This document shows, in pieces, positions 1-64,000 of a stretch of DNA of 64,000 bases. The notes under the pieces are model-generated. The model was not told where the DNA came from. It saw only the letters and a list, made by a program, of their open reading frames with translations, and did no database searches. How positions within the stretch are numbered: the first letter of the stretch is position 1; the number at the start of each line of letters is the position of its first letter. The stretch is from Antedon bifida (Eukaryota > Echinodermata > Crinoidea > Comatulida > Antedonidae): the NCBI GenBank assembly GCA_963402885.1, contig OY727094.1, positions 22,756,501 to 22,820,500 of the forward strand. Reading direction: 5' to 3'. The position numbers were made by a program, and so were the translations under genes.

Positions 1-3000
1 TCTTGAACTTCAGACCTTTGAACTTAAAAAAGGAAAAAAATAATAGAATTTGAAACAGATACTGCAAAAAATATTTCCTTAAAACTTACAGTGTATTCAA
101 GATGATGTAGAGTAGGAAAGCCAGGGAAGTAGACACCAACACGTACTTCAGGACACAAGCCTTTTCTAATTTGTTCTACAGGAATTTCAAATTTATCCAT
201 TGGTATTTTGGTACATCTAAAACAAAAAGACTTCATTTAACTAAGTTAATTACTCTAATACTGTGCTTTGATCGGCACAAGCCTACTCTGAATCCATGTC
301 TGTTTAAATTTTAAAAATTTGTTTTTTATGAGTTTTCACTGTACCACGATAGGTATCGTCACTTCAATTGCTAACTTGACCTGTATTAGGCTTAAATTTG
401 GCAAAATGTTTAGTCTGGTGTTTTTAAGAACCACTTCAATATCCAGATAAGCAAATGATACAATAAAAAAAATGTTTTACTTGCAACTGTTCTGAAATCA
501 TTTGTACATCCCTAATACGTTAGGTATATGGTTCTCGGTCAAGTTGTTCTATAAGCTATTGCAACAAAGGTGCAGTGCACACTCACAACTAATTCCTTTT
601 TCTATTATACATTCAGATGTACAACAACACCATTTACAGCCTCAGACAGTAGCCAAACAATTTCCCAGACTAATCAATTTTGTATTTTAAATATATTGTG
701 TAAGTTGCCTCAGACATTAGCTACAAAATTACCATTATTTCCTCTACAAAATGTATTCATAGTTATATTTTTCAAATGGAGTAAAGAATAATGAATTTTA
801 TGTAGTTTCAAATGAAGCAGTTCATATCAAATTCAACCATTATCACAAATTTCTCCCAAACCATAATCGATTTAATTTTTAGCTCAAAGCCTGAGCCAGA
901 CCATCAAACCATTTATGGTTTTTCACATGATTGAACTTTTTGCAGTTGAAAAAAATGTCCCGTTCTATATGAGACTATATCTTTAATGTATATAATTACT
1001 GTAAGACATGAAAATACTACCTGGCACTGCATGGATTGATGTTGGGAAAGGCAGGTAAGAGTGACTGGTATTCAAACTTCAGGTCAGCATTATATGTAAA
1101 CAGAAGATGTGGACCATGTTTGTTACGGGACCTCTCCTCACTTGTCATCTGATTAGCTACAGTATCCATTGCTGATAACAAACGTTTCTGAAATAAATAG
1201 AACAAAATAAATTGTTATAGTCTTAAAACTTAGTGTCATGTTTTGAAAGCTGTGAAAATGGTGGGCAGCACGAGGGTCAGCGCAACATTTATTTATTGAT
1301 TGTCTTCCCATAGTTCAATTTTGTGCATATTTCTGATATACAAATAATTTACAATGCTTGTTATGTGTAATGCTTTATAATGATATGTATGTACTGTTTT
1401 ATTCGATAAAAGAATTTTATTGTAGTATTATTAACCCACTGTAAGAGTGTGTATAATGATAAGTTTGTAAATACTTCATCAATGAAAGGAATTAAGACTA
1501 CAGCCTCCCAGTCCTGTTGTTTGCCATTGAGGTCTGTCTTAAAATCTACTGGATAATAATCTATTATCGGTGAGTTATCCATAATCATCAGTTTCTGAAA
1601 TAAGAACAAAAAAACTCTTTATTATGAAATTAGGAGAAAAAAATTGCATATTAAATAAAAAATGTTTAATTTCGACAATCAAACAAACTATCACATTAAC
1701 CTTCTTCTTTACAATGTTCATATATTAAAGTTGAAAGTACTAGTAATAAAGTGTGAACCAGTATGAAGTGGATGAGGACAAGAGTATATATTGAGTGGTT
1801 AACTGTGGTAAACTTTGCATGCAGTTGAGAAAAGCATAATAACAGTTTAGATTTTAATTTCTAAATGTAATATTATGGAATTTATTAAAATATTCATATC
1901 ACTTCAATGATGATCTACCTGAAAACATTCTGGGAGGAGTTCTTTGCTTGCTGCTGGCAACACACCAAGTAACTGTTGAAATGGTAAAAATGGCCGACCT
2001 TTCTCAAAAGTAAACATCAAATGTTTGAAATTCTTCAAATCTGACATGTAAGGTGCGTAGTGATGTGGATAATACCTATATGTAAATAAGGTGTACATTA
2101 GCATTTAAATGCTTATCAATGTTGCAATATGGAATATTGGAAGTCAATCTTTCAACTCATGAAATAGTCTCACCATTCAAATCATATAAATTATGTTTGT
2201 ATAATTTATATGATTTGAATTGTGAAACTATTTCATGAGTTGAAAGATTGACTTCCAATCTTTCAATGAATTAAATATTCTTTTCATTCAAATCAGTTTT
2301 ATAGCACTGAAATGTTTGTATAAACACAACGTTAACACATTGAGAGATTTAGTTTAAAAACTGTATCATGATATTTGTGAATAATAACTAAAGTACACCT
2401 AAACCAGCACTCCAACTACAATATGGACACGGAGTAGAAAAGTTATAGACGGCGTACACTACAGGTTAACTTTAGGCTAGTAGAACTCATGATGAATGAA
2501 TTAAATCAATGCACATAACATATTATTCGTCATAGTGACAAATTAAATCTAGTTATTCTTTCTGTCTATAGTTCTTGCGCAAATACACAACTTGTTTATG
2601 TTTCATAATACCAGTCTCGATTTTTAAAAAATAAACAGAAATTAACAAACCAGCCCCAAGATTGTACACCATTAAAATAGTAATACAAGATCCATTGCAA
2701 GGCTTCTATATAGTCTTTCACAAGCTTATCCAGTTCATCTCTGAAACAATAATAAGGAAATCTTATAAAATATTAAAAATGTATGAACAAAATTAATGAA
2801 AAATACAAATACTTAGACCTATATGAATAATAACGATATTTATGTAGGTGTATTAGAGGGCACAAAATATGATAGTTATGATATTATTTTTATTGCTGGA
2901 TTACTTATGATACTTTTGCTTTTGCTATTTTTAAAAGAAATTCTATACTGATTATGTTTAAAGGAATAAATAAATCATCAGGTGGAATGTCATCCTGAGA

Positions 3001-6000
3001 TGAGTAGTAGTAATTAGTAGTCTTGTTTATTTTTAATTCATTTATATGTAATTTTACTTTCTTTTACAGATATTCCAAATTAAAAGATTGAATGAATGAA
3101 TTAATAAAGAGTCAATTATTATCTATTGTAGCTATTAATCAACAATAACATTCTTTAAAAGAAATGTAACTTGTTTTAATTTATCGGTCTTTACTAATAA
3201 TGAAACATGTGAAACAAATGTGCAACGATTAGAAATTATGCTGAATTGAATTCTAAACTTGCGGGTATCCATACAAGAAAATGAATGCTTACTGGGTAAC
3301 CGTTTCAATTTCAAACTTTGTTTTGTAATAATCTTGCTTATGTAACAAAAACTCTTTTTCAAATGCTTGCTCTGATGTTAGTTCTTCATAAACCGCAGTT
3401 GAATCTAAAAGGAAATTTTATTCAAATTTAAGTTAATCTTGAATGAAGGAGGATTTATTTTTGTGAATTAGGCTAGTTATATACATACCTCTAAAACAGA
3501 AACTAGATTTAAATACTAAGATTGTACAATAATTGTATTAATTACTAGATGGGTTACGTTTTTGATATTTTGTTAAAATCAAACTGGCAGAGAATGACAA
3601 TCATGGTTAGTTGCTGTTTTTTTTATAACATTCCATTTAAAAAATGTTGTTGAATAGGTAATTTTTAAGTCACATAACAGTTTACTTTCACCGAAAATTG
3701 GAATGAAAAAAAATTACCGTATATAGAGTATAATCGCATTAAATTATTGTTTAAAGTTTGACATGCACATATAAAATATGTGTTCATACCATTTACAACC
3801 TCTGGTTTAGGAATCACTTTGCCAAAAAAGTCAATTTGCTCTTTGTTCTCCTCATTTCCTTCCACAGATATCAATTCAAATGCATTACCATTAGGTTTCT
3901 AAAAATAAAATAATACTAGATAATATTAGAAAAATCTATTTACCGATACAATATCAGAAATAACTAGATTTGAACTCGTCACTACGGACGAGTTAGGTTA
4001 TCCGCAGCGCAAAAGCCACGCGCACGACATAAGTTAGAATATTGCGCACAGAAAAACGATTATGCCATTGAAAAAGTGTTAGTGTGCCCTCTATTTTGCT
4101 TCACGTCTAAGTATATACGGTATACACTATATACTGTATACGTACTACATACAGTGCAGAATAGGTGAAAATAAGTGACCAAAGTTATTGACGCTTTTGA
4201 ACATGATGACGTCATCACAATTTTAAAAATGGTAAATCATGTAAAAGATAATTGATTGACCTAGACAATATTACAAAATTGAGGAAAATGGAATATGGAT
4301 AAGTAGAGATGCGCTCTATTAAATGTGATGAGCTATGACGAAAGAGACAAAAATCCTATATTTGATATTGGAGTGGCCATACGATGACGTCACAATGTCC
4401 GGTTAGCCAAATGGATGCATGATTCTATATCTACAACTCATCTACTTTCAGAATATGTCAAAAAAAATAAAATTGACCATGTAGTTTAGAATCTATGACT
4501 GTTTAAAAAAAGGTATAATTTTGACAAATTTTTGAAATTGTTTATCAAAAACGCACGCAAATTGTTCAATTCTACGTGCTCGTATGACGTGATTTTAAGT
4601 CGAAATTGTTTGAAAGTTGGTGAAATTACTAGAAAAGGCTGAAAAAACAAAAATCAAGCAAAAAAAACATGATTTTGCCCTACGTGCGCACGCGCGCGTA
4701 AAAATATTGCGCACGCGTGGGAATTTTTGAAATGCTCAAAATGACATGAAACGCGTAGAAAGTTGATTAGAAATGGATTTTTCGCAATTTGAAATTTTAA
4801 ACGCGCGGGCGCGCGTAACTTTCTGCGCAACCTGCCATTTTTAATCCATAGAAAGTTTGCGCTTGATATGACTTAAATTTTCACCAAGTTTCAATACAAA
4901 ATGACTTTTGGTTTTTAATCTATGATCAATCATTGAAATTCATAAAATCGCGCGTAACTTACGCTGCGCATCTTAGACGGGACCGAAAACCTTATTACGA
5001 CATCTTCAGATAGAGGTCAATCATCTGATAAATTTATACAATGTTATGTTAAGAAGATTTAGAGATACACGCGCAACAAAATTCTGGGAAAGAAAGAAGA
5101 ATAAGATAGAAAAAACTAGATTTGAACTCGTCACTTTGACGAGTTCGGGTTATCCGCGCAAACGCAACATGCACATACTTTAAACTATATGAACCTCGAC
5201 AATTATTATGCCATCATATGACATGAATTAAGTATGTTTACAGTGCTGAATTGTACCTATTTGGTAGCATACAGCATATTACAGTACAGTATTTACAGAA
5301 TGCATAGACAAAATTACGAGACCCATCTTTTAAATCCAATTATTAACACGATGACGTCATCAAATTGACATATAAAGATAACTATTTTAGAAGATAATTA
5401 TCTAAATAATTACATTAATACAAATTTGAAGAATTTTGGGCACGTAAAAGTGAGATGCGCTCTCGTTTAAACGCAATGAACTTTTAAGCAAGAGATGAAA
5501 ATATGACTTTTTTAATTCAACTGGCCATATGATGACGTCACAACATCTGATTGGCAAAATATTCACATGAATTCCTATCTACAATCCAATAGCTTCCAGA
5601 AAACGTTTTAATCATGATTATCACATTTTATTCTAACGAGCTATAACAGATTAAAATTTACTGTAAAGATAAAAATAAGTGACCCACGTTATTTACATTT
5701 TTAGACATGATGACGTCATAAAAATTAAAATATTTTTAACTCATGCGAAAGATAGTTGATTGACCTAGATAGTATTAAAATATCTGAGGAAATGGAATAC
5801 GTATAAGCGAGATGCGCTCTATTTAATGTGATGAGCAATAACGAAAGAGTAAAAAATCCTATATTTTACATTCGTGTGGCCATACGATGACGTCATAACA
5901 TCCAAGGGGTAAAGATTCTGCATGAATTCATATCTACAACATATCTGCTAACATATTAAATTAAAAAAATTGGGGGTCATGGATGATCCTGAGGAGCTAT

Positions 6001-9000
6001 AATAGATTAAAAATAGGCATAATTTTGACAATATGTTGTCACTTTTGCAACTAAAACGCGCGCAAATTGTCTAAATCAACGTGTTCGTATGACGTCATTT
6101 TAATTTGAAATGATGTCAATCTTTTTTAAAATGACTACGATAGGCTGTAAAATCACAATTCAAGAGAAAAACACATAATTTTCATGCTCCGCGCGCACCT
6201 TACGCTTAATTTTTTCCGCGCGCGTGGGAATTTTTGACATGCTCAAAATGTCATGATCAGTGTAGAAAGTTGATTAGAAATTAATTTTGCGCATTTTGAA
6301 ATTTTAAATGCGCGTGCGCGCGTAACTTCTTGTGAAACATGCCATTTTTAATCCATAGAAAGTTGACCCATGATATGAATTATAATTTTATTAAGTTTCA
6401 TGAAAGAATATTTGTTGGTTCTAAAGTTATGATCAATTATAGAAATTCATAAAATCGCGCGTAACTTATGCAACGCGGATCTGATATCATCGAAAAGCTT
6501 GGCTGCACATCTACACTTCAATGTCAATCTTTTTACCAAGTTATACAAAGTTATGTTCACAAGCAATAGGGGATATGCTGTAGACAAAAATCCGGGAAAG
6601 AAAGAAGAATAACAAAGAAGATGAAAAAAAAAGATATTTACAATCACATGGGTTATCCGCAACTAAGTTGCGGATAACCAAAAAAAAAGATCCTGACAAT
6701 AACAAGGGGTTATCCGCCAAGTGCGGATAACCAATCAGGTGAAAATATATAGATAAAAAGTCCATATATATATATGGGGCATGTCTTTTTGTTGTCCTAT
6801 TCTGCGTGTACATTGTATATTTCCATCAATTGTAAGTTTGTAATTGTATTTTTGGCAGTGATTTCCTTCCATACAACTGTTGCTATGTATGTTGCTTTTG
6901 TTAGATTCAGGAAATGTCTATTATTGTTATAACAGTATCCCAATCCACATGGAAAAGGCTAACCATGGACCTATAAATTAAATCTAATTTATAGGTCCAT
7001 GGGCTAACCAAGGAGTTATTATAGTATTATTAGTATAACACATAATTAATCAATATATTAAAAAAAATATATAAAACAATTGTATTTGTCTCTTTTACCA
7101 TGTTAAAAAGAATTTTTACTAATTATACAGTAGCTTTGCTTGCTTTTAGTTTAATTTCATTTTTAATTGCTTTTTGGTTTGTTTATTAGTCTATATTCTG
7201 TCCAGGGTCAAGATAATATCCAATAATGTTCTCTTTTTATTTTATAACATAATCATTGTCTTTATTAATACATCTATCTATCTACCAATCTATATCAACC
7301 AATAATAAATGAACCACTGATTGAACACAATTACCTGTCGTAACACTTTCTTTTCTTCTACTCGTTTACTTTTCCATGCTTCTTCACTGCCTTTTTTACT
7401 TTCTAAAAAGCTGTAGTCCACATATACTTTCTCAAAGTTTTCGGTGTCAAACTGTAATATAAATATTAAAGCATAGAGAAGATACTGTAGTAAAAATAAT
7501 ACCCTATAATGCTTTATCGGTTTACCAAAATAATTTAGCTCTATCTCAAGGTTATATCATAGACCTAACTTATAGCTTTAGATTAATTACTTTTCAAAGT
7601 TATGACAAAAACAAAAATCAACCACATTTTTAAAAAAATGTCTGGGCATATAATTATATGAGAACATTTTAATAAAAAAAATAGTTTTCCTAATTTCAGA
7701 TGCGAGTAGTAACCAATATATGAAGCACTGATGAAGGTCTAGTGGTGCCCGAAAGCTCATTTTTTCAGTAATTTGCCTTTGGATTTATATATATATATAT
7801 TACATAGCCTATGTAAATACGTGAACGTGATTGGTTGAAACTGCATCACATGACTACCGCTGCGAGGATCGTAAATCGGCCTATGATAATATTATTATTA
7901 TTAATGTAGGTTTATTGATGGAAATTCTTCTGTTATTATTTGAACGACCTAGGCTAGTGAATATTTTATTGCCAAGGAATCATTTAGTAATTATTTATCT
8001 GTATATTATTCTTCGCAAGGTAAGGTGTCTTAGGCAGCTTGTTTACTGTTTACATACAATACAAAAGGAGGCCTAGCCTAGCCTAGCTTCACCCGACCCA
8101 GCAGACTTGTTCTTGGCTATGTAATATAACAGATATCGCCTTTTATATCGGTAAAATATAAGATTTAACATCCCCTCGGGATGATATTATGCCGCTGCCG
8201 CTTCGGGGTATATATATTCCCTCGAACATAATATCATTCCCTCTGGGATGTCAAATCTTATATTTCACCTCTAAGCAGGCAATATCTGTATAATATATAT
8301 ATATATAAATCCAAAGGCAAATTTCTGAAAAAAATAACAATGCTGTGGGTATCAGTGGCTGGATCTCAATGGAGATACAAAATAAAAGCGAAAAGCTAAA
8401 TCAAAACGAGAAGTAAAATAGCCAGAAAAGTTAGCAGAGCTTTCGGGCAACACTAGCCCTTCATCAGTGCAAGTGAAGGAATTTGGATAACGTCATAGTA
8501 TAAAGCTGGCAAGTGCTGCCTGGGTGGACAGGAATAAAAGAAATATAACAAAGGGAGCCAGGGTGGAGTATATTATTATTATTATATATAAATCCAAAGG
8601 CAAATTACTGAAAAAAATGACAATGCTGTGGGTATCAGTGGCTGGATCTCAATGGAGATACAAAAAAAAAGGCGAAAAGCTAAATCAAAACGATAAAGTA
8701 AACAGCCAGACTTGCACTGATGAAGGGCTAGTGTTGCCCGAAAGCTCTGCTAACTTTTCTGGCTGTTTACTTTATCGTTTTGATTTAGCTTTTCGCTTTT
8801 TTATTTGTATCTCCATTGAGATCCAGCCACTGATACCCACAGCTTTGTCATTTTTTTCAGTAATTTGCCTTTGGATTTATATATATATATAATAATATAA
8901 AAGGGCAACACAAAGAACTGAATGTGGCGCCATCTTTTGCAAATTTATTTATGGGACAATTTGAGGCCAATTTTCTGTCCAGGCTCCAACCAATAATAAT

Positions 9001-12000
9001 AAACCACTTGTTAGATACATTGACAACATCATCATGATCTGGATGATGATAATCAGAATACTTGGATAGAGGCTAAGCAAAGCCTATTAGGGGGTTTGCG
9101 CAAGACACTGCAAGGTTTGAGCAGTTTAGCAATACACATAATGCACCTGATCATTGACTATATATATGATACAGACATTTATTTAAAAGGAGCGCTATGG
9201 CGCTGACGCTCCTTGGCGCTTCTGAAAACGATCAAAGGAGCGCCTAAAATAGTGCTCCCCAACCTTTTACAGTGCGTCATAAAAATATATATAATAATAA
9301 GAATATTAACCCTGAATACAACACACAGTCTACATATAGTCGCGCAAACGATCTTTGTTATGGTTACCCCCGATAGGCTAGGCGCGCCTACGATCTTTGA
9401 TGTTGCGAGAAAAAAATCGTAAACAATTCATTCTAAATATAGTTCAATTGGTCGCTCAAAAAGACTGCCGACAGAAGACCGTAATTAATACAGACCTAGT
9501 TTTTTTGGTCACATGGCATGAAACGCGATACTCTCTGCTTTACCGCAACATCTCACATGTTTTTTTTTTAATCAGTAGTACGAGAGGGTGGCTGCCGTCT
9601 GACGACGACAAAACAGTAATTAAGTACCTGGATTTTGTGTCACATGACATGAAACATAATACTCTCACATGTTTTTCCCCTCCAAATTTTGGTCGGGCCT
9701 TTTCTTAATACACATGTCGTAATCATTTTAAAAGGCTTAAGCCTTATGTTAAATCTTATAGTAATTAATATGGAATATATATTTATTTTGCATATATTTT
9801 GTTGGTGTCCTAGCCTAGGTGTCGTTGTTTTTATAATTCGCTAACACAAGGTAGGATTAAATAATTTATAGTGTAGGCCGCCGAAACTAGACTAGGCCTA
9901 GATAGCCTCGACTCTCTCTCTGCGTGAGCTGAGGTCCATGGACCTGATGTCGTCTCATCGGCAGATTTCCGTCCAAATTAGGATAACCGATGCGTAGGCC
10001 TAGGCTAGGGCGGCTACAAAAAATGACGTCTACTATCTTTAGATAAGATTTTAATTAGCAAATAACACATTGTTTGTTTGCATTGTCCATGCTTCTAAAG
10101 GCGATGACAATGGTGTTTACTAACCCTATGAACCACCCTACGATCGACGCGTAGAGATAATTGTCATAACAATACATCGTAAGCTACGAACAATACTTCA
10201 GAGAACAATGACCTACGATGAATTTTACGTGCGAGAGTACCATTTCCGGCCATCTAGAGGTGACATTTATCAAAATTCGGCTCGCCACAGGCCTCGGACA
10301 CTTAATCAAAATAATGAGGAGCTCTCCTCTTATATTTGAAAATCAAGGTCTGTATATATAAATCCAAAGGCAAATTACTGAAAAAATGACAATGCTGTGG
10401 GTATCAGTGGCTGGATCTCAATGGAGATACATATATATATATATATACTGTATTACCGAGCTAAGTTACTATTTTTAAAAAATCAAATAAAAGAAAATGC
10501 TTACTTACCTTTGAGAGATGTTTTAAATAAATTTCAAGTCTATCCAAATTCAATTCTCCACCATTATTAATAAATCCTTGTACAAAAACAAAACACAAAA
10601 CAAATCAGTTTATTACTTCAAAACAATGATACAATACAAGTTCAAAACAAAATGACTGCAAAATAAACAATTTCCTAGTTTCAAAAAATCACAGGGGATA
10701 GCTACACAAATCTTTTGATGTACAAAGCAAAAACAGGTGATTTTTAGATTCATTGTAAGTAGTAGACAATTATCTTACAGCAGGACATCATTAAAAAACA
10801 ATAACATTTCAATTCATATTTTTTTCATATGGCCACCTGAATTGGGAAAAAAGGGATTTTTTCTTTTTTGTTAGTTTATCAAATTCAAATCATCATAAAG
10901 AATTAGTAATGTAAACTACTTTGAATGCATTCATCCGTTAATGCTCTAGTAGGCTTAAATTTCAGTAGGTTTAAGTGAATATAGGGAGCTTTGGATTACA
11001 GTTGATGCCATCAAAACTGTGTGGAGGTGGGGAGCGAGGAAATGCATCCCTATATTCGAATCCGGGACGATTCAGCCGCGAGACGATTCGGCCCTCTTTT
11101 GGTGGGACGATTCGGCCCACCTTTGGTCCGAAACATCCCACTTTGTGGGCCGAAACGTCTCACTTTAGACCAAATTCATATTTATTTTTGTTGATTTTTA
11201 TCAAGTTTTTAAAGGTGTTTAACAATCCGTATTTTATTGATATTGACAATGTTGATTATATATAAATAAATAACTTATTCCGGGCCGAATCGTCTTAGGG
11301 CCGAATCGTCCCACTACCCTATATTCTTGCATGCAGCACACAATGAATCATGACATAGTTTAGTTGTCTATATCCTTGCATGCAGCACACAATGAATCAT
11401 GACATAGTTTAGTTGTCTATATCCTTGCATGCAGCACACAATGAATCATGACATAGTTTAGTTGTCTATATCCTTGCATGCAGCACACAATGAATCATGA
11501 CATAGTTTAGTTGTCTATATCCTTGCATGCAGCACACAATGAATCATGACATAGTTTAGTTGTCTATATCCTTGCATGCAGCACACAATGAATCATGACA
11601 TAGTTTAGTTGTCTATATCCTTGCATGTAGCACACAATGAATCATGACATAGTTTAGTTGTCTATATCCTTGCATGCAGCACACAATGAATCATGACATA
11701 GTTTAGTTGTCTATATCCTTGCATGTAGCACACAATGAATCATGACATAGTTTAGTTGTCTATATCCTTGCATGCAGCACACAATGAATCATGACATAGT
11801 TTAGTTGTCTATATCCTTGCATGCAGCACACAATGAATCATGACATAGTTTAGTTGTCTATATCCTTGCATGCAGCACACAATGAATCATGACATAGTTT
11901 AGTTGTCTATATCCTTGCATGCAGCACACAATGAATCATGACATAGTTTAGTTGTCTATATCCTTGCATGCAGCACACAATGAATCATGACATAGTTTAG

Positions 12001-15000
12001 TTGTCTATATCCTTGCGTGCAGCACACAATGAATCATGACATAGTTTAGTTGTCTATATCCTTGCGTGCAGCACACAATGAATCATGACATAGTTTAGTT
12101 GTCTATATCCTTGCATGCAGCACACAATGAATCATGACATAGTTTAGTTGTCTATACCCTTGCATGCAGCACACAATGAATCATGACATAGTTTAGTTGT
12201 CTATATCCTTGCATGCAGCACACAATGAATCATGACATAGTTTAGTTGTCTATATCCTTGCATGCAGCACACAATGAATCATGACATAGTTTAGTTGTCT
12301 ATATCCTTGCATGCAGCACACAATGAATCATGACATAGTTTAGTTGTCTATATCCTTGCATGCAGCACACAATGAATCATGACATAGTTTAGTTGTCTAT
12401 ATCCTTGCATGCAGCACACAATGAATCATGACATAGTTTAGTTGTCTATATCCTTGCATGCAGCACACAATGAATCATGACATAGTTTAGTTGTCTATAT
12501 CCTTGCATGCAGCACACAATGAATCATGACATAGTTTAGTTGTCTATATCCTTGCATGCAGCACACAATGAATCATGACATAGTTTAGTTGTCTATATCC
12601 TTGCATGCAGCACACAATGAATCATGACATAGTTTAGTTGTCTATATCCTTGCATGCAGCACACAATGAATCATGACATAGTTTAGTTGTCTATATCCTT
12701 GCATGCAGCACACAATGAATCATGACATAGTTTAGTTGTCTATATCCTTGCATGCAGCACACAATGAATCATGACATAGTTTAGTTGTCTATATCCTTGC
12801 ATGCAGCACACAATGAATCATGACATAGTTTAGTTGTCTATATCCTTGCATGCAGCACACAATGAATCATGACATAGTTTAGTTGTCTATATCCTTGCAT
12901 GCAGCACACAATGAATCATGACATAGTTTAGTTGTTAGTGGTCGCAAATCGAAAGCTCTCTACATTTTTCTATCAGAATTATATTTTATGTGAAATGTAA
13001 AGAAAAAAGGCCATATCTGTACATTAACCATTCCAATATTGTTCTAAAGGCATTCTATCAACAAATCAGTTTGTTAGTGAACACTACCAACTAGATTTTA
13101 AAATAATACACATTGGATTTGTACTGTGTTGAATCCAAGAAACTTTAGACTGCAAAGTTGAAACATATAAAGGGATATATTCATACCTTTTAAAGAGGAT
13201 GCCACTTCAATATATGCACGGTAAAGCATGGGTAAAGCATCATGATTAATATGCAAATCAGGTAGATGTGGAATGAAGTCATTGCCCACAAGAAAGCCCA
13301 TAAACACCCAGTCATCAATGACACGTTCTAGGTCATACCACTCAAATTTCTAGAAATAGACAAAAATTAATATCTCATTGAAACATACGTACATACACAT
13401 ATTAGTTATCTGATGGATTAATGAATAGATGGATACGTATCGATGGTGACATCCAAACGATTTTTCCTCGCATATACTAGGTATCCCAATGTAAAATTTC
13501 AAATTAATGATGGTACTTTTTCTTTCAGTTAATCAAAAGGAACTTACTGAACATAAACTTTTGCAATTTAAATGATTGAAATCGGATTATCCATTCAAAA
13601 GTTATCGTCCGTTGAAGTTGCCAAAAAACAATGATTTTTGGTTGAAAAATGGCATTTTTTCCAATTATATTTGGAACCATTTTTGAAGGGTTATAACTTT
13701 TATATTAATAACTTGAAAGTTCTAATTTTTGCTAAACCCATAGATACCACAGAGTTGTACAAGACTATTTTTTTTGGGGGGGTCCTCAAAATTTTTTTTT
13801 GAGATATCGGCCTCCAAAATTAGTCTTAGGGCTTTTTGCGCTAATTTTTTCCAAATGTCTCAAAAATGCCCAAAAAGTTCCTGTCTTTAAATGATTCGTA
13901 ACTTTTGAACCAGTGTATGAATTGACTTCTTTTTTTTTGCATTGCATAGAATGTAATATGTATTTTAGTAAGATTATTTATATTGACGGGTAGGTATTTC
14001 TGAAATACAACATAAATATTGTTAAAAAATGTTAAAATGTAAAAAAATATATATAGTGTTAAAAAACTGTGTGGCTATTGTTTCTTTTTTTTTAAATATT
14101 ATTTTTCGTAAGTATACATTTTTTTATAATTCTAGAATTTAAATTTTTAATTATAATCATAAATATTATTTTAATTGATTTTCGAACCGCTAAAAATTAG
14201 AATTAAGCCCTTGCTTATTATGCGTTCGATTCCATTCCGGGCGTAAACTCGGCCGCGCCTACAAGTTAAGTTTATAGGCCTAAAGCCTAACACCACTAAT
14301 ATAAATTCTGCCGAAGAAATATCGGGAGGAAAGCAGACGAATTTCAAATTTAACTAAGTAATTACTTCAATAGTATATATTAGTATGTTTAATTTTATTT
14401 CCTTTTCAAATATTCTAAACGTAAGGTGCACTTTATATTGAAATACGGAATCAAGTTTAGGCCATGATACAGCGTATACATATAACGGCAACCCTGTCAA
14501 AAGCGCCTTTCGGCCGCCTACATAGAATGGGTTACGGCCGCTGCATAGCAAATTTAAAGCTTCTTAAATTCCTTCGGTACATTTATTCCTAACGTACTTG
14601 CTTTATATAGTAGCTTGATAAATACTCCACTTATTAAATACTTTAATAAATAGGTAAAATTGACGTTTCGAAGCAAATATTCCACGAGTCGAGAAGCGAC
14701 ATTCTTCGCCATGCCTCGTGTGTGCAGTAAAGACTTGTTCCGAAAATGGAACAGTCCACTGCGGGGGTATCCAATCATAATTTAACGCGCTAATACATGC
14801 ATACCATGCAAATTGCCTGGGCGTCGGTAATTTAGTAATAAGCTGAGAACTGAAACCCCCCTGCAAGGAAAATGGTAAATACTTTTATTTTCGATAGGGA
14901 TTATTTTTTTAAGTGGTTGGTCTTGTTGGTCTCTTCGCACGACGACCACGCAAAGACAAATAAAAGAATGTAGTTTATCAAACAGAAATATAAATTAGCT

Positions 15001-18000
15001 TCAATTCAATACTAAATTCCCCAGATTTTGATAATGAGAAAGACTCAAACATTTAATTTTTATCGGAAAAATTGACATTTGAGGCGGATGTACATAATAA
15101 TAATAACCGATTTACATATCAAAATAAAGAGTATTTAAAGCCTGATAACATGCAACAAAAATTACTCCACCACCTATTATGGTCGCCGAGCGATCGTGTT
15201 TTGAAAATGGGTAGGTGTTTTCCGAAGTTATTTTTAGCGCGCGGATTTCGGCTCGCCGGCTTTTGTACCTCTTTTTAACTCGCGTTTTCTATTAAAATAT
15301 TTAATAAACATAGATTAAAAATATATATAAATAAACTCTTAAACAAGATCTTTCTAGACATATAAATTTTATTCACATGGCTACATAAGAAATAGTTTAT
15401 TTTTAACTTCAAAGACATGTCACTTTTTGAAATTTCACGAACGTGTTAAAATCGCCTTAACGAAAATCCGCTTCATTGGGATACCTACATATACTAAAGC
15501 ACTGCTGCCAATCAAACATGTCTCTAATCGCTGCCCTCTATAGAACGCTGCAAAACAAAATGTACCTATGTAGAAATTGTATGTGCAGTCTGAATGTTCT
15601 ATTGACATGTCTGGATGTCGAGGATTAATTGACAAAAACAAGATATTGTTGAACAATTAGTTTTAACAATTGGACTACAGTACGAAAAGTTCACTTTCTT
15701 ACGACCATAATTTTAAGTAGTTGGTAATATTCATAAAATATGCAATTTTTTGTAATCATATTGTTCATGTAACCTACAGAAATAAAAAATTGCATTAATC
15801 TATAGAATATAAAATTATGCATTTGACCATGTATGTCATAAACATGTTTTTAATATATGGCTAAGCAGTGTTTGCTTTCATGAATTATCACAATCACGGG
15901 CCGGGTCGTCGCATTAATTCGTTGCCATAGTTCTAAAATTTGAAATCATGCCAAGAGTGAAACATAGCCATCACGGTTTTTTCGCATGTGCAGTAAACAA
16001 TAGATTAGGCTAGCGACCGTTTCGTTGTCGTGGTGGTTAATTAAACTTTGTTTATTTGTTGACAGTCGGTATTTCACTGTGTCTGTTTGATCTGATTTAG
16101 AAGCATCTCTTTCTATATTATTTCGAAGAATTTAACTTTAACGACTTGCCCGCAATCTATATTATTTCCTCCATGTACTAACATTTGCTGCTGCCATTTT
16201 CTTGAAGAAGCAGATAGCTTGTGAATGAAACACAGCGCGTATGGCTATGATGCATACATCATACAGCTTAAAAGCGCATGCGTCGATAAAAGCTTTTTGT
16301 TATTTTGTAACATTGTGGGTGGTCCGCGTTCTATCGACAAGAGACACAGAAGCTTTCATCTCAAACTGATCCATATCTATGTTAAATGATTAGCATCATT
16401 TCATATACTGTATAGTTGATTAAATCATAAATATGATACATACATTTTAAGAAAATGAAATGAAAATTAGGGTTAAAAATAGACATATTTTCATCATTTT
16501 TTTAGCCTAGACTGTCACTTTTGAAATGCTTGTATAACCGATTTCGAGTTGAAAAGTGAATAAAATATAATGAAATTGTTAAAAAAAGGTTGTAAAACAG
16601 AAATCGTGCAGAGTGTGCGTTATAGTTTAACGCGCAGTGCGCATGCAAAATTATGCGCACTCATGGCAATATTTGAAACACTTAAAATTGCCTGAAACAT
16701 ACTATAATTTCATAAAAATGAATTTTGACAATTTTGAAAATTTTAAGCGCACGTACGCATGTGTTGTATGCGCTACGCACATAATTGTATTTCCATATGA
16801 TGAACTATGACCTGAAATTTATGAGTACTAAATTTGGTTTAATTATGATACATACTTGTGAAGATATGATTACAAATGTGATTTTGTTAATGTTATCCAA
16901 TCATGAAAGTCACAAAAATGGAGGGGTGCAAAATTTGCACATTACTGTAAATCAACAACTCAAAAGCAGCTAAAAGAAACCTGAACCTATGCTGTCTTTG
17001 GTATTATTTTTTTAATCCAATAAATGACGTCATGATCAATAACAAATACTCATCAAAAACAAGGAAGTAGTGCTATATTTGACAAGGTATGATGAAACTG
17101 ATTTAAGGGTAAATGGTAAGCATAGATGGTTATCTTATAGTGCTAGGATGAAAACTTTCTCAATTTCTTTTGTTTTATGTAGTAAAAAGGTATACAGTAC
17201 TGTAAAGCCCAAAATGTCCACATGCCCTTTATTTTCGCAACTTTCGCGATTGAACTATGATCGCGAAAATAAAAATTCCCAACGCTCTTGTTTACAGTAG
17301 ATCAGGACTTAGCATAGGATTTTAGTAGTTAGCTAGGCCTAGGTAGGCTTAATATAGAAAAAATTAATATAAAATAGTTAGGATAAATTTCTAATTTGTA
17401 TTCTTTGAAACATTTATGATCCCTGATTATTTATAGTGTGTGTTCAGGTGTAATTAAACATAAAAAAAATTACAACAGACCGAAAATGCTAGCTAGGCCC
17501 TACTCAGTCTGCGCCTCACTCAAACAATTATGATATTCCTCCTCTCGGCGATTGAGAAGCGTGGCGCCATGGGAGGATTGATCGCTAAAATAATGTTCAA
17601 ATTGGAATAAAAAAGCTTACGACATTTCTTAAATTTGTATGAAATGTATAGTGTATTTGCTTGACGAATCCTAAATGTCCATTAAATCATAAAATAAGTT
17701 ATAATGTGTCCATAAAGTAATTTCTCTACATGCGTAGTTTGTGGTAGTAAATGCCAATAATACTTTCGCCATGCTCTCTAACTATCCATCTGGCGTCGGG
17801 TCTGTTCGAAACAAACAATAATTCGGTAGAGTACATTAATTATGGGGGTGTTCACTATCTAAGAGCCTATTAAACATGTGCCTCACCCACGTTTATTTAC
17901 ATCCCTAAATTTACAATCACTTATTCTGTAATTTTACTGACGCTATTCAATTGTTGTTTGACGTTCATCGCTGAGGTGAAATATATTCGGCAATTTGGTT

Positions 18001-21000
18001 TAACAAATTACACAAGAAACTTAAATCGCAAAAATAAAAGGTCGCGAAATAGTTAAAAATGTAAAATGGTAAAAAAATTTAGGGATGTGAAAATTTTGGG
18101 CTTTACAGTATTTCATCGTTATAGTCCTAGTATAAATGGGCCTTTAAAGCAAATCCCAATGTCCGTCTGTACAAAATGAATTACATGATGCACCAATTGC
18201 CCTATTAATATAGTTGACAAGTTGTCAATGAGGCCTGGCATAAAAAAACCCGAGATATTTAGCCTTGAAGTTCAGAATGTGAAAAACGGCCTAACCTACC
18301 CATTTTAAAATTTCAATAAAAAACGATACTATAGACACTTATCTTTAACATATCAAACTCTTGTTTGGATGTGTATTTTGCAATTATTTAAGTCGTTTCC
18401 ATTGAAAATCATTCGGAAATTGTATTTTTCTTCACTCAAAAATCAACTTTCTTTACGGCGCTTTTGTAAACAAACAGCTAACCCGAATCACGTCATGTTT
18501 GGTACCTGTTCGAAAATATATCAGCTACCATAATTTTTAACAACATAAGGGATTTTTTTTAATCTAGCCAATGGAAATTGGTTTTATTAAGGTGTTAGGT
18601 TGCTGAAATTTCTAACAAGAATTTGTGAATCCTTGACTGTGATTGGCTATAGAGATAAATTACGCTCTCTGATGGCTGACGCTTTTGTTTACGTTGAAAC
18701 AAGCATGGCTTTCACCGTAGTTTCTCGAATGAACGTTTCAACATTTTGTGAATATTTAGGAAGTTAATCGTTATCTTTATCCATATATTTTTAAAAAATA
18801 ACAAAAAATATAATATATATATATATATTTTCGACTAGTTTGCCTTTATTGAGAAGAAAATAGCGAGTTGACAGAGAATCTTGTCGCGTTGATCGGCGGG
18901 CTAGGCCAAGCTAATCGGCGTCGCTACTTCATACTTCTCAAAATGAAGATTTCCTGAGCTAGAAAGTGACTTGTATGTTTTCATTAATAACTCTTCATAT
19001 AATAAACCAATTTTAATAAACAACGGCTCATTGTAAAGCTTATTAAATATAGATTACAAATTTCCGACACTATGCCGATTTTGTGATGCCATGCCTCATA
19101 TTCAGATTAAATTTATATGTATATACATATATGTACAGTACAGTCGACTCCGCCTAAGTCGAATTCGCGTAAGTCGAAAAAACGCGAAAGTCGAATTTTT
19201 ATGAAAGTCCCAATTCTTTCCTATACATTACTGTGTAATTTTTATTTGTAAGTCGAATTTTTCTAAGTCGAAATTCGTCTAAGTCGACGTCTTTTTGCGA
19301 AGTCGAAGTCACAAATCACGCGGCAACAACGCGCTAAAAAAGCCGATGAAACGTACGTAATTCGATAAACAAACGACAGAGGATATAATGTGGGACCATA
19401 TCGGTTCTCTCAATCAGGTTGTATAGTATAGGCGGCGTCCTACAACTCGCGCTAGTGTATAGTGTATGAGTTCGTTTCAGAGTTGAGAACTTGAGCGGCG
19501 TTTTGTGGGTACCCATTTTGTGCTAGACAGATGGCAATAAACAATGGATACCGATTTCGAATAAGAACCGAAATGTATTTATTATACGTTTTCGTATTGT
19601 TTCGGGCTTAAACCATAAAAGAAAATACAGTTTATCATTGCCGATAAAAGAGGCTTAGCATTTATTAGGCCTAGCTAGCTAGCTAAGCAAACTCAATTCA
19701 AGAAGGCTCATCGCGTGGGCCGCGGTCGCGACAGGGCAGGGTCTACTAGGCCTAGCCATAGCGCGGCTAGTGAGTGAACCTAGGCCTAGCATTTTTTTTG
19801 CAAATCTGTAAGTCGAAGTTCGCGTAACTCGAATTTTTATACTGGTCCCATTAGATTCGACTTAGGCGGAGTCGACTGTATTATTAGTAGTAATGGCACA
19901 AAGAACAATGTATGAAAAACAAACTATAGTATAACAATTAATTTCTTGGTAGCAACCATGCGTTTATATCATAATGGTCAGATTTTATTTTTATTATGTA
20001 TTAAATACCTTAAGGTCACTAAACTCAGCATCCAAGTACTCTCTCAGTAGAGATAGGTGTAAAAGGTGAAAAGTTGTCTCCTCTGCAGATGTTGGTCGCT
20101 TTTTCTCGGCTTGCTTACCAAATCTTACTTCCTCACGTAACAATGAAAAATGAGGCTCATGAGTGATCAGTCCAAGTATCATCTAGGAAGAAGAGAAAAA
20201 TAACCGTAGATTACCAGTTCAATGGTCCAGTGGGCACTGCATGCAAGAAAAATGTCCCTAGCTCTACGTTTATACATTTACACAAACGTGTAAGATCCAA
20301 TGCGCACTCACTCACATGATTCATGCGTTTAACATACTTTCCTGTTGCAAGATAAGCCAAACCTTAAAAATTAGTTTTATTCTATTATATTTTTCCCAGA
20401 CCTATAATATTATCATACAATTGAGCACAGACAATCAGGTATTAATACAAAGTTTGTTCACTTTAACATGGTCATACAAAAAAAATTAAAACTCGTTCAT
20501 AATCATTTCGTTTACAAATTTTATATATTTATATACGAGACATATAATATCATCGCACAATCAAGCATGGACAGACGGGTGCAGTAATACCCCTTTCACA
20601 CCAAAACTCCGGAGACACCCCGGGGTTTATGACCATTCAAAACGTCGAGAAACTCCGGAGATACCCCTTTCACACCAACTTAGTAACACCGGGGTTTATA
20701 AAATGAAATTGTAAATGTCGCCCTCTATTTTGTTTGTTTACATAGCAACGATCATTAGAATCCTTTTAATTAACAATATTTTAAATTTAATAATTACTTT
20801 CAAAAGTCTCAGAAGTAATATAATGTTTTATTGATACTACTTATTACTTTTTATACCCGTTATATATTTTGTACAAATATTTAACGTATTTTGAAATAAA
20901 ACTAAAGCAATGAGTGATCGTGTGAGGATGACCTTTTGACCGGAGTTTGATGTTGGTACCTTTCACACCAAAACAACGGGGTGTCCCCGCAGTTCGCTCT

Positions 21001-24000
21001 CCGGAGAATGTTCAACTGTTCAACCCTGCAGTTTTAAACTCCAGAGTTGCTTGATTTTACCTTTCACACCAAACATCGGGGCGTCAACTCCGGAGTGTCT
21101 CCGGAGTTTTGCTTTTGGTGTGAAAGGGGTATAGGATCTAGATTTCAATTTAGCTCTGATGTACATGTAATGGACTATACCATATATTACTAAGACAGGA
21201 TGGATCCAAGTTTTTTTTTGGAGGGTACTAGAGACCAGTTTGTGATTGTTTAAAGGACAATTTAATAACCTGTTGAAATAGGGGTGGTGGTGGTGGTGGT
21301 GATGGGAGGCAACCTGTGTACACAAAGAGAGCAAGCAGGCACAAAAAAAAACTCTATAAGAAACAAGTCTTTTTTGTAGGTTAGCCTGGCCATGTAGGTA
21401 GTACTCACCAGATCTGCATCTAAGCCATATAAACAATGCCTTGTGTTAGGATCGTAGTTACTATCACTTTTCTCACAACGAATGAAATCCATTATCTTGT
21501 GTTCACCTTCTCCTGGGGTCTAAATGGAAACAATTAGTGAAGAGCAAAGTAAAGTAAAGGTGCTTTTATTATTAAATTTATTTTTAAAAAACATCTGAAA
21601 ATGTATGTTGAATATGTTGGCCGGGTGCAGACTAAAAAAAATACTTTGCCACATGTTATTATCTTACAAGTTCAAAACAAATAAAACATACACGTCAGAC
21701 ACGTTCCTAATGTAAATGACTGACATTAAAAATAAATACATTTATAAAAGATTTTCTTGGATAGCCCAAAAAGCCAATTAATTTCATTCACACAAAAACT
21801 TCCATCAGTATGCATTTGACAAACACACAATAACCGCATAATATTGTTTGATTTATTATTAATATACTGTACCTCATGACCAGATAAGTATATCCTAATA
21901 CCCTGCCAAAGTGGATCAGAGGTGACCTTTTGCGATATGAAGTACTGAAGCTGATTGTGAAGGCGCACCATAAATGGTGTACCCGGTGTGATGCAATTTG
22001 AATCAAAACGCTTCTCATCTGGCAACTTTTCTCCTTTTGCTAATGCTTGCTTTTCTTGCTCTTCGGCAGCCTTGGCAGTTCTGAAATTGCCACACATAAA
22101 AATGTAACAACATATTTGATGATTCAGTATACAAAGTATTTTAAAAACAATCTTGAGATTATATATTTTGCAAACAGCTGAGTTGCATGCACCAATTCTT
22201 CATAATGTTAAATTTTAATTTGTTCCGTATCTTAAAGATCAGTGAAAAAGTGTCACATGTTAGTATCAACTGTATCATAGTGTAAATTCAATATCTCATG
22301 TGACACACTGTACTTAGGAATTAAAATTATTTGCACTAAATATAGAATCAGGTTGAAATGTTACCTAAAACGTCGCCCTCTCTGTTGATTCATTTTTGCT
22401 CTTGGTGCACAACCGTCAATAGCCATATAAAAAACCTTTCTAGGCTTGATCAATCGAAACAATACCTGAAATAATTAAAGAATAAATTAATAAATCTATG
22501 AATATATTGAAATACAGATTTATCTTCGTTTTTTCCTAAATTATAAAGGATAATTTTTCTGAATTTTTCCTACAATATTATAGACATTACTTACATATGG
22601 GCCAATAAAAAATAAAAGCATAAACTGTGTACCTCAATATAATGAAATATATCGGCAAATATCTTTTCTTCTGTGATTCTAAAGTGCACATTACCATCAT
22701 CTGGATGTGAGCATGTGTGAACAATACCGTTCATATCAAAGTAAAGGTTATCAAATTCAGGGATCTAAAAGCAAGAAATAAGTTTATTTAAAAAAAATCC
22801 AATTGCTTATTTCATGATTGTTTTGTTATTAACCAGCATAATTACTGTTTGCATGGTAGCAGGACAATTGGGGTTGAATTCCGACACTAAGTACATGAGT
22901 CACAGTGCCACCATGGTTTGGTAATTGACACCCTAGATGGTCGGAAATTTTATGATGTGCGTACGTTACCGACAAAAGAGTAAATTCCACCGAGAGAGTC
23001 AATTCATGTCACATGTCTCATATGCATTATGCATGCCTCAACTCTAGAACGTACCTGTTATTAATCTATTTTTAGATTGGTTGTGGTTGATATTTTTAAG
23101 CGTCACGGATAAGGTTTTAAGCATCATGGCCGACAGTAAAGCGTCACGGTAGAGAACCCAAGCGTCATGGTACCGTGAGGCTTCAAAGGCCTGGGGAGAA
23201 CACTGAAACTACTTGTGTGTAATTAATGAAGAAATTACTCCTAACAGGCATAAACTTATTAAAAGCCTAATAATAGAATATAGAGAAGCAGGATTATCTA
23301 TGAATTTATTAAAGCAGACATATTAAATCATTTAGTGTAATTCAAATGTACGCCATGGTTAGGGTTTCAACACCAGAACTCAACTACCCAGCATTACAGA
23401 ATCCAGCAAGAGACGATGAGGCCGCAGGCCCTCTAAACCTAAAAAAACATCCTTCTAGACAATGGTGGGTAAAGTCAAGTCAAAAAAAGAATTTTCCATG
23501 AAGCAAAAACGATCAAACCAACAAAATCACATACCTAGGCTAACAAACCTGTCGATAGATTTGGTGTTAAACTTACTTTGTATATTATATGTATGATTTT
23601 TCATTACGATTTTTAATTGACCAATCAATTGCGATGACGGAACCCTACCCCTAATATCCTTCTTTCCTGTACTACTGTAGGAGGCCTAACTATCCATGAC
23701 TAGGCCTAGTTTGTTACGACCAGCTAGGCCTAAACTAAATCATCATTGAAAGCCGCCCTCCTAAATGGGTATTACTAAATGCACCAAAACATCATGTTAC
23801 TGGCGCCAAACATCATTGGAACGAAACGTTACAAATCGTCCAGGTTGACAGACGATTGGGACCACGGACGAAAATGCAGTCCCAATCGCCTTATGTTTTT
23901 GAAATAAAACGCAGGAAGGTTTACTCGCCTCGTCTCCTACCATCAAATGAAATTATCCGCCCATCACTAAAAACTATTTCTTATATTAAAAACAACATTA

Positions 24001-25739
24001 TGTTATAGAAACTTCAATTAGCTAAATACAATTAAAAACCTATTCCCTACAATTTGTGACGTTTTGTAAAAATAATGCATATACATATATTACTTTAAAA
24101 ACATTAAACCAGGTCATTCTTCATCTTAAATGTACGAAAAAAGTTATCTCAATAGGAACATATGGTATTTATTTTAAAATTAAATGTAGTTTATAAATCT
24201 AAAAAAACGTAGGGAATGGGATTCATCAATTGTTGCAAATAAATATAACACCACACCACCCACTTATTATCATTATGTTTAAACAATCTTAAAGATGTAT
24301 TGTCCCTTGAAACACAAAAAAAATGAAGGTCTAAATATTATAAATTTAAATTGGCCATATCAAAGTAAATATTAAAGTTATTCACTTTAAGTCGAAAATT
24401 CAAGCCAAAAGCAACAAGTTTACGTAATTAACAGGTAAATTAGTTTGATTAAATTTCGTCTGGAAAATCGTCGCGAGCGAAAGTAAACAAAGATTTCAAA
24501 CCATGAGTATGCATTATGCATATGCTAATTACGATTGTTTACAACTCGTCACGGTTGAGAAGGTATTTTCACACAGATCGTGAGGAAGTTTTATGATTAT
24601 GCATACAGAGTAGCCAAACAAGCGCGTTTTATTATGGGATATGTTTTGATCGAAAACTTTGACTGGAAGTCAAAGTTATTTTTTTAACAAAAAAACGTCT
24701 GTATTTTAGTTAAATGATTTTTTTTTCGACAAATTTTTGGTGATAGTTAATAACTATTATGATACTTCAAAATGACCCACCTTTTTTCGAAATGTGTTAT
24801 TTTTTTGGAATTAGTCAAAGGGACAATACATCTTTAACATTTATTATTTATAAATAAAACAATACATTTTTTTTTGTAATTTTGGCCGCCTCTTCCTAGA
24901 CTTAGCCGCTAGCAGGACAATGAGACGATCGGATATATTATTACGGTTGTTAGACGATCGGGCCCAGAAAATGTGGTCCCGATTGTCTTCAGCGTTGGGC
25001 CAGATTGTCTCATGAGTTCGCCTACTATGGATATAAGAATAATAAAAAGGTGGGTGATTTACCCACAAAAGAGTTCATTAAGAAATTTAACCAGATGTTA
25101 ATTACAAACGAAATTACCATTATGTAAGAAAGATCGACACAGACATTTTTTTATGTGCTTTTTATTTTACTGCAATGATAATGACAAAGAACCTAGGCCT
25201 AATCAAAAATATAAATTCAAACTGTTTTGGTAGGTGTTAGCGCTTTGATATTTAGTCCGTAACACGCTACATTTTATTGTAAGAGAAATCCTCAGATTGT
25301 GTCACGGTCAACAAACGTGGTGGAGAACAACAGGCCCATGAAGGTTTCTCGTCTCATCTCTTACCACCACATAAAGATTATCTGACCATTGACGTTTCAT
25401 TATTTATATATAATATTAGGCCTAGTATTTAATCTAGTAGGCCTATTTGAAACTATGCAGGAAATTGCCATAACAAATTCCAAAAGTTGGTTTTATTGTA
25501 ACCAAAATAAAACGTGAACCGATTTGAGGCCGATCGTCTTGTTTGTTGGGCCCGATCGTCTTACAACCTTGTTGGGCCCGATCGTCTGTTCCCCATTAGG
25601 CCTCTAGACTAGAGCCCTCCCTAGAGTTGGGCCTAAACTTACATACAGGCCTAACTCACTTTACCTGATTTTCTTTGACAACCTCACTCAGACAAGGATA
25701 CCGTTCACTGAGCCATCTATAAAACTTAGGAACACCCAT
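1..25739 (-). CDS. XRN1: XRN1, cytoplasmic 5'-3' exoribonuclease (17 coding exons visible, 3' part off the left edge)
   Basis: XRN1 degrades decapped 5'-monophosphate mRNA processively in the cytoplasm. Coding exons, in order of translation: 25665-25739, 22633-22764, 22365-22465, 21873-22080, 21409-21519, 20009-20182, 13187-13349, 10509-10576, 7335-7451, 3790-3898, 3293-3404, 2651-2740, 1919-2075, 1475-1594, 1021-1187, 90-216 and 1-22 (partial). All introns are GT-AG and codon phases agree at every join, giving one 2053-nt frame (about 684 residues). Family motifs include [15 protein letters not shown] at the N-terminus, [23 protein letters not shown] and GNDFIPHLP. By my count the catalytic acidic residues fall at D35, D86, E176, E178, D206, D208 and D291, the positions expected for XRN1. 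The length and the conserved 'YYPHHYAP' and '[11 protein letters not shown]' blocks separate it from nuclear XRN2. The C-terminal half of the protein is outside the window. Some introns are very large (6.7 kb after exon 6) and packed with repeats. Confidence 0.97.
1919..2740 (-). CDS. XRN1: XRN1 exons 12 and 13 (conserved domain 2)
   Basis: Exon 12 (2651-2740) reads [18 protein letters not shown]. Exon 13 (1919-2075) continues [16 protein letters not shown] and ends near LLPECFQ. The split tryptophan codon (TG|G) confirms the join. This is the second conserved region of XRN1, which braces the active site. The intron between them holds a 124-bp hairpin (2136-2259). Confidence 0.94.
2136..2259. 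repeat. Near-perfect 124-bp hairpin in an XRN1 intron
   Basis: An inverted repeat with arms of about 58 bases and a loop of roughly 6 bases. The left arm begins ATTGGAAGTCAATCTTTCAA and the right arm ends with its reverse complement. One short internal mismatch (CTCAC against TGTGA) breaks the pairing. It sits about 60 bases upstream (in the gene's direction) of the exon 13 acceptor. Confidence 0.85.
3962..5110. repeat. GGTTATCC-type repeat, copy A
   Basis: About 1.15 kb, beginning AACTAGATTTGAACTCGTCA followed by GGTTATCCGC, and ending in a stretch resembling 'GGGAAAGAAAGAAGAATAA'. It contains GCGCGCGTAACTT-like blocks and two TGACGTCA palindromes (4207-4214, 4385-4392). Copy B starts directly after it with the same opening. 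I see no protein-coding capacity. It lies in the XRN1 intron 3899-7334. Confidence 0.75.
5114..6732. repeat. GGTTATCC-type repeat, copy B with two terminal hairpins
   Basis: Starts like copy A and repeats its internal blocks, one of them twice (around 5340-5600 and 5700-5960). It ends with two hairpins whose stems are GGTTATCCGC and its complement: 6651-6679 (13-bp stem, 3-base loop) and 6708-6732 (10-bp stem, 5-base loop). It holds five TGACGTCA sites. Class unknown; it looks like a non-autonomous element. Confidence 0.75.
6963..7002. repeat. Short perfect hairpin
   Basis: Eighteen-base arms (CCATGGACCTATAAATTA and its complement) separated by AATC. No flanking gene signal was seen. Confidence 0.8.
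7725..7798 (+). repeat. Fragment of a palindromic element with a hammerhead-like motif
   Basis: Carries GCACTGATGAAGG, then CCCGAAAGCTC, then the terminal sequence TTACTGAAAA-type (here in the complementary sense, CAGTAATTTGCCTTTGGATT) running into a TA microsatellite. It matches the right end of the element at 8585-8886 but lacks most of the arm. Confidence 0.7.
7799..8289. repeat. Dispersed repeat, copy 1, ending in a foldback
   Basis: The segment starts with the palindrome TACATAGCCTATGTA and is repeated at 34055-34810 in the same orientation. Its last part (8129-8289) is a foldback: ACAGATATCGCC pairs with GGCAATATCTGT, and AAATATAAGATTTAACATCCC (21 bases, here split as AAATATAAGATTT and AACATCCC) pairs with the facing arm. 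No coding capacity was recognised. Confidence 0.75.
8302..8475. repeat. Palindromic element, left-arm copy
   Basis: Begins TATATAAATCCAAAGGCAAA like the element at 8585-8886 and continues through most of the arm. It then holds the hammerhead-like loop on the opposite strand (minus, 8434-8470). The right arm is missing. Confidence 0.75.
8585..8886. mobile_element. Full palindromic (foldback) element with hammerhead-like loop
   Basis: Arms 8585-8710 and 8758-8886 are near-perfect reverse complements; both outer ends are TATATAAATCCAAAGGCAAA. The loop (8711-8757) holds a hammerhead-ribozyme-like core. An apparent 122-residue reading frame across this element is only the translation of the palindrome. 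Partial copies flank it at 7725, 8302 and 10353. TA repeats adjoin every copy, which hides any target-site duplication. Confidence 0.85.
8714..8750 (+). ncRNA. Candidate dimer-type hammerhead ribozyme motif
   Basis: Seen in order: GCA (stem I), CTGATGA, GGGC with GCCC (stem II), GAAA, the self-complementary AGCT (stem III, two pairs), C, then TGC closing stem I. This is the order of a type I hammerhead with a minimal stem III, as described in Penelope-like elements, where two copies dimerise through the palindrome. One extra A lies between CTGATGA and stem II, which is not canonical, so activity is uncertain. Confidence 0.4.
9411..10222. repeat. Dispersed repeat, copy 1 (matches 29981-30675)
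   Basis: About 0.8 kb with long near-identical stretches to 29981-30675 in the same orientation, for example GACAGAAGACCGTAATTAAT and GAGAACAATGACCTACGATC-like segments. It is rich in TAGGCC motifs. I could not assign it to a class. Confidence 0.7.
10353..10430. repeat. Fragment of the palindromic element
   Basis: Left-arm fragment (TATATAAATCCAAAGGCAAA to GGAGATAC) followed by a TA microsatellite. It lies 79 bases from XRN1 exon 8. Confidence 0.75.
11319..12935. repeat. 49-bp minisatellite, 33 copies
   Basis: Unit of exactly 49 bases starting CTATATCCTTGCATGCAGCA and ending TAGTTTAGTTGT. 33 x 49 = 1617 bases fills the interval exactly. Variants are few: CATGTAG in two units, GCGTGCAG in two, TATACCC in one, and TATTCTT in the first unit. 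This homogeneity implies recent expansion or ongoing homogenisation. It lies inside the XRN1 intron between exons 7 and 8. There are no spacers, so it is not a CRISPR array. Confidence 0.98.
13187..13349 (-). CDS. XRN1: XRN1 exon 7 (last catalytic aspartate)
   Basis: Contains [20 protein letters not shown]. The aspartate of GNDF is the final metal ligand (about residue 291). The exon lies between a 6.7-kb intron and the intron that holds the 49-bp minisatellite. Its donor leaves phase 1. Confidence 0.95.
16438..16900. repeat. GGTTATCC-type repeat, diverged copy C
   Basis: Shares the order of blocks with copies A and B: 'TGAAATTGTTAAAAAAAGG', a GCGC-rich pair of tracts, 'AATTTTGAAAATTTTAAGCGC', and a closing ATTATGATAC-like segment. 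Terminal hairpins are not seen here. Confidence 0.55.
17200..18108. mobile_element. 909-bp TA-flanked MITE
   Basis: Terminal inverted repeats CTGTAAAGCCCAAAA (left) and TTTTGGGCTTTACAG (right), flanked by TA at 17198-17199 and 18109-18110. The subterminal sequences are also inverted: both ends contain TTCGCGA-type motifs. There is no transposase. The TA duplication suits a Tc1/mariner-superfamily helper; that assignment is inference. Confidence 0.8.
19141..19878. mobile_element. Pogo/Tigger-like MITE (738 bp)
   Basis: Perfect terminal inverted repeats CAGTCGACTCCGCCTAAGTC and their complement, with TA on both sides (19139-19140, 19879-19880). Subterminal AAGTCGAA motifs recur many times at both ends, as in Tigger/pogo-type elements. 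No transposase is encoded. Confidence 0.85.
20009..20182 (-). CDS. XRN1: XRN1 exon 6
   Basis: Fifty-eight residues beginning [19 protein letters not shown] and ending [14 protein letters not shown], a conserved helical part of the first XRN nuclease domain. Both junctions are phase 0 and the donor is GTATTT. It is followed downstream on the minus strand by the largest intron of the visible gene (13350-20008). Confidence 0.94.
20588..21131. mobile_element. 544-bp MITE with TACCCCTTTCACACCA ends
   Basis: Left end TACCCCTTTCACACCAAAAC and right end its near complement (TTTGGTGTGAAAGGGGTA). The internal motif TTTCACACCAAA recurs four more times alternating with CTCCGGAG, so the element is built of nested inverted repeats. 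It lies in the XRN1 intron between exons 5 and 6. Superfamily not determined; no clear target duplication. Confidence 0.8.
21283..21304. repeat. GGT trinucleotide repeat
   Basis: A short (GGT)n tract about 105 bases beyond exon 5 in the gene's direction. On the minus strand it reads as a polyhistidine run, a false coding signal. Confidence 0.8.
21409..21519 (-). CDS. XRN1: XRN1 exon 5 (PGEGEHK and LDADL catalytic motifs)
   Basis: Thirty-seven residues containing [13 protein letters not shown] and [10 protein letters not shown]. These supply E176, E178, D206 and D208 by my count, the central two-metal catalytic cluster. Both splice junctions are phase 0 and the donor is GTGAGT. Confidence 0.96.
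21873..22465 (-). CDS. XRN1: XRN1 exons 3 and 4
   Basis: Exon 3 (22365-22465) carries [19 protein letters not shown], with D86 and the basic PRAKMNQQR loop that contacts the RNA 5' phosphate in XRN1 structures. Exon 4 (21873-22080) continues with the RTAKAAEE helix and the CITPGTPFM block. The join is phase 2 (AG|A = Arg). Confidence 0.95.
22633..22764 (-). CDS. XRN1: XRN1 exon 2 (first catalytic aspartate)
   Basis: Forty-four residues starting [16 protein letters not shown]. The aspartate in YFDMNG is residue 35, the first metal-binding acid of the XRN nuclease fold. The following C-S-H-P segment is also conserved. The acceptor is TTTTAG and the donor GTACAC; both junctions are phase 0. Confidence 0.95.
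24032..24226 (-). mobile_element. Short deletion copy of the TTAA MITE family (see 29132)
   Basis: Reading the minus strand, CATTCCCTACGTTTTTTTAG through to GTAGGGAATAGG matches both ends of the 634-bp element at 29132-29765, with most of the middle missing. Confidence 0.65.
24293..24833. mobile_element. 541-bp TTAA-flanked MITE
   Basis: TTAA duplications at 24289-24292 and 24834-24837 bracket inverted ends AGATGTATTGTCCCTT and AAGGGACAATACATCT. TTAA targets are typical of piggyBac and Kolobok transposases; the AG-starting ends lean to a Kolobok-type helper, which is inference. No coding capacity. Confidence 0.85.
25665..25739 (-). CDS. XRN1: XRN1 exon 1, start codon
   Basis: This exon encodes 25 residues beginning [15 protein letters not shown], the N-terminus shared by XRN1 orthologues. 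The ATG lies in the context AAACCATGG, a near-ideal Kozak sequence, which fixes the start. The donor is GTAAAG, phase 0. The exon carries the N-terminal segment that borders the 5'-monophosphate pocket in the family. Confidence 0.95.
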
Positions 25740-27009
25740 GGTTTAGTAGAGAGTTTTCAATGATAAGAGGGACAGTCGATCACCTATGTCCTGGCTTGGA
25801 CCGGGAAGGCAGGGGTCGGGGGGAGAGAGAGAGAGAGACCACAATTCCGGTTCGTACCAAAAAGATCCACATACACAACAAAAAAAGATAGAAATCAAAG
25901 CATGATGAAATGTGATGCAAAGCGATAAATTGTATAGCGCCACCACCGCCGCCGCTAAGAACGTTTTTTAGAGATAGGCGGCGTGCACACACACGACGAT
26001 CGAGATCATCAGAGAGGGGGGAGAGAGCAGCAGGGCGCAGCAGCAGGCTGCTGAGCAGCAAACTTACAGGCACCAGAATCAATTCAAAGTTTGCCAAAAG
26101 TCCAAAATGATAAATGTGGCAATCTAAACTTTTTAATATTGTATTAGGAAGAAGACATCTTAAATTATATAAATCCACTAATATTTTTATATTTGACTGT
26201 TATTTTTTCTAGAAAAAAAGGCAACGGTTTTGATTTTGCATGACATTTTTATTTTTTATTTATTAACCATATTATATTAGGCAGTACAAATAAAATTTCA
26301 ATTATTGCTTTATTTTGGGGTTTAAGGTCACCAAATACAGGCCAAAATACCAAAAAATCGTATTTTAAAAATAAAACCACTAAAATAGTATTTCACGGCG
26401 ATTCACACGCTAAGTTTGACATTAATTTCGAGCAAAACTTGAGCTTTTTAAAACCACTGGCTCCGACAATCCACGACATTTCATCAAGTGATTCAAATGT
26501 TCCTATGCGCGCCGTTTTAATAAATTTAGAATACATATTATAGACGAGGTTACGTTTGGTTGCGCACATATTTATGTACCGCAAACGCACGAACCTGACG
26601 ACGAAAGAAGGACTTTCCAACGCACCTGTATTGGAAAACTGGATGCTACAACCACATAAGAGTAATTTTTCATTCACTAAGCTCCATATATGAAATATAC
26701 AACTTTGTATTGTATTGTTTAATATTTTAAAGAGAAGTGGGCACTGTCATCCAACTTCTTAACGCATGGTAGGCCTATCTGTTCGCCTCCGCTTTGGCTG
26801 ATACTTATTTAGGAATATTTGCAATGAGACTTCATCGACTGATGATATTTAAATGCATCTGACACACAAACGTGTCTACTTTTATGCAATATTGCTTTGA
26901 CTGACTTGCATAGCTTTATTAGAAAAGTACACAATAATACTACTAAATTAAATTATTAAAAAAAAAAATTGTATCAAAAATAAAATTCGGAACTATGTAG
27001 TGTACGGCT

Positions 27010-27460
27010 ATTGATTTTGTTATACGAAGTATTCCTTCACTTCAAAATATCTGTAAGCTCAAAATGAAATCAATACTGGATATGGAACTTTGTTTTAAGA
27101 CTTTACGAAAATAAAAGACGCTAAAGACAATTACGCTATGTGAATATTAAGGTAGGGTCGTATCAGAAAGTGACAACGTGCATGTACATGTCGAATAATG
27201 AGAGACATGCACGTTGAATTCTGTTAATCAGTCGAAAGTTTAAACATCAATGATACTATGAGTTGGTAATTTATACAGTAACCCGCCCGTGGCCGTAAAA
27301 CTACTGTTTTACGACTATTTATGTTGTTATACATCCCTTCACTTTGAAATATACCATTATGTAAGCTAAAAAAATGAAAGCAATTCTGGATTTGGAACTT
27401 TAGACTTTAATTTTGACTGACTTTACGAAAATAAAAGACGCTAAAGAAAGATGTTGCTTT
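27010..27460 (+). repeat. Diverged direct duplication upstream of eIF4G
   Basis: Two segments about 310 bases apart share, in order, 'TTGTTATAC', 'CCTTCACTT', 'TGTAAGCT', 'GGAACTTT' and ACTTTACGAAAATAAAAGAC followed by GCTAAAGA. They lie in the intergenic region. Confidence 0.7.
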
Positions 27461-28229
27461 GTGAATTAGATGATGCGCTCAACCACTAACGAAAGTATAA
27501 AATGCCAAACTAAATTATTTTGGGTGTTTTTCGTGGTGTATTAATTATTTGAGCTAATTAAAGCTGCTTACGGACTTTGAAATCAACACAAATAGTGCAC
27601 ATGGTGGTAGTTGAAATGATGCGCTCGATCGACTTTTACATTGTGGGTGTGTATACGTATTTTTCGTTGATATTTGATATTTTGTGGAAACACAACACCC
27701 ATTTGGATTCGTTTTATTTATGTGTGTGTGTGATATTATTAAATATATATTATATAATATTATTATAGGTAATTTTATTTTCTCTTTCATTTTCCTCTTC
27801 TCTTGATGGTATTTTTGTATGTTTATATTCCATTAATATAATGTGCTCCATTAGTACCATTCTGTTCTGATGATATGAACATGAAGGTCTATTTTTATAC
27901 CTCCATGATATGAACATACAGTGATATTATGATTAATGTCATTTTATATTTGTTTCCCTCTTCGGGGAATGTGTTATATTAGACTGTATGATCCAGCTAA
28001 AAATAAAAGTGAAGTTGCTGTACAATACCCCGTCACTTGATAAATTAGTTTTTTGTTTTGAATTTTATTAACTGAATAATAAAAGAAAGTACAATGTTTT
28101 ATTTTACTCCGCACTCCCGTCAAGCATTGGCAATATTAATACTTTACCAACAAATAAAAGACATTGCGTATGGGGTAACTGATTCTATAACGGCTGGATA
28201 AACTCTAGCAATTATCGGAAACGTTTTCG

Positions 28230-28511
28230 GAGACCTTCGTCAATTTCCGCTCGATTGATTCCTGGCTATCTCCTCTAGCGGCCATCGCATAAAGGTAATG
28301 TGGGAAATACTACGAAATATACGTTTTAAATCTATTGTAATCATTGTCTTATTGTTGACATTTATCACACCAAAAGGAATAATATAAGTTAAGTACAGTA
28401 TGTTCATTGAGTACATATGTTTATTTCTTTATTTATAGGAGAAAAACCTAAACAAGTAGCCATCCAAACGGCTAGTCCTACAAAGGGACTACCGTTGTTT
28501 TTCACGTTGCA
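28230..28511 (+). promoter_or_regulatory. Probable eIF4G 5' UTR: untranslated exon plus leader
   Basis: An untranslated exon appears to end at 28294 with donor AAAG|GTAATG. An intron ends in TTTATTTATAG at 28438, and the leader 28439-28511 runs into the ATG. The exon start is not visible. The call rests on the good donor and acceptor and on the position directly before the first coding exon. Confidence 0.5.
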
Positions 28512-31500
28512 ATGAGCTATAACATTTCGCATCAAGGAAAGCCACCCCAACCACAAAGCCAGCATCCGGCACATTCTCGGGGACAACAGCAATCTTCGTA
28601 TCCTTTACTTATTATACAATATACACATTTTAAAACACAAATAAGCCAATTTCAATCTTCAAATGACTGGTAGTAAATACTAATACTAAATAGACATGAA
28701 TCGTCTTCCTGCTGAGACTTTACCATCCATCTCGGAGCCGGCGAAACGTGTTACACAAGGGCGGTGTAGTGTGGCTTCTGCGCATGGCAGAATTAAATTC
28801 ATATATAACATACGTTCTATTTGTGTTAGTTTATATTTTTAATGTATTCAATGGAAAATATTTCTAGCCCTATTACATTATTAAAAATGGCCCTAGGCCT
28901 ATTAATTATTCTTTGTAGGCCTAGTAAGTAGAAACATGTATTTGATCCTTGTGTATAATCTGTCTGTAGCCAGACCAGAGTCTAGTTAGCACACAGTACA
29001 GAAAGAAAATACTTTTCCTACGAAGTAGCTTCGTAGATAGAACATAGGCTACATTGTGGTTACATTGTTTGTCTTCGTAACCTCAATAAACAACCCTACG
29101 ATGTTCTTTGTGAAGTAACAAGGCGTGAAAATTAAAGCCCCCTTCCCTACGTTTTTTAGATCTAATTTAACATCACAAACTATATTTAATGTAAAAATAA
29201 TACTATATGGTCCTATTGCGATAATTTTTTTCGTCTTTAAACGGTTAAAAATGTGAAAAATAAGTCGATTCTAATAATTATAGCGGCCCGCTATAAATCC
29301 CAAAATGCATTGCGCGCGGATTGATATTTTTGTTTTTCACCTGTAATTCGCCCACTTTTCGATCGATCGTGAGGCAAAAACAAATGGAAGACTCCTAACT
29401 TTTCAGTGAAAATACCGGGTTTTCCCCAACTTGTATCAACGGAGTCTGGCAAAAATAGAAAGACAATTAATGCAGCAACTATACAACGTCAGGCTAGGTA
29501 TATAGCTAGCGTACGATGTTCGTACGTTACCGATGTTTACCAGCTAGGCCTACAAAACTAAGCCTAGCTAGGCTAGGCCTAAGACCGTCCACGAGAGGTC
29601 GATCGCCGCGAGCTACTTAGGTAGTGCATTGTTTCTCACTTTTTATCATAATTTACCATAAAACGTACATTTAAGACAAGGAATGACATGGTTTAATGTT
29701 TTTAAAGTGATATATATGTATTATTTTCCAAAAAACGTCCAAAATTGCAGGGAAGGGGTCTTTAATGTGCCAATTTTGACTTGCAGAGGACCAAGTTGTT
29801 ACTAAAAAATATATATTTTTTAATCGTTTATTTCGTGCATGTTTACCTACTCAACTGCAAATATAAATTTCCCACGATGTAAACGTAGAGACACGATCCA
29901 ACACAGGTGAACCTGAATGAACTAGGCCACTAATAAAAATAATATAGCGAACTTCTAGTCGATCCAGAAACGTTGCTGACAAAAAAGATTGTAACAAATT
30001 CATTCTAAATATAGAATAATATAGTATCAGAACGTTCAGTCGGCCGCTCAAAAAGAATTCCGACAGAAGACCGTAATTAATACAGACCTAGTTTTTTTGG
30101 TCACATGGCATGAAACATGATACTCTCTTACCGCAAGCTCTTGCATGTTTTTTAAAAAAAAACTTGGTATTAGAGGGTGGCTGCCATCTAGCGACGATAA
30201 AACACTTTATTAACTGGATTTTGTGTCACATGACATAAAACGTAATACTCTCTTAAACTGTTCCCAAGACTTGCATGTTTTTTCCCCTCCAAATTCTGGT
30301 CGGGCCTTTTTCTTTACATAATTTAAAATGATTAGAATATATTTATTTTGCATATATTTTTTTGGTGTCTTAGCCTAAGTTAGGATTAAATAATTTATAG
30401 TGTAGGCTGCCGAAACTAGGCTAGCCTCAACTCTCTCTGCGTGAGCTGAGGCTCACAAGCCCGATGTCGTCTTTAGGATAACCGATGCGTAGGGCGGCTA
30501 CAAAAATTGACGTCTTTTGTTTGCATTGTCCATGCTTCTAAAGGCAATGACAATGGTGTTTACTAACCCTACGAACCACCCTACAATCAACGCGTAAATA
30601 ATTATTATAACAATACATGTAGGCCACAAACAATACTTCGTAGGCTACATTAAGAGAACAATGACCTACGATCTACCTACGTGTAGGCTACGAAAGGTTA
30701 TGTGTAGAAACGAAGCAGTTGTTTTTGTACTGCAGTAGTGGCCTCTACAGCGTAACTTTAAAACTAGCCTACCATAGAGGCCTGTCTAAATGGATTCTTA
30801 ATAATATGCCCTGCCTACTTCACAAAAACCAGTTTGCAGTGAATTCGACAAAACAAAGGGTACAATTGATTCTAAACTTGTTCAATTGCATTTTGTTGGG
30901 CACTGACTTGCTGATGATATGCAGAGACATCTCATTACGCTATTAGTATATAGTTTACAAATTCAACCACTACACAAATACATATTTTATGGTTTTAATG
31001 ATAATTGAATTTAGGTGAGGAGACACAGTTAAAAACAAATTATCACTGATTTCCTTAATAATTATTCTAGTGGCCATTACACCCGTGAGGACTACCAACG
31101 TCGACAAGCTTATCAAGTAAGTCAATTGATAACTGCAGTTATCAACATTTAAAGTAACTTTGAAAATGGCACAGGAAAATGTCGTGGTCTGATGATCACC
31201 ATGTCATCTCTCTTCCATGAGCTAACCTCTAAACTTGTGTTACGACAAAATGTAAAAGTTTTTTATCCAATTTTTTTATTTGGTAGAGTCCATTAATTAT
31301 ATTGGTGTTCACTACCTATTTAACGCATGCTTCTGCCGCTGCATTGACAATCGCATATATCTGTAATCATGCGATTTATTTGGCAAAGAGGACCAACATT
31401 TTTTTCTACCAATTTTATTCCACAATCTAGTGTAAGCCTAGCTCCTACATTTGCCATGCCTTTTAATTTTTTAATGGTTTTTTAAATTGTGGATTTTAAA

Positions 31501-31981
31501 TTTTCCATGGCTTATTAAAGGTTTTGTGTTAGGGGTCAACGTTACTTCTCAATTGGCCATGACATTTTTCCCTGACAATACAAGCCAGCGCAAAATTAGA
31601 ACACAAGAGTACAGTAGTATTCTGTATTTGTTTGCAAAGGGTAGGTATGACAATGAAGCAGAATATCTGTTCACCTAATAACATTTATTGTATTGTGTGC
31701 AAAGGAGTTTCAGATCAATCTGATACTCTACTTACTCCTTAATATGCCCATTCAAAATATTTTATCTCTTGCAGGGAAGACAAGCACGTCCAGGTCAATC
31801 TCCATCCCCAGGTGCTCCTCCACCCACTCACCCCCATGATCTTAATAAAGCTAGTATGGCTGGTAGGCCTACAGTAACCCCACCACCATCCCAGTCAGGT
31901 TCAATGAGTAATCCTATACAACCAAATGCTGGACAAGTTGTTGGCCAACCTCAGATGCCATTAGTCTATAATCAAAGACCG
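28512..31981 (+). CDS. EIF4G: eIF4G exons 1-3 (N-terminal Gln/Pro-rich region)
   Basis: Exon 1 (28512-28597) encodes [20 protein letters not shown] and on; exon 2 (31071-31116) reads [15 protein letters not shown]; exon 3 (31775-31981) is Pro/Gln/Ser-rich. The Ser codon split TC|T joins exons 1 and 2. This low-complexity segment is poorly conserved, so the exact start is the least certain part of the model. Confidence 0.85.
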
Positions 31982-34900
31982 GTAAGTGGGTCATTCTGTG
32001 TTAAAACAATCGGATCTCCTTGCACAGCCGTTTCAGATATATGACATGATGTAGTTTCCAAAATACAGGCCTGGCATTTTAAAATGCAGAGATGTAATTT
32101 TCTCTAAATTTGGACGCTTACAATCTACAGTAAAAAAAAGAATAATACTGAAACTTGTCCTACGAGCTGGTTTGAAGATAGAATGTAGGTAGTCTAGGTG
32201 TTAGACTGTATTTCGACATAATAATAATAAATAATATAAATATTTTTGAACTTTTCATATACATAATACTCGAAACGCAATATAGACAAAGTCATCTCTT
32301 GACACCAAAAATAACAGTAAAACTTGTCTTCTTTGCAATCGCACATTGAATGGATCTTTCCAATACTTACAATATACTGTACCATACCGGACAAAATGAT
32401 TGCAGATTTTGAAAAATACGTTGTCCGTTGGCGTTAAAACTGTTGAGTTCGTTGAACTGTTTATTCAACCACACAATGTGTTGCTTTGAGTTTGCGTTGA
32501 AATGGCAATCAAATTTTTAACAATCGTGTATTGAGTGTACCCGATTTAAATACAGATTACTAAGTAATAATAAAGACAAAACAATCACCAAGTGAATTTT
32601 CCATGAAAACCTAGATTAATATGCAGTACTAGGCCTCCTAAAAAAGGGGTCTGACTGAGTCGCGCCCGCCCTGTGACAGTAGTAGTGCTGCCTAGTGGTC
32701 ATGTCCTGGTGGTAAACCAAGGCGGCTAGACCACACCATAATTAATAATTATTTCGAAACTAAAATCTTCATCGTGCGTACTACATTTAAGAATTGTAAA
32801 AATGACGTATTTACTCACCGAAAAGGTGAACGGTAAACGACGCGTAAAAAATGATTAAAAAAAAAAACACTGTACAGTTGTATTATCCCTAAATAACCAT
32901 ATTCTACATTTTCACGCCTACTGTAGTATGTAACCCCTGAAGGAAGATAATTAGAATAACAAAACACTGTTTTATCAATATGTTTATAGGCCTATCTGTA
33001 ATACTAATATACAATACAACTACCATGTTACGGTAGGACTATGGTGCCATAGCATATTATTCACGCCTAGTTGCAACCCACAAATAATTAGAATAACAAA
33101 ACAATATAGAATAAAGAACAACTTTATTCTGATGCAAGACAATACATTATATGCGAGGTTAGGCATTTTCTTTTTAACATCCTATTGTTATTAATAATTA
33201 TATTGCCGTGCAACTGAATGAATTGGATGGGAGTTGCGAGAATATGCGTGAGAACAGACTACATTTCAGACGGTACACCGGTACCGGATAGAGTGAAGCG
33301 CTTTTCAAAACGTGCAACGTTTTCAACGTTATATAATTAAAAAACGTCTTCAATGAACCATCAACGGATTTAACACACTCTATTGTTAACGTATTCAAAA
33401 CGCTTGTTTGCAAAAAAACACGGACACGTCACATTTTTTAGTTCTTTCAAGGAAATAAATAAATACTGAGGATCACTGTGGGTTTTATTTTGTTATTTAT
33501 TTGGTAACTGTCCGTTCAATACATAAAAAGATATCTAAGCTTCATATTTTTAAAACTATATTAAAATATCTGGTAGTGACTGCAGGTAGGTATTTTTCCT
33601 GTTGTTGTTCAGGCGTACAATCGACCAGTCTAGTCCAGCAGCAGCTAGCGCTGAAATAACTCATTGTTTACTTGACATTCTGATATATAGGCATCGATTA
33701 TAAAGACTAGGCCTGTATGTATAGGGCTGACCAGTTATGGGGCCCTGCTATTTATATCTGGTTCACCTGCACCCAATCTCTTTTTTGCTGGCAACACAGC
33801 TTGGTAATATAAGAACATAAAAAAGATCCTGCAGTAAATGGAGCCCAAACAGTACCATCGATATTCTTTTAATAGACAAAAAAACATAGGAGGAGGAAGC
33901 AGCAGCATCACCTATTGGTGAGATGTTATTAATTGAATGAATATAAAAGGTTACTGAAACCGCCCCATACAACACCCACTATTCTCATGCAGAAGAAAAA
34001 ACAGCAAATTCTTGGTCTGTATTCCAACAAATAGGCAATGCATTACTAAATAATATTACATAGCCTATGTAAATACGTGAACGTGATTGGTTGAAACTGC
34101 ATCACATGACTACCGCTGCGAGGATCGTAAATCGTATATATCCTCGAGTACGATGATATTGACTGAGTAATTATCGTGTCCCTGTCATTAAACATATAAA
34201 ATCCAGCAAATTAGAGTACGATGATATTGAGACTGTAATTTTCTTGTGCCAACACTCGCGTTTAGTGATAAATAAACAAAAGTCATCTACTGGGACTTAA
34301 ACTCGCGATGAATTGTCACTCCATCACAAGACAACGCTTTATCCGATGCGCCACGCAACTTGCTTGAAAAAATTAATCAACTAAACTATTTAAACTATGC
34401 ATACATAGTGCCCTCATTTGTTATTAGTCCTCCCTAGATGTGATGAAAGACCGTTAATTGGTTAATACTCACAGTAGTAACCTGTTACGTGCGACGCGGC
34501 GAACATCCGGTGATTCGGCTCCTCAAAGAAGACAAATTATTTGGCCTACCTGATAATATTGTTATTGTTAATGTAGGCTTATTGATGGAAATTCTTCTGT
34601 TAATTTAAACGACCTAGGCCTAGGTGAATATTTTATTGCCAAGAATTTTATTTAGTAATTATCTGTATATTATTCTTCGCAAGGTAAGGTGAATGCAATG
34701 TAATATAACAGATATCACCTTTTATATTGGTAAAATATAAGATTTGACATCCACTCGGCAATGATATTATCAGCTAGCGCTTCGGGAAATATATTTCTGT
34801 TGGCATCTTTAGTAGTACGATCAACTGAACGTTGTTGCTATAATTAGAAGTCTAGCTTTTTCACAAGTGTCTCTTTTTTATCTTTAAAAATTAATTATGT

Positions 34901-37900
34901 TTATATTCATCGTTTTTCATTCATGTAGTTTGTGTCTGGTGTTTTTTTATCATTAAAAAAAAAAAAACAAGCGCTATCCTGATCACTCTCCTTTTAAATG
35001 AAGGTCTGGTTGTGTTAATGTGTGACTGCAATGATAGTTATCATTAACCATACCATTTATTTTTACAAAAATACAGTAAAAAAATTAACGTTAATTTTAC
35101 CATTATGGATGCATAATTTCTTGGAATTGTTTAACAAAGGAACTATAATTGGAGTGTGGTAGGGGTTTGTCCCCCCGGCTAAATTTGCCATTGATTACTA
35201 TTAAACTAAGTTATTGTAAATGTTTATATTTGCACAGATGTATATCCAGCGATCAACTATGCCAATGAGGATGCAACCAAGACCAGGTACACAACCTGTC
35301 AATTATAATGCAGGTCAGATAATGTCAACGCAACAGCCACCTTTTATACAACCTGTTATGCCACAACATAGCATCAACCTACAAGTAGGTTTCTACTCAT
35401 CATTTCTATTGTTAATGCCATTTGTTAATTTGTTGTCAGAATTTAATTACAATATACTTTAAGCAAAACTTGCATTTCTTATTGAGGACATTTTTTGCAG
35501 TACCAACGACCATTTGCACCTCAATTTCAACAAGCAATGACTGCTTACCAGCAACAACCAGCGCAACCGTTTTATCCAACAAGTCAGAATATTCAGCAAA
35601 GTAAGTAACACATTTTAAGAATCAATATAACTTATTACCAATTTTATGTTGTTAAATGAAATAGTTATTTGACTGTTTGCACTGGCTGCTGTATCAGCGT
35701 CAATTTTGTTAAAAATTGTCTTAATCACTTTTTTGCCACTGAAGATTGTTTCACTTAAATAAATGTTATTTATTTTGTGTTAATAGCTTCATACATGCCA
35801 AACCAATCAATGCAACAAGCACCAGTTCCGACAATGTACCAACAGCAACCCCAACCTAGGTCTCAGCAACAACAAACCTATTCAAAGCCTACCAGAAATA
35901 GAAGTATCATCAAAATAGTGGATCCTACAACAAATAAAGACATTACTGAATCAATCATTGGAGAAAGCTCTCAATCAACTATTCCACCACAACCAAATCT
36001 TTCTACAACCTCGTCAACACCACCAATGGTATGCATGTTCCTCAATTTGTTAACATTAGCTATTTTTATTTACATTAAAATGTAAGATTAGATCATTGTT
36101 TACTTTTGTAGTAAAACCCAGCTTATTTATATCATGTTCATTAGATTTTTTTTTTCTATTTTTATCTTGCAGAATACAGCAACACCACCATCGCAATCTG
36201 GTCAGGTTGACTCGAACCAAGCTATTCAAGCTCAATTTGCAAAAGAGGTAGCGCGTAGAGCCATGGCCCCTGAGGAAGAAAGCAGAAGGGAAGAGATTCA
36301 ACAAAAAGTTGTCATTCCTAAAAGTATTCTACCAAGGCAAGATCCTAAGGTCAATAAACCTGCAGTGGTACATCCTGTAGCAGCATCTGTGGATGCACAG
36401 TCAGCAACCCCAGTACAGCCTAGTCTAGAGAAAGAGACAATTAATGTAGAAGAAATCCAATCGATACCGGTCGATGAAACTCAAGTCATCTCAAAACCAA
36501 TACAAGTTGAAGAGGATTTAAAAAATGCAAAAGAAACATCAGAAGAGGTTGTTTCTTTGAAAGAAAATTCTATAAAAAATGTACCTGAAAATATATCCAG
36601 TCCAGATGCGATTCCTGCTCAATTGACAAATAGCCAACCAGTTGCAATTCAGTCGCAGAGTAACCCCGATATTGATGCTACAGATGCTTCTCAAGGTATG
36701 GTTGTTACAAAATATACTTACTACATACAAGAACTTGTATTTCTATTAAACCACATCAAAATTCTATCTGAAGGCCCTGGTATTCGCTGATTTATGTTGT
36801 GTGCCTTTATTAATAGGCCTGACATGTTTGTCACCATGGCACATGTATACTCGCTTGCTCTTGGGTCATACCATAGCAGACAATTCAACAGAAATTGCGA
36901 GGGTCCATCATCTCTGAAATCTTTTTTTTTATTTCAAAACCAATAGCAAAAAGAATTTGCCAATAAAATTTGTAGCTTGATGGATTTAACGCAAATTTGT
37001 TTGTGAAAGGTTACGCATAGATACAAAGCAGAAAGGTTACGCATAGATACAAAGCAAAAAGGTTACGCATAGATACGAAGCAGTTATTACGCATAGATAC
37101 AAAGCAGTTATTTCTTTCTGTACTGTAGCCTGACGTCTCATTTCTAAATTAATTGTCTTTCATTTTTTGGCAAAATCCGTTAATACAAATTGGGCAAGAC
37201 CTGGTATTTTCACTGAAAAGTTACAGTTCTTTTATTTTATTTACCTTTCACATGATCGATCGAAGTGCATCACATCACAATATGATAATATCAATTCGTG
37301 AGCAATGCATGTTGGGATTTATAGCGGGCTGCTATAATTATTAGAATCCTAACCCTTATTTTTCACATTTTTAACCGTTTAAAGATTAAAAAAATTATCG
37401 CAATAGGTTCATGTTGTATTGGTTCTACTTTCAGAGTCCATCATTTAAATTGTTATATGAATAAGCTAAAAAAATTATATGGGTTTTTTTATTATATATT
37501 ATTATATTATATCTTATTTAGTGGTTTTTAATAGCAACACTATTTTTACAATAACAAATTATAAAAACATTATACTTGTACTTGGTTCTTTAAAAATCTT
37601 AATCATGTAGTAAATATTCTTTAATTCAGTGAAAGAAAGTAAAAAGAAATCGAAAAAGCGTATGCAAGAGCTTGATAAGAAACTAGCAAAAGATGATGAC
37701 ATGTTTTCAGCTTATCGAACTGAAGAACACGTAGAGGTAAAGTTAAATTCATTGTAAAGAAACACACAAAAGAAGCATTGCAACTGGAAGATTACACAAT
37801 ATGTAAAAAAAAAAAGAGAATGCATAATAAAGAATCGAACAAACTTAAGTTCTATGTTGACTATTTGAACAAACTTTGAAATAATTATTGTGATGATGGG

Positions 37901-40900
37901 TGGTCTAAAAATATTTCTAGATAATTAATACTATATTTTTCTCCATAGGAAAGTACCAATGTAATACAAGAAACTGAATTATTACCTGAAACAAAAGAAC
38001 AAGTAAAACCAACAGATACAACTAAAGAAAATGAAGTTAAAGACCCATCTGTCATTGACAACAAGAACACAGAAATTAATGAGAAATCTATTCCTGATCA
38101 AATTGTAAACACAACTCAAGATAGAACTAATTTAGATTCAAGTATAGCAAATGATAGTATAGCCGATAAAAATGTATCTACTCAAAACCAATTGAAAAAA
38201 GATGAAATTGCAAATACAAATGTAACAGATCAAAGTGAAAAAGAAGTATTAAATACTGACAAAAAGGAATTAGAAGCAGAAACAGATGTTTCATCAACTG
38301 AAATAGAAATAAAAACTGCAAAAGTACTTGAAGAAGAGGAAAAAGAAAATACGGCTCCCAACACAAATGATGTTACAGAAAACTCAAAAGTCAATGAAGA
38401 GGATACAAAACCTAATGTTAAAGATAATAAGATAGAACTAAAATACAAGTATAGGGAAGGTAAGGTGAAGCTGAAGCTTTACCCCTTGTTTATCATCAAC
38501 ACTATAGTAATTTAAAAAACATTTTCAGCCCAATTCATCTGAACTTGCGTCTTGGTCTGGGACTTGCAGAAACCCAGTCTAGGTAGCCTAGTAGTTATTT
38601 AGAAATGGATAAAGGGGATAAATTACTGTACAAATAGATTGTGCATTTTTATTTTACATTTTGTTTCTAATAAAAGCTCAATATATATATATATATATAT
38701 ATAAATATAATAAATTATAGAATAACATCCTTTTCATTAATATCATTTTAAAATAAAAAATTAACATGTTTAAAAAAATGTAAACATGGTTCAATGGCTT
38801 AAAGGTGTTGTTCATACAAGTGAACAAAAATGAAGTTGATAATTGCTGTTAGGCAAGTTTAATTACCGCGGCCCAAGTACAAATGAATTGGTATTGTGTA
38901 TGACCATAGTTTAAAGAAAGAAACTATCCAGGTGTTAAAATGGCAAGAGATTTAAAACATTCATTTCCCTATTGTAATTAAAAACAATTTAGATTTTACA
39001 TTTTACTTAATGGTTTCTTGCAGATCAATGGAGCCCTATAAACTTGGAGGGCAAGAGGCAATATGACCGTGAATTTCTGATGCAGTTTAAAGATAACTGC
39101 ATTGAAAAACCTGATGGGCTTCCAAAGATTCCAGAAGTAGTACTAGATACTGTAAGAACTTTTGAAGTTTGTTTGTTGTACATATTTTTGCTATTCCACT
39201 TATGAAAAAATATAATAACCAACTTCAAAAGGGATATATAATATAGGAAAAATTTGTAGGAGATTTACCATAGCATTTTATTTTCAAATACAATGCGTTA
39301 TTTTACTTATGGTTTGATTTTCTTAGGCAAATATAGGTTCACTGCTTCGTTTAGATGTCAAGAGTAACAAGCAAAATGATTTCATGCCTATGTATCTCAA
39401 GTCTCCAATCATACGAGTGAGTTTCTTTTTTTGCTGAAGATCAATTTTTTTTGTCAGATTGTAAAGTAACCCTTGAATGAGCATATTCAAATAAAAATTA
39501 ATTATAAACACTGAGCCTGTTTAAAGCTATATATTATGCATATTCAATTCTAGCACAGTCCTGTAGATTTTATATTTCTAACATATTTTTATCACCTTTT
39601 AAGCAGTTCTATTATTCTTAAACATAATTTTTAAAGCCAATTTTAAAATGACAAATTTGTAATAAAACACACTTAATTTATAAGGAAATTGATTTTTAAA
39701 TTTAAAAAATTAATAAAAATTAGTTTTTGAATAATTTTTTTTCTAAACTTCACCATTAACAATTTAATATTTAAATGATCCTAATCTATATATTGTTTCA
39801 ATAACAGGGGCAACAACCAAATTTTAATTCAAGAAACTCCAGCAAAGGACGTGTCATTGCTGGAAGGAAAGTTATTAATTCAAAGTCCTCGGAAGTAGAA
39901 CTTAAGAAATCTGAAAATGCTTGGAAACCAGGTAGCACAACTGGAGCCTCTGATAATGAATTGCAAACACAGGTATAATGTCATTATGAATTGAGAAAAT
40001 AAAAAGGTAAAAATGTAAGTTGGGTTGGGTTACGCGACTAAATTCATTAAACAGTTTCTTATGAAACAAGGCACAAGTGGCAACCTCCTCCTGTAAGTGG
40101 GTGGATAATTGCAGGGTGTTGGGACTACAATTGCTATAACTTTTTACATTTACACATTAATAATCCCCAATATATACTTGTTCTATTTAAACTAAAACAT
40201 TTTGTCTTCATTTGTCTATGTTGTCGTGTAGGAAGTTTACAGGAAATTTAAGGGAATTTTAAACAAGTTAGCACCCCAGAAGTTTAAGAAATTAACCAAC
40301 CAGGCACTAGAGCTGCAAATTAACACAGAGGAACGACTTATTGGTGTTATTGACCTCATATTTGAGAAGGTATTTTGTGTTCACACTTTTAAAAACAGAC
40401 ATGATTTTATATGCATTAACCCTAATGTTTGTTTCCTTAATCAATACTTAAATCAGAAATTGAAAAAAAAGAAGATAAGAATGGCAACAGTTTCTCTAAT
40501 AATATTGCTGAATAAATATTACAGTTAACAGTTGAAATTGTTGAATTATTTATTAGGCTACTAGGCCTACTTACTATGTATCAACTATTGTTTGATTCCA
40601 GGCCTTGAGTGAACCTAACTTCAGTGTTGCTTATGCTCACATGTGTCGGATGTTATCACAGGTAAGTATGTTTCAAGATAATTCCATTTATGTTGAGGGT
40701 TAGCATTAACATTTGTTAAGGCATAAATCTACAGCAGTGTTACACAGCCCACAAAATCTATGTATGCTGAACTCAACTGAATGCAGAATTCAGATTTATT
40801 GTTCGTCAATATTCTGTAATGGCCTGGTGGAAAAATTGTTTTTTGGTATATATTTTTAAATTTATATTATAGATTGAAGTGCCCATTGCAGGAAAAGAAG

Positions 40901-43900
40901 GTCAAATAGTACAATTTCGCAAGTTGTTACTAAATCGATGTCAACGGGAGTTTGAAAGTGAATCACAAGATGAAAATCTATTAAAAGAAAAAAGAAAAGA
41001 AATAGAACTTCTTCCAGTATGTATCTAGTTTAATTCGACAGTAATATTACTGTAACATTAATCCATAATTTAGTAAAATCATGATTTTTCATATAACTAT
41101 ACACATTAATAATTTAAAATTGGAATTCTTTATTTTTGCCGTGTTGTATATTGTTAAAAGCAGTACATTATAGAAGCATTATACTCTTGATGAAACATTG
41201 CACAAATTTGATCCACTATGTGAAAAACTAACTCACAACAAAAATTAGCCTTATACAATATGTATTTTCCGAGACATTCTTAACGCAATTTCCTCAGACT
41301 TTAAAAGCTTATAACTCAAATTGGGAATTCTAACTTATTCCAGGCCATAGTATAGAGATATGACGCAAGACTATTTCTTGAGATAAAGTACCCAAAATAT
41401 GAAATGTATATTCTACTTTGTCTGAACACAGGGTGACCCCGAAACTTGACAGCTAATACCAATCCTGAGTTATGAGCTTCCAAATTCTTGACAAAATTGT
41501 GTTGGCAAATGTTTACAAACCAAGCCTCTTCTTTGTGGGAAAGTTTGTTGTCAGTTGTTTTTTTACATAGTGGATCATATTTATGGAGTGTCGTCTGTGG
41601 CATGATTTGACATAGAATGACCCACCTGGCATTCAAAGTAACCCAATCAAGCAGTTTACATGCATTCATGTAGCTAATCTGGGCTATCTTGCCTTTCACA
41701 CAGTTGGTAAAACTATATAATCATGAAAGTCTTCCCTGCTATTAATTTATTTATCCAAGTGTCTAGCTTGTAGAAATTGATATGAACTGTGGTTTTATGG
41801 TTTTATTAGGTTGCCCTTTGTAGAGAATGCCTGACATGATTTGTCAATTGCCCTGGGCAGACAATTTTGCAAGCACTGATTTGTTTGTGAAAATGCTGCG
41901 GGATATCATTAATATCACTTTGACTGAAAGTTGGTATCTGTAAAATCGGTTCTTAGTTTGTGATGTATATATTAATCCGACAATCATTCAGAACATAGTA
42001 AAAAAAGAGTAAATTTTAATGTTCTCCTCCTGCATGAGCTGAAACATAACAGTAATTCCCAAAAATAACCCCTTAATTTGCAGCCATGGTATAATAAATT
42101 AATTTCGTGCAACTTGTGATGGTACGGCAATGGTTTAATATATATAAAAATGTTGTTTTCATGCAGGAAAATGAACGAGACTCAAAGAAAGATGAGTTTG
42201 AATTGGAAGTGATTGCGGCAAAGCGACGGTCACTTGGAAATATTAAGTTCATTGGTGAATTATTTAAAATTAAAATGTTAACTGAACACATTATGCACAA
42301 CTGTGTGGTGCAGCTGCTTAAAGCAGCTGATGATGAATCATTGGAGTGTATGAGCAAGCTTCTAAGCACTATTGGAAAGGAGCTAGATCATGAAAAAGCC
42401 AAGGTATGTAGGCCTAGTCTTTGCTGTCAACCTCTGATTAACTTTTTTACAGATCATAGAATTTCACCTTTTCGGTTGTTTGACCTTGATAGGAATGGAC
42501 AATGAGAACTAATTTATAATGGAATTTAACTGCACCTTTGGTTTATTTGCATAACTGTATAAAATCTGAAATCGCAAAACAATCTAATTTCGGCAAGAAA
42601 TTTGTCTGCTTTGTAGCTCATATAATATATGTATTTTCTTTTGTACAGTTTCGTATGGATCAGTACTTCCAACAGATGGATAAAATTATTAGAAGTAAAA
42701 AAAATAGCAATCGTATACGATTTATGCTGCAAGATGTAATTGAACTTAGAGAGGTAAGTAGGTCTACACTTGTTTGTGCACAAAATCCAAATATTAGTCT
42801 ACATAATTTGCCCATAGAAGTAAATATCTCCCTTCCTTAATTTATTAGCACAATTGGATACCAAGACGAGAAGATAGTAAGCCAAAAACAATAGATCAGA
42901 TTCATCAAGAAGCTCGCGAAGAAGAGGTGATGAAAAAGGTCGAGGCAGTACAAGCCCAGGCTAACAGGAAAGCTAACAGAGGTAATAGAAATGTAATGTA
43001 TTCCTAACTGTAACCATACCATCTACATCATACAAATTTAACAAGTACAAATTTGCCCCTAGAATTTGGTTTCATGTTTAGTTTCCACATATAATATTCA
43101 TGTATTATATCGTGACACCAATGTGGCTACAGACACTACTTGCGTGAAATGGATTTTGTGTTTTTACGAAGTGACACCAATGCTCAGCCTTAACTTACTA
43201 GTTCATTAATTAACAAGTTTACACCTTTTAATAGCTGAATTGTCTAGCATTACAGGCGTGTAAATAAAACATAGAAATGAAAATGTCTTTAAGCTAAAAT
43301 TGTGTTTTGTGAAGCTCTTTACTAAACCATGTTTTTCACGAAACGCATGGTTATGACAAATGACGTAGTTAGTGTGTCTACGTGGTGTCGCTGACGATAA
43401 TTATGTGAAAGCATGTTTCAAAATTAAAAAAAAAAACTTGTGCTATGATGTTTTTTATTGAATGTCAATGTTTTTAGAAATTGAAAAAATTGTTTTTAAT
43501 GTTAACATAAATAATTGATCATGAAATTTGCAGTAGTTCGCAATGATCGAGGTAGCCTTCAAATGGACGATGGTGAATGGAATGTAGTTGCTAAAGGAAG
43601 TGGACGTCCTCAACAGGTTGATCCAAACAAATTCAAAGTTACCAAGGTAAAATGTTTGTTTTTTTACTTCTACACACACATACATGCATACACAGGGTTA
43701 ACACACAAATTGGCAATTGCAAGATAATTATTGGAATAATTAAACGTTATTCTGTTTTATTTTAGCAAGCCGTTGACGATAATGTGCAATTGGGGCCAGG
43801 TGGTAGACCAGGTTCATTTGGTGGTTGGGGAAGGGGAGCTAGTGGTGGTGGAACTAAGCCATCAAGCAGTTCACAAGAAAGGCCTTCAAGTCCAGCTGCA

Positions 43901-46900
43901 AATCGCTTCTCTGCATTATCTGATGAACGACGATTTGCTCCCATTGGAAGGTAACACTTTGCAAACTTTGGTGACGACCAATGAGTGTAAAGGCTCAATA
44001 TTTGTTTATACCTAGGCCTAATCATATTTCTATGACATAATTTAGGCATGATCTACAAATTATTTCCAACGCTATTTTCAAATACCGTAACAAAAACAAT
44101 TTAACTCAAAAGATGCCAATATTTTTGTTAAGAAAAATCCATCTACACACAATCTAATTAACTAAATATTTAGTTTGTATAGCTGATTAATGTTTAGCTT
44201 GAAAACAATGGCAAACGCATTTAAGCATGTTTCTGAAACCCAATAAATACCCTAATTCATTAGGAATAATTTGTAGTATAACGAGTATTCAACCAGAAAA
44301 AAATTAGAATATCTGACTAGTAGTGACCTTTTTTGGTATTAAATATTTTGATTGTCTTATTTAAGTAACTTAATATATGCATTACTGTAAATTTCTAATT
44401 GACCAAATCTTGAATTTTCCTTGATAAAGGAGTTTAGGTACAAATAGTAGAGAAAGAGATTTTCGAGGTGGTCGGAGTTCACAAACGAAACGAGGATCAA
44501 GAGAAAGGGATGACCGACCAAGTCGTGATAAAGATAGGCAAGCAGCTATTGACACTGTTAAAAGAATGTCTGCATCTCAAGAGCGCAATAGAGGTAAGCA
44601 TTTGAAATGAAGAATTTTGTATTGATTATCCAGGGTTCAGCATCCTTAAATTCCTTGAAAGTTATGGAAAATAAATTACTTTTTTCAAGAACTGGAAAGT
44701 CCATAAAATTGAAATTTGTCCTTGAATGTCCTGAAAATTGTTATAATACAGAAATATAATATGAATTCTTTGTAATAATGTTTTATTATAAATAATTAAA
44801 TGACACCCCTAGATGGCCAGAAATGGTACTTGTGCATGTAAAATTCGCCGAAAAGGATACTGCATAGCGCACTAGAAAACAGCAAAACGATGAAGGTACT
44901 TTGGGTACGGTAATAATTATAATCAATTACAACAAATATTAACATTGTTTTTCCCGCGTGCATTGATCATGAGTCATCAATCAAAAACGGAGGCAAGTGT
45001 AAATTATGGAGAAAAACATCTCCAACATAGGACGGTTGCCCTTATTTATAAATATCTCTTCAAAACAAATCGAGCAAAGCAAACAATACGCCGCAAAGAA
45101 TGTATTATTGCTAAAAAATAAAAAAACTATTAAAAACCAGATGTGTGTACATGATTTCCCAAATGAAATTTGCGAGTGGTTAATTTTTTATTTTGTATTT
45201 ATACCTTCTAAAAAAAAATCATACGGTATACAAAAAGGGTATTTGAACGTTGAATTGTTATTGGACCTAACAATTCGGAATCATCTTATACCCGATCCTA
45301 TAATATCAAATGATCAAGATATCGTCAATGCGGTGACTTTAGAAACAGCACCCTTTGTTCAATACCGGCAGCGAAGGCACGCGACGTGACTACCCTAGAC
45401 AGGAAGTCGGTGATTGATGATTTCACAATAGCCTGCACTGCTGTTGCATGTCACATGTTGTTCTTTTAGCCTACTCGATTCCCACGCGTATGTATTCAAC
45501 GGTACCAAGTACTATTATTAGTACTCTCGTCAACATAAACTGAGTGAATGCAAATTATTTTAATCATATCGATCATGTATAATAGTTTAAATGTACATGT
45601 ACAATATAATCTCTCCAACTCAACATAATATTAAACATAAACTGATTATTTACTTGATTAGGTCCAGCTAAAGTTGTTGAACCATCACCTCCAGTACAAC
45701 CAAAAAGTGAGGAGCTAACAGAACCAGAAATGCTTAAGAAATCGAAAGCAATTATTAATGAATTTATGCATCTTAAAGATAAAAAGGTAAAATAATTTAT
45801 ATAATAATTCATTTTATTTAGATCTTTATCGTATTTCATTTTATTTATTATTAGTAAGTCACATAATCAGTTTCAGCTTTTTTTTTAAATTCTTGATTTG
45901 CTGAATTAGAAAAAGATAAGTGTCACTTTTTTTGTAATTATGAAATTCCAAAAGCTAAATATAAAATGGCACTTATTTTTACTCAGCAACTCAAAGAGTT
46001 AAAAAATCTGTTTGTCACACTAATCGAGCTGGCAAACAGAACAAACTTTTATACATGTTTTTAAAAAGAAATATACATAGCTTGGTCTATAGTGGGAAAC
46101 CTACACTGATAATTACTGATAATTTCAAATAATGACCCATTATTCTGAACCATTATACTTTTAGGAAGCCATAGAATGCGTGACAGAACTTGAGAATCCA
46201 AATCAAATGCACCTGTTTGTCAGAGTAGCCATCGAAGAAACTCTAGAAAAAACGGAACAAGCAAGGAAAGTTGTTGGGGAGTTGTTAAATGAATTAATTA
46301 CATGCAAGTTGTTAAAGGTTATGGATTATAATAAAGGGTATGTTTATTTCACTCCTTTCTGTGAGGTGTGACTGACCAATAGATTCTATTATAATGAAAC
46401 CCTGTCTACCATTGTACACCAGGCTAGTACTAAATTGAGCCATGCAAGCATGTGGAAAAATGATAGCTGTGTCCAAAGATTCAGTAGATAATCACATTCA
46501 AGTTTTAAATTCATTTGTTTCTTGTTGTAGATTTCAAGTTATACTAGATTTTGCTGAAGACATGGCTATTGATATTCCATTAATTTGGAAGTACCTCGCA
46601 CAGATTATATCGCCAGCCATTTCAGGTGGTTCAATGGAAATGAAAAACCTGTTATCTTTGTTAGAACCTGTCAAGGCTATAGGAAAATCTGGACAGCTTC
46701 TAGCTGAAGTACTTAAAACTCAAGCTAAAGAAATTGTAAGTTTATTTGATATATCAACTACCAGTGTTTCTCCAACACTTCTTCATATCATACAGTACCA
46801 TCCAGAATACATTTACCCTTGCACACGTATTGTCTTTGTGTAGCAAAAAGGACATTCTAATTAATAGTAATATTTCAATTGGCAAATGTAATCAGATATC

Positions 46901-49900
46901 ACATTCACAATTAGTTATTTTTCCGACTAAAGCATGAAATCACGCATGGCAATAAGCACAGAAAAAGGCAATTCAATGAATATCAAACAGATTTTTTTTT
47001 AAATAATAAAAACACATTATTTTGTATTGACAGGCCTTGACCCTTTTGTCTTGTTGATAAAACGTCCTTTCAGAGGTTAAAAATAAAAGCCTATAGACAA
47101 TTCACCGGAAAAATGAATTACTCAATGCTGTAATGGTTGAGTAAATGTGGGCTGTCCTATCGTTACCTTATTAACTGCGCTTTGTCCGAATTTTGTCTGC
47201 GGAAAAACTGCGTGGATATGGTACATGTTTCTGTACTGTATATGTATCATATTTGAACTGTGAATTTCATTGATACAATTAGTTAGTCTTGGTAAACAAT
47301 ATCCGATTGGTGTATTCTTACAGGGTGCTACAGTAATTGCTGAACAATGGGCTGCATCTGGTCTTGAACTTAAACAGTTTTTAAACTCCAACGAAGATCT
47401 AAAAGAATTCATTGAGCGTCGGGTAAGTCTACAAACAAAAAAACTGTGTTACCGAATATTCGTTTGATGGGCAGCAAGGCCATTTAAAAAAAATAAATTA
47501 TCAAATACCCTATTGGAATGTAGGTCAACCCTAAGTATAACTATAATTTTGCCCTGTATTATTGTTAGAACAATTTATCTACTACAAATGCGTTTGTTTG
47601 TAACTACTGGAAACAGCTATTACATACATGTAAATACTGTAAAAAATGTATGAAACATAACATTACTTTATTAATGAATTAGTTTTAAATAATAGGTCCA
47701 CCTACACTGAACACACAATTTTAATAACGCATTATTTTGCACCAAAATTTAAAAATTAATAACAATAAACCAGAAGTGTAAGGGATTGCTTCTCATAATC
47801 AACCACCTCTTGTAAGCGAACATGTAACAACGCAAAAGAAAAAAGTGATTAAAAAAAACATTAAAGATAAATAAAATCAGTTTTTAAAAAGAACATTGTT
47901 TATTATGGGTAATTCTTTATTGAGGTTACAAACATGAACATAGCCCACTTAGTTAAATTTACAGATCATTTGAATGGTACTTGAATGGTATTAAGGACAT
48001 TTCATTGTAAGTACAAAGTGTTTGATTGTCCCCCATGGGAGAAAAAAAAAAGAAGAAATTTTTCACTGAAGCACATCATTTTGACTTTTATTTTACTTTG
48101 TTTTTGCTTTAAGGAGTTGGGTTTTCTTCAAAGTGCATTGTCTACCTCATCTACCAGTATGAACCTAGATAAAATGCAAGCAGAACTAAAGTATATTCTA
48201 AAAGAACAGAATTCTGAAAATGAGATAGTCTTTCAATGGATTGATGTAAGTTATATACTGTTTAATGTTATTTATTGTTATTTGTTGTTATTGTTTTTAT
48301 TATTCAACCCATATAAGGATAGACAGCCCTGGAATTTCTGTTCGGCAATTGCTGACTATTTAGCCAAGGTCTGTTCATCCCAAGACAGCATTTTCTTTTG
48401 TGTAAATCCTTTAAAACTAAATATGTTTACACCGACCACTAATTACACCGACCACTAATTACACCGACAAAAAATGGTAAACGCTCGGGGTTGAGCATGG
48501 TTGATCTGCCTTCTGGGATCAGGGCTTGATTTATCAAAGATTTTTTTAGCAAGGCCTACATTATTTTGCTCGCCGACCGAGAGTTTTGTGTATTGTATAT
48601 CAGTGTTCTCACCAGCATGTCATGAGTGGTGGTCGTCGGAGTAGCTGATCTCTCTCAGATCAGGTGGGGGAGGGGGGTTTTCGGCACATTTATACGCTAG
48701 AATATGCACTTTTATAAAATTGCCGGTGTTTAAATCTTTTTCTGACGTTTGGAATGTTTTTTAATGTTATTTAGAATTCTAAATGTAGAGTAGCCAGCAG
48801 GTCATTTAACGATTTTCTTTTAACAGTGAGTGATATAATTGACACAAAATTGTACTATTTTTCTGCAGAGGCATTTTACCAATATAAGAACTGAAGAAAA
48901 TGACTTTATTCGTGCACTGACAACAGTTGTATGTGAAAGTGCAATTACGGGTAAGATTACATAGTTTAAAATTGACTCCAAATAAAGATCAAAGCTTCCA
49001 ATCATGACATCCCTCATTTTGTGGAGTTATTAAGCCTAGCTAAAGAAGATAACAATTTAGAGTCTTTCATAAGATTGACAATTGTCGAATGCCAGACATG
49101 AAATGTTTGCACTGGAAATTGTTGTCGTCCGTGTGTTATAAAACAAATAATTAAATGGGAAGAATATTTTTCATTGACTAATTTGCAAGATTGACAAACA
49201 TTGTCCCTGTTTACTAGTAGGGAATTTATTAAGAAAGTAGCCTAAAGAAAGCCAACAATCATTAACAACAATGATTCGTATATAAATTTAAATGTGACTT
49301 GTGCAATGCAAGTTATTTGATACACATGCCGACACCTCTACCAACGCATTGTTGAACGTAAAAGAAGTTTGTTAAGGCAACATTTAAAAGACCATTATGA
49401 TTCTTGTTTTAGTGTACTCTGGAAATTTAAAAACAAATTTGATTACCATTTATGAAATATGACCCTAGGATAGGAGAAATTTTTCTTTTGATTAAGATTT
49501 TTATTTGTTGAAATCATGATCTATTCAACTCATGAAAATATTTGTGTACTAATAGCAATAAAAATCACAATCATTCAAATAAAATTGATAGTGAATATTA
49601 ATAATTTATTGAACATACACTTTTATAAGAGTGGCACACTTGGACATGAAGGTGCGTACTACAATCAAAATTGACTAAAACCCACATTACAATGCTAACT
49701 ATAAAATGTATAACAATAATAATAAATATATTGTTTGAAGGTTTGCATGGCGAAATCAAATGATGATATGAGTTTGCGGTACACCACGTATGTTAGTTCT
49801 GAAAAGAACTATTGAGTTTCTCGACGTTTTGATCAATATGCTTCGATCATCCTCAGGTGGTGTACCGCAAACAATAATATTAATAATATAATGACAACCA

Positions 49901-50660
49901 AGCAGTACTCGCCTCCAATCAAGTAAAGTGATAAATATTTTACTGAAAAAGTGTAGATAAAATTGTAAAATATTCATATCAATTAACTTACAGTACAACA
50001 GATGAATTATATTATTGATAAATTGTTTCTTTAGGTGAAGGAGCATCAAGTCGAGGAGACAGTGATACGCTAAAACGAAGAGCACCTTTATTACAGAAAT
50101 ATATTGACAGTAAAGAAAAAAGGGAGCTGCAGGCCCTGTTTGCTGTGCAGTCGCTTAACAATAGTTTAGCAAATCCACCAGGTACAATATACAAACGTAG
50201 ACCAGTTATTGTACTGTGTAGCATGGCAGAAACTCTAGCTGCATTGCTGTTTTGACATGCAATGTTATTTTACTGGTTTTATCATAAACTCTATATTATT
50301 ACTAAATTGAAACCCTATGAAAATGTTTTCACAAATGTGTCTAGTTTGAATTTCATTGTTTTACTTGCCCTTAGGACATCATCTTTACACATCATTTGTG
50401 CTTGAGAATGTACACACAAATGATTGATCTTGCACTTTTAATACTGTAAATTAAATTCAACTTGTTTATTTTCAGGTCTTTTACGACTTTTGTTTGATGT
50501 TCTGTATGATGAAGATGTAATCTGTGAAGATACTTTTTACAGTTGGCAAAACTGTAGTGACCCACGTGAATCCGAAGGTAAAGGTGTAGCGCTAAAGTCT
50601 GTCACTTCGTTCTTCACATGGTTAGGCGAAGCAGAACCAGATGATGGACCTGATAACTAA
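28512..50660 (+). CDS. EIF4G: eIF4G (eIF4G1/3-type) translation initiation scaffold, complete
   Basis: eIF4G bridges cap-bound eIF4E, eIF4A, eIF3 and PABP to load ribosomes on mRNA. Exons: 28512-28597, 31071-31116, 31775-31981, 35238-35384, 35501-35600, 35787-36028, 36173-36695, 37630-37736, 37949-38459, 39024-39151, 39327-39416, 39808-39972, 40232-40369, 40602-40661, 40873-41016, 42167-42403, 42649-42753, 42849-42981, 43534-43646, 43766-43950, 44430-44593, 45662-45786, 46165-46337, 46531-46735, 47324-47422, 48114-48245, 48869-48950, 50035-50181, 50476-50660. They sum to 4779 nt, 1592 codons plus stop, in one unbroken frame with GT-AG introns; vertebrate eIF4G1 is close to this length. Order: Gln/Pro-rich N-terminus, PABP-binding motif (about 231-255), acidic linker, eIF4E-binding YDREFLM (670-676), MIF4G (from 785), Gly/Arg/Ser-rich linker, MA3 (about 1234-1350), W2 (about 1430-1590). 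The presence of MA3 and W2 marks the animal form. The ATG has G at -3. Confidence 0.97.
29132..29765 (+). mobile_element. 634-bp TTAA-flanked MITE in eIF4G intron 1
   Basis: TTAA at 29132-29135 and 29762-29765 enclose inverted ends AGCCCCCTTCCCTACG and GCAGGGAAGGGGTCT. A palindrome near the middle, TTATAGCGGCCCGCTATAA, is kept in altered form in the inverted partial copy at 37130-37445. A short third copy lies at 24032-24226. No transposase. Confidence 0.8.
29981..30675. repeat. Dispersed repeat, copy 2 (matches 9411-10222)
   Basis: Same orientation as the copy in XRN1. It keeps GACAGAAGACCGTAATTAAT, CTAGTTTTTTTGGTCACATG and GAGAACAATGACCTACGATC. It is shorter by small internal deletions. 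In eIF4G intron 1. Confidence 0.7.
34055..34810. repeat. Dispersed repeat, copy 2 (matches 7799-8289), interrupted
   Basis: Starts with the same palindrome TACATAGCCTATGTA and the following 60 bases. It then carries about 410 extra bases (34135-34545) before the match resumes at TGATAATATTGTTATTG. The extra block contains a tRNA-like sequence. The final foldback is only partly kept. Confidence 0.7.
34303..34370 (-). repeat. tRNA-derived SINE trace or tRNA pseudogene
   Basis: On the minus strand, GCGTGGCGCATCGGATAAAG resembles a tRNA D-arm with an A box (TGGCGCATCGG). It is followed by TTGTCTTGTGATGGAG (anticodon-arm-like) and then GCGAGTTTAAGTCCC, a degraded B box. The acceptor stem does not close, so a functional tRNA is unlikely. 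Confidence 0.45.
35787..36028 (+). CDS. EIF4G: eIF4G exon 6 (PABP-binding motif)
   Basis: Contains [20 protein letters not shown], matching the vertebrate eIF4G segment of the form K-x-I-x-I-x-D-P-x-x-x-K-D-I-T-E that binds poly(A)-binding protein. A Gln-rich run precedes it. The entry is phase 1 and the exit phase 0. Confidence 0.9.
36173..38459 (+). CDS. EIF4G: eIF4G exons 7-9 (acidic linker)
   Basis: Exons 36173-36695, 37630-37736 and 37949-38459 encode about 263 residues rich in Glu, Lys, Ser and Thr with little predicted fold. They include a basic stretch, [20 protein letters not shown]. The last exon ends KYKYRE, directly before the eIF4E-binding exon, as in vertebrates. Confidence 0.9.
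37006..37107 (+). repeat. 26-bp tandem repeat, 4 units
   Basis: Unit AAAGGTTACGCATAGATACA followed by AAGCAG, three full copies and one of 24 bases. A single related unit occurs at about 30692. In eIF4G intron 7. Confidence 0.85.
37130..37445 (-). mobile_element. Inverted partial copy of the 29132 TTAA MITE
   Basis: On the minus strand it matches 29195-29490, including CCTATTGCGATAATTTTTTT-like, AACGGTTAAAAATGTGAAAA and TTTTCAGTGAAAATACC. Terminal TTAA sites are lost. Confidence 0.65.
38678..38706. repeat. TA microsatellite
   Basis: (TA)n tract in eIF4G intron 9. Similar tracts occur at 7786, 8292, 10431, 18813, 50896 and 61584. Confidence 0.9.
39024..39151 (+). CDS. EIF4G: eIF4G exon 10 (eIF4E-binding site)
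   Basis: Reads [20 protein letters not shown] and then [16 protein letters not shown]. The YDREFLM heptad fits the eIF4E-binding consensus Y-x4-L-hydrophobic, and both flanks are conserved. This is the cap-complex docking helix. Confidence 0.96.
40232..42981 (+). CDS. EIF4G: eIF4G exons 13-18 (MIF4G domain)
   Basis: HEAT-type MIF4G domain that binds eIF4A, RNA and, on its C-terminal side, eIF3. Landmarks in order: [99 protein letters not shown] and NWIPRRE. All appear at the expected spacing. Six exons: 40232-40369, 40602-40661, 40873-41016, 42167-42403, 42649-42753, 42849-42981. Confidence 0.96.
41209..41578. repeat. Foldback segment in eIF4G intron 15
   Basis: TTGATCCACTATGTGAAAAA near 41209 pairs with the complementary TTTTACATAGTGGATCATAT near 41561, extending about 36 bases with mismatches. 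A 127-residue minus-strand frame (41316-41699) overlaps it and is probably a by-product. Confidence 0.6.
43534..44593 (+). CDS. EIF4G: eIF4G exons 19-21 (linker with Gly and Arg/Ser tracts)
   Basis: Contains [40 protein letters not shown] and an Arg/Ser/Asp-rich tail. These correspond in order to the vertebrate inter-domain linker. The third exon has a weak acceptor (TTGATAAAG), chosen because the phase and the Arg codon AG|G fit. Confidence 0.88.
45006..45389 (+). other. Unexplained 127-residue open frame in eIF4G intron 21
   Basis: An uninterrupted frame starting [20 protein letters not shown] and ending [10 protein letters not shown], in an otherwise stop-rich AT-rich intron. It contains an aromatic stretch ([10 protein letters not shown]) and an acidic/hydrophobic C-terminal half. 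I recognise no family. It could be a fragment of a mobile-element gene, a nested gene exon or chance. It is not part of eIF4G, whose flanking exons join without it. Confidence 0.2.
45662..46735 (+). CDS. EIF4G: eIF4G exons 22-24 (MA3 domain)
   Basis: Starts at [20 protein letters not shown] and continues through [14 protein letters not shown] and [20 protein letters not shown]. This is the MA3 HEAT domain, the second eIF4A-binding site in animal eIF4G. The junction GG|A (Gly) between the second and third exons confirms the model. Confidence 0.95.
47324..50660 (+). CDS. EIF4G: eIF4G exons 25-29 (C-terminal W2 domain and stop)
   Basis: Exons 47324-47422, 48114-48245, 48869-48950, 50035-50181 and 50476-50660. 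Landmarks: [48 protein letters not shown]-like [15 protein letters not shown], then [20 protein letters not shown], ending DGPDN and TAA at 50658. This is the W2 fold that recruits Mnk kinases in vertebrates. Confidence 0.96.
48422..48470 (+). repeat. Short 16-bp tandem repeat
   Basis: ACACCGACCACTAATT occurs two and a half times in a row in eIF4G intron 26. Confidence 0.75.
49772..49872 (-). mobile_element. 101-bp inverted-repeat element with hammerhead-like core
   Basis: Perfect 16-base terminal inverted repeats GTTTGCGGTACACCAC at both ends. Between them on the minus strand are CTGAGGA, a TGATC/GATCA stem, then AAAACGTC. This resembles the CTGANGA - stem II - GAAAC-GTC order of dimer-type hammerheads, but the invariant G of GAAA is replaced by A. 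Lies in eIF4G intron 27. Confidence 0.55.
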
Positions 50661-52467
50661 ACAAATGCGGGACGTCAATAATGAACTTCTGAACAAACAG
50701 TTACTTGATCATTAACTCACTAGTTATGACCTTTGAACTTGTGAGCGAGTAGGTTGTTCACCAATCCAGGATCTCTTCACACAGGTGTTCTCATATAGTT
50801 TTATCTATTTTATTTTGTTGGTGTGCATACATATCAAAATTGCAGACCAGTAGAATTCTTCCAGTTATCTAACTATTGGTCAATGAATGAATATATATAA
50901 ACATATATATATATATATACATCATTTTCATAGCATTTCATAAGAAATGCTTTAAGTGAAACTGAAATGCTTCCATTTGACAAAAAATTAAAAAAATTAA
51001 AAAAAAAATCTGAAAATAATGGAAACAACATTTTTGTTTAGTAAAATGAGACATGAAATGGTCAAGCTGAAAAGGGTTGGGTGAGATTTTGAAAAAACTA
51101 CCTTTGGTGGTGGAATAATTGTTATTGAATAAGGCCTTGGAAATGTTATATAGAATTAATAATAAAGCATTACTAATTGCTTTGACCTATTGTTTTTTGT
51201 TTACTACCTATTATTTCCAAATGGAAAATATTTGTTTTGTTTGTAATCAGTAATAAAGAATATTTAATTTTTATATTAAGTAAATTTTTATGACAAATAA
51301 GGATAATGTGAAGCAATTAATTTGAGCCAGTTATGTTTCCAATGCAACATGCATTTAAGGAATCTTTATAGTTTCCAATTAAAAATTTATAACAATTAAT
51401 TGGAATTAACTGAGCTTACAATCTGAATGCAACTATGTATTAATACAGAATGATGATTCATGGCTGCTGTACTATATTTAAGAAAAACATAGAAAAAAAA
51501 ATAAAAAAAAAATTATTTAATGTTTGTCAAATGTACTTTATTTGTATTACTGTAATATTAAAAAAGTAGTGGTAATATCAACTTGGGCCCAGGCTGTTTG
51601 GTGGTGGGGCTAAACTTTGAGCTTTTGACCTCATTCAAATCAAATAATTAGTTTTGCAGCTTTAGCAACTTCACAAAACCTCTCAGTATCACAATCATGA
51701 ATTGTAAAAATTAAATCCTGTATCAGTACTACAAAATGTTACATTTTTCCATACAGTTTACTAACTTTTTGTCACGTTTTTAACTTTGGCGGCTGTTTAC
51801 AGTTTGTATTCATAATCACATTTGGTAATATAGTAGGGGTTCTAAGAACAAAAAAAGGGTTTATTTTATGAAAAAATCATCATATTTGGCATACATGTAC
51901 TTTTTATGAAATTAAACCGTTACTGTGCTGTAGGTATCGACAAAAACATCTCATATTGTAGATAATATAAAGAAGGACCAAGGACATGTTTGGGGTATTT
52001 CTCTGCCTTGATTGAAACACAGCTAAGTAAGACAAATTCTATCCATTTCAAAAGATTCCATCGATACCATATACATTCTGTAGTCTTTGATGTGGGACAG
52101 TATCAAAGGCCTTACTAATCCAAGTACGCTACATCACATCTCCTTCACCAATCATAGATGTCCATTTACTGCATGCTCAAGTAGAAGATATTATTGACGG
52201 CAGATTGGTGTGTGCGAATGACATTTGAGAGTCAGTCAAGCCCGAGAACTGCTCATTCAACCTTTTGATCTAGTAGAGCTTGTTGTTAGATTAGAGAAAA
52301 TTATGATTTCTCCCTCTATTTTAAAACTATACATTTACTAACTAAACCCCAACTACAAGTACAAAAGAATAATAGACCCTAGTAATAGTATTTATAACTG
52401 ATTGTGCCTATAGGAGACTAATTTTATTTGACGTAAGTGGCCTTCCATACTATCTTCCACCATCACA
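50661..52467. other. eIF4G 3' UTR/flank and mARC upstream region
   Basis: The eIF4G stop is followed by AT-rich sequence with AATAAA at 51161-51166 and 51252-51257, both plausible polyadenylation signals for a 3' UTR of 0.5-0.6 kb. From about 51300 to 52467 nothing coding is seen; the last few hundred bases should hold the mARC promoter and leader. No TATA box can be assigned with confidence. Confidence 0.55.
51161..51166 (+). terminator. Candidate eIF4G polyadenylation signal
   Basis: AATAAA about 500 bases after the stop codon. A second AATAAA lies at 51252-51257. The GU-rich run TGTTTTTTGTTTACTACC near 51190 would suit a downstream element for the first site. Confidence 0.5.
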
Positions 52468-52697
52468 ATGACAAACCAACAAGGACAGGGCTTGATTTTG
52501 ATTGTATTATTGTCAACTTTCCTAACTACAGCAAGTTTAATTTGGTATATACGTCGTAGAAATAAACCTCTTGAGTATATTGAAGTAGGAAAAGTGTGCA
52601 AAATATGTATACACCCAATAAAATCATGTGGCGGTGTGTATGTCCAGAAGGCTGAATGTACTGATCGGGGTATCAAAGCCGGAGAACTCCGAGACCG
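52468..52697 (+). CDS. MTARC: mARC exon 1 (membrane anchor and start of MOSC N-terminal domain)
   Basis: Residues about 8-26 (GLILIVLLSTFLTTASLIW) form a hydrophobic segment followed by IRRRNK, fitting the N-terminal signal anchor that puts mARC in the outer mitochondrial membrane. The beta-barrel domain begins VCKICIHPIKSCGGVYV. The ATG has A at -3. The donor GTGAGT leaves CG| of an Arg codon. Confidence 0.93.
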
Positions 52698-55600
52698 GTG
52701 AGTGTGGTCATAATATACTAGCGGCCGGCCCTGAGTGAGACGATTCGGCCCTGAGATGATTCGGCACACTTAAATATATATAAGTCGAGGTGGCCGAAAA
52801 CGGCACCTGATACGGTTAGTACGAATACAGGTGAACCCGTACCCATGCCAACTCGTACCCACCAACTCGTACCCAAATTTTGGCTTACTCGTACCCAAAA
52901 TTTTGGCTGACCCGTACCCATCATTGGCTGACCCGTACCCATCATTGGCTGGCCCGTACCCAAGTTTAATGCTATTTAAAGTATATTTATATTACATTTA
53001 AACCCAGTTTTATTACATTTTTAGATACCAATCATATGTTCGATATTATAATGGCAAAAACTATTGACCTAAAAAGTATAATAATATGTACAGACTCTTA
53101 CGAAAAAAAGCACAGCTTTCATCGTATTTGGTACGTCGTATTAGGTCAAGTTAATACTTGAGGGCGCTGTTTTACATTGAAGATCAGAGCCATATATAGA
53201 GAGAGTTACGACTTTGCGTTCACGGATTTTAGAAAGTCACGTGATGTGCACGCCGGCCATGTTTGTGTCCAACTATGCCTACGTAGCGTATGGAGTCGAG
53301 TCATTTGCTTAAAAAATGTATAACATTCACAAGGCTTTAAATATCGAATTTAATATCAAAACAATCAATTTGTTTAAAGGTTTTTGTTAAGATAATAACG
53401 AAATCATAAAGTTACTGCGAACATGATTTTAAACAACAAAATGTAAAAACAATGCATTACTATAGAGAATCGCTGTACAAACTAAACGCGCACGCGTAGA
53501 GCGTGCATGGAGCGCACAACCAGAGCCGTTCCGAAATTGCTATTTTAAATCATGTTCGCAGTAACTTTATAATTTTTTTATTATTTTAACAAAAACCTTT
53601 AATCAAATTGATTGTTTTGATATTAAATTCGATAATTAAAGCCTTTTGAACGTTATACATTTTCAAAACAAAAGACTCAACTCCATACGGTACATAGGAA
53701 TAGTTGGACACAAACACGGCTTCTAATCCATTCAATGCCGTAACTCTCTCTATATATGGCTCTGTTGAAGATCAGAGCCATATATATATAAAGAGTTACG
53801 ACATTGAAAATTAGAAGCCATTTTTGTGTCAAAGAATTCGCACGCTGAGGATGCGAGCGTCTCTTTTGTATCAGAGCCATATGTATAAAGAGTTACGACA
53901 TTGAAAATTAGAAGCCATTTTTGTGTCAAAGAATTCGCACACTGAGGGCGCGCGCGTCTCTTTTGTATAGCATTTTCCTATAGTTCATGCATTATTTTTA
54001 GATTTTTTGTCTATGAAATAACGCTTATATCCCGTTTTTATTTTAGTAATTAATTTTATTAATGGTATTAATTTGGTAACATATATATATTGTGTCTATA
54101 ATAACAAAAGAATAAATGCTAGGGCCTACATGCAAGTCAGGATACATCAAAGCATGAACCAATACAAAAACACACAAATTCACCCCTCTTTCAAAACTTT
54201 CAGAGACTCGTTCATCATTTCATTTGTAATAATTTGCCTTTGTTATTTTAATAATGTTCATACCCTATTCAATATATTAACAAATATATACAAGACACTC
54301 TATTATTTTATTTAGTCATCAAAGCATGCATTATGAATTGAAAATATTACATAATTGTTATTAATAGGACGTAGTTATGGGATGTTTCGTTCCAAAATCA
54401 ATCAATCGAACTTTATAATGTACTAGCGCACGCGCGCGCAATATTCTTTGCCGCAAGTACTTCTGTACGCTGTGCACTTCGATATTTAACGGTAAAATAT
54501 GCAATTACATTTTTTTAAATATAAGAAAAAGTTTTAAGTATTTTCTTGCTCCTATACTTTACATGCATTAACGAAGACAAGTTTGACACAAATTGATCAG
54601 CATATCACGTGACTATAATCCAATGTCGTAACTCTTTATATATATGGCTCTGTTTTGTATAGCGTTTTCCTATAGTTCATGCATTATTTTTAGATTTTTT
54701 TGTCTATGAAATAACGCTTATATTCCGTTTTTATTTTAGTAATTAATTTTATTAATGGTATTAATTTGGTAACATATATATATTGTGTCTATAATAACAA
54801 AAGAATAAATGCTAGGGCCTAAATGCAAGTCAGGATACATCAAAGCATGAACCAATACAAAAAACACACAAATTCACCCCTCTTTTTATACAGTATATGG
54901 CTCTCTGTGTGTTTTTGACACAAACTTTCAGAGACTCGTTCATCATTTCATTTGTAATAATTTGCCTTTATTATTTTAATATTGTTCATACCCTATTCAA
55001 TATATTAACAAATATATCCACGACACTTTATTATTTTATTTAGTCATCAAAGCATGCATTATGAATTGAAAATATTACATAATTGTTATTAATAGGACGT
55101 AGTTATGGGATGTTTCGTTCCAAAATCAATCAATCGAACTTTATAATGTACTAGCGCACGCGCGCGCAATATTCTTTGCTGCAAGTACTTCTGTACGCTG
55201 TGCACATCGATATTTCACCGTAAAATGTGCAATTACATTTTTTTAAATATAAGAAAAAGTTTAAAGTATTTTCTTGCTCCTATACTTTACATGCATTAAC
55301 GGAGACAAGTTTGACACAAATTGATCTGCATATCACGTGACTATAATCCAATGTCGTAACTCTTTATATATATGGCTCTGTTGAAGATCAGAGCCATAAT
55401 TATATATGGCTCTGTTGAAGATGTCAGTGGTCGGCTGTGCTGCATTCTATTTTTTTTCATTTATGATTAGTTATTAATCTATTATTTACTACGAATAGTA
55501 GTACACGGAAATTGAAATACCCACTATTCTGTGATGATGAAAACTTGAATTATTAAAAGTAAACATGAATATCTTTTATACATAATTTGTATTTTCATTT

Positions 55601-58600
55601 TATTTTACAGATAATGAAGTAGGCCTAATGTGCTTTTTGAAAATCGTTTTAAAAATGTTTTTTGTTGTTTTGTTTTGCAAGTTTTGGAAAATATTAAACT
55701 GTTTGAACATTTCGAAAATATTTAATACATTTTCAAGTAGTCACTCGTATTTTAAAATCACGAAACTATTTAAGTGGATGATACCAGCCTCATTTTTGCT
55801 GCTAAGTGAGCATTAGAATAATGAAAGTAGATTAGGCCTATTGCCGTTTATTTTTTTAAATTTTATTTTATTTCCAAACCCAACCAACAGCAAAATGAAT
55901 TCGCCAATAACAGGAGGGTAAACACAAAACGGATACATGAACAATGCCAAAAAAAAATAAGGTAGCATTAAAAAAATTATAAAATACTTAACACTTTGTT
56001 CTTAAACTGATTCAATGAATCAGAAAAAATATCAAGGCCATCATCTATAACTAAAAGAGAATATAAAACAAATCCCCTAGTATACAATGACGGATGTGAG
56101 AATAATAATAAAAGGTAACCTCTAATAATTTAACATTTAATTACAAACGACGTACGACATTTGCTGTTATTACGTTTTCATTTTATAATGATTATTACTG
56201 TATTATTATGACTAAAAAACCGAAATACATACTACTAAAACTAAAAAAAAATCATCTTATCGCTGACAGATACGTAGGCCTAAGTATACTCAGACACGTG
56301 TAGGTAGGCCTTCAGAACGTTTATATAATTTTAGTAAATGATACGACATCCATTGCCATGGAAAAACGGTCGTAGGTCATTAATTTGTCTTATTTGACAC
56401 ATTATAGAATGCGTATTTTTTTTTTAAAAAGGGAATCCCTCGTCAGCAAAAACACGTAGCTAGCTGTTATTGAGGAAACATCTACCAAAAATGTTTAATT
56501 GCCGTAAACAAACAGATCATTTTACTGAATTATTTAAGAAAAAAAATAAATAGAAAACGATCATACGCCACATTGCGTTGTCTATTTTTTGACACACTAC
56601 AAATGCGTTTTTTTAATATAAAAGACTAGAGGAATCCCCAGTCAGCAAAAACACGTAGCTGCATGTTATAGAAGAAAATCTGCCAAAATGTTTAATTGCC
56701 TTACAGTACGTGTATATGATCATTTCACTGAATTATTAATAAATAAAATATATGGAAAACGATCATACGTCATTGCAGAGTCGTCTCTTTGACGCCCTAT
56801 AAATGCGTGTTTTTTTTATAATAAAAGGTTAATCCCGGTCAGCAAAAACACGTAACACGAAATCTACGAGTAATTCGACCCCATAGCCCTGCATGCCTTA
56901 CAGTACGTGTATAATTATGATCCCCGATATGATCATTTCACTGAATTATTAATAAATACAATATTTGAAAAATGATCATACGACTGAGTCGTCTCTTGAC
57001 GCCCTATAAATGCGTAATAAATAATAAATAATAAAAGGTTAATAATCCCGGTCAACAAAAACACGTAACACGAAATCTACGAGTAATTCGACCCCATAGC
57101 CCTGTGGGCTTTTTACTTAAAAAAGGGCGTTGTTAATTCAACCAATTTTAAATTACCAATACAATAGAAATAATAATTACTTGATCGAATCTAATCAGGG
57201 AAGATAATAAGGTGATAAAAATTGATAAAGTATAAAAATTATACGTTGTTGGTAGGCCTACTTTACCTAGGCTTAATTGAGAATTGTAATACTATACAAC
57301 AGTTAAAATATTTTTTTATTAATTAATGTTCTCTTACGTAAATAAAAAAGACACATCAAACATACGTTTATAAAATTATAATACTACTAAATAAATGTTA
57401 ACAAATATATGCCTAATTAAACGAAGTTTACAATCAAATCAATGGTAATTTTTATTAGCACACATTTCACCGAGACCTGTAAAATAAAAAAGAGTTAGTT
57501 ATCCGCACGACAAATGCCAAGCACCTTGTTCGTTTGTGAAAGTATGTTCGTTTGTAAAAGTACGTTGTTTGTTTTACTTTTGTATTTTTGGCGGCGATCG
57601 GATTGCCTTCCATAGAAATTGTTTAAAAGTTGGGAAAATTACTAGAAAAGGCTGGAAAAACATAATTCATGCGGAAAAAAAAATGTTTTTACGCAACGTG
57701 TGCACCAGGTGCGTAAAAATTTGTTGTGCTTAAAATGACATGAAACTGTAACAGGTAGAAAGTTAATTTTTCAAATTTTAAAAACGCGAATGCGCTTGTA
57801 ACTTTCTATGAAACATGCCATTTATTTTCAACATAAAGTAAGGGCATGATATAAATTAAACTTTTGTTAAGTTTCAATTTAAAATGTTATATGGTTTTCG
57901 ATCTATGTTAAATATGTGAAATTAATAAAATCATGCGTAAGTCATGTTGCGCAACTCTGATGTCATTCAAAAATGGGAGGTGCACAACTCTCCATATGTT
58001 GACAAAGTTATGAAATGTTATGTGTACAAGTTTTTGAGATACGCAAGACACAAAAATGGAAGAAAAAGAAAGAAAGAAGAATAATATAAAGAAAAAGAAA
58101 CAGGACGATTACAAGGAGTTATCTGCCGAGTGCAGATAACTAATAACATAGAGAAAAAAAACGAGACAGTTACAAAAGGAATTATCCGCTACAAAGCGGA
58201 TACCTAAAATTTAAACTTACAGTGTGTTACCTACACATTGCATGGATTCCAGTATTCAGACATCAGGGGCGGACGCAGGGGTGTTGCCCCAGTTGCCCGG
58301 GCAACACCCTTAATTTCATACTAAATGTTTTTTTCTGCCACTAAATTAAAATTTAGATCCCACTTCATCATAGGCAACGTCCAGTTTTGTCGAGTCCAGT
58401 GTTGGAAGAGTCTATATGTAAATTGACTGACTGCAGCGTAAAATTAACCGCGCACAATTTAACGGTGGTCAGTGGATTTTTTTTTTCATTTCTCTACGTC
58501 CGTAACATTAGGCCGAATTTCCGTAGTAATTACAAACCTGTGGCGTAAATGCTTGGTTTCTATTATGGCCCTGGACTCTTGGGCAACCCCTTAAAATAGT

Positions 58601-61600
58601 CCTGCGACCGCCCCTGGACATGCATTGCATTGTAATTATAGGACCTACAGTATATCGATTGTGAGTGAAACTCCCAATAAAATATTGGGTGGGTATTATT
58701 ATGCAAGATAATTGCTTTAGTCATTAATAATATACATTCTTTTTTCCATATTTTATCATTTAATGTTTAGGAAGTGGATGTTAGTGGACGAAGATAATAA
58801 ATACCTTGTTGCTAAGAATGAGCCTTCAGTAGCATTGATAAAAACATCTTTGTCAGATGATGCACATCATCTGGTATTGAGTGCAAAGGGTCATCCATCA
58901 ATACAGGTACCACTGTCGCCTAATAGGAATGCAGAATTGGTAAAAGCTAAGTGAGTTTTTTAGTTACTGCCAAAATAAAAATAGATTGACATTTTAGTTA
59001 ACAAAAATTCACCCACTATTAAAATCTTGAAGTATTAGTCTGGGAGCCCAGGAGGTTTTAATTAGCAATTTGAGTACAAAAGGTTTGAGGTGTGGAGTAT
59101 GTAGATATGGTCTATGGGACCCAGAAATGGCAATTCTTAAGTGATGGCTTTAATTGGCCTCAGATTTCAAACTTAAGAATGGTGAATCCTTAATCAGTAT
59201 GTTCATAAGTATGTGTGGTGTGAATTTCGTTGATGTACTCAAAATGCTAATTAAATGTCTAATTAGCGCTAATTAAAGGCGTTCTGAAGTAAATTTAGCA
59301 CAGGAATGGTCACTTAAGAATTATGGATATTGATTTCTGATAGGTCAGAGAACATTTTAGAATTGGTTTGGTCATGTACTCGAAATGCTAATTAAATCAA
59401 ATTTTAGGGGTCATTTGGGTGGTTCCCCCTTAAAATTGAACAGGACCCGTCACTTAAGAATTGCCATTTCTGGGTCCCATAGACCATATCTACATACTCC
59501 ACACCTCAAACCTTTTGTACTCAAATTGCTATTTAAAACCTTGGGTTCCCAGACTATATGTACAAAATAAATTTTCTCTGATCATGTTCCCCTGATTGAA
59601 TGAGTGGTGCTTGAAACTATACTGACATACCAGCTGCTGCAAACTTCATTCATTTCATATTTCCCAATTCCACCATAAACGTGTATGTATACACCATTGC
59701 ATAGTTTGCTGAAATTTGACTTAAGTATCTTAAATAAAACATCCAACCAAAATTGCTAATGGGGCAATTTCATTACCAGTTATCTAGTCCTACAAAATCT
59801 TTTGATGATCTCTAAATTGTTCACCCTTTCTATAATTCATTCTTGTAGCAAAATCTCTAGATCCTATGAACAGTTGTAGATAATACTGTATATCAAAATG
59901 AAACCTCAATGTTGGGTATAGGTTTTGTTTCTTGATATTTTAAGGTTACATGAAAGTATAGTTTATGGCTATGACTGTGGAGAAGAAGCTTGTATGTGGA
60001 TCTCAAATGTTATTAAAAGTAACAAAACCTACAGAATGATTGTACATGATGGCTGTGTACAAGGACGTACATTTAAAGATCATCCAGTGTGGAAGGAAAG
60101 GTTTACTGGCAAAGAGAAGGTTAGTGACATGTCACATAATTTATTCATACATGACAATTTTATGTTTTTTTCACAACCAAATGTTGACCATTTAGTGTCT
60201 TTTATTTTCTAAGCTTGCATCACTAAAATTAGGCTGTTAATTACTCAAAATAAATATTATAATATTGTATTTCACTATTTTGTTTATTTTTAAGTTAAAA
60301 ATACATTTTTTTATCTGCTTCTAATGCAAACAAGTACCTAGCTTAGCTCTCCCTGCTGACTGCTAATGCTATTGGCTTCTCATGTTCTTTAAATCCAAAG
60401 TTTATTGGTGTACCTTCTCTAGTAAAATTATTAACCTCACTTTTGCGAATAACTCTCATAATAGAGGCACCTTCTATAAAAGACACTCGTCCAAAAGTCT
60501 GAAAGTCTAAAATTTAAACGACAAACGATTACCTTCCGTACAGTGATGGTTTATATCCTGGATCTATAGTTTCAGTATAGCATTATATTATTGGTACCTT
60601 CCTACAGCACAAAACTAAGTGCTGATATTGTTTTTCTAGGCATTGTATCAGTACATGACCCAATTTCATGTCAATAGCATTGCATCTCTTGATGAACTCA
60701 ATCACAGAATGGAAGAGCCCCTAGGCCTACAGCAGTTTCGTGGTAACATTACTGTTACAGGGAGCAATGCATTTGCTGAAGTAAGCAACATTAATTTGTA
60801 TTCCATTTTCTATTAATGTTTCCATCTTCAACATCATTAGTCTGGTCAATGTAGCAAAAATAATGGGTATACCTAGACAAAATTACAGAATTTATTTTTG
60901 TGGTAAATATCTCTAAAGACCTATCAGAAAAACATATTAAACATGGAGAAAAAATGTAGTTGAAGAAATTAGGTTAATGTCCATAAAACCAAAATGGCCG
61001 CTATATACAGTATTTTTTTATATATCGGGTATAGTCTAGGCAATCTAGAATTTAAATTCAAACAAATTGCAAACAAAGCTTTTAGTTTTTAAATTGAACA
61101 CACATGATGTGGAGATAAAATTCCACAAATCACACCTCGTTTACACCTTGGGAACATATGCAAATTAGCTGAAATATGCAAATTAATGGTAAAAACATAG
61201 CGTACCAAAAAACGCCACCCGTTAGTTATAGAGAGTTGATTTTTTGGAATGGAAGCTAAAATGGTGGTTAATATTGAAACTTAAATTTTGGTAGTCAATG
61301 GAATAATTTTACCGATCTGGGAGTATGTTCCTAATGTTAAGTCCAAAAGGTTTTGTGGTTTTAAGTAGTAATTCCCAGTGGTTTTCTTTGTCTTTGCGAG
61401 TTTTGTCGCTCCATTTGACATCATGGTCTATTGCAATAACTCTGAAATTTGCAATCGAGTGACCAGCTGAATTAAAATGTTCGGCTACAGGTTGATCAAG
61501 CTTTAATGTTTTGATAGCTGATCTATGTTGTGTCATTCTCATACGGAGAGTGTTTTTTGTTTCTCCGACGTACTGTTTGCCATATATATATATATATACC

Positions 61601-62806
61601 CAAATTGTTCTTATGGAACATTTTGTCCAACAAATGACCATAAGTGCTGTATTTGACCTTATTTTCAAAGGATTGGGTGTTTTCCGATCGTGGTATTCAT
61701 ACATAAATACTATTTCTTTTAAACATTTAAATAGCATTATAAGAATATTTTCATTCAATAAGGATAATTGATTAGGTGTTGGAACTTGGTTTTCGTTGAG
61801 CAGTATTGAACTAATTCGCACATTTTGATAATTAAAATTTTTTTTGGTGCAATTCCCAAGTAAAATCAGCATGAGATAATGATTAATGTATCATGTGAAA
61901 ATTTACTACATAATGAATTCACAAAATTAACAAAATTGAAAAAACGTTTTATGGTATACCATTTTTGTTTCAATGCAACTATAGGACCATTGGGCTATGC
62001 TAAAAATTGGAAGTGCTTGCTTTTATAGAACACATGACTGTGGAAGGTAAGTTTCTTGCATTCATATTTACTACATAGCCTATGTAGATTGGTTGACTGG
62101 CTTCTATCTTCTGCTACAAGGAGCAACAATTTATAACTTGTGATAACAGTGACCAGTCTCCAACTCACTGAATGTCCGACCACAGTGATTTATTTACTAC
62201 ATAGCCTATGTAGATTGGTTGCATTCATATTTACTACATAGCCTATGTAGATTGGTTGACTGTCTTCTATCTTCCGCTACAAGGAGCAACAATTTATAAC
62301 TTGTGATAACAGTGACCAGTCTCCAACTCACTGAATGTCCGACCTCAGTAATTTATAGGCCAAGTCGAGTGTGATACCTGTATTTTAAATGTGTGGCTTG
62401 AGAGATTGATGTTGGCTCAAAAAGCGTGAGCCTCATGTCAGCAGATGCATTGAGATTTGTATGAATATATTTTCCAAAACAAATTCCTAAACTTAGGGAT
62501 ATATTAAATGAAAGCAGAAAATGTCTGTTATTAGGTGTATAATATTGTTGAAATATAAGGAAAAGGATTTTGAAAATGTATGTATTTAATGTGCTGTTTG
62601 AATTACTTCAAGTGTGTATACATTTTCCAAGAATGATTAATATTGGCACTTAGTGTGACAAAGAGTTTAGTTTAAAAATTATTATAATGTATGTATTGCA
62701 TACATTTTCAATGTGAATACAAATATTTTTACAGATGTCCAATAACAATGATTGATAGAGAGAATGGGAAACTTGGTCAAGCTGAGCCATTAAGGACACT
62801 TAGAAA
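52468..62806 (+). CDS. MTARC: Mitochondrial amidoxime-reducing component (mARC, MOSC-domain molybdoenzyme), 3' end off window
   Basis: mARC is a molybdenum-cofactor enzyme of the outer mitochondrial membrane that, with cytochrome b5 and its reductase, reduces N-hydroxylated compounds such as amidoximes. Exons: 52468-52697, 58771-58950, 59945-60119, 60640-60780, 61985-62046 and 62735-62806. These join in one frame (860 nt, about 286 residues) with GT-AG introns; the last donor leaves phase 2. Vertebrate mARC has about 337 residues, so roughly 50 are missing to the right. Landmarks: an N-terminal membrane anchor, IHPIKSCGGV, CTDRGIKAGELRDRKWMLVD, YDCGEEACMWI, ITVTGSNAFAEDHWAML and the Cys of DCGRCPITMID, which is the Moco-ligand position in the family. 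Animals often have two paralogues; which one this is cannot be decided. The 6-kb first intron is nearly all repeats. Confidence 0.95.
52735..52975. repeat. GACGATTCGGCCC motif and CCCGTACCCA tandem tract
   Basis: Immediately after mARC exon 1: GAGACGATTCGGCCC, then a run of at least six roughly 20-base units containing ACTCGTACCCA or CCCGTACCCA, the last three being GGCTGACCCGTACCCATCAT and variants. Simple-sequence origin. Confidence 0.8.
53185..53764. mobile_element. 580-bp foldback element
   Basis: Ends CAGAGCCATATATA and TATATATGGCTCTG. Inside, the two halves are long imperfect reverse complements. For example TTATACATTTT...GACTCAACTCC faces its mirror near 53290, and GTTTTTGTTAAGATAATAAC-like faces the region near 53585. 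The arms are about 270 bases. No coding capacity. Confidence 0.85.
53773..53960. repeat. Two tandem end-fragments of the foldback family
   Basis: Two near-identical units of about 100 bases, each starting CAGAGCCATAT, then AAAGAGTTACGACATTGAAA, ATTAGAAGCC and TTCGCAC. They link the foldback to the larger tandem duplication that follows. Confidence 0.75.
53961..55380 (+). repeat. Tandem duplication, two units of about 0.7 kb
   Basis: Unit 1 (53961-54652, 692 bases) and unit 2 (54653-55380, 728 bases) are nearly identical. Each starts TTTTGTATAGC and ends ACTCTTTATATATATGGCTC then TG. Unit 2 has an extra stretch of about 36 bases (TATGGCTCTCTGTGTG region) near 54890-54925. An 80-residue open frame in unit 1 (54073-54315) is not preserved as one frame in unit 2. 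Confidence 0.85.
56360..57115. repeat. Tandem array of about 200-bp units, 4 copies
   Basis: GTCAGCAAAAACACGTA recurs at 56442, 56641 and 56838, and as GTCAACAAAAACACGTA at 57051 (spacings 199, 197, 213). Each unit also has GATCATACG and ATAAATGCGT-like segments. Units 3 and 4 share ATTCGACCCCATAGCCCT. In mARC intron 1. Confidence 0.8.
57490..58206. repeat. GGTTATCC-type repeat, copy D with two terminal hairpins
   Basis: Starts near AGTTATCCGCACGAC and carries the family's internal blocks (ATTACTAGAAAAGGCTG, TTTTAAAAACGCG, CATAAAGTAAGGGCATGATA-like). It ends with two hairpins at 58118-58140 and 58183-58202 in the same positions as copy B. The first stem is TATCTGC/GCAGATA instead of TATCCGC/GCGGATA. 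Confidence 0.75.
58771..60780 (+). CDS. MTARC: mARC exons 2-4
   Basis: Exon 2 (58771-58950) starts KWMLVDEDNKYLVAKNEPSV. Exon 3 (59945-60119) has YDCGEEACMWISNVI. Exon 4 (60640-60780) has SLDELNHRMEEP and FRGNITVTGSNAFAE. They match the middle of the MOSC protein in order. A 519-bp foldback element lies in the intron after exon 2. Confidence 0.94.
59037..59555. mobile_element. 519-bp foldback element in mARC intron 2
   Basis: Ends AGTCTGGGAGCCC and GGGTTCCCAGACT. The arms of about 130 bases are near-perfect complements (for example GGTTTGAGGTGTGGAGTATG and its mirror). The centre contains two imperfect direct repeats with CTAATTAAAT and ACTTAAGAATT. No coding capacity. Confidence 0.85.
61309..61872 (-). 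pseudogene. Penelope-like element fragment: C-terminal GIY-YIG endonuclease domain
   Basis: The last 90 residues of the frame form a GIY-YIG-type domain: GKQYVGETKNTLRMRMTQHR (the YVG core and the conserved Arg), then LDQPVAEHFNSAGHS, a Glu in ENHWELLLKT and a terminal TTKPFGLN. This arrangement is that of the nuclease at the C-terminus of Penelope-like retroelements. A TA microsatellite interrupts the frame just before the GKQYVG motif (61583-61600), and the residues further upstream do not look like reverse transcriptase. It is therefore a 5'-truncated, decayed copy in mARC intron 4, opposite to the host gene. Confidence 0.8.
61985..62806 (+). CDS. MTARC: mARC exons 5-6 (Moco-binding cysteine)
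   Basis: Exon 5 (61985-62046) ends THDCGR and exon 6 (62735-62806) continues CPITMIDRENGKLGQAEPLR. The cysteine at about residue 264, directly after the split Arg codon, corresponds to the molybdenum-ligating cysteine of vertebrate mARC. The intron between carries a 163-bp tandem duplication. Confidence 0.94.
62058..62350 (+). repeat. 163-bp tandem duplication in mARC intron 5
   Basis: GCATTCATATTTACTACATA at 62058 and again at 62221 begins two units that share CAAGGAGCAACAATTTATAA and TGACCAGTCTCCAACTCACT. The palindrome TACATAGCCTATGTA occurs at 62072, 62198 and 62235. The first unit starts 11 bases after the exon 5 donor. Confidence 0.9.
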
Positions 62807-64000
62807 GTAAGCACTTTTAATTTAAGTAAATTATACCCCATTTTTGTGAAAATGCACTTGACATTTTAACCTCATGGAACTACAGTTCAACCCTTCGTCC
62901 GTGTATTTAATAATAATTTAATAATAATTTTGAAATAATTTTAGTTGTATTTTATTTAAGTTTATTTTATTTTTATTTAAATTTAAGATTTGCTATGTGC
63001 TTGTTGTTTGTATTGTAAGCCTATCTAATTACTCGGGGTACCCGAGTCTAGGATTCGCTCATCTTCTCCTCTTCCTTTTCTTCCATCTGGACACTATTGA
63101 GCCAACTTTAAAGTATTACTAGTTCTTTATGCGTCATCTGACGGCTCTGAAACATGGCATGCATATACTAGGGTAATACTGTAGGTGAACAAAGCTATAG
63201 AGAGAAAATGTTTGTACTTCAACCAGATGCAGAATTACGACGTCATAAACATGGTACCAATCGAAAAAAGTGCGATTTATAAAGTACTACTCCTCCCTTA
63301 TTCGTTGTAGTATTGAGCTGGGATTTGGCATGGGTAGAGCCGGATTTTTTAATTTCAAACCGGATGCAGCCATATGACGTCTCGAAGATGCTACCTTGGT
63401 GCCAAACGATTTTCGTTGTAATATAGCCGTGTTTGGTGTCATTTCAAAGGTCTTGACTTGAAGAATAAGAATATATACAGTAAAACCTATTTATGATGTT
63501 GTGAAGTCACTTCTGCTCCCGGAAGTAGCAAAAAATCACTTTGAGATTTCACAATTTACCGTAATTATTATGCCATTTCCGGTTATGTGACGTAACTTTT
63601 CGGAATATAGCTGTATTTGGTAGCAAGGTTATTGATGTGTATGTGACGTTACATCCCGTCTTACAACATCATTACAGCTTCTTTTGCTGTACCCAGAGTA
63701 TCGCACATTCGTGCTTGTTTTACTTTGTGTTTTCACTTAAAATAACATGTTTTAAACAATTGTCATAATTCGTTGGACACGGTCGTGTCTACGCGAAAAA
63801 GGTAATTTTCGATGTAAGATTTCCGTAAAAAAAATAACTAAAATTATTTGACCAATTTAGTAGCATTAATATATAGATATTGTCTTGGATGTGTTCTAGA
63901 GACAAATATACAGATATGTTAGTTTGGCTGTTTCTATTTATATGTGTCATACAATGCTTTCAGCCTTTGGCTACATTTGTATCTTTTTATATCCGGGTAA
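62807..64000. other. mARC intron 6, right edge of window
   Basis: No exon matching the missing mARC C-terminus was found here, so it lies beyond the window. Around 63220-63420 there is a weak internal repetition (CCAGATGCAG / CCGGATGCAG, each followed by an ACGTC motif). Otherwise AT-rich sequence without recognised features. Confidence 0.6.

Follow-up and report, generated by a model that had tools for sequence, protein, structure and literature searches.

A near-perfect foldback that carries a hammerhead-like core at its tip raises the question of whether it is a mobile element in its own right or a product of a known one. We addressed this question for a foldback in a 64,000-nt stretch of the genome of the crinoid Antedon bifida (hereafter the window, with positions counted from its first letter). 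Our reading, to which we give a probability of roughly 0.75, is that the foldback is a pair of pseudo-LTR (pLTR) fragments of a Penelope-like element (PLE), arranged head to head in TA-rich DNA, and that the longer fragment extends far enough to include a minimal type I hammerhead motif.

The preliminary description had reported a perfect foldback at 8585-8886 enclosing a 47-base loop. The arms and the loop are real, but the arms are near-perfect rather than perfect. In full, the inverted repeat comprises two arms of 142 nt (8569-8710 and 8758-8899) that are 96% complementary and separated by 47 nt, with 6 mismatches in 142 positions, three of which lie within the AT-rich outer end; the part of each arm belonging to the element measures 126 nt and shows 3 mismatches in the pairwise alignment. 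RNA of the region 8569-8899 is predicted to fold with −230.9 kcal/mol, compared with a shuffle mean of −64.3 (z −29.7). Rfam microRNA matches in 8200-9000 were below the gathering scores and were dismissed as a reflection of the long hairpin.

The loop (8711-8757) contains the core as it had been quoted, in the order GCA-CTGATGA-A-GGGC-TAGTGTT-GCCC-GAAAGCT-C-TGC. We delineated a minimal type I hammerhead motif at 8714-8750 on the plus strand, composed of a stem I of only 3 bp (GCA/UGC), the CUGAUGA box, an extra A, a 4-bp stem II (GGGC/GCCC), the GAAA box, AGCU and a C. By the hammerhead rule we take cleavage to fall after the C at 8747. The 38-nt core at 8713-8750 recurs in identical form at 8434-8471 on the minus strand, stems I and II included. 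The pattern CTGATGA-N(1-30)-GAAAGC occurs three times in the window, compared with a mean of 0.04 and a maximum of 1 among 100 shuffled sequences, and because all three belong to a single repeat family, we counted them as one event. Both partial copies with the two boxes mentioned in the preliminary description exist, one on the minus strand at 8439-8467 and one on the plus strand at 7728-7756. The plus-strand copy is damaged, with a stem II of GGTC/GCCC and the stem I partner gone, and fails the stem rule. The extra A, previously raised as a caveat, follows CTGATGA in all three matches. A motif search with stem rules across the window returned the two intact motifs exclusively, while a looser box search gave nine matches, three of which were those described above; the other six failed the stem rule and were taken as chance. 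The absence of a match to the Rfam hammerhead models, one of three outcomes named beforehand as speaking against a ribozyme, is what we found: there was none in the window at gathering scores and none in 8200-9000 at E-values up to 10, in a scan run without a PLE-type positive control. Neither the core nor the end of the repeat had a match in the viral_contigs collection (0 and 0), which says little as the collection consists of viruses.

Comparison of the region with the window by blastn, together with pairwise alignments, revealed five copies of one repeat at 7.7-10.4 kb. Copy B (8711-8886, plus strand) is a 176-nt repeat resembling a PLE pseudo-LTR, holds the hammerhead motif and makes up the right half of the foldback. 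The left half is copy C (8585-8710, minus strand), which is 126 nt long, shortened at the 5' end, devoid of the hammerhead and different from B at 3 of 126 positions. In the foldback, B and C thus meet at their 5' ends, and its loop is the stretch present in B and missing from C. Copy A (8300-8570, minus strand) has the intact motif at 8434-8471 and extends about 96 nt further upstream than B. Copy D (10355-10431, minus strand) is a 77-nt, 5'-truncated copy without the hammerhead, flanked by a long TA tract on its 5' side and a short TA run on its 3' side. In copy E (7725-7793, plus strand) the damaged motif (7728-7756) is followed directly by the end portion of the repeat, the middle being deleted. 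Within the window, then, A and B retain an intact core, that of E is damaged, and C and D, which are shorter at the 5' end, have none.

All five copies share the 3' end CTTTGGATTTATATA, which runs into TA-rich DNA (a short run in D), and the 5' ends vary: B starts 3 nt before stem I, E at the first base of stem I and C 10 nt beyond the predicted cut, and of D only the last 77 nt remain. Copies that are anchored at the 3' end and truncated at the 5' end are what target-primed reverse transcription usually leaves behind. The window contains ten TA tracts of at least 5 units, four of them at copies E, A, B and D, but since the 3' end of the repeat is itself TA-rich, this association argues weakly for a target preference; in D, moreover, the long tract is on the 5' side, and the AT-rich flanks would hide any target-site duplications. 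With regard to orientation, C and A lie in the same direction and B is inverted, so that the pLTR-like repeats occur both as direct and as inverted, head-to-head copies; A, D and E each lack a head-to-head partner. The short mobile element proposed in the preliminary description, with arms that serve to hold the ribozyme, is therefore not supported, the arms being two opposite copies of one repeat end.

The copies differ from each other to unequal extents. A and B show 6 mismatches and 3 gap runs in 176 positions, and A and C show 5 mismatches and 3 gap runs in 127, so that A stands further from B and from C than these two (3 in 126) do from one another, as would be expected if B and C came from a single event or a single source. 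D, however, aligns to C with no mismatches and one gap in 78 positions and is as close to C as B is, or closer; likeness alone is thus no proof of a single event. We also considered A, C and B as one insertion (direct, direct, inverted), against which the greater divergence of A speaks, although not decisively.

Two further features of the region were recorded. The last bases before the deletion in copy E are GAAAGCTC, so that the deletion starts at the position where the hammerhead is predicted to cleave, which is one case seen after the fact; a 2-nt TC microhomology, given the shorter T run of copy D, explains the deletion equally well. Directly left of copy A, at approximately 8156-8264, an imperfect inverted repeat (AAGATTTAACATCCC...GGGATGTCAAATCTT) was noticed by eye, and the blastn comparison of the region with the window reported no likeness between it and the repeat studied here.

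We infer that the parent of the repeat is a PLE, and as no coding remnant is tied to the repeat, this membership is drawn from the repeat structure and the hammerhead. The connection to PLEs made in the preliminary description agrees with both, the core having the anatomy of a minimal, dimer-type type I hammerhead. Beyond the TA tract that follows copy B, at 8900-9100 on the plus strand, lies a decayed reverse-transcriptase-like remnant with a ten-residue motif and an RYIDN motif in two frames. Its X-joined peptide matched Pfam RVT_1 with an E-value of 0.13, below the cut-off, and its two separate pieces gave no match in Pfam; the order of its motifs presumably resembles that of PLEs. A GIY-YIG endonuclease-like remnant at 61309-61890 on the minus strand (Pfam E-value 0.035, below the curated cut-off), which we take to be PLE-like, lies 52 kb from the foldback, with a TA microsatellite (61583-61598) where the domain begins; none of the repeat copies detected by blastn within the window is next to it. 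Together, these two remnants suggest PLE-like debris in the window. Elsewhere in the window, a dispersed repeat with internal sub-repeats is present at 9402-9700 and 29972-30307 (approximately 74% identical), and exons of an eIF4G-like gene occupy approximately 42-47 kb of the plus strand, with an MIF4G domain at 42098-42505 (E-value 2e-17) and an MA3 match at 46439-46843 (E-value 0.0006, below the cut-off).

The repeat structure has close parallels among described elements. In a study on the Penelope pLTRs of Adineta vaga (PMC3846280), inverted repeats stand beside direct ones in AT-rich surroundings, as here: two direct pLTRs are accompanied by an adjacent inverted one, shorter in the copy presented in detail, head-to-head placement is the most frequent inverted arrangement, and a preference of PLEs for AT-rich targets is cited as reported earlier. 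In contrast to these pLTRs, no open reading frame was found with the Antedon repeat, which is represented by short copies only. Minimal type I hammerheads are described for PLEs in several reports (PMC7761336, PMC6155905, PMC7229834), two of which characterise them as devoid of helix III (PMC7761336, PMC6155905), and one of which proposes that they may act as dimers and calls their role unknown (PMC7761336). These PLE motifs, as known from papers that cite the defining work (Cervera and De la Pena 2014; Lunse, Weinberg and Breaker 2017), share with ours the two boxes, stems I and II, a helix III cut down to a few self-complementary bases and the location in a retroelement-like repeat end of a eukaryotic genome. 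The motif studied here differs from them in the 3-bp stem I, the missing Rfam match and, probably, the extra A between CUGAUGA and stem II.

In our judgement, the fragment has inherited a genuine hammerhead of the PLE type. The alternative that the core merely resembles a hammerhead by chance, in an ordinary repeat without ribozyme ancestry, appears improbable to us. It gains from the negative Rfam scan, from the departure of the extra A from the consensus and from predicted core folds that hardly surpass those of shuffled sequences, with z-scores of −0.95 for copy B, −0.99 for copy A and +0.36 for copy E, which adopts another fold. We take this extra A to sit at the same place in the core as that of a viroid hammerhead. 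The plus hammerhead of chrysanthemum chlorotic mottle viroid is likewise described with one additional A in the conserved core (PMC3705267), albeit in a viroid and not in a retroelement-like repeat, and a viroid hammerhead is weakened by an extra core nucleotide according to another report (PMC11014351). What argues against coincidence is the occurrence of both boxes, the intervening stem II, stem I and the AGCU-C junction in the correct order, the low chance expectation of the box pattern, even with its three matches taken as one event, and the fact that PLEs are known to carry such motifs.

Whether the hairpin itself could act as a ribozyme is a separate matter, which bears on the original proposal of a distinct non-autonomous hairpin element whose mobility would be driven by a self-cutting ribozyme at its tip. 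Folding is in its favour insofar as stems I and II are in place in the predicted monomer folds of A and B and are formed at the tip of the long helix in the predicted fold of the foldback RNA. Nevertheless, we consider this proposal highly improbable, for B and C are the only two of the five copies in the window that are joined as a hairpin, the Rfam search was negative and stem III fails within the hairpin. The AGCU previously designated stem III is indeed self-complementary, but it has no loop, so that stem III cannot form inside a single molecule and would be possible only between two. Pairing of two motifs is not favoured by the predicted energies either: two monomers at −8.9 kcal/mol each do at least as well as the double hammerhead (−17.1), and the best dimer fold (−21.8) is another structure, in an energy model that omits tertiary contacts and protein. 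In a plus-strand transcript spanning A and B, moreover, the motif of B could pair with the complement contributed by A over approximately 175 nt, which leaves no cis dimer at this locus. Cleavage in cis by the foldback hairpin is therefore unlikely as judged from these models, as help from a dimer partner or a protein would be needed, and the motif is probably inactive or weak within the hairpin. For a PLE hammerhead, cleavage was found exclusively upon addition of protein, and the ribozyme was dispensable for insertion in vitro (PMC11167929).

For the origin of the foldback, taken as a pair of PLE ends, our proposal is tentative, with a chance that we place somewhat below even. The PLE endonuclease would cut both strands of a TA-rich target, and the element RNA would be copied from each DNA end, beginning at one and the same 3' position. 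Both cDNAs would terminate prematurely, one at 126 nt and the other at 176 nt, and joining of their 5' ends would then give the foldback. Apart from this joining step, we take the ribozyme motif to come from the parent element, in which it would function either as a dimer or together with the PLE protein, and not to owe its function to the hairpin in cis. Both outer ends of the foldback being the 3' end of the repeat supports such two-sided target priming, and a purified PLE protein does cut AT-rich DNA and extend both strands in vitro (PMC11167929). Two independent insertions or self-priming would, however, yield the same hairpin. Self-priming or template switching of a single nascent cDNA (snap-back), which we find less likely than not, concerns the joining step only, leaves the PLE identity of the pair intact and lies within the confidence given to that identity. 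The near-identity of the arms fits snap-back, and self-priming was deduced for Adineta vaga PLEs from palindromes at inverted junctions (PMC3846280). At the junction 8710/8711, on the other hand, the repeat listing contained no further palindrome of at least 12 nt, and both outer ends lie as the 3' end of the repeat in TA-rich DNA, as if each had been target-primed, in keeping with the extension of both strands seen in vitro. A broader version of two-sided priming, in which head-to-head PLE ends are its footprints in general and the deletion in copy E reflects a jump of the reverse transcriptase to the 3' end of ribozyme-cleaved RNA, is a speculation that we hold to be rather improbable.

The foldback is most likely a new example of a known phenomenon, namely PLE ends that carry a hammerhead motif. 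It adds to the genomic cases of PLE-like repeat ends with a hammerhead motif one that went unreported in our Rfam scan. What deserves to be retained is that inverted pLTR pairs may be linked to two-sided priming: if such priming held across many copies, inverted pairs would provide a genomic test of the both-strand activity of PLE proteins that is seen in vitro.
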